A stretch of 55,601 nt of DNA from a virus (IMGVR_UViG_3300050821_007131:1-55601), one strand, 5' to 3'. Numbered from the stretch's first letter, positions 1-55,601 are shown. Notes: generated by a model not told the origin, from the sequence alone. Made by a program: numbers and translations.

Positions 1-19
1 TGTCCAAGCTGGCTGTCGT
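1..19. repeat. Terminal overlap, left copy (identical to 55583-55601)
   Basis: The first 19 bases are identical to the last 19 bases of the window. This is what is left when a circular or circularly permuted genome is assembled as a linear contig. The two halves of a tRNA-like structure also pair across this join, which independently supports closing the circle at about 55,582 bp. It could instead be a very short true terminal repeat, but 19 bp is short for that. Confidence 0.85.
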
Positions 20-42
20 TGGTTCGAGTCCAACCTGTGCGC
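1..42 (+). tRNA. tRNA-like element, 3' half (5' half at 55553-55601)
   Basis: Bases 18-34 form a classic T arm: a 5-bp stem GTTGG/CCAAC around the loop TTCGAGT. Bases 35-42 (CTGTGCGC) are the perfect complement of GCGCACAG at 55553-55560 across the circular junction, giving an 8-bp acceptor stem. Total length fits a tRNA, but I could not fold a normal five-pair anticodon arm, so no amino acid is assigned. It may be a degenerate tRNA, a tRNA mimic, or a leftover attachment-type sequence. Confidence 0.35.
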
Positions 43-44
43 CT

Positions 45-200
45 ATGTTCAAAACAATCCTTAAACTCGCTCTTTTCCTCTTATGCGGCTTTATGGTCAT
101 ACTTAGTCTGCGGCAAGCCAACGTTGACGCTGCTGCGGGATGGGTAATAGCTACGGGCCTGTCATTCATGATTTTACTTAAACAATTAGGATTCGATTAA
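45..200 (+). CDS. Small membrane protein, 51 aa
   Basis: The ORF opens with ATG directly after the tRNA-like element and ends with TAA. Residues about 5-22 and 31-47 are hydrophobic and would form two membrane helices joined by a short polar turn, so it is probably an inner-membrane protein. No family is recognised. It is one of several tiny membrane proteins around the circular junction (others at 50414, 53181 and 54254), a pattern common for early host-takeover genes. Function unknown. Confidence 0.5.
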   Translation: MFKTILKLALFLLCGFMVILSLRQANVDAAAGWVIATGLSFMILLKQLGFD

Positions 201-208
201 AAAATTAT

Positions 209-239
209 TTGGATATATGGTCAACTCTCCATATATTTA
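209..239 (+). promoter_or_regulatory. Bacteroidota-type promoter
   Basis: TTG at 209-211, a 20-base spacer and TATATTTA at 232-239 match the Bacteroidota housekeeping promoter form (-33 TTTG, -7 TAnnTTTG). The same geometry recurs in front of several accessory genes. Transcription should start near 245, so the ATG at 240 cannot be the real start of the next gene; the ATG at 282 is chosen. Confidence 0.65.
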
Positions 240-281
240 ATGCCCAACATTTTTCCCAATCACCTAATAAAAGTTAAAACC

Positions 282-791
282 ATGTTGACGACGCTTAAGC
301 CTTGGCAAAATCGTGCAATCGTTGAATGTATCGAAGAATCAAAATGCGACGATAAGACGCTGATCGGTCGCATTACTTCTGAGGCAAAGATTGACGAAAC
401 AACTGCTCAAAACTACCTGAATTCTTACCGTGAAAACCCAAACGAAGGCGCAATAGGCGTAATCGTAAAAGCCGTACACAAAGAACAATTAGATGAACTG
501 GTTTCTGAACAAAAAAAGGCTGGTATAGCTATGAGAGGCAAAGATGCTCAACCCCCCACTATCCCAACCGTGACCGGCAGGCTTATTACGCCAAAAGCCA
601 AGGAACAAAAAGAATCAGAAGTACCAAATGAAACCAAGAAAGAACCCGCTGACGGGTCAGGTAAGATCGCACAGATACTAAAACTGCATGACGAAGGAAA
701 GACTCACAAAGAAATTATTGAAAGGGGTTTCAATAAATCGACAGTGTACCGTCAGATTGGAGAGTATAAGAAACGAAAATCAGTTTTGTAA
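282..791 (+). CDS. HTH protein of the phage's VYRQ family, 169 aa
   Basis: The start is placed at 282 because a promoter ends at 239. Residues about 125-160 form a helix-turn-helix-like segment (ILKLHDEGKTHKEII, then FNKSTVYRQ) that closely matches the 62-aa protein at 55307 and more loosely those at 53451 and 38824. The N-terminal 75 residues look like a second helical domain; the middle is a charged linker. A DNA-binding regulator is the natural reading, but the target is unknown. A strong terminator at 814-840 ends this single-gene unit. Confidence 0.7.
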   Translation: MLTTLKPWQNRAIVECIEESKCDDKTLIGRITSEAKIDETTAQNYLNSYRENPNEGAIGVIVKAVHKEQLDELVSEQKKAGIAMRGKDAQPPTIPTVTGRLITPKAKEQKESEVPNETKKEPADGSGKIAQILKLHDEGKTHKEIIERGFNKSTVYRQIGEYKKRKSVL

Positions 792-813
792 TGGTAAGCA
801 TCGTTTGTGTTTT

Positions 814-840
814 AGCCCGGCAGTGATGTCGGGCTTTTTT
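814..840 (+). terminator. Rho-independent terminator
   Basis: AGCCCG and CGGGCT form a GC-rich stem around a short loop, followed by six T. It closes the transcript of the HTH gene at 282-791. Confidence 0.85.
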
Positions 841-858
841 ATAACCAAATAAGTAAGA

Positions 859-1011
859 ATGAAACGTTATTTATTGACGAAATCTTATGTAGACGCGTGG
901 GCTAAAGCCTACGTGCAAGCCAGGAAAGAAGCAAATGCGCACAAAGCTGGCGTTAGGATAGTTAGTAAGGACAAAAAGTTAGATGATCGGCTGAATGTAT
1001 TGAAGAAATAA
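859..1011 (+). CDS. Small basic protein, 50 aa
   Basis: ATG at 859, TAA at 1009-1011. The product is rich in Lys and Arg and looks helical throughout, with no membrane segment or recognised motif. It begins 19 bases after a terminator and leads the small cluster that contains the zinc-ribbon protein and SSB. A nucleic-acid-binding accessory role is possible, but this is a guess from composition only. Confidence 0.5.
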   Translation: MKRYLLTKSYVDAWAKAYVQARKEANAHKAGVRIVSKDKKLDDRLNVLKK

Positions 1012-1027
1012 CTAAATTTATGATAGT

Positions 1028-1267
1028 ATGAGACCATCAAATTTTAACGCTGAAGAACTTTGTGAAGCTTTGCAGGGAACATGCACTCAAATCTCTGAGC
1101 ACCTACCAGAAGGAATGGAAGAAGATGATTTGACGGCAGATGATCATCAAGTTATCGATAATCGAATTTTTCTTTGTGCTCAATGTGGTTGGTGGTGTGA
1201 AGAATGTGAAGAGCATGAAGAAGATGGAGAACAGATTTGCGATGATTGTTTTGAGTCGACGAAGTAA
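1028..1267 (+). CDS. Acidic Cys-rich (zinc-ribbon-like) protein, 79 aa
   Basis: The C-terminal half carries CAQCGWWC, CEEC and CDDC, giving at least three Cys pairs plus His, as in small zinc-binding modules. The rest is highly acidic (EEHEEDGEQ). It lies 11 bases before ssb, so a role around DNA replication or as a small adaptor is plausible. No precise family can be named. Confidence 0.7.
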   Translation: MRPSNFNAEELCEALQGTCTQISEHLPEGMEEDDLTADDHQVIDNRIFLCAQCGWWCEECEEHEEDGEQICDDCFESTK

Positions 1268-1278
1268 TTTTTAACACA

Positions 1279-1719
1279 ATGATAAAACTACAAGCAATTG
1301 GGCATCTTGGAAAAGATGCTACCATGAATCAGGTAAACGGGAAAAACGTAATCAACTTTAGCGTCGCTCATTCTGAGTCGTATAAGGATGCTAAAGGAGA
1401 AAAACACGATAAGACGATATGGATTGAATGCGCACACTGGACGGATAAAACAGGAGTTTTACCTTACCTTAAAAAAGGAACTCAAGTGTTTGTGGAGGGA
1501 TCTCCTGAAGTGCGTACATATTCGAAAGCAGATGGAAGTATGGGTGTTTCTCTCTCGTTGCGTGTCGGCATGATTCAATTGCTTGGATCATCGAATGGAA
1601 AAGAGGATGCAGTAAGCAATGAAACACAAAAAGAAGAAAAACCGGCAGAGAAGGCAAAAGTATTGACAAAAGAAGAAGCGGCGTCTGCAAATGCGGCTGT
1701 TGACGAATTGCCGTTCTAA
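1279..1719 (+). CDS. ssb: Single-stranded DNA-binding protein (SSB)
   Basis: An N-terminal OB fold spans about residues 1-110, with GHLGKDA, VINFSVA, WIECAHW and KKGTQVFVEGSPEVRTY, all typical of bacterial/phage SSB. A charged linker follows, then the acidic tail VDELPF, which resembles the DDIPF-type tip that recruits partner proteins. The length (146 aa) is normal. It should coat single-stranded DNA during replication and Sak4-type recombination (ATPase at 31190). A terminator follows at 1761. Confidence 0.93.
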   Translation: MIKLQAIGHLGKDATMNQVNGKNVINFSVAHSESYKDAKGEKHDKTIWIECAHWTDKTGVLPYLKKGTQVFVEGSPEVRTYSKADGSMGVSLSLRVGMIQLLGSSNGKEDAVSNETQKEEKPAEKAKVLTKEEAASANAAVDELPF

Positions 1720-1760
1720 GAGCTTTGGTAGTACAAAGTGTACTAATGTGGTTGTACATA

Positions 1761-1788
1761 ACCTCTCTATTCTTGGAGAGGTTTTTTT
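1761..1788 (+). terminator. Rho-independent terminator after ssb
   Basis: ACCTCTC/GAGAGGT is a 7-bp stem with an 8-base loop, followed by a run of T to 1788. It separates ssb from the next small operon, which supports starting the next gene at 1811 rather than at the ATG at 1691. Confidence 0.85.
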
Positions 1789-1810
1789 AAAACGACTAAA
1801 AATTATTTTG

Positions 1811-1987
1811 ATGGAAAATTCAAAAAGAATTCATGATTCGACTAAAGTCGAGATGGGAGAAGTTCGTCAAGTTTTAAGACCAACAATCGAAGTTCTTTGT
1901 GATGAAATAAAAAGACTAACAGAAGAAAATAAGAATCTTCGACTTCAGGTTAAAGAGTTAAAAGAATGGCATGATTCACATATCTGA
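1811..1987 (+). CDS. Short coiled-coil protein, 58 aa
   Basis: The start at 1811 is preferred because a terminator lies at 1761-1788. Residues about 28-52 form a leucine-rich coiled coil (IKRLTEENKNLRLQVKELK). No family is recognised. It overlaps the next gene by 17 bases. Similar short coils occur at 42102, 44017 and 44256. Confidence 0.55.
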   Translation: MENSKRIHDSTKVEMGEVRQVLRPTIEVLCDEIKRLTEENKNLRLQVKELKEWHDSHI

Positions 1988-2177
1988 TGTTCATTTTGTT
2001 TCTGACGGAACACTACAAGGGAAATTGGTTCCACAGGATCCTCTTTTATATATCAAGTTTCGTCCTTTCGATCATTGGTATTTTTGGACAGATCACGGCA
2101 AAATAAAAGAGAAGAATTTTTCGAATCGTTTAAAGAAGAGATATGAAAAAAGTAAGGCTAATAGTCCAAAGTGGTGA
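1971..2177 (+). CDS. Hypothetical protein, 68 aa
   Basis: A basic, aromatic-rich small protein (FRPFDHWYFWTD) without a recognised motif. It overlaps the preceding coiled-coil gene by 17 bases and the following gene by 35 bases, so all three would be translated together. The overlaps are longer than usual, so its start or even its reality is less certain than for its neighbours. Confidence 0.45.
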   Translation: MIHISDVHFVSDGTLQGKLVPQDPLLYIKFRPFDHWYFWTDHGKIKEKNFSNRLKKRYEKSKANSPKW

Positions 2178-2772
2178 ATTTGTTGCCGAAGTAATGATTC
2201 CGGAATTTCTTCCAACTCAAGAACCAGATTGTATTATTTGGGGCTCTAGGTTCTTTTTCTTAAAAGGAAATCCTGAAGAATATATTGAAGGGTTTGCTAT
2301 CGCAGCAGTTATTCAGCATGAAGAAAATGTAATTGGCGATGCAAAGAATCTTCCAAGTAAAGGGAATGACGCCTTGCTTTTCGGATTACCAAAAACACTC
2401 GACGAAGCAAGTGACGATTATCTTACCTTTTTCAGTAAGGCGAAAGATTTCGATACAGCAATGTCAATGAAAGAGGAAGAGTTTGTTGGTTGGTGTCACC
2501 ACGTAAGCGGCCAATATCTTCGAAATACTTATTTCCTTTGGTGGTATAGAAATCATGGTTGTTCGGAATGGCCTGAATCTAAACCAGAATTAGTTCAATA
2601 CTTTAATGATCTTGGCATTACTCATGCTGATGATATGTCTAGCATGATCTTAAAAACAGCTTGGAGAAAGTACCATAAAGTCCCTATCTTTGAACATGAG
2701 CAAGTTGTTCAACACAAGAATTTTTGGAAGAAACAAGGATTTTCAGACGGCGTTTTCAAGCCTGCGAGATAA
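2143..2772 (+). CDS. DUF6794-like protein, 209 aa
   Basis: Residues about 85-190 carry the pattern WCHHVSGQYLRN, LWW, then ITHADDMSSMIL. This resembles a widespread domain of unknown function (DUF6794-like, from memory) with a conserved HHxxGxYxRN block and an HxDDMS block. The N-terminal 70 residues look like a separate beta-rich segment. It is the last gene before a terminator and the packaging operon. Function unknown. Confidence 0.6.
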   Translation: MKKVRLIVQSGEFVAEVMIPEFLPTQEPDCIIWGSRFFFLKGNPEEYIEGFAIAAVIQHEENVIGDAKNLPSKGNDALLFGLPKTLDEASDDYLTFFSKAKDFDTAMSMKEEEFVGWCHHVSGQYLRNTYFLWWYRNHGCSEWPESKPELVQYFNDLGITHADDMSSMILKTAWRKYHKVPIFEHEQVVQHKNFWKKQGFSDGVFKPAR

Positions 2773-2816
2773 AGATGGTTAATAGCCAAACATGCATAGA
2801 AAGGTTTAGTAATCGT

Positions 2817-2843
2817 CCCGGCATTTTTATGCCGGGTTTTTTT
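2817..2843 (+). terminator. Rho-independent terminator before the packaging operon
   Basis: CCCGGCAT/ATGCCGGG is a perfect 8-bp stem with a T-rich loop and seven trailing T. It insulates the late operon from upstream transcription. Confidence 0.9.
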
Positions 2844-2907
2844 AAGTTCAAAAAATATCATATTCTGATATTAATAGCACTTTAATTATTTCTTAAATTA
2901 ATTTTCT

Positions 2908-2937
2908 TTGAATTTCGTTTACGTCTTTTTATATTTG
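2908..2937 (+). promoter_or_regulatory. Promoter of the packaging/morphogenesis operon
   Basis: TTG at 2908-2910, a 19-base spacer and a perfect TATATTTG at 2930-2937. The small-terminase ATG is only four bases downstream, so the transcript would start at or inside the start codon. Either the mRNA is leaderless or translation begins at the in-frame ATG at 2990. Confidence 0.65.
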
Positions 2938-2941
2938 TCCC

Positions 2942-3493
2942 ATGAGTGAAGAAAAAAACCTAATTCTTTCTAACAAAGATGCATTTGGGATGTGGAAGAA
3001 ATTCTTCGAGACTCCTGCTGCATTATTCGAAAGAGTTTTAGATTACATACAAGAATGCCAGCATAATCCTCTTTACATCGCTGAGCAGGCAAAGAAGATT
3101 GGGAAAGAAATTGTAATACCGGCAACCGGTCCCGGAGAAGCGGATACAGTAGTGCAGCCTGACCCATTGATTGAAATGCCAAGGAAGAGAGCTCCGACAT
3201 GGCAGGGATTAGCGTTATTCTGCGGAACATCGAGTCAATACTTTAATCAATTTCGAACGAAGCTTAAGAAGGGAGATATAAAAGACCCGGACGGGAATTG
3301 GCAGAATACAATGGACGTTATCGAAGATATAATTTTCACTTGCAATTACGAGATGGCTGCTGCCGGGTTGCTCCACCCTATGCTAACTGCGAGGTATCTT
3401 CGAATCTCAGACAAGATTGAAACAACACCTCCTAAAGACGAAAAGACGAAAGAAATATTCAAGATTGGAGATATGGAATTAGAATGGGATTAA
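2942..3493 (+). CDS. terS: Terminase small subunit
   Basis: This 183-aa protein sits directly upstream of the large terminase, separated by one base, as small terminases do. The centre (TWQGLALFCGTSSQYFNQF) resembles the DNA-recognition helix region of phage DNA-packaging proteins of the gp3 type; C-terminal helices (TARYLRISDKIE) would bind the large subunit. It should recognise phage DNA and load the packaging motor. The start at 2942 leaves almost no leader; 2990 is an alternative. Confidence 0.75.
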   Translation: MSEEKNLILSNKDAFGMWKKFFETPAALFERVLDYIQECQHNPLYIAEQAKKIGKEIVIPATGPGEADTVVQPDPLIEMPRKRAPTWQGLALFCGTSSQYFNQFRTKLKKGDIKDPDGNWQNTMDVIEDIIFTCNYEMAAAGLLHPMLTARYLRISDKIETTPPKDEKTKEIFKIGDMELEWD

Positions 3494-3494
3494 A

Positions 3495-5000
3495 ATGCCT
3501 ACACTAACGGAAAGGAATGTGTTATTCGACCCGTCTCCAAAACAAATGGAATTCTTAGATGCGGTATTCTCAAATAAATATCGTGTCATTTTATTCGGCG
3601 GCGCTATCCGCGGCGGAAAAACATACGCTGGACTTGGTGCCTTACTCTTACTCTGTAAAGTTTTTCCGAATTCAGTATGGGCAGTGGTTCGGGATAGCTT
3701 ACCTACGCTTAAACGCAATACAATACCGGCTTTTCTCAAAATTTGCCCGCGTATCTTTATTAAATCCTACAACCAAGAACAACAACTTGTCACTTTTAAG
3801 AATGGTTCAAAAATATTATTCTTTCCAGAGAACTATGACGATGACAAAGAGCTTAACAGGTGGAAAGGATTAGAAGTTTCTGGATTCTTATTAGAAGAAG
3901 TAAATGAGCTACAAGAAGTTTCTTTCTTTAAAGCAATCGAAAGATCTGGTTCATACATACCACCTTCTGGGATAAAGAAGCCTAAGCCGCTGATCATGAT
4001 GACTTGCAACCCGGCAAGTAATTGGGTCAAAAGATTGATTTACGATAAGTATATGGGTTATCCGGATGAGCATGGCAAAGCTCAGCAATTGCCGGATAGC
4101 TGGCTTTATATACCTTCGAAAATGACGGACAACCCCTATGTAATGTCGGACTTAGATTATGTAGAATCATTAAAGTCTCTGCCTCAGTATCAATATAAAG
4201 TATTTGTCGAAGGAGATTGGGATACTCAATTGAAAGTTGGAGGAGAATACTTTAAGTGCTTTGAATTAGATAAGCATGTCGTAAAAAATGAATTTACTGC
4301 CGATGGCGTAAATGGATTATACGATCCGAATCTTCCTCTTCATATTTCTTGGGACGATAACGTTAACCCTTATTTGCCATGTGGTATATTTCAGATCCAT
4401 AAGACTCCGGTTATGGATGGAGAAAAGACTATTTATGATATCGAAGTAAAGATGATAGATGAAATTGCGGGTAAGACACCGCTAAACACTGTAGAAAAAG
4501 TTTGTCAAGAAATCGAAAGAAAATTTCCTGGCCATACGGCTGGTATGTATATTTACGGCGACGCTACGGCTATGAAAGAAGATACGAAATTAGAAAAAGG
4601 ACACAACTTCTATACTCTTGTTCTTGGGTACCTTAAAAAATATCTCCCACAGAGTAAAGTAATGTCTAATAATCCCAATGTGGTACCAAGGGGTCAATGG
4701 ATAAATAGTGTATTCGAAAAAAACGTTGGAAGGATTAAAATTATCATTGGTAATAATTGCAAGACCTGCATAAACGATTTTATTCTTCTTAAAGAAGATG
4801 AGAATGGAGCAAAAGCTAAAATAAAGAAGAAAGACCCAAATACGCAAGTAAGCGCGCAAATCGTTGGACACTTTGCGGATTTATTCGAATACTTTATGGT
4901 ATCCGCATTCGCTTCTCATTTTGCAGATTGGCAATCAGGCGGCGCGGTCGCATCTATTCGATTTGGAAAGAACGCGAAATCGAAGAACTCTTATAAATAA
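3495..5000 (+). CDS. terL: Terminase large subunit (packaging ATPase/nuclease)
   Basis: Residues 35-43 (GGAIRGGKT) are the Walker A motif and FLLEEVNEL near residue 130 the Walker B. MMTCNPAS, soon after, is the coupling motif seen in terminase ATPases. YGDATA near residue 355 marks the RNase H-like nuclease domain. At 501 aa it has full length. It pumps DNA into the prohead and cuts it, working with the small terminase, the portal at 5999 and the head proteins. Confidence 0.95.
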   Translation: MPTLTERNVLFDPSPKQMEFLDAVFSNKYRVILFGGAIRGGKTYAGLGALLLLCKVFPNSVWAVVRDSLPTLKRNTIPAFLKICPRIFIKSYNQEQQLVTFKNGSKILFFPENYDDDKELNRWKGLEVSGFLLEEVNELQEVSFFKAIERSGSYIPPSGIKKPKPLIMMTCNPASNWVKRLIYDKYMGYPDEHGKAQQLPDSWLYIPSKMTDNPYVMSDLDYVESLKSLPQYQYKVFVEGDWDTQLKVGGEYFKCFELDKHVVKNEFTADGVNGLYDPNLPLHISWDDNVNPYLPCGIFQIHKTPVMDGEKTIYDIEVKMIDEIAGKTPLNTVEKVCQEIERKFPGHTAGMYIYGDATAMKEDTKLEKGHNFYTLVLGYLKKYLPQSKVMSNNPNVVPRGQWINSVFEKNVGRIKIIIGNNCKTCINDFILLKEDENGAKAKIKKKDPNTQVSAQIVGHFADLFEYFMVSAFASHFADWQSGGAVASIRFGKNAKSKNSYK

Positions 5001-5069
5001 CCCCCCTATTGTAACAATTATTTTTCAGAGGATTTTTTTGTGTCCTTGTAGGTGGTTATTTTTGTTACC

Positions 5070-5999
5070 ATGTCATATCTCATCCAGAGCGATTTTAAAA
5101 AACTAATTCAGAATATAAATCTTTCTCAGGTGATAGGGGGAGATTTTTCTTTGTTAGATTCTGCGATGATTGATTCAGAAGAAACTGCAAGAGAATATTT
5201 ATCTGCAAAATTTCTAGTCGATAACGAACTTTCCAGCACTGATCAATACGATCCTAATTTTTCTTATTCTCCGGATCAAAGAGTATACTTAGATGCAAAT
5301 CTTTATGATCCTTCTTTGCTATACGCCATTAACACTCTCACACTATTCAATGGAAGCGTTTATATTTGCAACACTCCAATAATTATCCCTGAAGCATTTA
5401 ATCCTGGTCATTGGACAGTTCTAGGATTAGAGTTCGATCTATTTTATGTTCCCAAGCCGAAGCCATTATTCAATATAGCCACTCTTTATACTACTGGAAC
5501 AGAAGTGTATTGGAATGGCAAAACGTATACTTGCCAAATCGCTTCTCTTCAAATCGATCATACGATCGCAATTCAATTACAGTACTACAGCAATATTCCT
5601 CAGAAAAATATTTTTCCAGACGACGTAAATAATGGAATAAAATACTGGGGCGTTGGCGTTAATGCGTCTTTGCCAACCAATAGTCTTCCGGTGGGATGGA
5701 CTAAAGGAGATAACAGGAATCGAAGCTTAGTTCGTCATTGTGTTGCAATAGCCTTGTATATAATTCATTTCAGAATTTCTCCTCAAAATATTCCAAAACA
5801 TATCGAAAAGATGTATATGGGAAAAGAAGAAGATCGAATCGCAACAAGAGATGGATGCATTTATCCGGACTACTGCGCTTTAGGTTGGCTGCAATCTGCA
5901 TCGAGAGGGCAAATAACAACATCTTTGCCGGTTATACAACCGGCGTCTGGCGGGAGAATTAGATGGGGATCGAAGATAAGAAATCAAAATGGATATTAA
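5070..5999 (+). CDS. Head-tail connector-like protein (Mu gp36/DUF1320-like)
   Basis: The ATG at 5070 is preferred over 5052 because the family begins SYL..SDF. The first 60 residues and the C-terminal 90 (LVRHCVAIALYIIHFRI ... MYMGKEEDRIATRD) follow the DUF1320 pattern of Mu gp36, a head-tail joining protein. The middle carries an extra beta-rich stretch with two VY-type segments (SVYICN, TEVYWNGKTYTC), making the protein about twice the usual length. It overlaps the portal start in a TAATG junction. Confidence 0.6.
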   Translation: MSYLIQSDFKKLIQNINLSQVIGGDFSLLDSAMIDSEETAREYLSAKFLVDNELSSTDQYDPNFSYSPDQRVYLDANLYDPSLLYAINTLTLFNGSVYICNTPIIIPEAFNPGHWTVLGLEFDLFYVPKPKPLFNIATLYTTGTEVYWNGKTYTCQIASLQIDHTIAIQLQYYSNIPQKNIFPDDVNNGIKYWGVGVNASLPTNSLPVGWTKGDNRNRSLVRHCVAIALYIIHFRISPQNIPKHIEKMYMGKEEDRIATRDGCIYPDYCALGWLQSASRGQITTSLPVIQPASGGRIRWGSKIRNQNGY

Positions 6000-7447
6000 T
6001 GAATGCATGGCAATCCATAAAGAATGTTTTCAACGGATATTTGCCGTCATGGGGTGGGCTTGTCAATACAACAGGTGGCGCTCAGGGAAGAGATGACCTA
6101 AAGAGAAATCTTAATTACTATATTGCTCCTGTTCAACTTGCGCGTCTTAAGCAAGACGTTCAAACATGGAGAGATGCCGTTGCTGAAGCAGAAAATGCAT
6201 GGTATCCGCATCGAGTTAGAATGCAGCAATGCTTTCTAGATACGATTTTGAATGGTCAGGTAAAGGCTTGCATGGACAGAAGAAAGAAAATGACTCTTCA
6301 GAAGAAGCATCGTGTTGTTAATAAGAAGACGAGAAAGGTAGACGAAGTTTGGACAGATTATTTTCAAAAGAAATGGTTTTCTCAATACCAGATCTTTAAA
6401 ATGGATGCCGATGCTCATGGTTACAATCTCGTCAAACTTGGCGACATGGTTGACGGTCAATTTCCAGACATTGATTTTATTCGTCGATTCAATATCTCAC
6501 CAGATCGATTAAATGTAACTGAGTTCATCTATAGTATAAGCGGTGCTCCATTTTTAGAGAAGCCATATTCTGATTGGCATATTTGGTTACCAACTCCTTC
6601 GGACGTTGGGGTAAGCCGTTGCGGATATGGGTATCTTTACGAAGTAGCTTTCTATGAAATTGTCGCAAGAAATGTGCTTACTCAAAATCTGGATACGACT
6701 GAGATGTATGGCTCTCCGATGAGAGTAGGAAAAACAAATAAGAGCGCAGATGACCCAGAACGTTCTGTCTTAGAACAAGGATTAGCCAATATGGGCAATG
6801 TTGGATATATCCTTATGGATGCACAGGGAGATGATATACAAATCTTGGAAAGTAAAGCTCTTGGAAATGGATATAAGATCTATGAAAGCTTAGAAGGGAG
6901 AGTAGAAAAGAAGATAAGCAAAATTATCTTAGGTCACGCTGATGCGTTAGATTCAACTCCTGGCAAAATAGGATCCGGACAAGGAGGAGAAATGTCTCCT
7001 GTTCAAGAAGCATTGCAATCGACTTGTAATGACGACATGACAAGCATGAAGGACAATGTCAATAACGTTCTTGTTCCGAAGCTTAATAATCTTGGTTTAA
7101 TGTTCCCTTCTGATATTTTAGAATGGGAATTCGATAATGATGAAGAAGAAAAAGAAACAAGAAGATCTGAGGATAAGGATAATATGACAACATCTCAAAT
7201 CTATTATCAAATCAAGCAAGCTGGTGGTCAAGGGGATTGGGATTATTTTACAAAGAGAACAGGAATTCCTGTAAAGAAAGCACCTGACCCGGTTGCGCCG
7301 CAGGCTGGTGGTGGGTTTGATGCTAACAAGCCAAACGATCAACAGAATAATTCAAATCAAGATAATCAAGATAAACCTAAATCTAATAAAGTCGATCCAA
7401 AAGTAAAGGCAAAGCTGGAAAAAATATATGGGATACATAAACATTAA
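5999..7447 (+). CDS. Portal protein (Mu gp29/DUF935-like)
   Basis: The start at 5999 forms a TAATG overlap with the previous stop, the coupling used throughout this operon; an in-frame ATG at 5963 is the alternative. The body shows the DUF935 portal pattern: early QLARLKQDVQTWRDA, then DWHIWLPTPS, then AFYEIVARNV and EMYGSPMRVGK, and a Gln/Asn-rich C-terminal tail. Twelve copies should form the ring through which DNA enters and leaves the capsid. Confidence 0.85.
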   Translation: MNAWQSIKNVFNGYLPSWGGLVNTTGGAQGRDDLKRNLNYYIAPVQLARLKQDVQTWRDAVAEAENAWYPHRVRMQQCFLDTILNGQVKACMDRRKKMTLQKKHRVVNKKTRKVDEVWTDYFQKKWFSQYQIFKMDADAHGYNLVKLGDMVDGQFPDIDFIRRFNISPDRLNVTEFIYSISGAPFLEKPYSDWHIWLPTPSDVGVSRCGYGYLYEVAFYEIVARNVLTQNLDTTEMYGSPMRVGKTNKSADDPERSVLEQGLANMGNVGYILMDAQGDDIQILESKALGNGYKIYESLEGRVEKKISKIILGHADALDSTPGKIGSGQGGEMSPVQEALQSTCNDDMTSMKDNVNNVLVPKLNNLGLMFPSDILEWEFDNDEEEKETRRSEDKDNMTTSQIYYQIKQAGGQGDWDYFTKRTGIPVKKAPDPVAPQAGGGFDANKPNDQQNNSNQDNQDKPKSNKVDPKVKAKLEKIYGIHKH

Positions 7448-7450
7448 AGA

Positions 7451-8284
7451 ATGCCAGCTCCTAAACCAAGGAAAAACGCAACAAAAACTCTAAGTAACAA
7501 GTCCATAAATAAGTACATCGATGGTATTTATAATGGCGATATAACTCCAGACGATCTGCCTGAAAATGTCTACGAATCGATAGTTGATTATTTAAAGAGA
7601 GGTTTGTATGATGGGTTTGGGCACGACTATAATGATTTGCTTAAACTCGAAGAAAAAGATTCAGGTGCTTATGGAGCAGATTTAGAATTGTTAGAAAAAC
7701 TTAGAGAGAACATGTATATGTTCGGCGCTGCCAAAACATATGCAATGACGAAAGAGATTAGCGGTTTGCTTTTTGATGAGGATGGAGAATTAAGAACAAA
7801 TCAAGAATTCAATGAAATTGCCAGAGAAACATATGATAACTGGAATGACAATTGGGGAGAGACGGAATATAGTACCGCAATTGGACAAGGATATGCTGCT
7901 CAACAGTGGAACGAAATTGAAAAGAAGAAAGATGTTTTACCAAATTTGCGTTATAGTGCAATTGGCGATGCTTGTGAAATTTGCGCACCTTTGGACGGTC
8001 TTTCTGCTCCAGTTGACGATATCGTATGGACAACAATTTCTCCTCTCAACCATTTCAATTGCAAGTGTCTTTTATTACAAGAAGATGAAGATGCACTATT
8101 AACAGACGAAGATGAAAAAATGGAATTATTTGATCATGCAACTTCTAAAATGAGTCCTGTATTTGCCAGCAATCCGGGACAAGACGGGATGGTATTCAAT
8201 GAACATCATCCTTATTTTGAACAAGCGAGATTAGATAAAGTTGGCAAGGATAATTTTGGATTCGAAATACCAGACAAAGATTAA
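7451..8284 (+). CDS. Minor head morphogenesis protein (Mu gpF/SPP1 gp7-like)
   Basis: The C-terminal part has the Cys/His signature of the Mu F-like family: GDACEICAPLDG, then SPLNHFNCKC. Its place right after the portal is the usual one for this minor capsid protein, which acts early in head assembly and may travel with ejected DNA. The 277-aa length is normal. It shares a TAATG junction with the next gene. Confidence 0.85.
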   Translation: MPAPKPRKNATKTLSNKSINKYIDGIYNGDITPDDLPENVYESIVDYLKRGLYDGFGHDYNDLLKLEEKDSGAYGADLELLEKLRENMYMFGAAKTYAMTKEISGLLFDEDGELRTNQEFNEIARETYDNWNDNWGETEYSTAIGQGYAAQQWNEIEKKKDVLPNLRYSAIGDACEICAPLDGLSAPVDDIVWTTISPLNHFNCKCLLLQEDEDALLTDEDEKMELFDHATSKMSPVFASNPGQDGMVFNEHHPYFEQARLDKVGKDNFGFEIPDKD

Positions 8285-8733
8285 TGGAAGATAAATTTAA
8301 ATTTGGGAAATTAAAAGAGAATATTTCTAAGATGCGTAATGATCTACCACGCGTCTTAGCTAATGAGTCTCAAAATTTTTTCTCTAAATCGTTTACGGAT
8401 CAAGGTTGGGAAGGAAAATCATGGCAACAAGTTAAAAGAAGAATACCAGGAACTCCTGAATATAAATATCCAAAGAAAAAAGATTTAGGAAGGCGTAGAC
8501 GTCCTATATTAGTTGGGAAAGGATCAACAAAGCTTAGGAGAGCTGTTGCGAATTCAATACGAGTTACATCATGGCCAATTGTTCGTTTAATTGTTGATTT
8601 GCCTTACGCAAGAAGGCATAATGAAGGATTAGATAACATGCCTAAGCGTAAATTCATGGGAGAGTCTAATCGATTAAAGCAAAAACATCTCGCAACGATT
8701 AAAAAATTTATAAGAAACTTGTGGCAGGAATAG
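8284..8733 (+). CDS. Virion morphogenesis protein (Mu gpG-like tail completion)
   Basis: This 149-aa basic protein carries the virion morphogenesis pattern: an early helical segment (LPRVLANESQNFFSKSF), then GWEGKSWQQVKRR and ILVGKGSTKLRRAV, ending in a conserved region around RRHNEGLDNMPKR. The family helps join head and tail. It starts at the ATG overlapping the previous stop and overlaps the next gene by 13 bases. Confidence 0.75.
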   Translation: MEDKFKFGKLKENISKMRNDLPRVLANESQNFFSKSFTDQGWEGKSWQQVKRRIPGTPEYKYPKKKDLGRRRRPILVGKGSTKLRRAVANSIRVTSWPIVRLIVDLPYARRHNEGLDNMPKRKFMGESNRLKQKHLATIKKFIRNLWQE

Positions 8734-9344
8734 CAGACGGGATAAGAAGCATTTTAGCCGCATTGGCTGCAATTCCGGTAGTTAACGGAGATGGGGCAAC
8801 TACTATCCCTTATGTTCGAGTTTGGAAGAATCAAATACATCGTTTAGAAGCTGGAGAATTAGAAGCGTTTCCAATGCCTGCATTTTTCTTAGAAATCTCA
8901 GGATTAATAGATTGGCAAAGTGTTGGTCAAGGAGTCAATACAGGAGATCCGGACTGGACAATTCATATCGCTCACGAATTTTATGATGCAGGAGATGGAA
9001 CAATGGAACAAGACTTGGCTGTATTTGATTTGAGAGACACGATTCTTAATGTACTAACCCTATTCCAACCTACTGGCGGCGGCCCTTGGGAATGTAAGCA
9101 AGAAGAGCACGATATAAATAATAAAAATATCTACCACCTTATTCTTAAATTTCGTGGTCATTTTATTGATTACGCTGGTTCACGTATAAACCCTTCAACA
9201 ACTAAATTCCAATATAAAGAACCACCAACTCCAATAGTAATAACTGCTGATCCAGGTAAAGGCGGATCGCCTGTTCAACGTGACTTTCAAATACCATCAA
9301 GAACTACGCTTGTTTCTGTAGTTAAGCAAATAAATAAAGAATAA
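8721..9344 (+). CDS. Tail terminator/neck-like protein, 207 aa
   Basis: It starts with GTG and overlaps the previous gene by 13 bases. The layout, an N-terminal helix, strands with PYVRVWKNQ and WTIHIAHEFYD, then a helix (LAVFDLRDTIL), is what one expects of tail-terminator proteins, and its place after the gpG-like gene fits. The sequence is too diverged for a firm family name. Confidence 0.5.
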   Translation: MAGIADGIRSILAALAAIPVVNGDGATTIPYVRVWKNQIHRLEAGELEAFPMPAFFLEISGLIDWQSVGQGVNTGDPDWTIHIAHEFYDAGDGTMEQDLAVFDLRDTILNVLTLFQPTGGGPWECKQEEHDINNKNIYHLILKFRGHFIDYAGSRINPSTTKFQYKEPPTPIVITADPGKGGSPVQRDFQIPSRTTLVSVVKQINKE

Positions 9345-10213
9345 TGGCAAGGTCTGTCGATGAAATAAATAATTACATGGTCAATGCGTTGGTAACAAAC
9401 TTCGCATCGATTGGGATTACCATTGATCCGACATTATGGAGTAAAAGAAATATGCTCCGAATGTTTATTTATTGTATTGCAATCGGTCAGGCGCTTTTAG
9501 AACAATTGATGGACGTATTTATGGCTGCTGTAGAATCTCAGGTTGCAATAGCTGCGGCTGCTTCTGCTTTATGGATTCAATCAAAAATGTTTCAGTTCCA
9601 ATATTCTGGAACAAACCCTCAATTTGTATCTTTAATTAACGATGCGCCTCAATATTCTGTAATCGATCCAACATTAAGAATAATAACCGCTTGTAGTGTA
9701 ACGAGTACAGCAAGTAGCGATGTTACTGTAAAAGTCGCAAAGACCGTAAATGGAATCTTAACGGCATTGGCTCCATTAGAATTGTCCGCTGCTCAGGGAT
9801 ACGCAACTACGATATTTACAGCGGGAATTGAATATGATGTTCAGAGCAATAATCCTGATCAAATATACATCCAAGCTGATTTATATTTTCAGGGACAGTA
9901 TTCTGCAACCATACAAGCAACTACAATAGCTGCGATTACAAATTGGCTCCAGCAACAATCTGTAACAAATTTCGATGGTAAAACAAAAATGTCTGCATTG
10001 GAAGATTTAATATCTTCTATTCCGGGAATGAATGACGTCGTTCTTAAAAATGTACAAGCAAGAAAAGACGCAGATTTATTCACCGCTGGTATAATTCTTA
10101 TTTCAAACGAACAAGTCGTATTACGTCAATATATTTCTGATGCCGGATATATAATTCCGGAAACAACAGTCGGTAAAACATTGATAGATTCTCTTAATTT
10201 TATCTCAGAATAA
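9344..10213 (+). CDS. Baseplate J-like protein, 289 aa
   Basis: The beginning (SVDEINNYMV) and the C-terminal block (WLQQQSVTNFDGKTKMSALEDL, then IPGMNDVVL) follow the ends of baseplate J proteins, which form the wedge rim of contractile tails. The beta-rich middle fits as well. It sits before the capsid genes, far from the other baseplate genes at 20-23 kb, which is unusual. A remote J homologue is my best call. Confidence 0.5.
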   Translation: MARSVDEINNYMVNALVTNFASIGITIDPTLWSKRNMLRMFIYCIAIGQALLEQLMDVFMAAVESQVAIAAAASALWIQSKMFQFQYSGTNPQFVSLINDAPQYSVIDPTLRIITACSVTSTASSDVTVKVAKTVNGILTALAPLELSAAQGYATTIFTAGIEYDVQSNNPDQIYIQADLYFQGQYSATIQATTIAAITNWLQQQSVTNFDGKTKMSALEDLISSIPGMNDVVLKNVQARKDADLFTAGIILISNEQVVLRQYISDAGYIIPETTVGKTLIDSLNFISE

Positions 10214-10226
10214 AAAACAGCTAAAA

Positions 10227-10568
10227 ATGGAACAAGGAAAAATAATTCTTCTTAATGAACCCGGAAAAATAATTACGCCAAGGCCGGTTCCTGAAGCAAA
10301 TCCAATTATTGGAAGAAAACAAGCGCGTCCGGTTGAAGAAATTGCAAAAAAGAAATTCGAAGAATTAAATGAAGAAGATAAGAAGAAGATCCAAGAACAA
10401 TTTGAATCAAGATTCGGCAAAGACAGAGCGCATAGAACAAGAGAGCAATGGCTTGATTTGGTTTCATCTTACGGCATTGCTCAGGTTTGCAAGATAGAAA
10501 AGATGACAGAAAAACAAGTTAGAAGGATTTTAAAAGTGAACAAATCCACTCAATTAACAAAGAAGTAA
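10227..10568 (+). CDS. Hypothetical basic protein, 113 aa
   Basis: A very charged protein with a proline-rich N terminus, a helical Lys/Glu segment (EELNEEDKKKIQEQFE) and a C-terminal part (YGIAQVCKIEKMTEKQVRRIL) that could be a small helical binding domain. It lies between baseplate-type genes and is followed without a gap by the next gene, so it probably has a structural or assembly role. No family recognised. Confidence 0.6.
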   Translation: MEQGKIILLNEPGKIITPRPVPEANPIIGRKQARPVEEIAKKKFEELNEEDKKKIQEQFESRFGKDRAHRTREQWLDLVSSYGIAQVCKIEKMTEKQVRRILKVNKSTQLTKK

Positions 10569-11222
10569 ATGGGGGGTGATATCTATAGTATAAATTTCAA
10601 CCAGCAGGCGAATGATTTAATGCCTCCTGATAAAAGAAAGCCACCTAATCTTCTTTTATCTCAGTCGTTATTTTCTTCTTTACAATGGATGAGAGATTTA
10701 CTATTTGGTAGCTATAAAGTCGGATCAACTGCGCCGCAATATTCTCCAGGAGCTTATAATCAGTATCAACAAGTTCTTTTTAAGAAACAAGTATTTGAAT
10801 CTTTAATCGATAATAATAATGATGTTCCAACGACATCTAACTGGAGATTAATCCAATCGAATTTTATAGGGGTCGACGAAAGGATAAAATTTAATAATCA
10901 AAAATGCGTGTTCGAATATGCGTTGAATAAGAGATTTGGAGGTCAATTTAGGATGTTACCAGCACCAACTCCTGCCGATATCTATATTTCTAATCTACCT
11001 CCTTCTGTTGTTGGATTTCGTATAGGCAAAACAGTTGGATCGACAATAGGACAAACAACTTCTTCGGATACAATAGGATCTCCATTTCCTTTTCAGAAGA
11101 CAGCAGGATTTCAAATAAATTTCAAAGCATCTTTATTCGCATTGACAAGCAATCAAGAAGTAAGAGATTTTGCCGATTTATATAATGCGATTGGGATAAA
11201 TTATAACATCATTACATATTAG
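10569..11222 (+). CDS. Putative baseplate/tail protein, 217 aa
   Basis: The protein contains a segment (YNQYQQVLFKKQVFESLIDNN, then PTTSNWRLI) like the VY/ESL...W carbohydrate-binding-like modules found in baseplate or fibre-linked proteins. The related pattern is also seen in the connector protein at 5070. Its place between the J-like protein and a fibre-like protein suggests a tail-tip component. No precise family. Confidence 0.5.
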   Translation: MGGDIYSINFNQQANDLMPPDKRKPPNLLLSQSLFSSLQWMRDLLFGSYKVGSTAPQYSPGAYNQYQQVLFKKQVFESLIDNNNDVPTTSNWRLIQSNFIGVDERIKFNNQKCVFEYALNKRFGGQFRMLPAPTPADIYISNLPPSVVGFRIGKTVGSTIGQTTSSDTIGSPFPFQKTAGFQINFKASLFALTSNQEVRDFADLYNAIGINYNIITY

Positions 11223-11227
11223 CTAAA

Positions 11228-12073
11228 ATGAGAAAACTCGATATAACCCCGATAACCGACGCGGCACAAATGCCACTAAAGAGAGGGAGTTTGCAATTTC
11301 TTCAAGATTCATATGGAGAAATTTTGGCTGCGATTCTTCATGGAATCTGCGATCAGAAGAATTATGATTTTAATATCATGTATGTTCTTTGGGGGTTAAT
11401 AAATTCTGGAGGGGCAGGCGTTTTCAATGGTACTGCTGGCGCTGTATTTTTTCAGGGGGAAGTGTTTTTAGTTGATGCTACAAATTTTTCAATAATTCCC
11501 GGACAGGTCGCTATACTTTCTCTTGGAGTAAGTCAATATAATATCGATGCAGATCCTGTAACTTTCACAGATACCTCTTCTCATAACGTCCACGATATAA
11601 GAAAGATGGTTGTTTCGTCAGGGAATAGCGGATCTGGTTCTTGCGATTATAGCGCTCTTTCTTTTTGCAATTTTATTATACCTCCAGTTTTAGATTTAAC
11701 TGCTCCGTCAGTTGTTGGAGGAGTGGGGAACGCAGCACAAGTGTTAGGGGTCTATCCAGAATTAGAAGTTTTTGTGCCGGTTAATAATAATCTTGCTCCA
11801 ATCGTTGCTTTCGGAAAAATAAACGTTGGCGATGTACCGGGAGGTGGTCAGACATATACTGTAGTGTTTGGTTCTGCTCTAACAGGCGTTACAACATACG
11901 AACCATTATTGCAGTTAGTGAGTGTTGGAGGAAGTCCTCATGACGACACAACAGTTACTCTTTCTGTTATCGAATCTTCGAAAACAAACACAGGTTTTCA
12001 ATTCAGAGCTCAAGAGTGGACGGGAGGAGTTCAGAGCGTAAAGGTATCTTTCTTTATTTTCAAAACATCTTAA
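11228..12073 (+). CDS. Putative tail fibre or baseplate-attached protein, 281 aa
   Basis: A short conserved-looking head (LDITPITDAAQMPLKRGSLQF) is followed by glycine- and serine-rich beta sequence with no charge clusters, typical of trimeric fibre-like proteins. The C-terminal 100 residues look like one beta domain. It follows the J-like and putative tip proteins, consistent with a short fibre. Function inferred from composition and place. Confidence 0.5.
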   Translation: MRKLDITPITDAAQMPLKRGSLQFLQDSYGEILAAILHGICDQKNYDFNIMYVLWGLINSGGAGVFNGTAGAVFFQGEVFLVDATNFSIIPGQVAILSLGVSQYNIDADPVTFTDTSSHNVHDIRKMVVSSGNSGSGSCDYSALSFCNFIIPPVLDLTAPSVVGGVGNAAQVLGVYPELEVFVPVNNNLAPIVAFGKINVGDVPGGGQTYTVVFGSALTGVTTYEPLLQLVSVGGSPHDDTTVTLSVIESSKTNTGFQFRAQEWTGGVQSVKVSFFIFKTS

Positions 12074-12264
12074 TGTCGAACGATAAAAAGAATAAATCAT
12101 CTTCTCATGATAGAAGAGTTGTCGGTTACCCACCACCGGGGACTTACCAGCTATTGCAACAATATATGGAGCGTCATGGTTGTGGAGAAAGCGAAGCCAT
12201 TGTGATAGCTTTGGAAATGATGCTAAAACCGAATAAGATTATTCCTAAGTTAAATCCGGCATAA
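12073..12264 (+). CDS. Small ribbon-helix-helix-like protein, 63 aa
   Basis: The start at 12073 overlaps the previous stop (TAATG). After a Lys/Ser-rich tail the sequence RVVGYPPPGTYQLLQQY, then GESEAIVIALEMML, fits a beta strand plus two helices as in small RHH regulators. A DNA-binding regulator inside a structural operon could tune late transcription. No relative in the window. Confidence 0.55.
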   Translation: MSNDKKNKSSSHDRRVVGYPPPGTYQLLQQYMERHGCGESEAIVIALEMMLKPNKIIPKLNPA

Positions 12265-12267
12265 ATT

Positions 12268-12298
12268 TTGATACTTTTTATCATCTACATTATTTTTA
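12268..12298 (+). promoter_or_regulatory. Bacteroidota-type promoter inside the late region
   Basis: TTG at 12268-12270, a 20-base spacer, and TATTTTTA at 12291-12298 match the promoter form used elsewhere in this phage. It would drive the short coiled-coil gene that follows. Confidence 0.5.
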
Positions 12299-12398
12299 CA
12301 TCTCATTAAAGCAACACATCATGCGTTTTTTTATAAAGTCTAAATGGATGATCGTGTTGGAAAAATTAAATTTTCTAACAAAACAAAATTTGAACATC

Positions 12399-12632
12399 AT
12401 GGAAGATCTGTCAAGCCTTAGCGCTCGCGTTGACAAAATCACAGGAGACATTGCAACCATTAAAACGAATGTCGTAGCTATTCGCTCCGCATTGCCGCCT
12501 ACAGGTGGTCTCAGTGAAGCAGATGTAGAAACTCTTGCAGCAAAACTCGACGCAGCCGTGGCTGTTTCTGACGCAGAAGTTACGGATACGGCTTCAGCTC
12601 CAGCATCTGGTTCTGCTCCTGCTGCTCAGTAA
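12399..12632 (+). CDS. Small coiled-coil protein with Ala/Ser-rich tail, 77 aa
   Basis: The ATG at 12399 starts a clear heptad-rich coil (LSSLSARVDKITGDIATIKTN). In-frame ATGs at 12321 and 12348 would add a basic hydrophobic leader and cannot be excluded. The end is low-complexity Ala/Ser/Pro. Its own promoter and terminator suggest high expression. It may be a virion accessory or scaffold-like protein; function unknown. Confidence 0.55.
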   Translation: MEDLSSLSARVDKITGDIATIKTNVVAIRSALPPTGGLSEADVETLAAKLDAAVAVSDAEVTDTASAPASGSAPAAQ

Positions 12633-12660
12633 TTCTTTTTTTAGGTTTAGATTGGAAAAA

Positions 12661-12690
12661 TGCCCGACCATTAAATGATCGGGCATTTTT
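12661..12690 (+). terminator. Rho-independent terminator before the capsid operon
   Basis: TGCCCGA/TCGGGCA stem with an inner CAT/ATG pairing, followed by five T. Confidence 0.88.
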
Positions 12691-12739
12691 ATTTTCAAAA
12701 AGTGTGGCACACTTTTTAAGCGCGTTGTCTTATGCGCGT

Positions 12740-12747
12740 TATCTTTG
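12740..12747 (+). promoter_or_regulatory. -7 element in front of the protease-capsid operon
   Basis: TATCTTTG perfectly matches TAnnTTTG and lies just downstream of a terminator. A clear -33 TTG at the expected distance is missing. The protease ATG is seven bases downstream, so this mRNA too would be nearly leaderless, as at 2942. Confidence 0.45.
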
Positions 12748-12754
12748 ATCCATC

Positions 12755-13972
12755 ATGTACGCAATCAATGCATCTCTTGATACTTCGGAACCGATAATGC
12801 TGCTAAATCAACCAATCGGTTTTGATAAAGATGAACCAAGCAACCCGTACATTGATGGAGCTCTTTTCCAACAAGAACTTTTTGAATTAGATAGGCCAGA
12901 CGATTACAAGAGAATTATAATAAATATTAATTCTCCCGGTGGTAATGTTGTAGAAGGATATAATATCTGCAACGGTATCTTAAAAACAAAAACTCCTGTC
13001 GATACATGCTGCACAGGTATCGCTGCAAGTATGGCCGCTACGGTCTTCATGATGGGCAGAAAGAGGATAATGGCAGATTATGCTGCGTTAATGATCCATA
13101 ACCCTTTCGGCGGAGATGATAAGAAGATGCTTGGAGCTATGAAGAATAGTCTTATTAAAATGGTCTCCGCAAAATGCAATGTTTCAGAAGAAGAAGTTGA
13201 AGAGATGATGAAGAAAGAAACATGGCTAAGCGCTCAAGAAGCTTTTGACAAAGGATTTTGCACAGACATCGATATAACAAGTAAGGCAAACGAAAAAAGA
13301 GGAATTAGAGCTTCTACCGTTTATGCGATGTGGAAAGCAGCAAACGAAATTCAAAATAATTCTAACACCAATTCAAACATTCCAAATATGGAAAATAATG
13401 CACAGGCCAAAATCGATACTTCTTTGATCGCAGCCTACCTGAATCTGAATCCGGAAACAACTTCCGCAGCAGTTCTTACTGAAGTCAAAGCTCGTATTAA
13501 CGGCCTTACGCTTGCCAAAAATAAGGCAGACGAAGAATTGGATGAGATGAAGAAGAAAATGGATAAGATGAAATCCGACTATGAGGAAATGAAGAACAAG
13601 TACGATCTCAAATGTAAGGAGATGGAAGACGAGAAGGAAAAGGCGAAGAAAGAACATGAGGCAAAAGAGAAAGAAGCAAAAGATGCAAAGGATGCAGCAG
13701 TTGCTGCTACTGCAAAAGCAGAAATCGACAAATACGTTACTGCTGGCCGTGTAAAAGCTGATCAGGTGGACAAATTAGTTGTAATAGCGGTCGCTCAGGG
13801 ATTGGACGTTGTAAAAGATCTTCTTGGGTCTCTACCTGCTACAAAACCAATGCCAGCAACAGCACAAGCTCCTGTAAATACAACCGAAGTAAGCGATCCA
13901 AACAAAACCGGAATGAGTGCTGTCCACCTTATGGCAAAAGTTAGAGCCGATCAGATGAACAGAAGTAAGTAA
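12755..13972 (+). CDS. Prohead protease (ClpP-like) fused to scaffold
   Basis: Residues 1-190 are a ClpP/S14-type serine protease: ININSPGG, the nucleophile Ser92 in GIAASMAA and His115 in MIHNPFGG. The C-terminal half is a long Lys/Glu coiled coil (about 255-320) plus an Ala-rich stretch, as in scaffolding proteins. Such fusions guide capsid assembly and then cut the scaffold away. The capsid gene follows 45 bases later. Length (405 aa) fits a protease-scaffold fusion. Confidence 0.9.
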   Translation: MYAINASLDTSEPIMLLNQPIGFDKDEPSNPYIDGALFQQELFELDRPDDYKRIIININSPGGNVVEGYNICNGILKTKTPVDTCCTGIAASMAATVFMMGRKRIMADYAALMIHNPFGGDDKKMLGAMKNSLIKMVSAKCNVSEEEVEEMMKKETWLSAQEAFDKGFCTDIDITSKANEKRGIRASTVYAMWKAANEIQNNSNTNSNIPNMENNAQAKIDTSLIAAYLNLNPETTSAAVLTEVKARINGLTLAKNKADEELDEMKKKMDKMKSDYEEMKNKYDLKCKEMEDEKEKAKKEHEAKEKEAKDAKDAAVAATAKAEIDKYVTAGRVKADQVDKLVVIAVAQGLDVVKDLLGSLPATKPMPATAQAPVNTTEVSDPNKTGMSAVHLMAKVRADQMNRSK

Positions 13973-14017
13973 GAAGAGAATAAGTTTTTTTAAACATAAA
14001 TTTTTAAATCGAAAGCC

Positions 14018-15028
14018 ATGTCGTTAGTAATCGCAGACACCACATATGCCGGTACATTTGCCTCCTATTTTTGGCTTCCGGCGACATTTGGAATGGATAC
14101 GGTACAAAAAGGTATCGTGTACGTCCAAGACGGAATCAAAAAGCAGCACACAATCGGTCGTGTGGACTTTACTCAACCTTTACAGCCTCGTCAAGCGACT
14201 CCGACCAATGCGGGAAGCTTTAAGGTTGATGGTCGAGTATTGAATCCTAACGATTTGATGGTCTATACGGAGTTTAACCCACGAGACTACGAAGCGCACT
14301 GGCTTTCCGAACAACTCTCTCCGACTCTTCTGGCACGTGAATTACCGGTTACGGCCGAGAATTACATGATGATGATCGCGCTGGAACGTGCTTTTGAGCA
14401 GATCGAAACCGGCTTGTGGATGGGTAGCACTACGTATACTGCGGTTCCAGGATCTGCTGGTAACGGCCAAATTTGCTTCTTCGACGGGTTCCTGAAGAAG
14501 ATGATCAATGACGCCGCTGTTCAACAAGTATCTAGCCCTGCTCCTTTGAGTGCTGCCGCTACCGGTGGTGGTGTGTACAATATCGCTGATGCATTCAATG
14601 CCTTGATCAGCTTAGTCGCAACGACAAAGAAAGCGCTATTGGCTCGCGCAAAGCGTTATGAAAGGATGAAATTTCTTGTTTCGATCAACACGGAACAAAT
14701 CTGGCAGACATTCATTACAACGACTTTGACCTTCAAAGGTGTTAATACCACAGAACGCGGTATCAACAAATTCAAAGGATACGAAATTTGTCCGATCGCC
14801 GGTATGCCAGACAATACGATTATCTTTTGCGAAGCTCTTGCAGACACTACTTCAAATTTGTATGTCGGCATGAACAGCGCAGAAGATAATAATCTGCAAC
14901 TTCAACGCCTTCAGAACAATAGTGAATTATTCTTTTTGAAGGGTTTAATGAAGTACGACGTGCAGTACGGATTTAGCGAGCAGGTTTTCCTCTTCACCAC
15001 TCTTACTTCTTCGACATTTACGGCATAA
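14018..15028 (+). CDS. Major capsid protein
   Basis: This 336-aa protein follows the protease-scaffold gene, as major capsid proteins do. The N-terminal region through VNLxx-type strands, the long central helix (NYMMMIALERAFEQIETGLW), and the C-terminal strand (ELFFLKGLMKYDVQYGFSEQ) fit an HK97-type fold. Codon use is richer in GC-ending codons than its neighbours, as expected of the most abundant virion protein. No cleavage site can be assigned by eye. Confidence 0.88.
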   Translation: MSLVIADTTYAGTFASYFWLPATFGMDTVQKGIVYVQDGIKKQHTIGRVDFTQPLQPRQATPTNAGSFKVDGRVLNPNDLMVYTEFNPRDYEAHWLSEQLSPTLLARELPVTAENYMMMIALERAFEQIETGLWMGSTTYTAVPGSAGNGQICFFDGFLKKMINDAAVQQVSSPAPLSAAATGGGVYNIADAFNALISLVATTKKALLARAKRYERMKFLVSINTEQIWQTFITTTLTFKGVNTTERGINKFKGYEICPIAGMPDNTIIFCEALADTTSNLYVGMNSAEDNNLQLQRLQNNSELFFLKGLMKYDVQYGFSEQVFLFTTLTSSTFTA

Positions 15029-15084
15029 GCTGTAACCATAGCCATTGGCCTTATCCTAATTTTTGAAATTTTAAAACGAATTAT

Positions 15085-15471
15085 ATGTCTGCATTAGCAA
15101 GGTTTACTGGAGCAAAAAACATGGAAAATACTGCAAGGGGAGAGCAATTTGACTACCAAGCCATCGCAACTGCTTCGATTATTAATCTTGGTGTTAAAGG
15201 TAATGCAGCAAGAACGCTTTTCAATATCGCATTAGCAACCCCAACGCCAACGATAAACATAAATGTCGGAGACGCAAATAATCCTCCTTATGTAGGGGAT
15301 GAGGTTCAAATGATCATAACTCCTGATGCAACCACAAGAGTTATTACATGGGGAACAGGATTTATCCCAACGGCAGCAACCTTATCCGCTACTGCATCCA
15401 AGATAACGACAGCGAGTTTTGTATTTAATGGAACCGGTTGGGTTCAAAGAGGATCTTCTACAACCGCATAA
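15085..15471 (+). CDS. Probable capsid decoration protein, 128 aa
   Basis: A small, mainly beta, Ala/Thr-rich protein encoded just after the capsid gene, the usual position of decoration or cement proteins. Strands around INVGDANNPPYVGDEVQMIITPDA and the end FVFNGTGWVQRG resemble fibre-like beta domains that sit on virion surfaces. No firm family. Confidence 0.55.
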   Translation: MSALARFTGAKNMENTARGEQFDYQAIATASIINLGVKGNAARTLFNIALATPTPTININVGDANNPPYVGDEVQMIITPDATTRVITWGTGFIPTAATLSATASKITTASFVFNGTGWVQRGSSTTA

Positions 15472-15498
15472 TTTCTTAAGCAACTAAAATTCTCGATC

Positions 15499-15792
15499 AT
15501 GCAAAATTATTCGTACATGCTCCAAAAATTGAAAGAAGATGAGTCTTTGACTCATGTCTACTTCAATGAATCAGGAGGATGGCTTTTAAATAAAAATTCT
15601 GCTCATCCAATTTCAAAAACTCGTGACGAAATTCTTTCGAATGAAGACCAATATTCTGAAGAAGAAGAGACAGATGAGGGAGTTGATGTTACAGAATATT
15701 TGCAAGAACTCGAGAAAGAAAACGCCGACCTAAAGCAACAAGTCGAAGAGTTGCAAGCAAAGGTAGCAGAATTGGAAGCATCTAAGAAGTAA
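15499..15792 (+). CDS. Small coiled-coil protein, 97 aa
   Basis: The first 45 residues form a small domain (YVYFNESGGWLLNK-like), followed by an acidic linker and a C-terminal coiled coil (residues about 68-95, LEKENADLKQQVEELQAKVAEL). It lies between decoration and sheath genes, where neck or head-completion proteins may occur. Function unknown. Confidence 0.6.
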   Translation: MQNYSYMLQKLKEDESLTHVYFNESGGWLLNKNSAHPISKTRDEILSNEDQYSEEEETDEGVDVTEYLQELEKENADLKQQVEELQAKVAELEASKK

Positions 15793-15821
15793 TTTCTTCT
15801 TCTTTTTAAAGGTTTATAATC

Positions 15822-17387
15822 ATGCCAACTCCAAATATCAAATTCAATAAAGGAAAGAATGGTCTTGGCAGACCTTTGCCGGGAGAAGATTACATTTCTG
15901 CTCTTATATTCTACACAGCAGCTTTACCATCTGGTTTCACGACAACGAATAATATTAAGCAATTATTTCAAGTTTCTGATGCGATTAGCGCAGGAATCTT
16001 AAATAATTATTCTGATGCAACTGCTGCGCAGGCGGAATATTTAATTACTGCTGCTGGCGCAACCGGAGATGAGATTTCGATATCTGTAAAAGACATCGAT
16101 CCAACAGGAAATCTCCCCGTTGATCAGAATGGTAATTCTCTTCCTCCAACTCTTTTATGCGCTTACGTAAAACAAGCGGGGGATACCACTATTGCAATCC
16201 TTGGGGCAAGCATAGCGGCGGCTATAAACGCAGGAACCCTAACTCACGGCTATAGCGCAGCGTTTGTTACAGCAACCCTCACAATAACAGCTCCTAAAAA
16301 ATTCGGTATATTTCTTAATACCGGATCGCCGCTCATTGTTACAATAGTGGGGGCAATTGCCGGCACTATTACACAATTCTCCGGAGGAACCTTTTCTGCT
16401 CTCGCTTTCTATTATTATCACATAAGCGAATTCTTTAGACTTCAGCCCGGAGGCAACCTATATGTCGGATTTTTTCCCGTTCCCGGATTGTATACTTTTG
16501 CAGAAGTTAATACAATTCAGAATTTTTCTACTGGCAAAATTCGACAAGTTGGCGTCTATAAAGACTTTGCCTCCGAATGGTCTTCTAATGATTTGACTGC
16601 TCTGCATAATGCATGTGTAGTAAGCGACACGGCTCATAAAAACATCTCCGCATTGTATGCTGCTGATATGATTAGCACAGCAGATATCTCAACTTTAATT
16701 GATCTCTCTACTCTTACTGCAAATAAATCTTCGATTGTAATTGTTCAAGATGCCGGTGGTCAGGGAAATTTCTTGTACAAAACAAGTAATAAATCTGTTT
16801 CCGCTCTTGGAGCAGTTTTAGGAGCAGTTGCTTTTGCGAAAGTAAGCGAATCTATTGGATGGGTAGAAAAATTCAATTTCAGCGATGAAAATGAATTGGA
16901 GGTTGTTGGATTTAGTAACGGACAACCTTACAGTTCTGCGGCAATAAGTGATAATCTAATTAGTTCTTTGGACGACAGAAGATATATACTATTCTATAAA
17001 CCTTCTGGAGTTGCTGGAACATACGTTACAAATGCAAATACAGCTATTGCTCAAAGCTCTGATTACGCCTATATAGAGGATAACAGAACAATTGATAAAG
17101 CAATCAGAGGTATTTATTCAAATCTTGTACCTTCGCTGAATGGTCCATTAACGCTAAAAGCAGATGGGACGCTTACAGACGAGACAGTAGCTGCATTAGA
17201 GAGCGCAGCCGCACCAAATCTGGACGCGATGGTAAGAAATGGAGAATTAAGCGACTATTCTGTTGTCATAAATCCGAATCAAATGGTATTGGTGACGGAG
17301 GAATTGGATGTAACAGCCGAATTGCTCCAGCAAGGAGTCGCAAGACAGATCGTTGTAAACATTGGCTTCGTTCCTAAAATCTCATAA
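15822..17387 (+). CDS. Tail sheath protein (DUF2586-like)
   Basis: The start (KFNKGKNGLGRPLPGEDYIS) and the C-terminal third (AKVSESIGWVEKFNF, then SDYAYIEDNRTIDKAIRGIY) match the DUF2586 type of sheath found in Bacteroidota phages, which drives tail contraction. Residues about 65-190 are an extra Ala/Thr-rich beta insertion and could be a surface domain. The tail tube gene follows 3 bases later. This gene is the main evidence for a contractile tail. Confidence 0.82.
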   Translation: MPTPNIKFNKGKNGLGRPLPGEDYISALIFYTAALPSGFTTTNNIKQLFQVSDAISAGILNNYSDATAAQAEYLITAAGATGDEISISVKDIDPTGNLPVDQNGNSLPPTLLCAYVKQAGDTTIAILGASIAAAINAGTLTHGYSAAFVTATLTITAPKKFGIFLNTGSPLIVTIVGAIAGTITQFSGGTFSALAFYYYHISEFFRLQPGGNLYVGFFPVPGLYTFAEVNTIQNFSTGKIRQVGVYKDFASEWSSNDLTALHNACVVSDTAHKNISALYAADMISTADISTLIDLSTLTANKSSIVIVQDAGGQGNFLYKTSNKSVSALGAVLGAVAFAKVSESIGWVEKFNFSDENELEVVGFSNGQPYSSAAISDNLISSLDDRRYILFYKPSGVAGTYVTNANTAIAQSSDYAYIEDNRTIDKAIRGIYSNLVPSLNGPLTLKADGTLTDETVAALESAAAPNLDAMVRNGELSDYSVVINPNQMVLVTEELDVTAELLQQGVARQIVVNIGFVPKIS

Positions 17388-17390
17388 AAA

Positions 17391-17816
17391 ATGCCCGGAA
17401 ATACTCCTTTAATAAATGGAACTTCTTATGCTTGGGCAAACATTTCGTTTATCCTCTTCAACGTTCCTGTCGTTGGCATAACTGCGATAAATTACAAACG
17501 CAAACAAAAGAAAGATAACAACTACGGGAAAGGATATCGCCCTGTTGGTCGCGGATACGGGAATGAAGAGTATGAAGGAGATATTGAAGTTTATCTAGAA
17601 ACTTGGCAAGCAATCGTTGCAGCGGCACCCGGTGCAAACCCTTTACAAGTTTCTCCATTCGATATTCCTGTTCTCTTTTCTGGGGATACTGTAGTTGTTA
17701 CGAAACATATTCTAAGATCTGTCGAATTCTTAGAAGATCCAATGGAAAGCAAGCAGGGAGATACGAAGATTCTTTGTAAGATACCGCTAATTATTGGCGA
17801 TATCAATAAACAATAA
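17391..17816 (+). CDS. Tail tube protein
   Basis: A 141-aa protein directly after the sheath, the usual place of the tube subunit. The pattern of an early beta pair, NYKRKQKKDNNYGKGYRPVGRGYG, then EYEGDIEVYLETWQAI, and a C-terminal strand pair is that of small tube proteins that form stacked hexamers inside the sheath. Confidence 0.75.
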   Translation: MPGNTPLINGTSYAWANISFILFNVPVVGITAINYKRKQKKDNNYGKGYRPVGRGYGNEEYEGDIEVYLETWQAIVAAAPGANPLQVSPFDIPVLFSGDTVVVTKHILRSVEFLEDPMESKQGDTKILCKIPLIIGDINKQ

Positions 17817-17832
17817 AAACGACAAAACCAAA

Positions 17833-18237
17833 ATGGAACAACAACTAAAAGAAGAGGAAAAACTATCTCCAACACTGACAGAAGAAGAAATAAAATTCTA
17901 CGAACAAAAAGCTCAAGAAATTGCTCGTAGACTTTCTATTTCTAAGGTCCACCCTGTTGTAACTATCGATGCAGGAACCCTGAAACGTAGAGTGTGCTAT
18001 TTAAAAGAGCCAAGCTACGACACGAAAATTCGTGTTATGGATAAAGCCGCTCAAATTGGCATATGGTCTGCCGGGGAAGAGCTTAGAAAAGCATCTGTAG
18101 TTACAGACGAATCCGATCCAATAACCTACGGAGATACCTATGAGTGCGAACCGTATAAGATTACGTGCGTAGACGAGTGCATGAAGACAGTCAAGCGGAT
18201 GCAGAATCAATTCGGAAAAAAAAATAACGAAATTTGA
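17833..18237 (+). CDS. Tail assembly chaperone, upstream frame (G)
   Basis: The start at 17833 gives a 134-aa protein that begins after the tube gene; an upstream ATG overlapping the tube gene is less likely. It sits between tube and tape measure, the fixed location of the tail assembly chaperone. The end of the frame runs through nine A (18216-18224), and another open frame follows immediately; together they look like a G / G-T frameshift pair as in Mu and lambda. Confidence 0.7.
   Translation: MEQQLKEEEKLSPTLTEEEIKFYEQKAQEIARRLSISKVHPVVTIDAGTLKRRVCYLKEPSYDTKIRVMDKAAQIGIWSAGEELRKASVVTDESDPITYGDTYECEPYKITCVDECMKTVKRMQNQFGKKNNEI
18216..18224 (+). promoter_or_regulatory. Probable -2 ribosomal frameshift site (A9)
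   Basis: A run of nine A sits 13 bases before the stop of the chaperone frame. A -1 shift would meet TAA at once, but a -2 (or +1) shift enters an open frame of 56 codons that ends at 18394, ten bases before the tape measure. Phage Mu also uses -2 shifting at this gene. Confidence 0.6.
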
Positions 18238-18394
18238 AGTAAGTAACGATTCGCCGATGATTGTCAGAATGTCGGCTCTTATTGCATGTGTTCTACACAT
18301 AGAACCCGACACTTTGAGCGAAGAAGAATGGCATCGCGCATGGGGTCGGGTTAAGTTTTTTTTAGAAATTGCTCATAGCGTCGAATTTAAATAA
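18224..18394 (+). CDS. Tail assembly chaperone, frameshift extension (T)
   Basis: Read in the -2/+1 frame after the A9 run, this stretch encodes 56 residues (ITKFEVSNDS, then MSALIACVLHIEP, then EEEWHRAWGRVKFFLEIAHS), helical and acidic like other T domains. It fills the gap before the tape measure exactly. It could also be made alone from the ATG at 18256 (45 residues). The extended protein would bind tape measure and tube to start tail assembly. Confidence 0.6.
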   Translation: MTKFEVSNDSPMIVRMSALIACVLHIEPDTLSEEEWHRAWGRVKFFLEIAHSVEFK

Positions 18395-18403
18395 GAGATT
18401 AAA

Positions 18404-19915
18404 ATGTCCGATAGCAATAAAGTCGTTTATGAATTAGATCTAAGAGACGGATCCTTTCATAAAGTTCTTGATGGCGCAGAACATCATGTAAAGAAATTCG
18501 AAGGAGCATTTGAATCTTTGAAAGAAAGGGGTATTGCGACATTAGAATCTCTTGGATTTGCATTTGGGGCATTTGAAGCAGTAGAATTTATAAAAAGCAG
18601 CAGGGAAGAATACGAAAAACTCGAACAGGCAAATTCTCAATTAGAGGCTGGATTAGAAAGCACTCATCATGCAGCAGGATTGACATTTGAAGACTTGTCT
18701 GAACAAGCCGAAAAATTCTCCAATCATCTAAGATTTACACAAGCAGATGTAGAAAGTATGCAAAGCATCTTGCTAACATTTACGTCTGTAACAAATAAGA
18801 CATTCGAAGGAGCATCTCAAGCTGTTTTAGATATGGCAACGCGCTTGAAAACAGATGCATCGAGCGCTGCACTTCAGCTTGGGAAAGCGTTGCAAGATCC
18901 AGTTGCAGGATTAGGCGCATTACATCGGGTCGGCGTAAATGTTGAGGAATTGAGAAAAAAATTCGTTCATACTACGGATACACTTGCGCGCCAAAAACTA
19001 ATTATTGCCGAATTAAATGAAGAGTTTGGTCATTCTGCTCAAGCTTCAGCGGCCGCAGATAAAGCATTTGCTTTTTCAAAATCAATGGAGCAATTAAAAT
19101 TAATGATAGGACAAGCAGCAATGGCAATTACTGAATTTCTTGCTCCTGCATTAACTTGGTTTGTAAACGCTCTAAAAGAATCAATAAAGTGGATGAAAGA
19201 TCATAAAGATTTATTACAGGCAATTGCGATTGGGGTTGGTGTTGCTATTGTTGCTTGGGGAACTTATGAACTTATCGTGAACGCAGCAGCTATTGCAACA
19301 GGCATTATGACTGCTGCGCAATGGTTACTTAACATAGCAATGGATGCAAATCCAATCGGGTTAATTATAATCGCTCTTGGAGCATTGGTTACAGCGATCG
19401 TTTATGCATATAAGCATTTCGAAACATTTCACGCATTTATTTGGGGATTATGGGCAACGCTTAAAGAATTCGGTTCTATAGTGGTGGATGTGTTTGAAGG
19501 AGTTGCGAAAGTAATTCATGGCGTTGTAACATTCGATTGGAAAGAAATTAAAGAGGGAGGACTACAAGCAATTTCTGCAATCGGCGAATCTGGCGTAAGA
19601 ATGGGGAATGCATTTCAAAAAGGATTCCAAGAAGGAATGAAAGATTTTAAAGAGTCTCATGAAGAAAGCAATAGTCTAGTCCCTAAAGAGAAATTCAAAG
19701 CAAAATCTCTTGGTCAGGGCGCAGCTATTAAAGAACCGAAAACAAAAGCAACCGGGAATAAGAATATTACAATAAATGTAGCGATAAAAGATTTGATTGG
19801 ATCATTTACGACAAATGTTACTAACCTCAAAGAGAGCAATGATCAATTAAGGAGATTAGTTATCGAAACATTAGCAAGTGGAGTAAACGACTTCCAGGTT
19901 GTTGCAGATCATTAA
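18404..19915 (+). CDS. Tail tape measure protein
   Basis: This 503-aa protein has long helical stretches at both ends, a tape-measure-type N-terminal region (KFSNHLRFTQADVESM ... ALQLGKALQDPVAGLGALHRVG) and strongly hydrophobic helices around residues 275-345 that can enter the host membrane. It follows the chaperone pair. From about 1.5 angstrom per residue one expects a short tail of roughly 70-75 nm. It sets tail length and is ejected during infection. Confidence 0.9.
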   Translation: MSDSNKVVYELDLRDGSFHKVLDGAEHHVKKFEGAFESLKERGIATLESLGFAFGAFEAVEFIKSSREEYEKLEQANSQLEAGLESTHHAAGLTFEDLSEQAEKFSNHLRFTQADVESMQSILLTFTSVTNKTFEGASQAVLDMATRLKTDASSAALQLGKALQDPVAGLGALHRVGVNVEELRKKFVHTTDTLARQKLIIAELNEEFGHSAQASAAADKAFAFSKSMEQLKLMIGQAAMAITEFLAPALTWFVNALKESIKWMKDHKDLLQAIAIGVGVAIVAWGTYELIVNAAAIATGIMTAAQWLLNIAMDANPIGLIIIALGALVTAIVYAYKHFETFHAFIWGLWATLKEFGSIVVDVFEGVAKVIHGVVTFDWKEIKEGGLQAISAIGESGVRMGNAFQKGFQEGMKDFKESHEESNSLVPKEKFKAKSLGQGAAIKEPKTKATGNKNITINVAIKDLIGSFTTNVTNLKESNDQLRRLVIETLASGVNDFQVVADH

Positions 19916-19918
19916 AAT

Positions 19919-20563
19919 ATGCCGAGTTTAAATCAAATAGTACAAGTATTTAACCTTCCTCCTTCGATAACAATTTTGACGGACAGACAAGTAATTGCAA
20001 GAGCTCAGAAACTAAAACAAAATTCTGAAGACTTTTCTCTGCCAACACAATCCGGTCAAATCGATTCTCCTCTTGATTATACATCTTCTCTTGGGACATT
20101 AGTATTCTCTAATATTGAATTTCTGCCAGGAACTTATGAAACAAATACAAAAGGAGTATTTAAGTCGTTCGGATCTTCAACAAATGGACCAGATCGATTA
20201 AGATACGAACAAGTGCTTATAACTGTTTCTCAACAGAAATTAATTGTAAAAACTCAAATACAAGGCAGAAATGGATCTGTAAAAGAATATATTGGACTAG
20301 ATGATTATCAAGTACAAGTAAATGGAATTATTACCGGAAATAATGGACATATGCCGATTGATGAAATCTCAGCTTTGCAAAAAATGTGCATAGCTCCAAT
20401 TCCAATCGAAGTTGCAAGCACATATCTCCAATTATTTGGTATCGATTACCTTGTATTAGATAGCTTTGAATTCCCAGAATCTGAGGGAGGATATTCTTAT
20501 CAAAAATTCACTCTTTCTTTTTTCTCAGATACTCAGCAAGAATTAGAATTAATAAACCTCTAA
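19919..20563 (+). CDS. Baseplate/tail protein (DUF6046-like), 214 aa
   Basis: The second half (YIGLDDYQVQVNGIITG, then YLQLFGIDYLVLDSFEFPESEGG) matches a protein type found after the tape measure in many Bacteroidota phages and prophages (DUF6046, from memory). This is the place of the LysM-type or tube-to-hub connector of contractile systems, so a tube/hub adaptor role is likely. It abuts the hub gene with no gap. Confidence 0.6.
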   Translation: MPSLNQIVQVFNLPPSITILTDRQVIARAQKLKQNSEDFSLPTQSGQIDSPLDYTSSLGTLVFSNIEFLPGTYETNTKGVFKSFGSSTNGPDRLRYEQVLITVSQQKLIVKTQIQGRNGSVKEYIGLDDYQVQVNGIITGNNGHMPIDEISALQKMCIAPIPIEVASTYLQLFGIDYLVLDSFEFPESEGGYSYQKFTLSFFSDTQQELELINL

Positions 20564-21769
20564 ATGTTTCGAACAGTTTCAAGCGTTCAAATTCAGCAAG
20601 TTCCTTCGGATCAATGGCCGAATAGGAAAACTTTGCTTAATTTTGATTTCTTGACAAAATACGAAGCAGGAGATTCTTGGAGAGATATGACCAATAAGGG
20701 AAAATTAGTTATACCAAAAAATTTATACTTTCGAGATCAATTCAATAGAAGAAGGCCGCTACATGGAACGAACGTTAATATAGGGGGGTTTAGCAGCAAT
20801 GCGCCGCTGGTATTGAGAGGGGATTCTGTTGTTATGTCTGTTGGATATAAATATTTCGCTAAACGAAACGATCAAAGAGAAACAACAAGTGTTTCTAAGA
20901 TTTTTACTGGATATGTTTCTAAAGTTGGTTCAAAAATTCCGATTGAAATCGAATTAGAGGACAATATGTGGCTTCTAAAGCAGACTCCAGTCGATACAAT
21001 GACATTCACGAAATCTCAGGGATTAAATTCGATATTACAGTATCTTGTTGGAAAGACAAATGCTCAGTTTGGCACCAGCCTTACCACCAATGCACTCACC
21101 GAAACTACGTTTGGAACTTTCCCAATAGGGAATGAAACATGCGCTCAAGTATTGCAAAGACTCCAAAAAACATATGGATTCGAAAGCTATTTCAGAGTTA
21201 ATGAATTAAGATGCGGCTCTATTATTTATATCCCTTCTGAAGCACAACAAAGAACATTTACTTTCCAAGTCGATATAATTGATGATGATAATATCGAATA
21301 TCAAAGAAAAGACGATATAACCCTTTCTGCAATCGCAAGAAACACTATTGTAGAAGAAACCGGCAAGTTTACAAAAGATGGAATAGCAAAAACAAAAAGA
21401 GTTCGATTAGAAGTTTTGGTTTCTTTAAGAGGAGGAAAAACAACAGTAAAACAGATAAATACCGGAGATAAAATTGCTCCAAACGTAGAAGGGGAAAGAC
21501 GTACATTATTTTATCCCGGCGCAACGACCATAGCCCAATTATCTCAACTTGCCATAAACGAACTTCAGAAATATTATTACGATGGACTTAAAGGATATTT
21601 CACAACATTCGCTCTTCCATTTGTAAGAATGGGGGATGATGTAACGCTTATTGATAATATAATGCCAGAAAGGAACGGGACATACAGAGTAAAAGAAGTA
21701 GACTATTCTGGGTCCATATCTGAAGGATTTCGTCAAAAAATTCATCTCGATTTTAAGATAAATGTATAA
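20564..21769 (+). CDS. Baseplate hub protein (late control gpD-like)
   Basis: 401 aa. The central part (VSKIFTGYVSKVGSKIPIEIELEDNMW, then LQRLQKTYGFESYFR) follows the gpD/gp27-type hub fold: barrel domains with ELEDNMWLL-type strands. Position after the DUF6046-like gene and before the spike supports this. The hub trimer would hold the spike at the tube tip. TAATG overlap with the spike gene. Confidence 0.7.
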   Translation: MFRTVSSVQIQQVPSDQWPNRKTLLNFDFLTKYEAGDSWRDMTNKGKLVIPKNLYFRDQFNRRRPLHGTNVNIGGFSSNAPLVLRGDSVVMSVGYKYFAKRNDQRETTSVSKIFTGYVSKVGSKIPIEIELEDNMWLLKQTPVDTMTFTKSQGLNSILQYLVGKTNAQFGTSLTTNALTETTFGTFPIGNETCAQVLQRLQKTYGFESYFRVNELRCGSIIYIPSEAQQRTFTFQVDIIDDDNIEYQRKDDITLSAIARNTIVEETGKFTKDGIAKTKRVRLEVLVSLRGGKTTVKQINTGDKIAPNVEGERRTLFYPGATTIAQLSQLAINELQKYYYDGLKGYFTTFALPFVRMGDDVTLIDNIMPERNGTYRVKEVDYSGSISEGFRQKIHLDFKINV

Positions 21770-22287
21770 TGGGAGAATCAAGAGATATAAGAGAATCTAT
21801 TCAGCATTTAGCAGGAACTCATGAAAATGATATTCTTATTCTTGCAGATGCGATTGTCGATTCTGTTGAAATCGAATCAAGAACTTGCACAGTAACTCTA
21901 ATCGATTCTTCTAAACCAACTCAAAGAGATGATGTCCGTTTATTGCCAAGCATTGATGATGGATTTTTAATTATCCCTGATATTGGGACAACAATTACAA
22001 TAATCTTTAGTACATTCACCGCGCCTGTAATAGTGTCCTATAGCGGTTGGAATAGAGCGATGTTTAATGGAGGAGAACTTGGAGGACTAGCAATTGTTCC
22101 GGTATTGATAAAAAAGATTAATGCATTAGAGAATATGCTTAATGATCTTTCTGAGAAATATAATTCTCATATTCATCCTGTATCCGGGCCTTCAACAGGG
22201 CCAACTACAAGCACAGAAACAATGACAATAACCCCTACCGAACAATCTGAAATCGAAAATACTTCGATAACTCATGGACAATCTTAG
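21769..22287 (+). CDS. Baseplate spike/gpV-like protein
   Basis: 172 aa. After an OB-like N-terminal domain (DAIVDSVEIESRTCTVTLID, then LPSIDDGFLIIPDIG) the end carries NSHIHPVSGPSTGP, an HxH-containing tail as found in spike proteins that bind iron at the tip. It should pierce the host outer membrane. It overlaps the hub gene by one base and the wedge gene by 14. Confidence 0.72.
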   Translation: MGESRDIRESIQHLAGTHENDILILADAIVDSVEIESRTCTVTLIDSSKPTQRDDVRLLPSIDDGFLIIPDIGTTITIIFSTFTAPVIVSYSGWNRAMFNGGELGGLAIVPVLIKKINALENMLNDLSEKYNSHIHPVSGPSTGPTTSTETMTITPTEQSEIENTSITHGQS

Positions 22288-22579
22288 ATTCGATATACAG
22301 CAAGATGACAATGGGCTTATTATTGAAGACCAAGATTTCGTTTGGGATTTAAGCGACGATCAACATATTGAAGATACAATAAATTCTTGGCCCGGCTGGT
22401 GGAAAGAAAATTTTTCCGATGGAGTTGGAGTTTCCGGTTTTTTAAATTCAGATGGACAAGATCAAATTTTATCGAGATTGATAAAAATCGAATTAGAAAG
22501 TGATTTATATGAAGTTCAGAATCCGTCGGTAATTTTTGGAGCAGACGGAACATTGGATATTTCTCCAAATGTAATATAA
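22274..22579 (+). CDS. Baseplate wedge-like protein (gp46/gp25 type), 101 aa
   Basis: A small acidic protein (DNGLIIEDQDFVWDLSDDQHIEDTI ...) placed after the spike, the position of Mu gp46 or gp25-like wedge proteins. The C-terminal half (LIKIELESDLYEVQNPSVIF) is strand-rich as in that family. It overlaps the spike by 14 bases and the next gene by one. Confidence 0.55.
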   Translation: MDNLRFDIQQDDNGLIIEDQDFVWDLSDDQHIEDTINSWPGWWKENFSDGVGVSGFLNSDGQDQILSRLIKIELESDLYEVQNPSVIFGADGTLDISPNVI

Positions 22580-23073
22580 TGGCGATAAAGAATTTTCAGG
22601 CGATAGATAAATCTACAATTTGGGATGTCGTACTAAATACCTACGGCAGTGTTGACCAGATAGTAAAAATTATGCAAGATAATTCTTTCCCAAACGTTAA
22701 TACATATCCGATCAATGGGCAGCAATTTCAATTTGACGATACACTTGTTGAGAATCAAAATAATTTACAATCAAATCTGTCTAATTCCAAATTCTCTACA
22801 AGGGATAGGACAACAACTAATGATTCTATGGCTGTAAAATACGAACAAATCCATGAGACAGATTATACGTCAAATGCAGACGGAACAACCATAATTTCAT
22901 TGCCAGACGAGATTGGAAATAGATTGGTCTTTATTGAAAAAGAAATTAGACCAATCGAATTGATAAATTGGTCATGGAACCAATCATCCGGAATTCTTAC
23001 TTTATTAAATGGGACTACCATTGATAATGGTCAAGTCTTATTCATGATCTTCGCAACTTTAATACAATCGTAA
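22579..23073 (+). CDS. Tail protein, possible baseplate-fibre connector, 164 aa
   Basis: The N-terminal 55 residues (TIWDVVLNTYGSVDQIVKIM) resemble a LysM-like or baseplate-associated pattern often seen in Bacteroidota phage tails; the rest is beta-rich. It lies between the wedge gene and the large tailspike and couples to the latter by a TAATG junction, so it may anchor the fibre. Confidence 0.5.
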   Translation: MAIKNFQAIDKSTIWDVVLNTYGSVDQIVKIMQDNSFPNVNTYPINGQQFQFDDTLVENQNNLQSNLSNSKFSTRDRTTTNDSMAVKYEQIHETDYTSNADGTTIISLPDEIGNRLVFIEKEIRPIELINWSWNQSSGILTLLNGTTIDNGQVLFMIFATLIQS

Positions 23074-26000
23074 TGAAAAAGATTTTATTCTTTCTTACTC
23101 TTTTGGTATCGATCTCCGCTTCTGCTCAATGGACTAAAGTTGCAGGATACTGGGAATTCAAATACTTCGGTTCAGATAGTATGGTTTATGTTCCTGGAGA
23201 TACGATGAGAAATGCATCAGTAAATAGCATTGCAATAAAGAATGGGGTATTTTATTACAAAGCTTCAGCATTTTGGACGCCTATAAGCGGAAGCGGAGGA
23301 ACTCCTTTATGGGGAAATATTCTTCCTTTAGGTGGACTTAATTCTCAAACAGATTTAAGGGATAGCCTGAGAGCAAGACTTAGATTAACAGATACATCTG
23401 GAATGCTTTTGCCATACGCAAGAAATGCAAATGTTATTCATATTTCGGATACTTCTGGAATGTTGCTTCCTTATCTTCGTGTTTCTCAATTTACAAAATC
23501 AAATATCGGACTTGGGAACGTTTCAAATTTTCTGCAAGTAATCAATGCAGGGAATATGAATTCGCAGGCCGCTGGCGCATATTTATCTGTTCCTTCCGTT
23601 GGTTCTGGAATTACGATGTATTTTGCTACTGATTCTCTTCGATGGAGATATAATAATGGTACATCTTGGTTGGATCAAGTTGGCGGGGGCGGATCAAGTT
23701 TCGATAGTTTAACAACACAAGGAGGAGGTTTCCACACTTTTGGATACGATATAACTAAATTTTATCCGCTCTCCTCAAACCCATCCAACTATCTCACCTC
23801 AAATCAATCCATAAGCTTTTCTCCATCAGGAGGAGATGTATCTGGAGGTGTAACTGGAACTACTGTCTTAAACCCAACTTTTACCGTAAATGGAATTAAA
23901 GGAAACGCACTTCCTTCTTTAAGTTCTGGGTATCTTCACTGGAATGGAACAAATTGGGTTTTCGATACTCCAAGTGGCGGTTCCGGGATTACAAGTTTAA
24001 ATACAGACGTTGTAGCAACAGGCCCGGGCGCTGTGGCTGCAACGATTCAGCCAAATGCTGTCACTTACGCTAAAATACAAGCAGCTTCTCAGCAGGCTTT
24101 ATTAGGGGCCACAGCCGCAGGAAATTATTCAGAAATAGTGATTGGATCGAATTTATCTTTGTCTGGATCAACATTAAATGCTGCAAATAGCGGAAATACA
24201 TATTATATATCTTCTTCCGGTTTATCTACTGGCAATGGATCCACTCCAGCTACAGCTATTAATACCGCACGACTAATTACACTTTCTGCTGGTTTTGTTG
24301 GAGGAGAAAGAATACTCTTTAAATCAGGAGGCCGTTTCACAGGGCTTGGGACATTTACCATAAAGAGCGGAACATATGTTGGTATGTATGGAGGAACCGT
24401 AAGACCTCAAATTAGAGGTACTATCCCTTCTACATCTCTAACATGGACACAAAGCGGTACAGTTTGGTCTGCACCCATTACTCAAAGAGTGGCAACATTA
24501 TTTAAGGATAGCTTGCCTCAGCATCCTGCGCAAACGGCTTATTTTACTATTACTTCTAAACCAGATAATTTTCATATTACAGCTACTTCTGCAACAGGGT
24601 TAACATTGACGGGAGGAGCTGAAGTTATTGGAAAAGAATTCAATTTCAGATGGTTTTGGGATACAGTTGTTTCATATAATTCTGGGACAGGAGCTTTTCA
24701 AATTCAATTCGGAAATGTATCGACGGTGAACGAACAGTTCAAAGTATTTAATAATCATAATTTAATTTCTTCTGTTGGAGATTGGGCATGGGAAACAAAC
24801 GGAACAGTATTTTATAAGAGCCCTGGAAATGTAAACCCGAATACATTAAATGTCGAGCTAAGCGTAGATAGTCAAGCAATTCGTATTCCAAATGGAGCAA
24901 GCGATATAACAATCGAGAATATTGATTTCTTTGGTCAAGCGCTGGATGGTATTTATGGAGATACAGCTTCTGCGATTACAATAAGAAACTGTAAATTTAA
25001 AGCGCAGTTTAACGACGGTATCTGTATTCTTGGGACTGTGCATGGGTCTATAATGGAAAATAATACATTTGATTCTGTGTCATGCGATGGGTTAAAATTA
25101 GGAACAACATACAAGAGCTCAATCCTAAGAGATACAATGACTAATATTGGCTTACAATCTCTTCCTCCAATAAATCGAAATGCAACAACAACTCTTAACG
25201 TAAATGATAGGTATCCTTGGCCCTTTAATAAAGAATTGGGTATAGCAGCATACGTAAATCCAAACTCATCTAATAACCTTATAGATGAATGTTCTGCAAG
25301 TAATCTTTCTTATACTGGATTCTTTTTTGCTTCTAATTATTCTATCGCAAGGAATTCGATTGCTCATGATTATTGTATGCGTCAGCAGGATGGCGCAGGG
25401 TTCTATACGTATAGCGATTCCGTCGCCTTGTTCGCAACATTGGGGTGGAAACCTACAAGAGATATAAGATTCATAAATAACTTAGCGTATAATGCGATAG
25501 GAATCGATGAAGGAGGAGCACAGACAAGAGTGGGTGCCGTGGGCATTTATTTTGATCAAGGAACTTATTCCGGATTAGCAGAAGGAAATACTGCATTCAA
25601 TACCGGTCAAGGTATATTTCTTAATGGAGGGACAAAAAATATATCTGTTATTGGAAATCATCTTTATGATGATTCAACGATGGTATATATTTCTGATTGG
25701 GCTTCTCAAAACGGAGGAGACACAACACAAGGAATTATTGTAAATAAGAATGAATTTGGTGATCTATCGCCTAATCAGATAGCCATTACAGTAAGAGATA
25801 ATGATAATGACGCTTCTTATAGTCCATTTTTAAATGGAGGAGATTGCAGTGATAACCATTTTGTTTTTCCTTATGATTCGGTCATAATTTTTCGATCTAC
25901 TGCTGGAGTCGGTAATTTTTTCTACGGTATCGTAGGAGCACAGACGCAATATGGCTTAGGTATCGGACAATTGGATCCATATTGGTTAGGGAGCGCAGCA

Positions 26001-27524
26001 TTTGTATCGAATGATTCATCTAAAAAATTGACGCCATTAGACGTAAACTACAATGTATCAACACGAACTTCTCAAACTCCACTCGGCTTCCATAATCCGA
26101 TTGGCAAACTATTTGATCCTAATCTAGGCCCTCACGGAGCAGCGTTATATATAAAAGGCGCTTATGCTCAGCCAAGTACAACAGTTGCCATATCGAATGA
26201 TGCAACAGGATCAGCAACAGGAACTTCTTCCATTAGTGTACCGGTAAATGTAGTAGGTATTTTAAATCACGCGTTGCCTACTTTGCCTGTCAGTAGTCAG
26301 TACTTACAATACGTTCCTGGAACCGGTTGGGTATTTAACACGGCTTCTGGCGGTGGCGGAACGGGAGGCCCGGTAACAATCGGAGATAGCTTAAAATTAG
26401 GTTCTTTATTCGCTATTCCATTTGTTAATCCTACTCAAACATGGGCGCAGGACGCTACCGGTTTTACTTACAATCCTACATATAAAGGCCTGCAAATAAA
26501 CAACCCTACTCAGGGTGTCAGCACAAACGATACATCAGGAATTTGGTTAAGAGACACAATTGCTTCTACAAGCACAGTAAATAGGGCAAGTCCGGCAATC
26601 ACTTTTGAGGCACATGGATGGAAGACAAATGCTACTGCTTCAGATTCTACGGCTAAAATGAAATTTCAATTGTTACCAACATCGGGATCTCTTAATCCAA
26701 TGGAGCATTTGATTTTAAGCGGTAAATACTGGGCGACACCGGGCAATAACAATACAACATATCAGAGTTGGGACGATGACGCATTTTGGGGTCGATCCTC
26801 AACTATTACAGGAGCTCTTAAATTAACTAACGCTGTACAAATTTCTGCAACGGGAAGCGGATTTGGTTCGACGTCATTCGATCTACAGCAATCAGGAACA
26901 AATTCAAATATTACAAATCGTCAGAGTGGAATTTTACAGATTCAGACAAACGCAAAAACTGGAATTACATTATCAAATTCTGGGAATACGATGATAAATG
27001 ACATCGCAGCTAATGATGATGCGTCTCATGCGTTACAGATAAAAGGAACTGAAGTTACAAGCGGGATTGATGAATACAAAACCAATCTTGGATCTACTTT
27101 CACTACACGCACTAAGGTAGACAAAGGATACACAGACAGTTCGATCTCGGCAAATTTAGCTAGCGGAGGAATATATTTGCCGGTCGGAGCGACCGGTCCT
27201 GGTTCTACGGCTGTTACTCCAGATTCAGCGATTTGGGGAAGAAACGGAAACTCTGTCTGGGTAGATGGTCAGGTTTCTATTACACCGAGCTCTTCAGTCG
27301 GCAATTCTCAAATAACGCTTACAATTCCTGTTAATTCCCTTCTTACCGGAGGACATGCTATATGGGGTACGGGAATGACTTCTCAAGCAGCAACGGGATT
27401 AGGCGTTGGTGCTGTTATTTTCGGAGGTACTCCGGGAAGCAACACGGTTAATTTTACACTTTATCAAACAGGGGGGACAGGCGCAATTGCAGTATATTAT
27501 CATTATGGATATCGAGTACAATAA
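23073..27524 (+). CDS. Large tailspike/fibre with beta-helix and N-terminal signal peptide
   Basis: 1483 aa, the largest gene. Residues 1-19 (MKKILFFLTLLVSISASAQ) are a textbook Sec signal peptide with an SAQ cleavage end. Residues about 100-140 hold two copies of DTSGMLLPY. Residues about 365-830 are a right-handed beta-helix of the pectate-lyase type (repeats such as IRNCKFK, ENNTFDS), fitting a polysaccharide-degrading or binding spike. The end is a Gly/Ser-rich tip ending in a short VYYHYGYRVQ strand. It probably recognises or cuts the host surface glycan. A Sec signal on a virion protein is odd, see findings. Confidence 0.75.
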   Translation: MKKILFFLTLLVSISASAQWTKVAGYWEFKYFGSDSMVYVPGDTMRNASVNSIAIKNGVFYYKASAFWTPISGSGGTPLWGNILPLGGLNSQTDLRDSLRARLRLTDTSGMLLPYARNANVIHISDTSGMLLPYLRVSQFTKSNIGLGNVSNFLQVINAGNMNSQAAGAYLSVPSVGSGITMYFATDSLRWRYNNGTSWLDQVGGGGSSFDSLTTQGGGFHTFGYDITKFYPLSSNPSNYLTSNQSISFSPSGGDVSGGVTGTTVLNPTFTVNGIKGNALPSLSSGYLHWNGTNWVFDTPSGGSGITSLNTDVVATGPGAVAATIQPNAVTYAKIQAASQQALLGATAAGNYSEIVIGSNLSLSGSTLNAANSGNTYYISSSGLSTGNGSTPATAINTARLITLSAGFVGGERILFKSGGRFTGLGTFTIKSGTYVGMYGGTVRPQIRGTIPSTSLTWTQSGTVWSAPITQRVATLFKDSLPQHPAQTAYFTITSKPDNFHITATSATGLTLTGGAEVIGKEFNFRWFWDTVVSYNSGTGAFQIQFGNVSTVNEQFKVFNNHNLISSVGDWAWETNGTVFYKSPGNVNPNTLNVELSVDSQAIRIPNGASDITIENIDFFGQALDGIYGDTASAITIRNCKFKAQFNDGICILGTVHGSIMENNTFDSVSCDGLKLGTTYKSSILRDTMTNIGLQSLPPINRNATTTLNVNDRYPWPFNKELGIAAYVNPNSSNNLIDECSASNLSYTGFFFASNYSIARNSIAHDYCMRQQDGAGFYTYSDSVALFATLGWKPTRDIRFINNLAYNAIGIDEGGAQTRVGAVGIYFDQGTYSGLAEGNTAFNTGQGIFLNGGTKNISVIGNHLYDDSTMVYISDWASQNGGDTTQGIIVNKNEFGDLSPNQIAITVRDNDNDASYSPFLNGGDCSDNHFVFPYDSVIIFRSTAGVGNFFYGIVGAQTQYGLGIGQLDPYWLGSAAFVSNDSSKKLTPLDVNYNVSTRTSQTPLGFHNPIGKLFDPNLGPHGAALYIKGAYAQPSTTVAISNDATGSATGTSSISVPVNVVGILNHALPTLPVSSQYLQYVPGTGWVFNTASGGGGTGGPVTIGDSLKLGSLFAIPFVNPTQTWAQDATGFTYNPTYKGLQINNPTQGVSTNDTSGIWLRDTIASTSTVNRASPAITFEAHGWKTNATASDSTAKMKFQLLPTSGSLNPMEHLILSGKYWATPGNNNTTYQSWDDDAFWGRSSTITGALKLTNAVQISATGSGFGSTSFDLQQSGTNSNITNRQSGILQIQTNAKTGITLSNSGNTMINDIAANDDASHALQIKGTEVTSGIDEYKTNLGSTFTTRTKVDKGYTDSSISANLASGGIYLPVGATGPGSTAVTPDSAIWGRNGNSVWVDGQVSITPSSSVGNSQITLTIPVNSLLTGGHAIWGTGMTSQAATGLGVGAVIFGGTPGSNTVNFTLYQTGGTGAIAVYYHYGYRVQ

Positions 27525-27551
27525 TTATAATTTAAACTAAAAATCTTCTTT

Positions 27552-28901
27552 ATGTCAAACTCAAAAAATCAAATCGGAGTCGGAGAATATTTAACTCTTA
27601 TCAGAAACCCAATAACAAGATTATTACATAATGTAGTTGCGGCTGGCTCTAGTCCTTCTTCTTCTTTGCCTATGATTGGAAGCCCTACAATTGCTTATGG
27701 AGAAGGGAAGATATCTGGCGGTTATCATCATGGAGTAGCGATAGGTGGCGACGGATTTGCATATGTATGCGAAGTGGATGGACAAAATGCGAACAATATC
27801 GCAGGCAACGGATCTTCGTCCTTATCCGGCCTTGTGAAAACGCCAGTTGGAAATGCGGTATATGTAAAAGCTCTCAATAACGCAATGCAGAATGTGCAAA
27901 ATTTTGGAGCAGGGGTTGCAATAGTTACTGGGGATGGGAAATTAATCTTATTAGGCAATACTCAATCCGGTTTTAGAGGAGACGGATCCGTAGGGAACGC
28001 AGCAGAAACCACTCCATATACTGTTCCCATTCCTGTGGCTGTAACGAAAATTGTTGGCCTGTCTTGCTTATTTGCTCTTGGAGTAGATGGGGTGGTATAT
28101 AGATGGGGTGGACAGGGAGTAAACGATTACCAGATGCAATATTTTTGCGGAGCTTTTGTTGGTAATCCTGATTTTACTCGTATCGGAACAGTTGCTTTAC
28201 CTGAGAAAATTGTCGATATAACAAGTATGGGTTGGTGTACTTATGCGAAAGGCGTAAGCGGCAAATGGTATGCATGGGGATACGACGGCGGCTATTTCTT
28301 GATGCCACAGAATTACCAAAAACTTCAATATTTCGATATAACAAGTTTGCTTCCAAAAGGAAATATCGTCAAGCTTCGTTGTGGCGTACAAGCAACATAT
28401 TGTCTAATGGATAATGGAGATGCGTACAGTTGGGGAGACAATATGCAAGCTGCTATCGGTAACGGATCTGAAGGGTCGTTCTCAAATTATTTTGCTCCAT
28501 GGCCTGGATCAGAATTAACTATGCCGGGCGGCGGGGAACAAACCCTCCCTATCTTAACGCCGTATAAAATGAATCCGGTAGGCGTTTCTTTTGTTGATTT
28601 TTGGGTTGACAATTCTTTATCTATGTATTATTATTTCGAAGATACAAATGGTAATCTTTGGAATGGAGGAAGAAATAAAACGTATAATCTTTGGAATGGT
28701 CAGGGAGGAGATTCGAATACTCAAGGCGCTAATCCAAACAAATGGGATGTTCTTTCTCCTACAAAAATCGTAGGGTTTGGAGATTTGTCTAATGTAAACT
28801 CAGGCGGATCAACACCACCGCCTACGCCGCCGCCGACAAAAAAAGTGATTGATCATATCCAGATCTTTTACACGGATGGCACCAATGAAATTAAGCCATA
28901 A
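27552..28901 (+). CDS. RCC1-like beta-propeller protein, 449 aa
   Basis: Repeats carry the RCC1 blade pattern: GVVYRWGGQG, GKWYAWGYDG, DAYSWGDN and NGGRNKTY-type turns, spread across about 350 residues, enough for a six- or seven-bladed propeller. A Pro-rich linker then leads to a 20-residue C-terminal strand pair. It follows the tailspike, so it may be a second receptor-binding or virion surface protein. RCC1 propellers are rare in virions. No signal peptide. Confidence 0.75.
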   Translation: MSNSKNQIGVGEYLTLIRNPITRLLHNVVAAGSSPSSSLPMIGSPTIAYGEGKISGGYHHGVAIGGDGFAYVCEVDGQNANNIAGNGSSSLSGLVKTPVGNAVYVKALNNAMQNVQNFGAGVAIVTGDGKLILLGNTQSGFRGDGSVGNAAETTPYTVPIPVAVTKIVGLSCLFALGVDGVVYRWGGQGVNDYQMQYFCGAFVGNPDFTRIGTVALPEKIVDITSMGWCTYAKGVSGKWYAWGYDGGYFLMPQNYQKLQYFDITSLLPKGNIVKLRCGVQATYCLMDNGDAYSWGDNMQAAIGNGSEGSFSNYFAPWPGSELTMPGGGEQTLPILTPYKMNPVGVSFVDFWVDNSLSMYYYFEDTNGNLWNGGRNKTYNLWNGQGGDSNTQGANPNKWDVLSPTKIVGFGDLSNVNSGGSTPPPTPPPTKKVIDHIQIFYTDGTNEIKP

Positions 28902-28924
28902 GTTTATTTCTTGCTAATACAAAA

Positions 28925-28972
28925 TCATTATTTTACCTTTAGTTTTTAATTAAGCTAAAGGTAAAATAATGA
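28925..28972 (+). promoter_or_regulatory. 18-bp hairpin over the start codon of the first lysis gene
   Basis: 28925-28942 is perfectly complementary to 28955-28972 with a 12-base loop. The ATG of the next gene (28969-28971) is the last part of the 3' arm, so folding would hide the start codon. It has no T-run beyond the stem, so it is not a plain terminator. It could hold back lysis translation until the mRNA is opened. Confidence 0.6.
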
Positions 28973-29223
28973 AACAACTAATTCTCTCTTCCTTTTTATT
29001 TTTACTTTCGATCGTTGTGTTTTCTCAATCGAAAGATTCTGTTTCTAAAAAATCAGACTCTTTGGAAAAGAGATACATTGCAAATTTATCCGAATCCCAG
29101 ATTTTAAATCTGTATCAATTCATAATGTCTTCCGACGATTTTAGTCAAAAAGGAAAGGAGAATTTCTGGAAACAATTCTTAAGTCAATTCCAGGTTATAG
29201 GTGTTCCTATAAGGAAAAAATAA
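28969..29223 (+). CDS. Secreted or periplasmic small protein, 84 aa
   Basis: Residues 1-19 (MKQLILSSFLFLLSIVVFSQ) form a Sec signal peptide ending FSQ. The mature part is short, charged and helical (SDSLEKRYIANLSESQIL). It opens the lysis cassette and its start codon is inside a strong hairpin. It may modulate lysis (antiholin-like) or act in the periplasm. Function unknown. Confidence 0.65.
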   Translation: MKQLILSSFLFLLSIVVFSQSKDSVSKKSDSLEKRYIANLSESQILNLYQFIMSSDDFSQKGKENFWKQFLSQFQVIGVPIRKK

Positions 29224-29244
29224 TCACACTTGCTCCAAATCCTT

Positions 29245-29538
29245 ATGCAAAATCAGTTCGATATCTTTGTTCAAGTCATAAAGCTTGTCGGAATAGTATG
29301 CGGAGCTTTCTGGGCATATGGTAAGTTTATGGGGAGGGTAACAGAGATGGAATCAAGAATCGAATCACTTGAAAAGGAATTCAAAAGAAGAGACGAAGAG
29401 TTTTCCAAATTAGAATCGAGATTAGACAATGATTATTCCAAACTCAATGCAAAGCTGGATCAGGTAAGCGATAAAATAATCGATAAATTTTCTCAAATTT
29501 TTATCGAATTAAATAAAAAAATGGATCGTCGTCAATAA
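29245..29538 (+). CDS. Holin-like protein with one TM helix and coiled coil, 97 aa
   Basis: The ATG at 29245 is preferred over a TTG at 29230. Residues about 10-28 (VIKLVGIVCGAFWAYGKF) are a membrane helix, followed by a long coiled coil (about 30-95). Small phage proteins with one TM plus coil next to lysins are often holins or lysis accessory proteins. Location between the secreted protein and the next membrane protein fits. Confidence 0.55.
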   Translation: MQNQFDIFVQVIKLVGIVCGAFWAYGKFMGRVTEMESRIESLEKEFKRRDEEFSKLESRLDNDYSKLNAKLDQVSDKIIDKFSQIFIELNKKMDRRQ

Positions 29539-29556
29539 CAATAAAAACAACAAATC

Positions 29557-29838
29557 ATGAAACGTTTCCTTAAATTTATGTCGATTTTCTTAGCAGCGCT
29601 ATTTGTTTATGCATGTGTGTTTGCACAGGATAGCACATCTGTTTCTCCGTCTACCGGCTCTTTTTCTCTTCCTTCTTGGGCCGGTCCGGTTGCCGCAGTA
29701 GTGTACGGAATTTACGAGATTCTTATTCGGTATATTCCAACAGCAAAAAATTGGTCTATCCTTGGGTGGGTTATCAAGCTTATCCAAACCATTATACCGA
29801 ATAATAATTCTCAAACGCCAACTACTCCACATGCATAA
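29557..29838 (+). CDS. Holin candidate, 93 aa membrane protein
   Basis: An N-terminal hydrophobic helix ends in VFAQ, likely a cleaved signal or a first membrane segment. A second hydrophobic stretch (residues about 45-62, GPVAAVVYGIYEILI) and a third weaker one near 68-85 follow. Size, position before the spanin and lysin, and topology fit a class II-type holin. The stop region overlaps the next gene start by eight bases. Confidence 0.5.
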   Translation: MKRFLKFMSIFLAALFVYACVFAQDSTSVSPSTGSFSLPSWAGPVAAVVYGIYEILIRYIPTAKNWSILGWVIKLIQTIIPNNNSQTPTTPHA

Positions 29839-30457
29839 TCTTCTTTACGTGCATAGGGTAGGAAATATTTTCATTCGCGCGGCAATCGCTTTGTTGATTG
29901 CCGCTCTTTTTTCCTGCAACCCTGCAAAGAAGCTACAGAAACAAGACGACGCTATCGATGAGCTTAAAGCGAAATGGATTAACGATTGGGTTAAAAATAA
30001 TCCATGTCCGCCATCTCCTGAAATCGATTTAGATAGCATTTGCAAGATTGTTTTTTCGATCGATAAAGAATCAAACTTATCTGCCTTAGCATCAAAAAAT
30101 ACTATTCTCGTTGATAATGATTCAATGCCATTCGCGGACGGATTTATTGAATTGCCGGGCAAGAAATTTTACTCTACAGACTCTTCAATCATAAGGCATA
30201 TTGCCGTACCGTATGAAGATACTCGCCACATCAAACTTCTTGAAGATACAGTAAACGCTTTAATGGTACGTATAGCCTTATTACAGGGCGGAAAAACGCA
30301 ACAAAACACAGATTGTAGCAAAGAGATAGCTACTGCAAATAAATCAAAGAATAAGTGGATATGGTTGTTTATCGCCGCCTGCGTTGTAATAGTTGGGGGG
30401 CTTGCAAGTAAAGTGTATCGATTAATTAATCCAGTTTCAATTTTACCGAAATTATGA
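29831..30457 (+). CDS. Unimolecular spanin candidate, 208 aa
   Basis: The start at 29831 overlaps the previous stop. The first 29 residues form a lipoprotein signal with lipobox LFSC (Cys29 lipidated), and residues about 172-192 (KNKWIWLFIAACVVIVGG) are a C-terminal membrane helix. This is the topology of one-piece spanins (T1 gp11 type), which link outer and inner membranes and fuse them at lysis. The periplasmic part of about 140 residues fits. It sits right before the lysin, with an ATGA overlap. Confidence 0.65.
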   Translation: MHNLLYVHRVGNIFIRAAIALLIAALFSCNPAKKLQKQDDAIDELKAKWINDWVKNNPCPPSPEIDLDSICKIVFSIDKESNLSALASKNTILVDNDSMPFADGFIELPGKKFYSTDSSIIRHIAVPYEDTRHIKLLEDTVNALMVRIALLQGGKTQQNTDCSKEIATANKSKNKWIWLFIAACVVIVGGLASKVYRLINPVSILPKL

Positions 30458-31056
30458 ATCCAAGTTTTTCCAGGTCGCAGGCGCTTAGCATGATCAAACA
30501 AGCAGAACAAGGCTTAGGAGTTCATTTGATTGGCTATCGTAGCGCATCTAGCAAATATGGAGAATATGATGACACTATTGCTTTGATAGATTCAGAAGAG
30601 TATTTGGAAGTAAAAGGCAATACATTACCAAGTGTCTGGCGTCAGGGAATTGCAAAGCTTTTGCCGGGAGATTATAAATATACCGCTGGCTTACATGGGA
30701 TGCATCATTTGACCAGCAGCGCGGGCGATCAAGCTATTTTAGCTTGGCTGGATCAACATAAAGGGGAGGATTATCCATCAAGTTTAATACCTGTCGGCAA
30801 ATTGATACCTTACTGGGCATTTAGACAATCCGGCCCTGTAACTTTAATTCGAGACGATTCGTCTACTAAAGAAACGCAGACGAACCCGGCATTATATCCA
30901 TTTATCGATATCCATCATGGCGGTTTTAACCTAACAAGCTCTGAAGGTTGCCAGACAATCTTTCCATCTTTTTGGCAAAATTTCAGAGCCAATGCGTATG
31001 CCGCGATGATAAAATATAACCAACCTATTGTAACATATCATCTTATACAACTTTAA
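30454..31056 (+). CDS. Endolysin, L,D-transpeptidase/carboxypeptidase-like
   Basis: 200 aa. The C-terminal part has IDIHHGGFN followed by TSSEGCQTIFPSFW, the H...SxGC pattern of L,D-transpeptidase-type catalytic sites (His, Ser and Cys present). The N-terminal part (QALSMIKQAEQGLG) is helical. It lies after the spanin candidate and before a terminator, the natural place of the lysin. It would cut or process peptidoglycan. No signal peptide, so it should need the holin. The enzyme type is by motif only. Confidence 0.6.
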   Translation: MNPSFSRSQALSMIKQAEQGLGVHLIGYRSASSKYGEYDDTIALIDSEEYLEVKGNTLPSVWRQGIAKLLPGDYKYTAGLHGMHHLTSSAGDQAILAWLDQHKGEDYPSSLIPVGKLIPYWAFRQSGPVTLIRDDSSTKETQTNPALYPFIDIHHGGFNLTSSEGCQTIFPSFWQNFRANAYAAMIKYNQPIVTYHLIQL

Positions 31057-31090
31057 ACCGTTGTAGATGGTTTTTAGTTTTTAGTTGTTT

Positions 31091-31124
31091 ATCCCCTTGC
31101 TATTCTTAGCTGAGGGGATTTTTA
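31091..31124 (+). terminator. Rho-independent terminator of the lysis cassette
   Basis: ATCCCCT/AGGGGAT stem enclosing an inner GCTA/TAGC pair, followed by five T. It ends the late transcript. Confidence 0.88.
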
Positions 31125-31141
31125 TTTTCAAGTCGATATTT

Positions 31142-31168
31142 TTGGAATACAAGACTATATATATATTG
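31142..31168 (+). promoter_or_regulatory. Possible promoter of the recombination operon
   Basis: TTG at 31142-31144 and a TATATTG-like -7 at 31162-31168. The spacing (17 bases) and the missing T make it weaker than the other promoters, but it follows a terminator and precedes a new operon. Confidence 0.35.
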
Positions 31169-31189
31169 CAGGCATAAAATTTCACTTTC

Positions 31190-32053
31190 ATGGAGCTTAA
31201 AAAAGCATCTCGAAAAAAAGTAAAGATAAAAATCGGCATAAATGGGCCATCCGGATCAGGGAAAACAATGGGGGCCCTTAAGATTGCTAAAGGGTTATGC
31301 GGATCATGGGCAAAAATCGGCGTTGTTGATACGGAAAATGGTTCCGCCTCCCTTTATGAACACCTTGGCGATTTTCTTACTCTTGATTTATCTGCTCCGT
31401 TTTCGCCAGAAAGATATATTGAAGCAATCCAAACATGCGAAAATGCAGGTATGGAAGTCATTATTATCGATTCAGGAACTCAAGAATGGTCTGGTATAGG
31501 CGGATATAATGATCTTACCGATCGACTTGCGGAAGCTTCATTCAAAGGTAATAGCTGGAGCGCAAGAAGCAAAACTATGCCAAGGCATAGAAAATTCATT
31601 GATTATATTCTTCAGAGCAAATGCCATATTATTGTATGCAACCGTTCAAAAGTTGAAACCGTAATGGGTGACGACAAAAAGGTCAAGAAGATTGGAATGA
31701 AAGAAATCCAAGACGGCGAATTTGAGTACGAAATGTCGATTGTATTTACGATTGACAGAGATACACATACTTCTATTGCTACGAAAGATAGAACAGAAGT
31801 TTTTGAAGGGAAAGATCCATTTATTATCACAGAGAAAACCGGAATACAGCTCTTAGAGTGGTGCGAAAAAGGCATTGAATTACAGCCAGAAAAACCTTTA
31901 ACGCCTGAGCTACCATCCGTTACCGATAACGCTGTTGTAAGCGCAATCCAGCGTTATACAGCCGGGGAAACAGAAATCTTCACTAAGTTGCGCACGGCAT
32001 ATAAGCTTACAGAATCCCAAGAAGAATTAATAAAAAATGCCACGGGATCTTAA
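31190..32053 (+). CDS. Sak4-like single-strand annealing ATPase
   Basis: 287 aa. Walker A GPSGSGKT at residues 19-26; Walker B-like VIIIDSGTQEW near 90-100; a conserved GVVDTENG strand after the Walker A. This is the RecA-core type of the Sak4 recombinases that work with SSB in phage recombination. The phage SSB is at 1279. It should promote strand annealing and recombination-dependent replication. Confidence 0.85.
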   Translation: MELKKASRKKVKIKIGINGPSGSGKTMGALKIAKGLCGSWAKIGVVDTENGSASLYEHLGDFLTLDLSAPFSPERYIEAIQTCENAGMEVIIIDSGTQEWSGIGGYNDLTDRLAEASFKGNSWSARSKTMPRHRKFIDYILQSKCHIIVCNRSKVETVMGDDKKVKKIGMKEIQDGEFEYEMSIVFTIDRDTHTSIATKDRTEVFEGKDPFIITEKTGIQLLEWCEKGIELQPEKPLTPELPSVTDNAVVSAIQRYTAGETEIFTKLRTAYKLTESQEELIKNATGS

Positions 32054-32222
32054 TATTCCAGCTACCTTTACAGGTATGAAGTTGGAGGAAATACATTTTT
32101 GGTGTAAACAGATCGAGCTAAAAAACGTTTATGAAAGCGAAAACTATAAACAAAGTTCTGAATTCCAAATTTCAAGATTGGCTGAAATCGATAAAGAAAG
32201 AGGAAGTAAAAAAACTCGTTGA
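32037..32222 (+). CDS. Possible small protein, 61 aa
   Basis: The frame opens with ATG at 32037, overlaps the ATPase by 17 bases and the next gene by 92 bases. The sequence (FTGMKLEEIHFWCKQIELKNVY, then SEFQISRLAEIDKERG) looks protein-like and would fill the 77-base gap between the two neighbours. The long overlap makes it uncertain. Confidence 0.35.
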   Translation: MPRDLNIPATFTGMKLEEIHFWCKQIELKNVYESENYKQSSEFQISRLAEIDKERGSKKTR

Positions 32223-33108
32223 AGCCAACACTATTATAACCGGCGGCTGTATTGCTTCTATGCTTCTTAAAGAAGAAGTAAATGATTTCGATATCTACTT
32301 TACTAATAAAGAAACAGTGCTTGCTGTTGCAAGATATTACGTCGATGAATTAATACGATTAGGAAACAATAAGTTTAAAGATAGCAATAATAATGTTCTT
32401 ATTGAAGTTATTGATTGCGATAATTCATCTCATTCTTGCGGTATAGGTCATCAGACAGGTCGTGTTAAAATCCATATAAAGTCTGCCGGTATTGCTGGCG
32501 CTCAAACCAATGGCGATTATCAATATTTTGAAAGTAGACCGCCTGAAGAGGGAGAAGATTATGTTGAAAGTATTGTAAACGAAGTAACTAAGTTAGACAA
32601 TAAAAAAATCGACGATACAAAATCAAAAGAAAAATATCGCCCTGTTTTTGCAAGCGCTAATGCCATCACATTAAGCGATAAGATTCAAATCGTTTTACGC
32701 TTTTACGGAGAACAGGATAAAATTCACCAGCATTACGACTATATTCATTGCACCAACTACTGGACAAGTGCAGATAAAGAGGTTGTGCTTCACGCAAAAG
32801 CGTTGGAAAGCGCATTAAGCAAAGAACTTATTTACGTAGGTAGCAAATATCCTGTTTGCAGCGTTATTCGCACTCGTAAGTTTTTAAAAAGAGGATGGAC
32901 AATTAATGCCGGCCAATATCTGAAAATGTGCTTTCAGATAAGCAAACTTGATCTTTCTAATATCGAAATTTTAGAAGATCAGCTTATTGGGGTTGATGCC
33001 GCTTACTTTGGTCAGCTAATCGATTTGATGAAAGAGAGGCAAGAAAAAGACAAAGACTCTAAAGTTGATTACGGCTATCTTGCCAGCATCATTGATAAAA
33101 TATTCTGA
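32131..33108 (+). CDS. Nucleotidyltransferase-like protein, 325 aa
   Basis: Residues about 34-56 (IITGGCIASMLLKEEVNDFDIYF) contain the GG...DxD pattern of the polymerase-beta-type nucleotidyltransferase fold (DFDIYF holds the two Asp). The rest is helical, with WTSADKEVVLHAKAL near the C-terminal third. Such proteins occur in replication/recombination clusters of Bacteroidota phages. Substrate unknown; it could modify RNA, protein or DNA ends. Confidence 0.6.
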   Translation: MKAKTINKVLNSKFQDWLKSIKKEEVKKLVEANTIITGGCIASMLLKEEVNDFDIYFTNKETVLAVARYYVDELIRLGNNKFKDSNNNVLIEVIDCDNSSHSCGIGHQTGRVKIHIKSAGIAGAQTNGDYQYFESRPPEEGEDYVESIVNEVTKLDNKKIDDTKSKEKYRPVFASANAITLSDKIQIVLRFYGEQDKIHQHYDYIHCTNYWTSADKEVVLHAKALESALSKELIYVGSKYPVCSVIRTRKFLKRGWTINAGQYLKMCFQISKLDLSNIEILEDQLIGVDAAYFGQLIDLMKERQEKDKDSKVDYGYLASIIDKIF

Positions 33109-33419
33109 TGCAAGAAAACAAAAACTTTCTCCCTGCAATTATTGACGATGCAATAATTCCGGAAGAAATACCAAATGAACCAGAAAAACCAAAACGCAGA
33201 CCCATAGTCGGAATTATCTGTCAAAGTAAAGGGGAATTTGGTCATATTCTTCCAAGTCTTCCATTAGATTCAGAATACATATGTATTCTGAATATTTGGG
33301 ATGCTAAAGAAAAATTATTCGATAGCTGGACAGTTAGTCCATATGGAAGAAAAAATAAACATTTCTTTGAAATTTGTGAATATTTTCAATCAATCTTATC
33401 AAGAAGATTATCATATTAA
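33108..33419 (+). CDS. Hypothetical protein, 103 aa
   Basis: No recognised motif. Acidic Pro-rich N terminus (IIPEEIPNEPEKPKRR), then a compact mixed domain (VGIICQSKGEFGHILPSL). It is coupled to the previous gene by an ATG that overlaps the stop. Confidence 0.55.
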   Translation: MQENKNFLPAIIDDAIIPEEIPNEPEKPKRRPIVGIICQSKGEFGHILPSLPLDSEYICILNIWDAKEKLFDSWTVSPYGRKNKHFFEICEYFQSILSRRLSY

Positions 33420-33428
33420 AGAATTATC

Positions 33429-33803
33429 ATGAAAATTTCTTTTCTTTTCGCTTGGTATGATATATGGATTGGTTTCTTCTGGGATAAGAATAAAAGATGG
33501 CTGTATATTTTGCCGGTGCCCTGCGTTGGAATAGTGGTTAAATTCAAACCGGAAGAAACAAAAAATTACATCGCGGTCGTGTGTGTTAATTTAGCAGACT
33601 TCAATCGATATATAAGATCGATACACTTAATTCATAATTGCGTGTATGTTCCAGTAAAAACAACTCGCCAAGCAAAACGCAAACAATTCTTTGAAGTATT
33701 GGCAACTCCTGCATCGGTTCATCTACCGGATTATAATAAGATATTCGGCGCTGCTGCAAAAAAATCAAATCGAAAATATAAAAGTTTATGGCTTCGAAAA
33801 TAA
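33429..33803 (+). CDS. Conserved-looking phage protein, 124 aa
   Basis: The N-terminal 35 residues (SFLFAWYDIWIGFFWDKNKRWLY, then PVPCVGIVV) match a small protein type often seen in phage replication clusters. The C-terminal half is basic. No function is known to me. It overlaps the SMC/RecF-like gene by 16 bases. Confidence 0.55.
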   Translation: MKISFLFAWYDIWIGFFWDKNKRWLYILPVPCVGIVVKFKPEETKNYIAVVCVNLADFNRYIRSIHLIHNCVYVPVKTTRQAKRKQFFEVLATPASVHLPDYNKIFGAAAKKSNRKYKSLWLRK

Positions 33804-35038
33804 AACGCATAACTGTCCAAAACGTCAAAACGATCAGTGACTGCAATTTAGATCTCAATGGCTCTACCGCTATAGTAACCGCAGGGAATAACAAAGGTAA
33901 AACATCTCTACTTCGATCGTTAATGGATCGAATGAGAAGTATAAAACCAGAACGTATTTTGCGTCAAGGAGAGAAAGACGGGTTTTATGAAATGGAGTTG
34001 ACTACAGGAGAAAAATTTCGTTGGCAGTTTGAAGATAAACCATCTGGACTAAAAGAAAAGCTTATCTTCATAACAGAAAAGAATATCCCTGCATCGCTTA
34101 CAAAGGAAATAAGTTCTTTCTATTTCCCGAAAGTCTTCGATGTAGATTCTTTTTTAGAGCAAACTCCAGCATTAAAGAAAAAGCAATTAGAAAAAATTGC
34201 CGGTATCGATTTTACGGAAATCGACAGGCTGATAAAAGAGGCGAGAGAAAATCGTGCATACCTTAATAAAAAGGTTGCGGAAGATTACGCAAAGCTTGGT
34301 ACATATGATCCAAAGCTTGGCTTAACACCTGACCCAACAATCGAATCTGTTAGAACAGAACTGGCAATGGTCAGTACGCATAATGAAAAGATAAAGGGAT
34401 TCAAACTTCGTTTAACTGAAAAGGAATCATCTTTATCTAAATGCAAGCAAAGAATTTCGGTTCTTAAGAAAGAGTTAGAAGAAGCTGAGCAAGAAGCAAT
34501 GCAACTAGAGACGGATATTGATAAAGGGAATAACATCTTGAAGGATGAAAAATGGCAACCAAAAGATGAAAGTTTCGTCAACGACCTCAACCTTAAAATC
34601 GGTGCTCTTGTAAAGAAGAATAAATCGATTGAAGAAAACCAAAAGGCATTTGAACAGCAAAAAACATACGACAAAACAGTCGAGAATCAAAAGATTGCAG
34701 AAAACGAAGTCAAAAAATTGGAAGAATCAAAAACGGATTCTATAAAAAATGCATCTTCTTTACCAGAAGGATTTGGTTTTTCTGACGAAGGCATTACATA
34801 CAACGGATTCGAATTCACAAAAGAACAACTAAGTCAGTCCAAGATATATATAGCTGCATTAAAGCTTGCTACATTGGGTCTTGGCGAAGTTCGATCTATT
34901 CATTTTGATGCAGCAGCTTTGGATAAAAATTCATTACAAGAAATTCTTTCTTGGGCAAATGAAAATGATCTGCAATTGCTAATTGAGCGACCAGATTATG
35001 AAGGCGGAGAAATTGAATATCAAATTATCGAAAACTAA
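33788..35038 (+). CDS. SMC/RecF-like ATPase, 416 aa
   Basis: The N terminus (RITVQNVKTISDCNLDLNG) and Walker A AGNNKGKTSLL near residues 37-47 are typical of SMC/RecF/RecN N-terminal ATPase halves. A coiled coil spans about residues 190-320. The C-terminal part is short and lacks an obvious signature motif or Walker B, so the ATPase may be incomplete or degenerate, as in phage SbcC-like variants. It lies between the annealase and DnaA-like genes, suggesting a role in DNA end processing or repair. Confidence 0.65.
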   Translation: MASKIKRITVQNVKTISDCNLDLNGSTAIVTAGNNKGKTSLLRSLMDRMRSIKPERILRQGEKDGFYEMELTTGEKFRWQFEDKPSGLKEKLIFITEKNIPASLTKEISSFYFPKVFDVDSFLEQTPALKKKQLEKIAGIDFTEIDRLIKEARENRAYLNKKVAEDYAKLGTYDPKLGLTPDPTIESVRTELAMVSTHNEKIKGFKLRLTEKESSLSKCKQRISVLKKELEEAEQEAMQLETDIDKGNNILKDEKWQPKDESFVNDLNLKIGALVKKNKSIEENQKAFEQQKTYDKTVENQKIAENEVKKLEESKTDSIKNASSLPEGFGFSDEGITYNGFEFTKEQLSQSKIYIAALKLATLGLGEVRSIHFDAAALDKNSLQEILSWANENDLQLLIERPDYEGGEIEYQIIEN

Positions 35039-35646
35039 TGACAGAAAGACGTTATTATAAGAGATGGTTGCCTTGGGAAATAATGTATCTGACAATGAAC
35101 TACGAAAAGTTAGATCATTCTGAAATTGCAAATCATCTCAAAAGAAAAGTAGATTCGATAAGAAGCAAAGCGGATGAATTAGGAATACAATTGAGTAAAG
35201 AAGAAGTTGAAAAGAGACGTAGAAAGGGATTTGAGAAATACTTAGAAGAAAGAAAAGTAAAAAGAATATTCAAAGGATATAATATAAACTCAATTGTATT
35301 TCTTTCATATCTGGAAAAACAAAAATATTACAAAACAAGAATCCTACCTCTTGAAACTGTTTGGAATGATATTTGTGAATCAATGGGTGTAGACCCAGTA
35401 TTCGCAAGAAGTAAATCAAGAAAAAGAGAATTTAGTTTTTGTCGACAGATTTTTTGTTACATAATTAAACGAAATTACGGCAACAAATATTCATTAGATG
35501 ATATTGCTTCTTTCATTGGGAGAGAGGATCATACAACGGCGATGCATGGTATAAAAGTAATAAGGGACGGTATAAAATCCAAAGACCCTCAATTTTTAAA
35601 AGAGTGGTATCTGTTCTTAAGTAAAACGAAAATTTACAAAGCGTGA
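35038..35646 (+). CDS. HTH-DnaA domain IV fusion, 202 aa
   Basis: Residues 8-50 (RWLPWEIMYLTMNYEKLDHSEIANHL) look like a SANT/Myb-like HTH. Residues about 125-180 match DnaA domain IV: SRKREFSFCRQIF and the signature GREDHTTAMHGIKVI, the DnaA-box-binding helix-turn-helix. There is no AAA+ domain between them. So it should bind DnaA boxes or a phage origin without ATPase remodelling: an origin-recognition or anti-initiator role. It is coupled to both neighbours by overlapping codons. Confidence 0.7.
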   Translation: MTERRYYKRWLPWEIMYLTMNYEKLDHSEIANHLKRKVDSIRSKADELGIQLSKEEVEKRRRKGFEKYLEERKVKRIFKGYNINSIVFLSYLEKQKYYKTRILPLETVWNDICESMGVDPVFARSKSRKREFSFCRQIFCYIIKRNYGNKYSLDDIASFIGREDHTTAMHGIKVIRDGIKSKDPQFLKEWYLFLSKTKIYKA

Positions 35647-36188
35647 CTCACAATCAATTGGAATTTTGTGTAATGGATGTTAGGAATATTTTATCTTGTC
35701 TTGGCGAAAATTTAACAAGAGACGGCTTATTAGATACACCAAGAAGGCATATTCGATATCTTAATGAATTCTTAACTCCCAAAGAATTCGAGTTTACTAC
35801 TTTCGAAGAAAATCATAACGAAATGGTTGTCGTTCAAGATATTGATTTCTATTCTCTATGTGAACATCATATCTTACCTTTCTTTGGCAAAGCATCTATC
35901 GCATATATCCCAAGCGGTACAATAGTGGGGTTGAGTAAGCTTCCCAGAACTGTTGAAATGTTTTCTCATCGACTACAAAATCAAGAACGAATAACTACGC
36001 AAGTCGCTGATTTTATCAATGACAAATTGAATCCTAAAGGAGTTGGCGTTATCCTTAAGGCACGACATATGTGTATGGAGATGCGCGGCGTATGTAAGCC
36101 GGGCGCAATAACCACAACAAGCGCGATGCGTGGTGTTTTTTCTGAAGACATAAACGCGCGTCAAGAATTTTTAAACTTGATAAAATGA
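35643..36188 (+). CDS. folE: GTP cyclohydrolase I
   Basis: GTG start at 35643 overlapping the previous stop (GTGA). Zinc and active-site motifs are present: YSLCEHHILPFFG with Cys and His, and HMCMEMRG with the second zinc Cys. 181 aa is normal length. FolE opens GTP to 7,8-dihydroneopterin triphosphate, the first step to 7-deazaguanines (and to folate). With queD, queE and the queC-like gene downstream the 7-deazaguanine route is clearly meant. Confidence 0.93.
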   Translation: MTHNQLEFCVMDVRNILSCLGENLTRDGLLDTPRRHIRYLNEFLTPKEFEFTTFEENHNEMVVVQDIDFYSLCEHHILPFFGKASIAYIPSGTIVGLSKLPRTVEMFSHRLQNQERITTQVADFINDKLNPKGVGVILKARHMCMEMRGVCKPGAITTTSAMRGVFSEDINARQEFLNLIK

Positions 36189-36631
36189 ATTCAAAAATAA
36201 TCAGACATCGGTATAAAAATGGAATCATTTGTGAAGAAGTTATTTCTGATACTGATTTAGAAAAAGAAAGATTGATTATATTTTCGGATGAAAGTCATCC
36301 AGAAAGAAATGGAGTTTATAAAGAAACTGGAATAATTGGGTCTATAAAATTTTGTGGTGATTTGTCAGATAATAAAAACGACTTAAACATAAAACCTCTC
36401 ACAATGAAAGACGAACAATTAAACGTTGGCAATAACCTACGTGCAAGAATGGTTTCTTTGAGATCTTACATCGAGCAAGTAAAATGCGGTTTCGTAACTT
36501 TTGAGATCAAGGACAGAATGATGTCTGGAGAAATGAACAAATTTTTCCCTTACGATCAGGCCCGCGCTCAGTTTATCAGAAATCTGGAAGCAGAGTTGGT
36601 TAAATTGGAAGAAGAATACAATTCTTTATGA
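36185..36631 (+). CDS. Hypothetical protein in the deazaguanine operon, 148 aa
   Basis: Two parts can be seen: residues 1-70 beta-rich (KERLIIFSDESHPERNGVY) and residues 73-148 helical (NNLRARMVSLRSYIEQVKCG, ending in a coil). The second part could start on its own at 36404. ATGA overlaps link it to folE and to the dpdA-like gene, so it is co-translated with the modification enzymes. Role unknown. Confidence 0.6.
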   Translation: MNSKIIRHRYKNGIICEEVISDTDLEKERLIIFSDESHPERNGVYKETGIIGSIKFCGDLSDNKNDLNIKPLTMKDEQLNVGNNLRARMVSLRSYIEQVKCGFVTFEIKDRMMSGEMNKFFPYDQARAQFIRNLEAELVKLEEEYNSL

Positions 36632-37446
36632 AGTATTTCGCCGCCGTTGTTACAGATGAGGAGGTGAGCGCTTGCGTTGCGCTCCCTCCATATCGTATCC
36701 TATGTAGCTATTGGACTTTTCGAAAACAGATGAAATTAATCCAGTCTTATGTTGAAAAAGGGTATGAATTGTTCTTGGATTCCGGTGCGTTCAGTGCGGC
36801 CAACTCGGAAGCCAATATCAATTTGGACGACTATTGCCAGTATGTCCTGGAGAGCGGCGCAAGCATTTATGCAGGACTCGATGTTATCGGTGACCCAACG
36901 GCAACAATGTGCAACGTTCGATATATGGAAGAAAAATACGGGCTTAATCCTATCCCGACATTTCATATGGGAGGAAGACCAGATGAACTCAGAAACTTAT
37001 TTAGTTACCATTATATCGCTTTAGGCGGAATGGTCTTTAGTAGCGGTCGTGAAAGATATTGTGACGAAATCTGGTCCATTCTTTTAAAAGAAGCTCCAGG
37101 AATACGTGTGCATGGTTTTGGCATGACGAATATTGAATTAATGGAAAGATATCCTTGGTATAGTGTGGATAGCTCGACTTACAAAGATGGTCGTCGATTC
37201 GGACGCCCTAAGCTATTGCAACAGAATATGGAAATGATTCAAATCGATGAATCAGAATTCGGAGAGATTATGAAGAAGATGGGATATGAGAATATCGATG
37301 GAATGAAAGAAAACGAGAAGAAGAAATGGCGTTTTCTTATGGACCTTCACGGAGTCCAAGCATATAAAGTGTATGGAGCTCATTTGGCTGCACTTAATAA
37401 AACAAAGAAATTCGATTATTTAACTGCTCAGCATAAATTATTCTAA
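36628..37446 (+). CDS. dpdA: DpdA-like DNA guanine transglycosylase
   Basis: 272 aa, of the TGT/DpdA fold. FLDSGAFSA (Asp51) corresponds to the base-binding DSGGFQ motif of tRNA-guanine transglycosylase; GLDVIGDP, FHMGG and HGFGM are conserved turns; VDSSTY (Asp181) fits the nucleophile position. The zinc-binding Cys cluster of tRNA-modifying TGT is absent, as in DpdA. It should exchange guanine in phage DNA for a 7-deazaguanine base after replication. It lies between folE and queD in one operon. Subfamily not assigned. Confidence 0.85.
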   Translation: MKYFAAVVTDEEVSACVALPPYRILCSYWTFRKQMKLIQSYVEKGYELFLDSGAFSAANSEANINLDDYCQYVLESGASIYAGLDVIGDPTATMCNVRYMEEKYGLNPIPTFHMGGRPDELRNLFSYHYIALGGMVFSSGRERYCDEIWSILLKEAPGIRVHGFGMTNIELMERYPWYSVDSSTYKDGRRFGRPKLLQQNMEMIQIDESEFGEIMKKMGYENIDGMKENEKKKWRFLMDLHGVQAYKVYGAHLAALNKTKKFDYLTAQHKLF

Positions 37447-37447
37447 A

Positions 37448-37996
37448 ATGATAACAATTACGCGCTATCATGACATTTCAGCAGGACACAGAGTTTATGG
37501 CCATGAATCTAAATGTAAACATCTTCACGGCCATAATTACCGCATTCACTTTATGATAACGGCTCCTGAGCTAGATTCTACTGGACGTATTATTGACTTC
37601 AGCGTTATAAAATCCAAGCTTTGCGATTGGTTAGAGGAAAATTGGGATCACAAGACTTTATTATTTGAAAAAGATCCATTTTATATTTACTATATTAGTG
37701 AATTATGGAGAGATGATACAGAACCATCTTGGTCACCTGGAGGGATAATTGATGTCCCTTTCAACCCCACAGCGGAAAATATGGCAAAGTACCTTGTTGA
37801 AGTAATTGGCCCAAAACAATTAGAAGGAACAGGCTGTTCATTGATGGGAGCAAAAGTTGAAGAAACCGCAAAATGCAGTGCGACGTATTTGCGCCCAGAT
37901 CCTAAACTTATGGACAAGATTGAACAAATGATGACAGAAAAAATCGCAAATCCTTTAAAAGAATTATTTTCCAATATGTTAAAAGAAGAAGAATAA
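37448..37996 (+). CDS. queD: 6-carboxytetrahydropterin synthase (QueD)
   Basis: Zinc His residues lie in GHRVYGHESKCKHLHGHNY, with the catalytic Cys in SKCKH, and DHKTL plus KVEETAKCSA further on are the other family motifs. 182 aa, normal, with one internal insertion around YYISELWRDD. QueD makes 6-carboxy-5,6,7,8-tetrahydropterin from dihydroneopterin triphosphate, the substrate of QueE. One base separates it from the dpdA-like gene. Confidence 0.93.
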   Translation: MITITRYHDISAGHRVYGHESKCKHLHGHNYRIHFMITAPELDSTGRIIDFSVIKSKLCDWLEENWDHKTLLFEKDPFYIYYISELWRDDTEPSWSPGGIIDVPFNPTAENMAKYLVEVIGPKQLEGTGCSLMGAKVEETAKCSATYLRPDPKLMDKIEQMMTEKIANPLKELFSNMLKEEE

Positions 37997-38019
37997 AAAT
38001 AAATCAGTAAAATAATTTT

Positions 38020-38730
38020 ATGAAACAAGCCTGCATTCTCCTTCTATCTGGAGGTCAAGATTCGACAACATGCCTTTATTGGGCGAAAACGCAATTTGAA
38101 AAGATCTATCCTATTCTTTTCGATTATGGTCAAAAGCATAGATTAGAGATTCGATATGCATTAAAGAATGCATCAGATGCAGGAACAGAATCGCCGTATA
38201 TTATACCATGTTCTGGAGTATTTCCTGCAAACTCCAGCAGCCTAATCGACCACTCAATCGATCACAAGAAACAGCATTTAAGGAATACAGAACTACCAGC
38301 CAGCTTTACCCCAGGAAGAAATATGTTATTTCTTACGATGGCGGCAAGTTATGGTTTTTCTATTGGAGTTCACGATATTGTAACAGGGGTGTGTCAAACG
38401 GATTACAGTGGTTATCCCGATTGTCGTCAAAGCTTTATAAGTAGTATGGAAACTACCCTAGAATATGCAATGAATCCAGAATATACTTACGATAAGCCAT
38501 TCCATGATCCAATGTTCCAAATTCATACTCCGCTCATGCATATGACCAAGGCGCAAACATGGAAGATGGCAAAAGATTTGCGCTGTCTCGATATAATAAT
38601 CCAATATACGATGACGGATTACAATGGCGATCAAACGACAAATGAATGGGGAATGGGGACAGTTGATAATCCAGCAAGCGCTTTGAGAGCGAAAGGATAC
38701 TATGAAGCAAAGGAAAAAGGGTGGATATAA
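38020..38730 (+). CDS. queC: QueC-like PP-loop ATPase lacking the zinc cysteines
   Basis: PP-loop SGGQDST at residues 10-16, FTPGRNMLFLTMA near 90, and MTKAQTWKMAKDL near 175 identify QueC, which turns 7-carboxy-7-deazaguanine (CDG) into preQ0 via the amide ADG. In QueC the C-terminal TCYNG and CGxCxxC cysteines bind zinc. Here they read TDYNG (Asp200) and WGMGTVDN (about 210-217): all four Cys are gone. The enzyme may have a changed product, stop at the amide, or act only as a partner. Length is normal (236 aa). Confidence 0.82.
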   Translation: MKQACILLLSGGQDSTTCLYWAKTQFEKIYPILFDYGQKHRLEIRYALKNASDAGTESPYIIPCSGVFPANSSSLIDHSIDHKKQHLRNTELPASFTPGRNMLFLTMAASYGFSIGVHDIVTGVCQTDYSGYPDCRQSFISSMETTLEYAMNPEYTYDKPFHDPMFQIHTPLMHMTKAQTWKMAKDLRCLDIIIQYTMTDYNGDQTTNEWGMGTVDNPASALRAKGYYEAKEKGWI

Positions 38731-38763
38731 ATAAATAATTTCTTCCTAATTTATTTGTTTTAT

Positions 38764-38771
38764 TAGATTTG
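38764..38771 (+). promoter_or_regulatory. Possible -7 element before the HTH-KA gene
   Basis: TAGATTTG matches TAnnTTTG, in the 93-base gap after the QueC-like gene. A good -33 box is not seen at the right distance, so the call is weak. Confidence 0.3.
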
Positions 38772-38823
38772 TCTTGCATACCTTCAGATCTAATTCATAA
38801 AAAACTCTTTCAATTTATTTACA

Positions 38824-39378
38824 ATGGGAACAAAAGCTAAAGTTGATCCGGCAAAAGCCGAAGAGATCAAAAAGAAAAAAGAAGCAGAAGCGACTGCCGC
38901 TAAAGCTCAATCGAATCCTGCAGATGCGGTAAAAGACAACAGCCCGGATAAGTCAAAGGGAGAAGTTTTGCAGGAAGAAGGAAAGCTTGCAAAAGTTCGT
39001 CGGTTGCGCGCTGAAGGTTTTACGCGTGACCAGATTTTGAACGATCACAAGGACAATGAAGGTAATGCTTTTCACCCCACGACCGTTGCGATCCAGTGCG
39101 CGAATGTGGAAAAGAAAATGCTTAACGCATTGCCAGTAGACGCAACGGATGAAGAACGTTCGAAATGGTTGCCGCCAGCAAGGAAGCCAAGGCCGGTAAA
39201 AGAAGAAACGGCAGAAGAAAAAGCGGAAAAAGAAGCCGCCAAAGAAAAAGCCAAGGCCGATAAGATTGCGGCAAAAGAAGCAGCTAAGGCAGAAAAAGCG
39301 GCTGCAAAAAAGGCTGCACCGGCTCAGGCAACCGCGCCCGCACAGCCAGCAGAAACTCCAGCGACCGAAAAACCATAA
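38824..39378 (+). CDS. HTH protein with Lys/Ala-rich histone-like tail, 184 aa
   Basis: Residues about 55-100 (VRRLRAEGFTRDQILNDH, then HPTTVAIQCANVEKK) form a helix-turn-helix-like core related to the VYRQ family at 282, 53451 and 55307. Residues about 115-184 are a Lys/Ala/Pro tail (KAKADKIAAKEAAKAEKAAAKK) like histone H1 or bacterial DNA-compacting proteins. It sits inside the modification locus, between the queC-like gene and the transporter. It may package or mark phage DNA, or switch expression. Confidence 0.7.
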   Translation: MGTKAKVDPAKAEEIKKKKEAEATAAKAQSNPADAVKDNSPDKSKGEVLQEEGKLAKVRRLRAEGFTRDQILNDHKDNEGNAFHPTTVAIQCANVEKKMLNALPVDATDEERSKWLPPARKPRPVKEETAEEKAEKEAAKEKAKADKIAAKEAAKAEKAAAKKAAPAQATAPAQPAETPATEKP

Positions 39379-39383
39379 GAATA

Positions 39384-39905
39384 ATGAGTCGGGCATTAAC
39401 TCCTGCCCTATTAACTCTTTATCTGTTATCGTTCATAAGTGCCAATCTGTTAGTGAAACATTTTGGCGCTTATGGACTTTGGTTTTCTTCCTTATTTCTG
39501 ATTCCATTCGATTTTGTGATACGATGCTGGTTCCAAGAAAAATACGCAATCAAATTTTCCGCATTGCTTCTTGGCATGTTAGTATTGATAGCCTCCATTA
39601 TTACATATGCGTTAAACAAGAAGACGCTAAGCATAGCAATGGGAAGTATCATAGGGTTTGCATTAGGACAATTTGGCGCTACCGTTTTATATCAGCTTGT
39701 GAAAAAATCAAAATCTTGGTTCTTAAAAGTAAATAGTAGCGATCTAGTTGCAATAGTGGGGGATAGCTGCATATTTCAATTGATCGCTTTCTCGCATATC
39801 AACCCTATTGTAACCACGGGGCAAATTCTCATCAAATTTATTGGCGGTCTTTTTTGGTTCTATATCCTTTTTAAACGAGTCAAAATTCAACGATGGTTGA
39901 CGTAA
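39384..39905 (+). CDS. Queuosine precursor transporter-like (YhhQ/VUT)
   Basis: 173 aa with six predicted membrane helices. Family motifs: SANLLVKHFG near the start, FDFVIRCWFQEKY in the second helix, and SSDLVAIVGDSCIFQ in the fifth. YhhQ-type (VUT) proteins import preQ0/preQ1-type bases. The gene lies between the queC-like gene and queE, so it should feed the same base pool by salvage, in parallel to synthesis. Confidence 0.85.
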   Translation: MSRALTPALLTLYLLSFISANLLVKHFGAYGLWFSSLFLIPFDFVIRCWFQEKYAIKFSALLLGMLVLIASIITYALNKKTLSIAMGSIIGFALGQFGATVLYQLVKKSKSWFLKVNSSDLVAIVGDSCIFQLIAFSHINPIVTTGQILIKFIGGLFWFYILFKRVKIQRWLT

Positions 39906-40162
39906 GCATTCAGCAAGATCATCTTTACGAAACTTTTAAAATAACAGAGGATCAGTGCGATTATTTGCATGATCTTATCGATAAATATTTAGACGAGATT
40001 GATAAAGAAAGAATACCAGTATGTTCTGACGGTATAATTTCCACATTCTTGTCTTTCGCCAGAACAGAACAAGAGCAAGCGTATTGTTTATATCAGGCTG
40101 GTATCTTTCAGCAGATTTGTAACCAAATCGAAGAAAATCTAAAACTTGCGGAGGGAAATTGA
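39893..40162 (+). CDS. Hypothetical protein in the deazaguanine locus, 89 aa
   Basis: Small acidic helical protein (ITEDQCDYLHDLIDKYLDEIDKERI) without a recognised family. It overlaps the transporter gene by 13 bases and ends one base before queE, so it is translated with them. It may be an accessory of the modification system. Confidence 0.6.
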   Translation: MVDVSIQQDHLYETFKITEDQCDYLHDLIDKYLDEIDKERIPVCSDGIISTFLSFARTEQEQAYCLYQAGIFQQICNQIEENLKLAEGN

Positions 40163-40163
40163 A

Positions 40164-40874
40164 ATGAAAAATAACTCATTAATCGTTTCTGAGGTTTTTT
40201 ATAGCATCCAGGGGGAAGGGATAACAATGGGTGTGCCTGCTGTATTTATTCGATTAGGTGGGTGCAATTTGCTTTGCGATGGCGAATGGAGATGCGATAC
40301 GATTGAGGTCTGGAAGAAAGGGAAATCAATTGAGTTTGAGAATATCCTGCCAAAAGAATGCGTAAACGCAATTCTGAAAGGGGCGCATATTATTTTCACT
40401 GGCGGAGAACCATTATTGCAGCAATGGGCTATTTTTGATTTTATTCAATATCTTAAAGCTCGTTTAGTTTTAGATTTAATAATTGAGATAGAAACAAATG
40501 GAACAATCTTGCCATGTTGGTCATTAAGATACACAGTAAATTACTGGAATTGTAGTCCAAAACTCGGAAATAGCGGAATCGATTATGAAAAAAGAGTTAA
40601 TGAAATTGCATTAGACTCGATACAAAATTCCGGATCAAAAGGACAACATGAAACAATTTTCAAATTCGTTATCTCCAAAAAAGAGGATTGGTTAGAAATT
40701 CAAGACGAATACTCATTTTTACCTTTAAATAAAATCGTCCTAATGCCTGCTGGCGATACTCAGGAAATGCTTAATATTACCCGGCCAATGGTAATGGAAC
40801 TTTGCAAAGTTACCGGATGTAGGTATAGCGACAGATTACATATTGTTGCATGGAATAAAAAAACTGGAGTATGA
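40164..40874 (+). CDS. queE: 7-carboxy-7-deazaguanine synthase (QueE)
   Basis: Start at 40164 (ATG right after the previous TGA). Radical SAM enzyme: cluster cysteines Cys34, Cys38 and Cys44 in GCNLLCDGEWRCDT, GGEP in FTGGEPLL and IEIETNGT confirm QueE. The spacing is CX3CX5C instead of the usual CX3CX2C, with three extra residues between the second and third Cys. It converts 6-carboxytetrahydropterin to CDG, the substrate of QueC. 236 aa is normal. Confidence 0.9.
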   Translation: MKNNSLIVSEVFYSIQGEGITMGVPAVFIRLGGCNLLCDGEWRCDTIEVWKKGKSIEFENILPKECVNAILKGAHIIFTGGEPLLQQWAIFDFIQYLKARLVLDLIIEIETNGTILPCWSLRYTVNYWNCSPKLGNSGIDYEKRVNEIALDSIQNSGSKGQHETIFKFVISKKEDWLEIQDEYSFLPLNKIVLMPAGDTQEMLNITRPMVMELCKVTGCRYSDRLHIVAWNKKTGV

Positions 40875-41035
40875 AAATTCGATTTTTATTTGCACTTTTA
40901 GACGGCATGATTGGAGTTGGATTAATTTTAATTGGAATCGATTGTTGCCAATATCTAAATAAAACACATTTAGAGTCTGCTTTTTATGTTTTTTTGGTCG
41001 TGTTTGGGTATCAATTGATAACGAGAAAAAAGTAA
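40871..41035 (+). CDS. Small membrane protein, 54 aa
   Basis: ATG at 40871 overlaps the queE stop (ATGA). Two hydrophobic helices at about 4-23 and 36-50 enclose a Cys-Cys turn (DCCQY). No family is recognised. Probably an inner-membrane protein co-translated with queE. Confidence 0.55.
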   Translation: MKIRFLFALLDGMIGVGLILIGIDCCQYLNKTHLESAFYVFLVVFGYQLITRKK

Positions 41036-41044
41036 TTTATTTAT

Positions 41045-42091
41045 ATGCAAGCACGAATTCGAAAGGACGAACTTATTACTTTTAAGGCTGAAGCTTCAGA
41101 TATAATACTTGGTAAAGAATCATTACCGGTTTTAGTTTTTTTACGCATTCAGATCGAGGGGGATTTTGCAACGATCATAAAGAGCAATATGCGTAGCTTT
41201 ATTGTTAAGACAATTCCGAACGACAGTGAAGATTGTCTTTTTTTAGTTCATGAGCAAACGTTATACGATTTTTTAGAAGCCGCTGACACAGATTTTATTT
41301 CTTTCGAATCAATCGGAACAAGAATTTTAATAAGTAGTGGCAGAGCAAAAATTTATAGTCCTACGGAAATGCCGCATATCTATCCTAAGATCGATATCGA
41401 AAATTCAGAATGGACATTACTACCTAAAACAGCGACATCAACGGCTGGTATCTGCTCTAAGATCATTTTGAGTACGGATTTAATGGTTAATGCTCAAAGT
41501 CATGTCTTCATAGGGAAGCACTTTGCCGCTGGCGCAGATGGTAGTATAGGGTACTATCAAGCTATTGCAGAACAAACGCCAATACTTTGCCTTCGTAAAG
41601 AAGTTGCTCAGTGTGTTAGCAAAATGAGCAACTGCCAAGTTTCGTACAACGCCTCTTATGACCTTTTTAAATCCGGTCAAACGTTATTCGGTTTTTCGAA
41701 AAGCGAAATAGGTTTTTTTGATGCGATGGGTGGCTTGTTTAAAGGAAAACTAGATGACAAATGGCCTCAATTCAGTTGCTCTAAAAATAATATACTTCGA
41801 TTTACAAACCTTTGTATTGCACGCGCGCCTAAAGCCAACGGAGCAACGTTTGAAATAAAAGAGGAAAACAATCTTTATTTGGAGTTAATTGTGCCTGAAG
41901 AAAATTTAGACATACATCTCGACATTCAAGTAAAGGGAAAAGAAGCAAAGTTTAAATTCAATCCCACTCTTCTGGCTAATTTATTGAAAGTTGTCCCGAG
42001 TGAAGATGTGTTTTTTTATCCCGGCAATCATCAATATTTCATCAGCGATCTAGATAGGAGTTATGTCGCCGTGATAATGGAAACAAATTAA
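41045..42091 (+). CDS. Beta-clamp-like protein (DnaN-like), 348 aa
   Basis: Weak but recurrent DnaN features: an N-terminal domain (LPVLVFLRIQIEGDFATIIKSNMRSF), and a C-terminal strand set (DVFFYPGNHQYFISDLDRSYVAVIM) that mimics the clamp end with its MPMR-type motif. Length fits. It lies among replication genes, but no DNA polymerase III alpha or other replicative polymerase is seen, so it would have to load or replace the host clamp. Alternative: unrelated replication-associated protein. Confidence 0.5.
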   Translation: MQARIRKDELITFKAEASDIILGKESLPVLVFLRIQIEGDFATIIKSNMRSFIVKTIPNDSEDCLFLVHEQTLYDFLEAADTDFISFESIGTRILISSGRAKIYSPTEMPHIYPKIDIENSEWTLLPKTATSTAGICSKIILSTDLMVNAQSHVFIGKHFAAGADGSIGYYQAIAEQTPILCLRKEVAQCVSKMSNCQVSYNASYDLFKSGQTLFGFSKSEIGFFDAMGGLFKGKLDDKWPQFSCSKNNILRFTNLCIARAPKANGATFEIKEENNLYLELIVPEENLDIHLDIQVKGKEAKFKFNPTLLANLLKVVPSEDVFFYPGNHQYFISDLDRSYVAVIMETN

Positions 42092-42101
42092 AAAACAAAC
42101 T

Positions 42102-42482
42102 ATGCATACAGAAGAGACAATGAAAGAACCATTAAATCAAATGGAACATCTTTCTAAAAATATTAAAAACGAATCAGAAAGACTTTCGAATTATATCTTG
42201 TCTTTAAGAGATCGATATAATGAAGTTTGTAGAGAAAGAGATTCGTCAATTCAGGAAAATGAGAGACTAAAGAAAGAAATAGAAGATCAAGAAATTGATT
42301 TGGATAATTATGACGACTTTAAGTGCCAAGGAATTGAGATAATTTATTTATCTCAAACGACCGGCAAGCAAAACTTATTAGATCAACAAACTATGGAATT
42401 GTTTTGCGAATTGGTAAATAAACACGGCATTAAGAAAGTTTTGGATTGGCTTATAGCAATCAAGTCTAAATTTGGTGCATGA
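42102..42482 (+). CDS. Coiled-coil protein, 126 aa
   Basis: Residues about 20-80 are a coiled coil (SERLSNYILSLRDRYNEVCRE), followed by a small C-terminal helical domain. Starts at 42102 or 42120 are both possible. Overlaps the SF2 helicase start by four bases. Confidence 0.55.
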   Translation: MHTEETMKEPLNQMEHLSKNIKNESERLSNYILSLRDRYNEVCRERDSSIQENERLKKEIEDQEIDLDNYDDFKCQGIEIIYLSQTTGKQNLLDQQTMELFCELVNKHGIKKVLDWLIAIKSKFGA

Positions 42483-44005
42483 CTTTTACTCTCTTTCCGG
42501 ATCAAGAAGAATTTATTAGAAATTTGGCGATTGAATTAAATCGTCATCATTCTATTATTGGGTGTGCGGCAACCGGGTTTGGGAAATCGAAAGTATTTAT
42601 TCGAATAGCTGATAAATTCAAGGCAAAAGAGAGTTGCAATAGTGTTTTAATTGTGACGGAATCGTTGAAGATTTACAATCAGATTAGTTTGGAAATGCGC
42701 GGTCGTATTATTGATATCAATGCTGACGAAACCGGGCTTATTTTCATCCCGGAAAATAGTATTTGCGTAGCGATGGCGCAAACGCTGAGCCGCCGCCCCC
42801 ATCTATTGCAACAACTTTCTGATTTTGGTCGTAATTTGTTAATGATAATCGATGAAGGTCACGTAGGAACTCAGAACAATGTAATAAAAGAATTAACAAA
42901 TGCGAGAAAAATTTGTTTCACCGCGACACCGGATGCTAGATGGGCGAAACATTTACCAGAGTTCTACAATTCGATTGTGGTTGGCCCGCAGCCAGAAGAA
43001 CTTGTGCGGCTCGGGAGGCTTACACCATATAAGCATTTTGCCCGTGTCAGTGCGGATCTTACGTCTTTGGCTGTTAAGGGGGGTGAATTTACGGAAGAGT
43101 CCCAGGAAAAAGCTTTTGGCACAGCGCAAGTTTTTGACGGGCTGGCTGAGGATTTGCGCACTATATCGCATGAAAAATGCCTAATCTTTTGCGCAAGTAT
43201 TGCAGATTGCGAAATGGAGTTCGATCGACTAACAAATGCTGGCTTTAGCTGCGTGCGATCTCATACGAATCGTAAAATATTATCTGATGCAGAAGATGTA
43301 TACGGGTTAAGTCAATTCATTAAAGGAAATGTACCTATTTGCGTCAGTGTTGGAACACTTACGAAAGGGTTTGATTTTCCTATGATCGATTTAATTGTAC
43401 TCAGGCGCGCCACTACCAGCTTGCCGCTATATTTACAGATGTGCGGGCGAGGTTCCAGAGTTTGGAAAGAAGGCGTTAATGGTTTTGATAGTGGGGTTCA
43501 TAAAGAAAAGAAGGGATGGGTTGTATTGGATTATGGACAAAATTTCATGCGTTTTGGATTATGGGATATGGATCGAGAATGGGGAGAGGTTTGGAATAAA
43601 CCAAATAAGCCAAGAGAAGGCGTTGCGCCGGTAAAGCTTTGCCCAAGATGCGAATACATAATGCCAAACACGGCAAGCATTTGCCCAAACTGCGGATTCG
43701 AATTAGTTAAGAATATAAAAGAATTAGAGCCGGGAAAGCTAATTGAAATTACAGACCAATATACGAAGCGTTGTGTAGGGAAAAGATTTTCCCAGTTGAT
43801 ACCTGAGGAATTAGCTATCTATGCTAACTTTAAGAATAAGAAATCCTTTGCTGCTCGGATCGCAAAATCGATTGATCAAGATAAGCCGGGTTATTTGGAG
43901 AAGTATGCTGCGGCAATGGGGTATAAACCAAGTTGGCCGGATGTGACGAGGAGAATGATTAAAGAGGATGAGAAAATAAGTTTTCAAGATTTTGTATTAA
44001 AATAA
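42479..44005 (+). CDS. SF2 helicase with C-terminal zinc ribbon
   Basis: 508 aa. Walker A AATGFGKSK (residues 30-38), DEGH at 125-128, FTATPD as motif III and a second RecA domain with CLIFCAS, GTLTKGFDFP and QMCGRGSR (motif VI). Near residue 385-400 a double CxxC zinc ribbon (CPRCEYIMPNTASICPNCG) is added, as in some phage helicases. It should unwind DNA at recombination or replication forks. Confidence 0.9.
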   Translation: MTFTLFPDQEEFIRNLAIELNRHHSIIGCAATGFGKSKVFIRIADKFKAKESCNSVLIVTESLKIYNQISLEMRGRIIDINADETGLIFIPENSICVAMAQTLSRRPHLLQQLSDFGRNLLMIIDEGHVGTQNNVIKELTNARKICFTATPDARWAKHLPEFYNSIVVGPQPEELVRLGRLTPYKHFARVSADLTSLAVKGGEFTEESQEKAFGTAQVFDGLAEDLRTISHEKCLIFCASIADCEMEFDRLTNAGFSCVRSHTNRKILSDAEDVYGLSQFIKGNVPICVSVGTLTKGFDFPMIDLIVLRRATTSLPLYLQMCGRGSRVWKEGVNGFDSGVHKEKKGWVVLDYGQNFMRFGLWDMDREWGEVWNKPNKPREGVAPVKLCPRCEYIMPNTASICPNCGFELVKNIKELEPGKLIEITDQYTKRCVGKRFSQLIPEELAIYANFKNKKSFAARIAKSIDQDKPGYLEKYAAAMGYKPSWPDVTRRMIKEDEKISFQDFVLK

Positions 44006-44016
44006 TTTTCATTAAT

Positions 44017-44274
44017 ATGCTAAACTTTCTCTTTACAAAGAATAACAAACTTGCAATAAAAGATAAAGAAATAAAGAGTCTGGAAATGCAAGTTGAATTT
44101 TTAAAGAAATGGTACGATGACAGAGAGCAGTATATCGGATCATTAATTAAAGAAGACGCATACATAAGAAAATTATTATTCGAAGTAGGGAATGCGCGTG
44201 GTAGCGTTGAATGGAGAGCAATCAAATTAAAAATTCACCAATATTTTAACAGCAGATGCAAAGACCAATTTTAA
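44017..44274 (+). CDS. Coiled-coil protein, 85 aa
   Basis: The first half is a coil (AIKDKEIKSLEMQVEFLKKWYDD). No domain recognised. It overlaps the next small coil gene by 19 bases. Confidence 0.5.
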   Translation: MLNFLFTKNNKLAIKDKEIKSLEMQVEFLKKWYDDREQYIGSLIKEDAYIRKLLFEVGNARGSVEWRAIKLKIHQYFNSRCKDQF

Positions 44275-44570
44275 AGCGTCCGGGAATTCTTACTAATAAA
44301 GAACTGCTGGAAAGATTGAAAGAGGCTGGAGACAATTTTCGAATAAAATCGATTGAAGTTGAAAGTCTGAAGCATCAAGACAACCAACGTTGCCGCACAA
44401 TTCAAGATCTTAAGAATGAGAATGCAAAACTAAAAGCAGAAAGAGATCGAATTCAACAATTTATTGGTGAAATCGTAATGACTGTGTTGCGCCCTCATAC
44501 TTACGCTATGAATACTATCCGGCATATGCAAGAAGAGATTAGGAAAATAAGAGAAAAATACAATTTATGA
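44256..44570 (+). CDS. Coiled-coil protein, 104 aa
   Basis: Long coil (about residues 25-75, IQDLKNENAKLKAERDRIQQ) after a short N-terminal head. No family recognised. Ends with an ATGA overlap to the cupin-like gene. Confidence 0.55.
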   Translation: MQRPILKRPGILTNKELLERLKEAGDNFRIKSIEVESLKHQDNQRCRTIQDLKNENAKLKAERDRIQQFIGEIVMTVLRPHTYAMNTIRHMQEEIRKIREKYNL

Positions 44571-45061
44571 ATATAAAATCTCTATTCGTAAAAACCATTA
44601 CCAGAAGAGATGGAACGCCTTATCTAGTTCGATACACATTATTGAATTTGGGTATTGCGCGTATACGCCTGCATCATATCTTGCAGAGCGATTACGATTG
44701 TTTGCATGATCATCCTTGGGCATTTATTAGCATAATTCTTAAAGGAGGATATTTTGAATTTACGAATAAATGGGATAGCGGCGATTGGTTTGTTACAAAA
44801 TATTTGCCAAGATCTTATTACGAAGATTGTAAATATTACGGTCCTGGAGCTGTTTTATTGAGGCCGGCGAAATGGAAGCATCGATTAGAGTTAAGACATA
44901 AATTTCCTGGATTAATACCGGCAATTTTGGCAAACGAAACGCCTCTTATCTCCTGTTGGTCTCTTGTCATTATGGGACCGCGTACGCGCTTGTGGGGGTT
45001 TTGGACCAGAAATGGATTTGTGCCTTGGTTTAATTATGATTCACGACAAAAATGCGATTGA
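44567..45061 (+). CDS. Cupin-like protein, 164 aa
   Basis: HDHPWAFISIILKGGYFE and YGPGAVLLRPAKWKHRLEL give the two conserved cupin motifs with His and Glu ligands (HxH-type and ...H). This small protein type is frequent in phages. The likely metal-binding beta barrel suggests an oxygenase or sugar-handling enzyme, but no substrate can be named. Confidence 0.7.
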   Translation: MNIKSLFVKTITRRDGTPYLVRYTLLNLGIARIRLHHILQSDYDCLHDHPWAFISIILKGGYFEFTNKWDSGDWFVTKYLPRSYYEDCKYYGPGAVLLRPAKWKHRLELRHKFPGLIPAILANETPLISCWSLVIMGPRTRLWGFWTRNGFVPWFNYDSRQKCD

Positions 45062-45062
45062 G

Positions 45063-45194
45063 ATGTGGGCAACTTTAAACGATAATACATTAGTTTGTGT
45101 GTACGATATTAATCTTTCCCTTGGAATAATATTTACGCATGATTGCTTTTATAATATCGAATTTGTTAAATGCTTCTGGAAATTTAAAAAATAA
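45063..45194 (+). CDS. Hypothetical short protein, 43 aa
   Basis: ATG at 45063 follows the previous stop by one base; an overlapping ATG at 45036 would give 52 residues. Sequence (ATLNDNTLVCVYDINLSLGIIF) is beta-like. No family. It ends TAA at 45192-45194, directly at the next gene's start. Confidence 0.4.
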   Translation: MWATLNDNTLVCVYDINLSLGIIFTHDCFYNIEFVKCFWKFKK

Positions 45195-45538
45195 TTCTTA
45201 TCAGCCTTGATTTTTATTTAGAAGATCAAACTGCAATAGATGACCGGGATATTGAATTACATTGGCAGAATGTAACGCATAATCTCGGTCAAATGGCCGT
45301 TGAAGCGGGTATATATCATGCGCTTTGGCGACCAAACGAACATGGTTATACGTATGCGAGAGATATTTCACCAATTATTCAGAACGGCATATTGAAGATG
45401 CAAAAGAATCCTGAGAATTTTAGAAGATTCGATGCAAAGAATGGATGGGGAACATACGATCAGTTTATGCCTTGGTTGATCAAATTGTATAGTAAGCTTC
45501 TACAATATCCGGACGCAAAAATAAGAGTAAGCGTATGA
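45194..45538 (+). CDS. Small phage protein with probable ATT start, 114 aa
   Basis: The protein family signature (QNVTHNLGQMAVEAGIYHALWRP, then NGWGTYDQF, then PDAKIRVS) begins upstream of the first ATG (45293). In frame there is no ATG, GTG or TTG before a stop at 45185; the only candidates are ATA 45191 and ATT 45194. ATT overlaps the previous stop in the TAAT-type junction used by other genes here, so I call it the start. ATT starts are rare but real (infC). Without it the protein lacks its first 33 residues. Confidence 0.55.
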   Translation: MLISLDFYLEDQTAIDDRDIELHWQNVTHNLGQMAVEAGIYHALWRPNEHGYTYARDISPIIQNGILKMQKNPENFRRFDAKNGWGTYDQFMPWLIKLYSKLLQYPDAKIRVSV

Positions 45539-45605
45539 ACGTAAATTGATTTTTGGGATATCAAAATGCGTTGTACCTTAACCGCTTAACTCAAAAAGAT
45601 TTTTT

Positions 45606-46073
45606 ATGTCAATATCTAAGATGGTTGAACAGGTTACGGAATTTCATAAAGCATTTGGGTTGCCGATTGCCGATAAGCCGCATACTTGCGTAGATTTAAA
45701 TTTATCTTCTTTACGGCATAGTTTAATATTAGAAGAAGTAAATGAATTATATGTAGCTCAAGTAGAAAAGGATTTATCTTCAATTGCAGACGGCATTTGC
45801 GATTGCATTTATGTTCTCATGGGCACCGCTATAACATATGGTCTTGGAAGTAGATTAGAGGAAATATTTGATGAGGTTCACAGAAGCAATATGAGTAAGC
45901 TTGTGCCAGATGGTAGCGTATTGAGAAGAGAGGATGGGAAAGTATTGAAGGGGCCGCTTTTTACACCACCGGACTTGAAGAAAATATTGGGAAAAAAATA
46001 TCCAAATGTCCAAAAATGCAAAGACGTCTCAGCATGTCAGCAATTTGGATGCACTGGCGATTGCAACGATTAG
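45606..46073 (+). CDS. MazG-like nucleotide pyrophosphohydrolase
   Basis: 155 aa. LEEVNELYVAQ carries the EExxE metal motif, and ADGICDCIYVLMGTAI the second acidic block of MazG/PRA-PH proteins. A C-terminal extension ends with Cys-rich CKDVSACQQFGC. MazG-like enzymes remove pyrophosphate from (d)NTPs and trim nucleotide pools or (p)ppGpp-related signals during infection. Confidence 0.8.
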   Translation: MSISKMVEQVTEFHKAFGLPIADKPHTCVDLNLSSLRHSLILEEVNELYVAQVEKDLSSIADGICDCIYVLMGTAITYGLGSRLEEIFDEVHRSNMSKLVPDGSVLRREDGKVLKGPLFTPPDLKKILGKKYPNVQKCKDVSACQQFGCTGDCND

Positions 46074-46121
46074 CCTATTCATAACCCCGCTATTTTACAC
46101 GGCTTCCGGGTTACAATAGGC
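46073..46121 (+). promoter_or_regulatory. Hairpin before the primase-helicase gene
   Basis: GCCTATT (46073-46079) pairs with AATAGGC (46115-46121), and inside it AACCC pairs with GGGTT. The hairpin ends 13 bases before the ATG at 46135, much like the structured leaders at 50526 and 53914. It has no T-run and may control translation of the primase. Confidence 0.5.
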
Positions 46122-46134
46122 CGGTTGATCATAT

Positions 46135-48621
46135 ATGTCCCTATCCGCTGTCTGGTCTCAGGTCGTGGCGTTGCTTGAGGATAACATAAGCGTTATCCCG
46201 ATCAGAGATAAGGATGAGAAAGTTGGATCGAAAGTACTTACAAAAAAATCCCCTTACGATAAATGGACGGAGAATCAGAGTAGAAGAAATACTAAAGAAG
46301 AGCTTTGGTATAAGATGGAACATTACAATACCGAAGCGATTGCTACACTATGTGGGAAAATAAGCGGGAATTTAGAGGCAATAGATATCGATGTAAAGTT
46401 TAAAGAAGGAATATCCAAAGCGGTATTTGAGGCAATAGGCGCATACGACAAAGAACTATTAAAGTCGATGCGTATTCACAAAACCCCATCCGGGGGTTAT
46501 CACATTTTATATCGTGTCGATGGCGAAGTACCACCAAGTAAGAAAATCGCAGGGAGAAATTCTACTCAAGAAGAGCTTGCGGAGAATCCGAAAGGTAAAT
46601 TCAAATATTTTATTGAGACTCGTGGGGAGGCCGGATACGTTGCAGCACCACCTTCGTTTGGCTATGTCATTGTGCAAGCCAATCCATTACCGGTCCTGCG
46701 GATGGATCAAAGAGATGCGATAATAAATATTTGCTCCCTATTCAACGAAATTGTAAAAGAAGATTCAAATTATAATCCGCTTCAAAAAACAGATAGTGAA
46801 TATTATGATATAAATCCATTCGCTGACTATAATAGACGCGATGGAGAAAATACACTGATCGATTGCGGATGGTCAAAACATTCTACATCCAGTAAAGCAA
46901 TTTGCTTCACCAAGCCCGGTAGTAAGAGCGGCGGCATTCATGCCGCTTTTTTATTCGATAAAAGATTGTATTGGTTCTTTACGACAGAAACAGAACTGCA
47001 AGATGGTCGATGCTATAATCCAGCAACTGTTTTGGCGATACTAAAGTATGGCGGCGATAAGGCATTATTGAGAAAAGAATTAGTGAGCAAAGGATATGGA
47101 AAATTAAAGCCGCAAGTAGAAAAAAGAATCATTCAGAAGGCTGTATTAATTGGGGAAGAATTGCCGGGCAATTTGACGCACGAGGCGCAAGAGGCGTATA
47201 TCGCATTGAAGCAGATCGATAAGAATAGTTATCGATTTTGGAAATTAGACGATAAAATGAAACCGGTGATTGATAGAGAGGATTTTTATGAAGTAGCTGC
47301 GGAGTTAGGGTTTCGCTTACATCTGGGAGATTTGGTTAGGATAGTAGATACGTGGATTCACCGGATAGATCAACGATTGTTTTTTGACGAAATGAAAAAG
47401 ACAATCGAGTATCCAATTGATTTAGAAATGGAGCAGGAAGTAAAGAACGAATACGAAGCATTCATTCAACGAAGTGGAGAATTTAGTATTGGTCGTATAA
47501 AGTTACTGGATCAGGAAATTGTTTTGAATGACACAAAAGACTGCGCGTATAAGTTTTATAAGAATGGGTACAAGTGCGTAAAGGCTGATGATGTGCAGTT
47601 CATGCCATATGTTGCAGAGATGGGCCTTGTTTGGGCCGAACGCGTGCAACAACGTGACTATATCGTGGGTGATGCGGGTGGCAAGTACGTTGAATTTTTA
47701 GAGCTTGCATTACGCTTGAGCGAGAATTCAGAATACTTAAAAAGATGCATCGGATATCTTGCTCACGAATATAAAGATAGTGCAACCAGCTATATCATCG
47801 CATTGGTGGAAGAAACTCCTGACCCGAAATTAGGTGGTGGTAGCGGAAAAAACGTCTTTAGCAATCTCTTCAAGCTAACGACAACTATGACCAATAAGCC
47901 GGGTGCTCAGGTCAAGTTTGATGAGAAGTTTTTCCAGAGCTGGAATCATGAAAGAATTTTCTGCATAAGCGATTTGCCAAAGAATTTCGATTTCATTTTC
48001 TTAAAAGAACCGAGTAGTGGCGATATTGTGTTGAAGAAGCTTTACAAAGATGAAGTTATTGTACCGTGCAAAGATGCTCCGAAATTCCTATTGCAAACGA
48101 ATTACGGAATTGATATTAAGGATGGAGGAATGAAGAGGCGTATCAAGCAAATTGAATTTACGGATCATTTCACCAATTGCGGAGGGGTGGATATTCATTT
48201 TGGAGGCATGTTTCCAGATGATTGGAATAAAGAGGATTGGATAGGGTATGATAATTTCATTGATCATTGCCTCCAGGTTTGGTTTAAGAGTGGTAGAAAG
48301 ATTGAGAAGAGAGAATTGAGCGAAGGAGGATGGCTTAAACAATTCGATCAGACGTATGGATCGCTTACAAGACAATTTATCGAAGAAAGATGGGACGAAT
48401 GGGTTAAAAACGAATATACTGAAAAAGATGCATTTAGAAATCAGTATGACAAATTCTGTCAACAGAATAATATAAAATATAGCAAAAGCTTAAACGGTCT
48501 TTATGATGCGATGAGAAGTTGGGCAGAAAAATATAATTTCGAATTTGATCCATCTTTGCAGAAGAAAATAAATGGGATTAATGACAGGCGGATTTTCATT
48601 TGCCAAAAAACTCCATTCTAA
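46135..48621 (+). CDS. Prim-pol primase / SF3 helicase
   Basis: 828 aa. Residues 80-130 hold the AEP primase core: DID (84-86) and HKTPSGGYHILYR (115-127). A central linker of about 350 residues follows. The helicase has Walker A GGGSGKN (567-573) and a later FCISDLPKN/ILQTN-like sensor block, as in D5-type SF3 helicases. It should open and prime the phage origin; the iteron array lies directly downstream. No other replicative helicase is seen. Confidence 0.88.
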   Translation: MSLSAVWSQVVALLEDNISVIPIRDKDEKVGSKVLTKKSPYDKWTENQSRRNTKEELWYKMEHYNTEAIATLCGKISGNLEAIDIDVKFKEGISKAVFEAIGAYDKELLKSMRIHKTPSGGYHILYRVDGEVPPSKKIAGRNSTQEELAENPKGKFKYFIETRGEAGYVAAPPSFGYVIVQANPLPVLRMDQRDAIINICSLFNEIVKEDSNYNPLQKTDSEYYDINPFADYNRRDGENTLIDCGWSKHSTSSKAICFTKPGSKSGGIHAAFLFDKRLYWFFTTETELQDGRCYNPATVLAILKYGGDKALLRKELVSKGYGKLKPQVEKRIIQKAVLIGEELPGNLTHEAQEAYIALKQIDKNSYRFWKLDDKMKPVIDREDFYEVAAELGFRLHLGDLVRIVDTWIHRIDQRLFFDEMKKTIEYPIDLEMEQEVKNEYEAFIQRSGEFSIGRIKLLDQEIVLNDTKDCAYKFYKNGYKCVKADDVQFMPYVAEMGLVWAERVQQRDYIVGDAGGKYVEFLELALRLSENSEYLKRCIGYLAHEYKDSATSYIIALVEETPDPKLGGGSGKNVFSNLFKLTTTMTNKPGAQVKFDEKFFQSWNHERIFCISDLPKNFDFIFLKEPSSGDIVLKKLYKDEVIVPCKDAPKFLLQTNYGIDIKDGGMKRRIKQIEFTDHFTNCGGVDIHFGGMFPDDWNKEDWIGYDNFIDHCLQVWFKSGRKIEKRELSEGGWLKQFDQTYGSLTRQFIEERWDEWVKNEYTEKDAFRNQYDKFCQQNNIKYSKSLNGLYDAMRSWAEKYNFEFDPSLQKKINGINDRRIFICQKTPF

Positions 48622-48636
48622 TAAAAAATCAGTGTC

Positions 48637-48914
48637 GGTAACAGTAGGTAACAGTCAGGTAACAGTGTGGTAACACTTCCATAAGTGCTGATAATTAATA
48701 AAGTAACATTGGTAACATTGTTTTTATTATATAAAACGCATGTAAAAAAATAAAAAGCGGTTTTGATTTTTAAAAAGTAAATTATTAATAGCCACAACAT
48801 AAAATATTTGTATAAAAGGTATAAGCAAAAAACGTGTTACCGATGTTACCGAACTGATTCTCATAAAAGTCGTACTGTTACCTTGAATGTTACCTGACTG
48901 TTACCGGATGTTAC
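48637..48914. repeat. Iteron array, likely replication origin
   Basis: Forward GGTAACA repeats at 48637, 48647, 48658, 48669 and 48711 (plus AGTAACA at 48702) are spaced 10-11 bases, one helical turn. An AT-rich stretch of about 115 bases follows, then inverted TGTTACC repeats at 48835, 48844, 48876, 48888 and 48899 (plus TGTTACT at 48909). GGTAACA-GTCA-GGTAACA (48647-48664) and its exact complement (48888-48905) form an 18-bp inverted repeat. The layout, next to the primase/helicase, is that of an origin with a central unwinding zone. The array occupies most of the 348-base gap between 48622 and 48969. Confidence 0.8.
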
Positions 48915-48969
48915 TTTGTTGAGAATCAATTTTAATAAATGTCAAAATGACCTTAATTATTTTTTTAAT

Positions 48970-49371
48970 ATGAATTATCCAATATTTAAAAACGAAGATC
49001 AATTGCAGGCGTATTGCTGGCAATTGGCTTGGAATTTTTTCCCTCAACATCGCGGTAAAATGTGGGCTGTACCCAATGGGGGTGATAGGGATATAAGAGT
49101 AGCTAAGAAACTTCAAGCGACTGGCGTTTTGCCGGGTGTATGGGACCTACACTGCTATTGTAACAATAGGCTAACGATCATTGAGATGAAGGCGGAGAAT
49201 GGCGTGTTGAGTGAGAAACAAACAAAATGGGGGAACTTAATGATAGTAGAGGGAGCGTGGAGCTACGTGTGTTATACGGTAAAGCAGTTTAAGGTTGCGT
49301 TTTGGTTTGCGACGACAGGGTTGCATTGCGAGGGAGATGGTTGGGAAGAGTGGGAAAAATATAATGGTTGA
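48970..49371 (+). CDS. VRR-NUC nuclease
   Basis: The start at 48970 is chosen; an upstream TTG lies inside the iterons. The motif VPNGGDRD, then GVLPGVWDLH (Asp59), IEMKAE (Glu72, Lys74) and EKQ (Gln84) are the VRR-NUC PD-(D/E)XK site. 133 aa, as usual in phages. It would resolve or process replication or recombination intermediates, or act in packaging. Confidence 0.85.
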   Translation: MNYPIFKNEDQLQAYCWQLAWNFFPQHRGKMWAVPNGGDRDIRVAKKLQATGVLPGVWDLHCYCNNRLTIIEMKAENGVLSEKQTKWGNLMIVEGAWSYVCYTVKQFKVAFWFATTGLHCEGDGWEEWEKYNG

Positions 49372-49492
49372 TTCTTAAGAGATTGGAGAAAGTGTGCGTG
49401 TGAAGTTTGTTTATACGTATCCTCGCTCGACAGAATTTTGTTTCGATACACAGAATCTAATCTTTTCAAATCTTTCGATACACGTTGAATCT

Positions 49493-49526
49493 TAAAAAAA
49501 ATAACCGCTTAAGAATAAGCGGTTAT
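49493..49526 (-). terminator. Terminator of the minus-strand gene
   Basis: ATAACCGCTTA/TAAGCGGTTAT is a perfect 11-bp stem with a 4-base loop. Eight A at 49493-49500 on the + strand read as eight U on the - strand, right after the minus-strand gene. Confidence 0.85.
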
Positions 49527-49543
49527 GGATTAGAATGTTGTTT

Positions 49544-49786
49544 CTAGCCTAACGGTATTGCCTCGACGAATGCAAAATGGATATCATTTATTCTTAACCG
49601 ATGTTCTTGCCATCGATCTTTTACGGGATAAATATCCAAATCATAAAGAATCTCTCCTTGGTCGCAGAACTTAACCGCGAATACATGAGCGGAAAAAGAT
49701 TGAACGTTATTCAATCTAAAAATTACCGGATCACCCGGTTGTGCCGAGCATGGTAAGAGCGGCTTCACACCTTGTTGTGTATCCAT
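49544..49786 (-). CDS. Lone minus-strand hypothetical protein, 80 aa
   Basis: This frame is real by three signs: a dedicated terminator just behind it on the same strand, an otherwise empty region, and protein-like sequence (QPGDPVIFRLNNVQSF, VFAVKFCDQGEILYDLD). The start is the ATG at 49786 (reading leftward); a TTG at 49852 is an alternative. Beta-rich, with a single domain. It is the only convincing gene in the window that opposes all others. Function unknown. Confidence 0.6.
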   Translation of the reverse strand: MDTQQGVKPLLPCSAQPGDPVIFRLNNVQSFSAHVFAVKFCDQGEILYDLDIYPVKDRWQEHRLRINDIHFAFVEAIPLG

Positions 49787-49797
49787 AATATTTATGT

Positions 49798-50020
49798 TCG
49801 GTTTCCCCGTCCCCGGATTGGTATTGGCTAATGTATGGTCCGGCGATAACAATATTTTACGGGAAACCGTAAAGCATTACTTAAATTCCCCGGACCGATT
49901 CTGGTAAACGTATAACTAAAAGAAAACACTTAGATATATAGATTTATTGTAATATTATGCTTTCCCCTCCGGTTAGTCTCGGTCCGGGGAAATGAGTAAT
50001 TATATGCATCGCCGGACCAT
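49798..50020. repeat. Nested inverted repeats between divergent genes
   Basis: A 13-bp perfect inverted repeat (49835-49847 with 50008-50020) encloses a 12-bp one (49886-49897 with 49980-49991). Further left CGGTTTCCC (49798-49806) pairs with GGGAAACCG (49861-49869). The stems are GC-rich in an AT-rich genome. The stretch lies in the 328-base gap (49787-50114) between the minus-strand gene and the first accessory promoter. It could be an operator, a structured RNA or a packaging/recombination site. Nothing coding is seen. Confidence 0.65.
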
Positions 50021-50060
50021 CGTGGTTTTTGGGTATATTTAAAAATAATACGACAAAAAC

Positions 50061-50091
50061 TTGCATACATCAGAATCTCGTCGTACATTTA
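50061..50091 (+). promoter_or_regulatory. Bacteroidota-type promoter, accessory region 1
   Basis: TTG 50061-50063, 20-base spacer, TACATTTA 50084-50091, followed by TATCA. Same form as the promoters at 53122, 53398 and 54677. Confidence 0.75.
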
Positions 50092-50114
50092 TATCACACA
50101 AAAACACAAACAAA

Positions 50115-50336
50115 ATGAAAAACAAATTTCTTACTACTGTTAGCGATGGCAATGATCAAATTATGTACGCCTATACAGCAACACGGGAACAGGGTATTTT
50201 ACATGCGCTAGGGTATATTTCTACATTTTCTATGCAGGATATAAAAGATCGATTAACTATTAATCAAATTCCTAATCCGATAAGCGATTCGGCATATAAA
50301 ATTTGGAAACAAGAGAAAACATCAGATAAATCATAG
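50115..50336 (+). CDS. Hypothetical accessory protein, 73 aa
   Basis: Start at the ATG 24 bases past the promoter; the TTG upstream is the -33 box itself. The protein (DGNDQIMYAYTATREQGILHALGYIS) looks compact and mixed alpha/beta. First gene of the rightward accessory block. Unknown function; expected early. Confidence 0.6.
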   Translation: MKNKFLTTVSDGNDQIMYAYTATREQGILHALGYISTFSMQDIKDRLTINQIPNPISDSAYKIWKQEKTSDKS

Positions 50337-50360
50337 CCTACAAATAATTATTTCAACAAA

Positions 50361-50397
50361 CGCCAGCCGGTCAGCCTTTTAGGCCCGGCTTTTGGCG
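50361..50397 (+). promoter_or_regulatory. Structured RNA leader, copy 1
   Basis: Outer stem CGCC/GGCG, inner stem GCCGG/CCGGC, then a bulge TCA and a small hairpin GCCT-TTT-AGGC. It ends 16 bases before the next start codon (50414). Copies 2 and 3 have the same architecture but different stem sequences. Confidence 0.6.
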
Positions 50398-50413
50398 GCA
50401 AAAATCAATCCCA

Positions 50414-50503
50414 ATGAAAATCACACTACTCTATGTCGGCCTGATTATTATGTTCGCTACAGCTTTGGCTGCGCTAATTATATCTTTCATGCCAATTTAT
50501 TAA
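50414..50503 (+). CDS. Single-helix membrane peptide, 29 aa
   Basis: ATG AAA ... TAA encoding a hydrophobic peptide (KITLLYVGLIIMFATALAAL). It has one membrane helix and nothing else. Tiny, so only context (promoter upstream, structured leader, clean frame) supports it. A membrane-active or regulatory micropeptide. Confidence 0.4.
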   Translation: MKITLLYVGLIIMFATALAALIISFMPIY

Positions 50504-50525
50504 CTCGGTCTGTTCATTTACCTCT

Positions 50526-50563
50526 CCGCCGCCCGGCCACCTGAAAAGGACCGGGTTAGGCGG
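50526..50563 (+). promoter_or_regulatory. Structured RNA leader, copy 2
   Basis: Outer stem CCGCC/GGCGG, inner stem CCCGG/CCGGG, bulge CCA and hairpin CCT-GAAA-AGG plus A. The GAAA loop is a GNRA tetraloop. It ends 13 bases before the ATG at 50577. Confidence 0.65.
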
Positions 50564-50576
50564 TTAAAAGAATGTT

Positions 50577-50774
50577 ATGAATATTTTAATTGATCATGTT
50601 ACTTCTGAAACAACTAAAGGCCTTGTTAAACAAGTCCAGCAGTTCGTTGATAATTTCGACAGAACAAAAGTAGACGTTGAAATTCAGTATCAAACAGTAT
50701 CAGTTACGGCTCATGGTCCGGATGGCCCTACAATAGAATACTCTGCATTGATGATTGCGCGCTGGAAAGTGTAA
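50577..50774 (+). CDS. Hypothetical accessory protein, 65 aa
   Basis: Small alpha/beta protein (NILIDHVTSETTKGLVKQVQQFV, then QYQTVSVTAHG). No family recognised. It is preceded by a structured leader and followed by a terminator, so it may be expressed as a one-gene unit. Confidence 0.55.
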   Translation: MNILIDHVTSETTKGLVKQVQQFVDNFDRTKVDVEIQYQTVSVTAHGPDGPTIEYSALMIARWKV

Positions 50775-50812
50775 TCAATAACTCTGTTTTTGTGTTCAAG
50801 CTGTCATGTTAT

Positions 50813-50841
50813 GCCTGACCGTATCTACGGTCAGGCTTTTG
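50813..50841 (+). terminator. Rho-independent terminator
   Basis: GCCTGACCGT/ACGGTCAGGC stem of 10 bp with a 4-base loop, followed by TTTT. Confidence 0.8.
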
Positions 50842-50862
50842 GGTCGAAACTAAAACCATTTT

Positions 50863-51174
50863 ATGCAAAAATTTATTTCTCTTTCGAACGATCGTATTGG
50901 TGTTATCGAATATCGAATAACACCAAGCACCATAACGCGCAATGAGTTCAATACCTATATGGCTAACGATAACAGGCGCGTTAGATCATTCCCTACCAGA
51001 AACGAAATTGACGGCCTGACTATTTACAATAAATGGGAGCCAGAAAACATATGCACAACATCTTTTGGCGTTGGCGACTTGGTTGCGATAAATACCGCTC
51101 ATGTTGAGCTTCTGAAAGAAAGACATGAGCAAATGACAGAGGAAGAAATGATTGAATTTTTTAGCAATCATTAA
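50863..51174 (+). CDS. Hypothetical accessory protein, 103 aa
   Basis: Mixed protein with a basic N-terminal half (LSNDRIGVIEYRITPSTITR) and a C-terminal helix rich in Glu (KERHEQMTEEEMIEFF). No known domain. Probably one operon with the next two genes. Confidence 0.6.
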   Translation: MQKFISLSNDRIGVIEYRITPSTITRNEFNTYMANDNRRVRSFPTRNEIDGLTIYNKWEPENICTTSFGVGDLVAINTAHVELLKERHEQMTEEEMIEFFSNH

Positions 51175-51181
51175 CCCCACT

Positions 51182-51427
51182 ATGGCAACCAAATTCTTAT
51201 ATAACCAACAGCAATATCGCAAGGTGATCGCATTTCTAAGTAGTGCGCTAGAAATGGATAATGTTGATCTTCCTACTCTCAGCCTTACACTCGCTATGTA
51301 TTGCGAGGAGATAGGTATTGAAGTGTACGAGGATTATAATTGGAGCACACGCGACAACCTTATAGAACTTCTGCGTATATTTGGGTATAGTATTTACGAT
51401 AACAAAATTATAAAATTGGATCAATGA
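51182..51427 (+). CDS. Hypothetical accessory protein, 81 aa
   Basis: ATG at 51182 preferred over an overlapping 51152. Helical protein (QYRKVIAFLSSALEMDNVDLPTL). It ends four bases into the next gene (ATGA). Unknown function. Confidence 0.55.
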   Translation: MATKFLYNQQQYRKVIAFLSSALEMDNVDLPTLSLTLAMYCEEIGIEVYEDYNWSTRDNLIELLRIFGYSIYDNKIIKLDQ

Positions 51428-51957
51428 CACAAGTCTTTTCGCATAAATTCATGCAACAAAATCGTGGCTGCTATTCGTTTGATCAACTCATGTCTTGCAG
51501 CTTTATGAAAAATGAACCCGTAACTCTTGAATCGATTCTTAAATCAGAAATTCGATTAAATGATAAATTCTGGTTCCTTTGTAAAAAAGTGGTAACAAAA
51601 GAAGAAAATCAAGAAATGGCCATTTTTGTCGCTGATCTTGTTTTGCCGATTTACGAAAAGAGATACCCAGAAAACAAAGCACCAAGAGAGGCGATTGAAG
51701 CTGCAAGATCATATATTGCAGGTCACATTAATCTCGACGAATTGATTAAAAAACGAAGAGCTGCTGCTGATGCTGCTGCTGCTGCTTATGCTTATGCTGC
51801 TGCTGCTGCTTATGCTGCTTATGCTGCTGCTGATGCTGCTGCTGCTGCTTATTCTGCTTATGCTGCTTATTCTGCTTATGCTGCTGCTGCTGATGAATCC
51901 TATACTTCTAAACTCGAACAATATCTTTATTCCTTCATTGAAAAAGCACCTGTATGA
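51424..51957 (+). CDS. Protein with Ala/Tyr/Asp/Ser low-complexity repeat, 177 aa
   Basis: Residues 1-112 look like a normal helical domain (EKRYPENKAPREAIEAARSY). Residues about 113-157 are a repetitive tract of Ala with Tyr, Asp and Ser (AAAYAAYAAADAAAA-type), then a short tail. The DNA under it is a GCT/TAT/GAT/TCT triplet repeat, so length can vary without frameshift. Such tracts occur in some phage early proteins. Function unknown. Confidence 0.65.
   Translation: MTQVFSHKFMQQNRGCYSFDQLMSCSFMKNEPVTLESILKSEIRLNDKFWFLCKKVVTKEENQEMAIFVADLVLPIYEKRYPENKAPREAIEAARSYIAGHINLDELIKKRRAAADAAAAAYAYAAAAAYAAYAAADAAAAAYSAYAAYSAYAAAADESYTSKLEQYLYSFIEKAPV
51760..51893 (+). repeat. Triplet microsatellite (GCT-rich)
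   Basis: About 45 triplets, mostly GCT with TAT, GAT and TCT, within the gene above. Copy number could change by slippage in units of three bases, tuning the repeat length of the protein. Confidence 0.85.
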
Positions 51958-52745
51958 GCAAATCCGAACGCATGATTGATATTATTGCCAAGCTTTTCGC
52001 AAAAGCCGATGCAACACACTCTCAGCAAGAAGCTGAAGCGTTAACGCAGAAAGCAAATGAGCTTCTGATTAAATATAATATCGATCGGCAGAAAGTATTC
52101 GACTCATTAAACAAAGATGGGCAGGGCGATAAGTTTGAATCGTGGGTTACAGGAGAAAAGGTACAGTACAAAGAGAACCTTGCTGGAAATCGATGGAGAA
52201 AAGAATTGATCAAAATGTTGTGTCGGCATAATCTTTGCGGTGTAATCTTTTCTAATTCAAAAGATGATAAGTACCTGAAGCGCGACCCAACATTTCTCGT
52301 GTATGGGGATATGCAAAATGTGGAAATGGTTGTGTGGCTTTATCATTATCTGGATACATACCTGATGCGCATGGCGAAAGAAAGCAGGGCGGCATTAACG
52401 GATGAGGAACGAGATATGCAATGTAGGCACACCTATCTCGTTAACTTTCTGGATGGAGCAATACATGGTATTGAGCGAAAGCTTAATGACGAAAGACTTG
52501 CAAGTGAATTGAAGGATCAGATTGGTCAATTGATCAAATATAACGATAAGGCCATTGAAGAGTATCGAGATAAAGTGTTTGGCAAGACGATTTGGACAAG
52601 TAATAAATCGAAGGAAAGGAAAACAGATTTGGGATACGAAGATGGTTTTGAGGCTGGCAAGAATGTCAAGCTCTCTGAGCGCAGGCTAACAAACGCAGAA
52701 GATAAAGTTAAATCTAAACTTCTTAAAAACAAAGATGATGAATAA
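51954..52745 (+). CDS. DUF2786-like protein, 263 aa
   Basis: The start (MIDIIAKLFAKADATHSQQEAEALTQKANELLIKYN) matches the DUF2786 pattern, common in phages. The C-terminal two-thirds are helical with NWRRELIKML-type blocks and a basic end. Function unknown, often linked to early phage genes. ATGA overlap with the repeat protein; 11-base overlap with the next gene. Confidence 0.72.
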   Translation: MSKSERMIDIIAKLFAKADATHSQQEAEALTQKANELLIKYNIDRQKVFDSLNKDGQGDKFESWVTGEKVQYKENLAGNRWRKELIKMLCRHNLCGVIFSNSKDDKYLKRDPTFLVYGDMQNVEMVVWLYHYLDTYLMRMAKESRAALTDEERDMQCRHTYLVNFLDGAIHGIERKLNDERLASELKDQIGQLIKYNDKAIEEYRDKVFGKTIWTSNKSKERKTDLGYEDGFEAGKNVKLSERRLTNAEDKVKSKLLKNKDDE

Positions 52746-52965
52746 GAACAAAACTTCTCCAAGTCCAACGATGGAATTTTATGTGCTTGACGCTAATGAG
52801 ATCCGTCGTAATATGACAGTGTTCGAGGATCTTGCGCATAGCCTGAGACCTTGGTTCATTGTAGGCAAACATGTAACTTTGGATGCGTGGATATTTGTCA
52901 ACGGTAGCACTACGAGATTAGTGTTCGAAGACGAATACGAAAGATATTTGTTTGAGATCGATTAA
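52735..52965 (+). CDS. Hypothetical accessory protein, 76 aa
   Basis: ATG at 52735 (or 52738), overlapping the DUF2786 end. Alpha/beta sequence (EFYVLDANEIRRNMTVFEDLAHSL, then VTLDAWIFVNG). No family recognised. Last gene before a terminator. Confidence 0.55.
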   Translation: MMNKNKTSPSPTMEFYVLDANEIRRNMTVFEDLAHSLRPWFIVGKHVTLDAWIFVNGSTTRLVFEDEYERYLFEID

Positions 52966-53067
52966 AAGACCGAGCCGCCCGGTAGTTGCGGTAACCAAAA
53001 ATTAATACATGCCTCGTGATGATCCCCTGTAAAGTGTTCTATATATATACTTTACATTTAATCTATA

Positions 53068-53101
53068 ACCCATCGAATACCTAAATTCGGTGGGTTTTTT
53101 T
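53068..53101 (+). terminator. Rho-independent terminator
   Basis: ACCCATCGAAT/ATTCGGTGGGT stem of 11 bp and seven T. Upstream (52966-53067) a second AT-rich stem TGTAAAGT/ACTTTACA (about 53028-53056) is seen, but no gene. Confidence 0.85.
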
Positions 53102-53121
53102 AAAAATTCTTACCAAAAGGC

Positions 53122-53152
53122 TTGCACAATCCAATTCTGCGACGTATATTTG
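53122..53152 (+). promoter_or_regulatory. Bacteroidota-type promoter, accessory region 2
   Basis: TTG 53122-53124, 20-base spacer, TATATTTG 53145-53152, followed by TATATCA. Confidence 0.75.
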
Positions 53153-53180
53153 TATATCAATCACAAACAAACCGAATTTT

Positions 53181-53294
53181 ATGACACGCAAATTGTACAC
53201 GATCGCAATCCTTTTGACAGCAGCCGCCCTAATCGCTTACGCTGCTTACGAACTGACTACTTATGGCCATTATCATAATACGATAGCTCAGTAA
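53181..53294 (+). CDS. Single-helix membrane peptide, 37 aa
   Basis: ATG 29 bases past a strong promoter. One hydrophobic helix (LYTIAILLTAAALIAYAAYE), then a short His/Tyr-rich end. It is flanked by its own promoter and terminator, so it should be strongly expressed. Membrane-active or regulatory role likely, unproven. Confidence 0.5.
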   Translation: MTRKLYTIAILLTAAALIAYAAYELTTYGHYHNTIAQ

Positions 53295-53323
53295 ACGTCT
53301 TTAAGTTTGGGTTTTTCAAGGAT

Positions 53324-53354
53324 AACCGGGTACGCGAAAGCGGCCCGGTTTTTT
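53324..53354 (+). terminator. Rho-independent terminator with inner GAAA hairpin
   Basis: AACCGGG/CCCGGTT stem enclosing a small CGC-GAAA-GCG hairpin, then a T-run. Confidence 0.85.
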
Positions 53355-53397
53355 ATTCGTGGTTTACCATCGAATTTAAAAATAGTTGCCTAAAAAT

Positions 53398-53428
53398 TTG
53401 GAAATCGAGGTTTGGCGTCGTACATTTA
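53398..53428 (+). promoter_or_regulatory. Bacteroidota-type promoter, accessory region 3
   Basis: TTG 53398-53400, 20-base spacer, TACATTTA 53421-53428, followed by TATCA. Confidence 0.75.
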
Positions 53429-53450
53429 TATCATCAAAAATACAAACACA

Positions 53451-53900
53451 ATGTCTACCAAAAACGCAACCCCCGCCACCGACAAAAAGCCTGAAATTGT
53501 AAAAGGAGTCGATATTAGTGAATTTTATGCCCGCCTGATGGACAAGATTGAGCAAGGCGAGATCGAAGTTGAATCAGAAGATGGTAATCCCGGCAAAATT
53601 TGGCTGATCCTTAAAGCCTTTATACATGGCTTTAGTAAGGCCACTATCGCCCACTACGCCAAAGAAACCGGCGCATTCAGCCCGGTGACCGTATATCGTC
53701 AGGCTAGTGAGTATGAAGCGCTGCGCAAAAAGCCAGCTACCCATTTCCAGGGTTTTGAAATCTTTGAAATGCGCGTCAAGCGCATTATGGCAGCTAAGAA
53801 ATTCACCCGGGAAGAGGCTGTAGAGTATATTTACGAAAAGGACATGGAAGTTGAGCAGAAGGCTGAAAAAGCCACCACAGCATATAAGGCTTCCGAATAA
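53451..53900 (+). CDS. HTH protein of the VYRQ family, 149 aa
   Basis: Start 23 bases past the promoter; an upstream TTG would overlap it. Residues about 55-90 (ILKAFIHGFSKATIAHYAKE, then SPVTVYRQASEYEA) form the same HTH-like core as the proteins at 282 and 55307, with a longer turn. A second helical domain follows (VKRIMAAKKFTREEAVEYIY). A DNA-binding regulator is likely. Confidence 0.7.
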   Translation: MSTKNATPATDKKPEIVKGVDISEFYARLMDKIEQGEIEVESEDGNPGKIWLILKAFIHGFSKATIAHYAKETGAFSPVTVYRQASEYEALRKKPATHFQGFEIFEMRVKRIMAAKKFTREEAVEYIYEKDMEVEQKAEKATTAYKASE

Positions 53901-53913
53901 TCCACAATCAAAT

Positions 53914-53955
53914 CGCCGGTCAGCGCGCCATCTGAAAAGGACGCGCATTTCGGCG
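53914..53955 (+). promoter_or_regulatory. Structured RNA leader, copy 3
   Basis: Outer stem CGCCG/CGGCG, inner stem GCGCG/CGCGC, bulge CCA and hairpin TCT-GAAA-AGG plus A. The loop block CCA-YCT-GAAA-AGG-A is the same as in copy 2 although both stems differ. It ends 14 bases before the ATG at 53970. Confidence 0.65.
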
Positions 53956-53969
53956 TAAAACACATTAGT

Positions 53970-54197
53970 ATGGATGACGAATACATAAAACAACTTCTTG
54001 ATGTTAAATCAAGACTAAAATCGATCGACGGTCAATGGGATTTCGCTACAGACCTTCTTGATTTCATGAAAGCCAACCAACAAGAAAATCAACAGTTAAT
54101 CGATTGGATTAAAGACAAGCTGAAACAATTAATTGTCGAAACAGAGTTAGTAGATGCTCAGCTTGCAGCTCTTCTAATACAAAGAGGAAGAATTTAA
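53970..54197 (+). CDS. Helical/coiled protein, 75 aa
   Basis: Fully helical (KQLLDVKSRLKSIDGQWDFATDLLDFM, then DWIKDKLKQLIVETELVDAQ), with heptads. No family recognised. A small adaptor or inhibitor is possible. It is expressed behind the structured leader. Confidence 0.55.
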   Translation: MDDEYIKQLLDVKSRLKSIDGQWDFATDLLDFMKANQQENQQLIDWIKDKLKQLIVETELVDAQLAALLIQRGRI

Positions 54198-54210
54198 AGT
54201 TTCATCCCTA

Positions 54211-54237
54211 AGGCGCGGTTAAAAGCCGGGCCTTTTT
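54211..54237 (+). terminator. Weak terminator-like hairpin
   Basis: AGGC/GCCT and inner GGTT/AGCC form an imperfect stem followed by TTTT. It is 20 bases upstream of the next ATG, so it could also act as a leader. Confidence 0.4.
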
Positions 54238-54253
54238 GCGTACATTCAATCCT

Positions 54254-54658
54254 ATGATATCTCTTCCCCATCCAACTCACAGATCGATCTGGTATTATAT
54301 ATTCGAATCTATCTATCTGTTAATGCAAGGGGGTTCTGCCAAAATCCAAGCCGGGCGCATTGCGCGCAATCTACCAATCTCTCATTTCTGGTGGGCGGCT
54401 GGCATGACCCTTGCCGCGTTGGTGATGATTATCGCATATAAAAAACTCACGCATTGTCGCTGGCGACAAGCCATTAAGCTTGGCTTTAGCTTACTGCTCA
54501 TTCGTTTCATCTCGTTTGGGCCTTGGTTAAACAACCTTCGAGGTAAAAAGATGTTTTATATTGGTAAAGAATCGATACAGGATCAGATATTAAAGAATTG
54601 GTTTCCAATAGCTTGGGTAACCGCATTAGGAGTATTGATTTATACAAACTTTTTTTAA
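54254..54658 (+). CDS. Membrane protein, 134 aa
   Basis: Start ATG 54254. Three hydrophobic segments, about residues 14-25, 48-62 (AAGMTLAALVMIIAY) and 118-132 (FPIAWVTALGVLIY), point to an inner-membrane protein with basic loops. No family recognised. Possible host-envelope or superinfection-related gene; unknown. Confidence 0.55.
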   Translation: MISLPHPTHRSIWYYIFESIYLLMQGGSAKIQAGRIARNLPISHFWWAAGMTLAALVMIIAYKKLTHCRWRQAIKLGFSLLLIRFISFGPWLNNLRGKKMFYIGKESIQDQILKNWFPIAWVTALGVLIYTNFF

Positions 54659-54676
54659 AAATAGTTCCGATAAAAT

Positions 54677-54707
54677 TTGGAAAAATCGGAATGAGAGTGT
54701 ACATTTG
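54677..54707 (+). promoter_or_regulatory. Bacteroidota-type promoter, accessory region 4
   Basis: TTG 54677-54679, 20-base spacer, TACATTTG 54700-54707, followed by ATATATCA. Confidence 0.75.
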
Positions 54708-54725
54708 ATATATCAAACAAACAAA

Positions 54726-54866
54726 ATGACTTATACTAACTCTAAAGGCAAAACGTACAAAATCAAGCTAATTCCTACATCTGAAAATGTTGTATATAAT
54801 CAAAGTGGTCTTATAATCGTAAGCGCTAATACTTATACTCGCGAAAACATTAAGAAATTTAAATAA
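54726..54866 (+). CDS. Small protein, 46 aa
   Basis: ATG 18 bases after a strong promoter, TAA at 54864-54866. Beta-like, Tyr/Lys-rich (TYTNSKGKTYKIKLIPTSEN, then SGLIIVSANTYTR). No family. Its own promoter and terminator suggest high early expression. Confidence 0.5.
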   Translation: MTYTNSKGKTYKIKLIPTSENVVYNQSGLIIVSANTYTRENIKKFK

Positions 54867-54870
54867 TCAA

Positions 54871-54950
54871 AACGGGGTAGGTTCGCGGGCTAAGCCATGA
54901 GTTACAAGCGCAATTCGCCCACATGATAAGCCAAGCGGCCCCCGTTTTTT
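54871..54950 (+). terminator. Long structured terminator
   Basis: AACGGGG (54871-54877) pairs with CCCCGTT (54940-54946), with GGGC/GCCC and other pairings inside, and a T6 run from 54945. The inside is larger and more structured than needed for termination, so it may also be a small stable RNA. Confidence 0.7.
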
Positions 54951-54970
54951 AACTCTTAAAATTCTAAATA

Positions 54971-55117
54971 ATGAAGCTCTTAACAGTTATTGGTCTGGTT
55001 CTTGTTTTGCAATCGTGTAGTGGTATTAACCATATGCTCGGAAAAGAAGGCAAAACTTCACCTTGCGAAATGAATAAGCGTTTCGTAGGGTATGGGCCGG
55101 GCGGCTTTAAGCGATAA
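54971..55117 (+). CDS. Small lipoprotein, 48 aa
   Basis: ATG 54971. Signal peptide with lipobox LQSC (Cys16 lipidated), then a short mature part ending FVGYGPGGFKR. The conserved-looking tail and lipid anchor suggest an outer-membrane or periplasmic peptide, perhaps for superinfection exclusion. Not in any family I know. Confidence 0.5.
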   Translation: MKLLTVIGLVLVLQSCSGINHMLGKEGKTSPCEMNKRFVGYGPGGFKR

Positions 55118-55124
55118 AAAGATT

Positions 55125-55171
55125 GCCTGATGACCTTTCAGGCTGCTCCCGGGAGCAGGGGTTAATTACCC
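55125..55171 (+). other. Three tandem hairpins
   Basis: GCCTGA/TCAGGC (55125-55143), the 14-base palindrome TGCTCCCGGGAGCA (55144-55157) and GGGT/ACCC (55159-55171) follow each other without gaps. The stretch lies in a 189-base gap (55118-55306) without a gene. It may be a small RNA or the leader of the HTH gene at 55307. Confidence 0.45.
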
Positions 55172-55306
55172 GAAATACCGCTTGACCCAAATGAGTCACC
55201 GACAACGATAGCCTAAATTTACGCAATGATCAAGTGTAAATCGGCAACAATAGGCGGCTAATTAGCGGTATCGCAATCAAAAATAAAACAACTAAAATTC
55301 TATGTT

Positions 55307-55495
55307 ATGGCAACAAAGAAGCGTACTGTTAAACAGTTTCTGAAATCCCTGAGCGCAGAGAAGCGCAGCGGCACCGTAAAGCAAATCGTCGCCGCCTACA
55401 AGCACGGATATTCGAAGCTTGACATTATCCAAGCCGGTTTCAATAAGAACACAGTATACCGGCAAACCCGGGAACACGATATGCAAAGTGCTTAG
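55307..55495 (+). CDS. Minimal HTH protein of the VYRQ family, 62 aa
   Basis: Nearly only the HTH: TVKQIVAAYKHGYSKLDIIQ, then FNKNTVYRQTREH. It is the shortest member and closest to the C terminus of the protein at 282, which is next to it on the closed circle. A small transcription regulator is likely; it may act on nearby promoters. Confidence 0.7.
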   Translation: MATKKRTVKQFLKSLSAEKRSGTVKQIVAAYKHGYSKLDIIQAGFNKNTVYRQTREHDMQSA

Positions 55496-55601
55496 GGTCA
55501 GGGGTCACAGGCCGGAGCATAACCGCCATATAGGTGGTGCTGTTAGGCTGGAGCGCACAGAATCAGTTCACGGGCATTAACTTGTCCAAGCTGGCTGTCG
55601 T
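55496..55601 (+). other. Structured non-coding stretch with tRNA-like 5' half
   Basis: A hairpin ACCGCC-ATATA-GGTGGT (about 55521-55537) is flanked by further partly complementary bases. From 55553 the sequence GCGCACAG starts the tRNA-like element completed at 1-42. The last 19 bases repeat the first 19. No ORF of note. Confidence 0.45.

Follow-up and report, generated by a model that had tools for sequence, protein, structure and literature searches.

In 7-deazaguanine synthesis, QueC takes the acid to the nitrile, using ATP and ammonia. Phages that combine FolE, QueD, QueE, QueC and DpdA with neither a GATase nor QueF form the "group 2" of Hutinet 2019, which includes CAjan and Rosebush and is associated with dPreQ0 (PMC6884629). 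In CAjan DNA, dPreQ0 stands at about 32% of the Gs, and both the base and the protection against restriction are lost upon deletion of dpdA; dADG is a known phage base as well (PMC6884629). According to a 2026 study of the QueC enzyme, a cysteine motif is among its two hallmarks and the enzyme requires zinc (PMC13329287).

The window analyzed here is the complete stretch IMGVR_UViG_3300050821_007131 (55,601 nucleotides), a 55.6-kb virus contig carrying terminase, portal, tail sheath and tape measure genes, and therefore derived from a contractile-tailed phage. A sequence-only reading of this contig had proposed a complete 7-deazaguanine DNA-modification locus at positions 35643–40874, in which folE, a DpdA-like gene, queD, a queC-like gene, a YhhQ-like transporter gene and queE lie together with short or no gaps. 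We recovered all six genes in this interval, in a tight run on the + strand and with family matches that agree with these names. All ORFs of the locus are open and lie on this strand, and their spacings (−4, −4, −4, +1, +23, +93, +5, −13, and −17 bases) bear out the short or absent gaps. The locus is flanked by genes for a DnaA-C-like protein, a sliding clamp, a helicase and a prim-pol, the sliding-clamp-like gene being located downstream at 41045–42091 (+ strand; PF00712, 6.7e-07; phrog_947, 1.4e-10), and is situated in the replication module of the phage, as in CAjan and VpKK5. A megablast search of the 33–44 kb region against named phages gave no match. Based on the relatives described below and on the weakness of the Shine-Dalgarno sequences that precede the genes, our guess is that the host belongs to the Bacteroidota.

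The first gene, folE (35643–36188, GTG start), encodes a GTP cyclohydrolase I that matches TIGR00063 with 214 bits (cut-off 181.6) and phrog_2197 with 2.8e-62. The 6-carboxytetrahydropterin synthase gene queD (37448–37996) is identified by PF01242 (2.9e-24) and phrog_2389 (1.3e-45), and its product has a C-terminal extension in comparison with CAjan QueD. The radical SAM CDG synthase gene queE matches phrog_2076 with 2e-50. Its ORF was listed with a TTG start at 40146, but alignment with a 56%-identical relative in one of the nearest viral contigs (L007) makes the ATG at 40164 the more likely start (40164–40874), and with this start the overlap with the preceding ORF disappears. In a motif survey the cysteine motif of this QueE is stretched, to CX3CX5C. 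The stretched form (CX3CX5-18C) was considered as a unique feature and rejected, as Cellulophaga phage phiSM has a motif of the same kind.

The DpdA-like protein (36628–37446), a candidate DNA-guanine transglycosylase, matches phrog_887 with an E-value of 7.5e-41, and the NCBIfam DpdA model weakly (16 bits). The 23 best PDB matches of an AlphaFold model based on 46 aligned relatives (pLDDT 90.7) are all tRNA-guanine transglycosylases, and D51-S-G-A-F55, H162 and D181-S182 are invariant among these relatives. The protein is thus predicted to have a TGT fold with an intact catalytic Asp pair (D51 and D181), and H162 is the putative counterpart of the conserved histidine of DpdA (His196 in phage 9g). 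Together with the family matches and the CAjan-like gene content, this supports the proposed route from GTP to preQ0 and its insertion into DNA by DpdA. The window, which may be an incomplete genome, contains no PF00117 match that would indicate a GATase and no QueF match above the cut-off, the only signal being a sub-threshold one from FolE. With both missing, preQ0 is a better candidate for the base than G+ or preQ1, in keeping with group 2. We conclude that the locus belongs to the dPreQ0 system already described in phages.

Many features of the locus recur in described phages. CAjan likewise has folE, queD, queE, queC, dpdA and a "putative preQ0 transporter" clustered beside clamp and replication genes, with small ORFs of unknown function interspersed, so neither the transporter nor the interspersed ORFs are new in the window. 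The gene order in CAjan is different, however, its QueE has a CX3CX2C motif, and its QueC and DpdA are only 40% and 37% identical to those of the window. VpKK5 has the same gene set in the same replication-module setting. The Bacteroidota phage phiSM (NC_020860) carries dpdA, queC, queD and queE together with a pair of genes annotated as GTP cyclohydrolase, and its QueE is 49% identical to that of the window; its DpdA, on the other hand, is of another subtype.

The YhhQ-like membrane protein (Vut_1/YhhQ-like; 39384–39905) scores 34.3 bits with PF02592 (cut-off 27.2) and 27.6 bits with the NCBIfam model TIGR00697 (cut-off 50.95). Relatives were found in L007, L023, L060 and L083, those of L007 and L083 falling under the Pfam cut-off. 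It is a candidate preQ0 transporter, and from family membership we would guess that it imports extra preQ0. Two unknown proteins and a "KA-rich HTH protein" had been put forward as possible new accessory parts of the locus. The ORF at 36185–36631 (148 aa, overlapping its neighbors by 4 bp) and that at 39893–40162 (89 aa) have no family match worth naming and no relative among 2.9 million viral contigs at a sensitivity suited to close relatives, and in both places the small ORFs of the closest viral contigs (L006 and L007) are unrelated to them, so that an accessory role is not supported. The K/A-rich protein (38824–39378) matched no Pfam, PHROG or NCBIfam model, leaving the HTH label without a family match. 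Its 47-aa core (GKLAKVRRLRAEGFTRDQILNDHKDNEGNAFHP...) has a relative only in L007, at the same position and with 66% identity over 47 aa, and a role as a new accessory part is likewise unsupported.

The protein that sets this locus apart from the described systems is its QueC (38020–38730). It scores 188.6 bits with TIGR00364 (cut-off 150.3), is above the Pfam QueC cut-off as well, and retains SGGQDS, YGQxHxxE, RN, YPDC, the lysine and the essential Tyr189. Yet all four zinc cysteines (C188, C197, C200, and C203 in E. coli) are missing: in an alignment with the QueC proteins of CAjan, VpKK5 and E. coli, the C-terminal TCYNG...GCGECPAC, present in CAjan, reads TDYNG...GTVDNPAS in the window. 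Since it lacks one of the tested hallmarks, we class the protein as a variant of QueC. The missing cysteines had been overlooked in the sequence-only reading.

An AlphaFold model of the variant (pLDDT 92) has QueC structures 2pg3 and 3bl5 as its top PDB matches, and the former zinc region is modeled at high confidence in the absence of metal. In comparison with canonical QueC (PF06508 cluster 1; P0AG67 of E. coli, 3BL5 of B. subtilis, and 2PG3 of Erwinia), the variant shares the fold, SGGxDS, YxQxHxxE, RN, YPDC, Lys165 and Tyr189, but C(x)8CxxCxxC has given way to a cysteine-free motif with Asp and Asn at the positions of C188 and C200. FolE and QueD of the same locus keep their zinc-ligand motifs (CEHH and MCMEMRG in FolE), and avoidance of zinc throughout the pathway was therefore rejected.

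Searched with a DNA pattern for TDY(N/D)G-x4-NEWG, the viral collection yielded 112 matching stretches, and the collection of bacterial and archaeal genomes 7. The alignment comprises 119 zinc-less rows, 93 of them distinct. Y35, Q37, H39, E42, R99, N100, SGGxDS, YPDC, K165 and Y189 are invariant throughout, and Tyr35, Arg99, Tyr131 and Tyr189, named as catalytic residues for QueC (PMC13329287), are all kept. The C-terminal lobes share an invariant cysteine-free motif, TDY(N/D)G-x4-NEWGxG-x3-N-x-A-(S/T)-x2-(L)R-x2-G, in which C188 is replaced by Asp and C200 by Asn in 119 of 119 rows and C203 by Thr or Ser, C197 being variable. No cysteine occurs between this motif and the C terminus in 113 of the 115 full proteins. 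VPxRN is relaxed to (T/V)-x-x-RN, with Thr for V96 in 101/119 rows and mostly Ala or Ser for P97. Zinc-less QueC is thus a conserved variant rather than a damaged gene. Zinc-less need not mean metal-free, since the Asp, Asn and Glu residues of the replacement motif could bind a different metal.

The viral genes with this motif occur in a constant setting. In every one of the 59 distinct viral loci that extend 1.5 kb or more on each side, dpdA, folE, queD and queE accompany zinc-less queC, and wherever dpdA and queC occur together they are on one strand (109/109), usually abutting; the transporter gene is present in only 7 zinc-less queC loci. Two kinds of C-terminal query did not find zinc-less QueC in 50,697 named phage records, identity being at most 50% among the matches listed. 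Eight phage QueC sequences examined in full length (CAjan, VpKK5, phiSM, Ssp-JY38, S0112, BcepGomr, and two fecal scaffolds) all have cysteines at the aligned positions.

Outside viruses, zinc-less queC is found in Bacteroidota directly before a short queF gene (in records titled Marinoscillum, Flammeovirgaceae and Rhodothermaeota), and one such short QueF (L125) is above the NCBIfam cut-off for preQ1 synthase. In PF06508 searches the sole full-length QueC of eight Bacteroidota genomes (G001–G004, G006, G061, G076, and G101) is the zinc-less form; these are MAGs or draft assemblies, in which a canonical QueC could be missed. QueD and QueF are encoded in 8/8 of these genomes, QueA in 7/8 and TGT in 6/8, and in one of them (G101) zinc-less queC lies near both queE and queF. 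In the order sampled, a full-length QueC occurs in only 6 of 98 genomes, and all six are zinc-less. An exact DNA pattern scan across the phylum gave 1 of 395 genomes, an underestimate, as the pattern misses forms with an extra loop residue (L144 and L145). QueF requires the nitrile preQ0 as its substrate, and the simplest reading is therefore that the bacterial zinc-less QueC makes preQ0.

The gene content, the residue conservation, the modeled folds and the linkage to dpdA and queF point to a known group 2 pathway with a conserved QueC variant that, despite lacking the four-cysteine site, would still carry out both ATP-dependent steps, and we consider this reading quite probable. FolE, QueD and QueE would take GTP to CDG, which the variant would convert first to the amide (ADG) and subsequently to the nitrile (preQ0), each time at the expense of ATP and with a C-terminal lobe built around the invariant cysteine-free motif, presumably metal-free, instead of a zinc site. 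DpdA would then insert preQ0 into the phage DNA, where the base is expected to guard against restriction. The published requirement for zinc, the status of the cysteines as a hallmark (PMC13329287) and the relaxed VPxRN motif count against this reading.

The lost zinc site surrounds the essential Tyr189 (PMC13329287), and its replacement could thus impair the second half-reaction. The variant would in that case convert CDG to ADG only, and DpdA would insert the amide, giving DNA with dADG, a base known in phages (PMC6884629), in a locus with no GATase or QueF acting downstream. We regard such a stop at the amide as unlikely: the bacterial copies adjoin queF in genomes with no other full-length QueC, QueF depends on the nitrile, and the residues of the substrate and ATP pockets are all invariant, although phage members could still differ from bacterial ones.

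The genes might alternatively serve mainly to boost the supply of queuosine precursor for host tRNA, a role suggested for phages that carry preQ0 genes and lack DpdA (PMC6884629), and the locus does include a candidate transporter. The presence here of a DpdA with intact catalytic residues, of dpdA in all 59 comparable viral loci, and the lack of a phage QueF make this very unlikely. A role for the variant as a Cap9/QatC-type CDG ligase, modifying a protein instead of making preQ0, is more improbable still. Outside QueC, the best fold match is to Cap9 (9nto), and QueC scaffolds have been repurposed elsewhere (PMC13329287), but the match is far weaker than that to QueC (E-values of 9e-8 vs. 6e-19), Cap9 retains the cysteine motif, and QatC lacks YxQxHxxE, VPxRN and YPDC (PMC13329287), the reverse of what is seen in the variant. 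Moreover, we noticed no CD-NTase or QatABD genes in the neighborhood, and the linkage to dpdA, folE, queD and queE, or to queF, is constant. Least probable of all is decay of a dying QueC with host preQ0 entering through the YhhQ-like protein encoded beside the QueC region, as the replacement motif is invariant in 93 distinct proteins, which speaks for selection, the transporter occurs in only 7 loci, and this form of QueC is apparently one on which bacteria rely.

The variant most likely works like QueC, with preQ0 made in the absence of that zinc site. We further think it likely that it represents a zinc-independent QueC subfamily, mostly of uncultured phages and a few Bacteroidota, which makes preQ0 with the standard active site; the zinc of canonical QueC would then be structural rather than catalytic. 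FolE2, a zinc-independent counterpart that replaces the zinc enzyme FolE and belongs to Zur regulons (PMC6103462), is comparable in that the version of the enzyme performing the step lacks the customary zinc ligands. Zinc-less QueC differs from this example in keeping the fold and the active site, with only the zinc site replaced, and no link to zinc regulation was seen. The pathway is established, and a further phage member adds little to it; what is new here is the zinc-less QueC, of which an earlier published notice may exist. Because a natural, conserved zinc-less QueC exists, and bacteria apparently rely on it for their queuosine, the role of the zinc becomes directly testable, and annotation based on motifs can mislabel such queC genes.

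In a tree based on all alignment columns, the zinc-less proteins lie on one side of a branch with support 97/81. When the columns of the C-terminal motif were excluded, a single zinc-less clade was present in only 25% of the bootstrap trees, and since support falls in this way we do not claim a single origin for zinc-less QueC. Within the all-column tree, the bacterial proteins form two separate groups among the phage sequences, so that phages and bacteria have probably passed these genes to one another, which points to Bacteroidota and phages exchanging genes for queuosine.

The gene immediately upstream of folE (window 35038-35646), which overlaps it by 4 bp, encodes a protein that carries the C-terminal DNA-binding domain of DnaA; relatives of this protein occupy the same position in the related loci L006 and L007. 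In several related phages FolE itself is preceded by approximately 110 additional amino acids that resemble a phosphoribosyltransferase (WGVPRGGQVVAG...VDDLIDSG), apparently as an in-frame fusion (L008, 2279-3118; L009, 4642-5538; L010, 6157-7026).

The radical-SAM cysteines of the window QueE (40164-40874) are spaced as CX3CX5C rather than CX3CX2C. The spacing also departs from CX3CX2C in the QueE of the related loci L008, L009, L010 and L032 (CX3CX6C, X16C or X18C), and the QueE of the Bacteroidota phage Cellulophaga phage phiSM (NC_020860) shows a similarly stretched motif, of the CX3CX6C form. A second, shorter type of QueE, with the motif GC(K/S)xxxAC...GIxCDT, is present in many other loci of the compared set.

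Full-length QueC was found in only 6 of 98 genomes sampled from the Bacteroidota order of G004, a genome whose sole full-length QueC is zinc-less (lacking the C(x)8CxxCxxC motif, as in the window); all six are of this form.

The candidate preQ0 transporter, a Vut_1/YhhQ-like membrane protein (window 39384-39905), was found in only seven of the related loci and at varying positions, and therefore seems to be an optional part of the locus.
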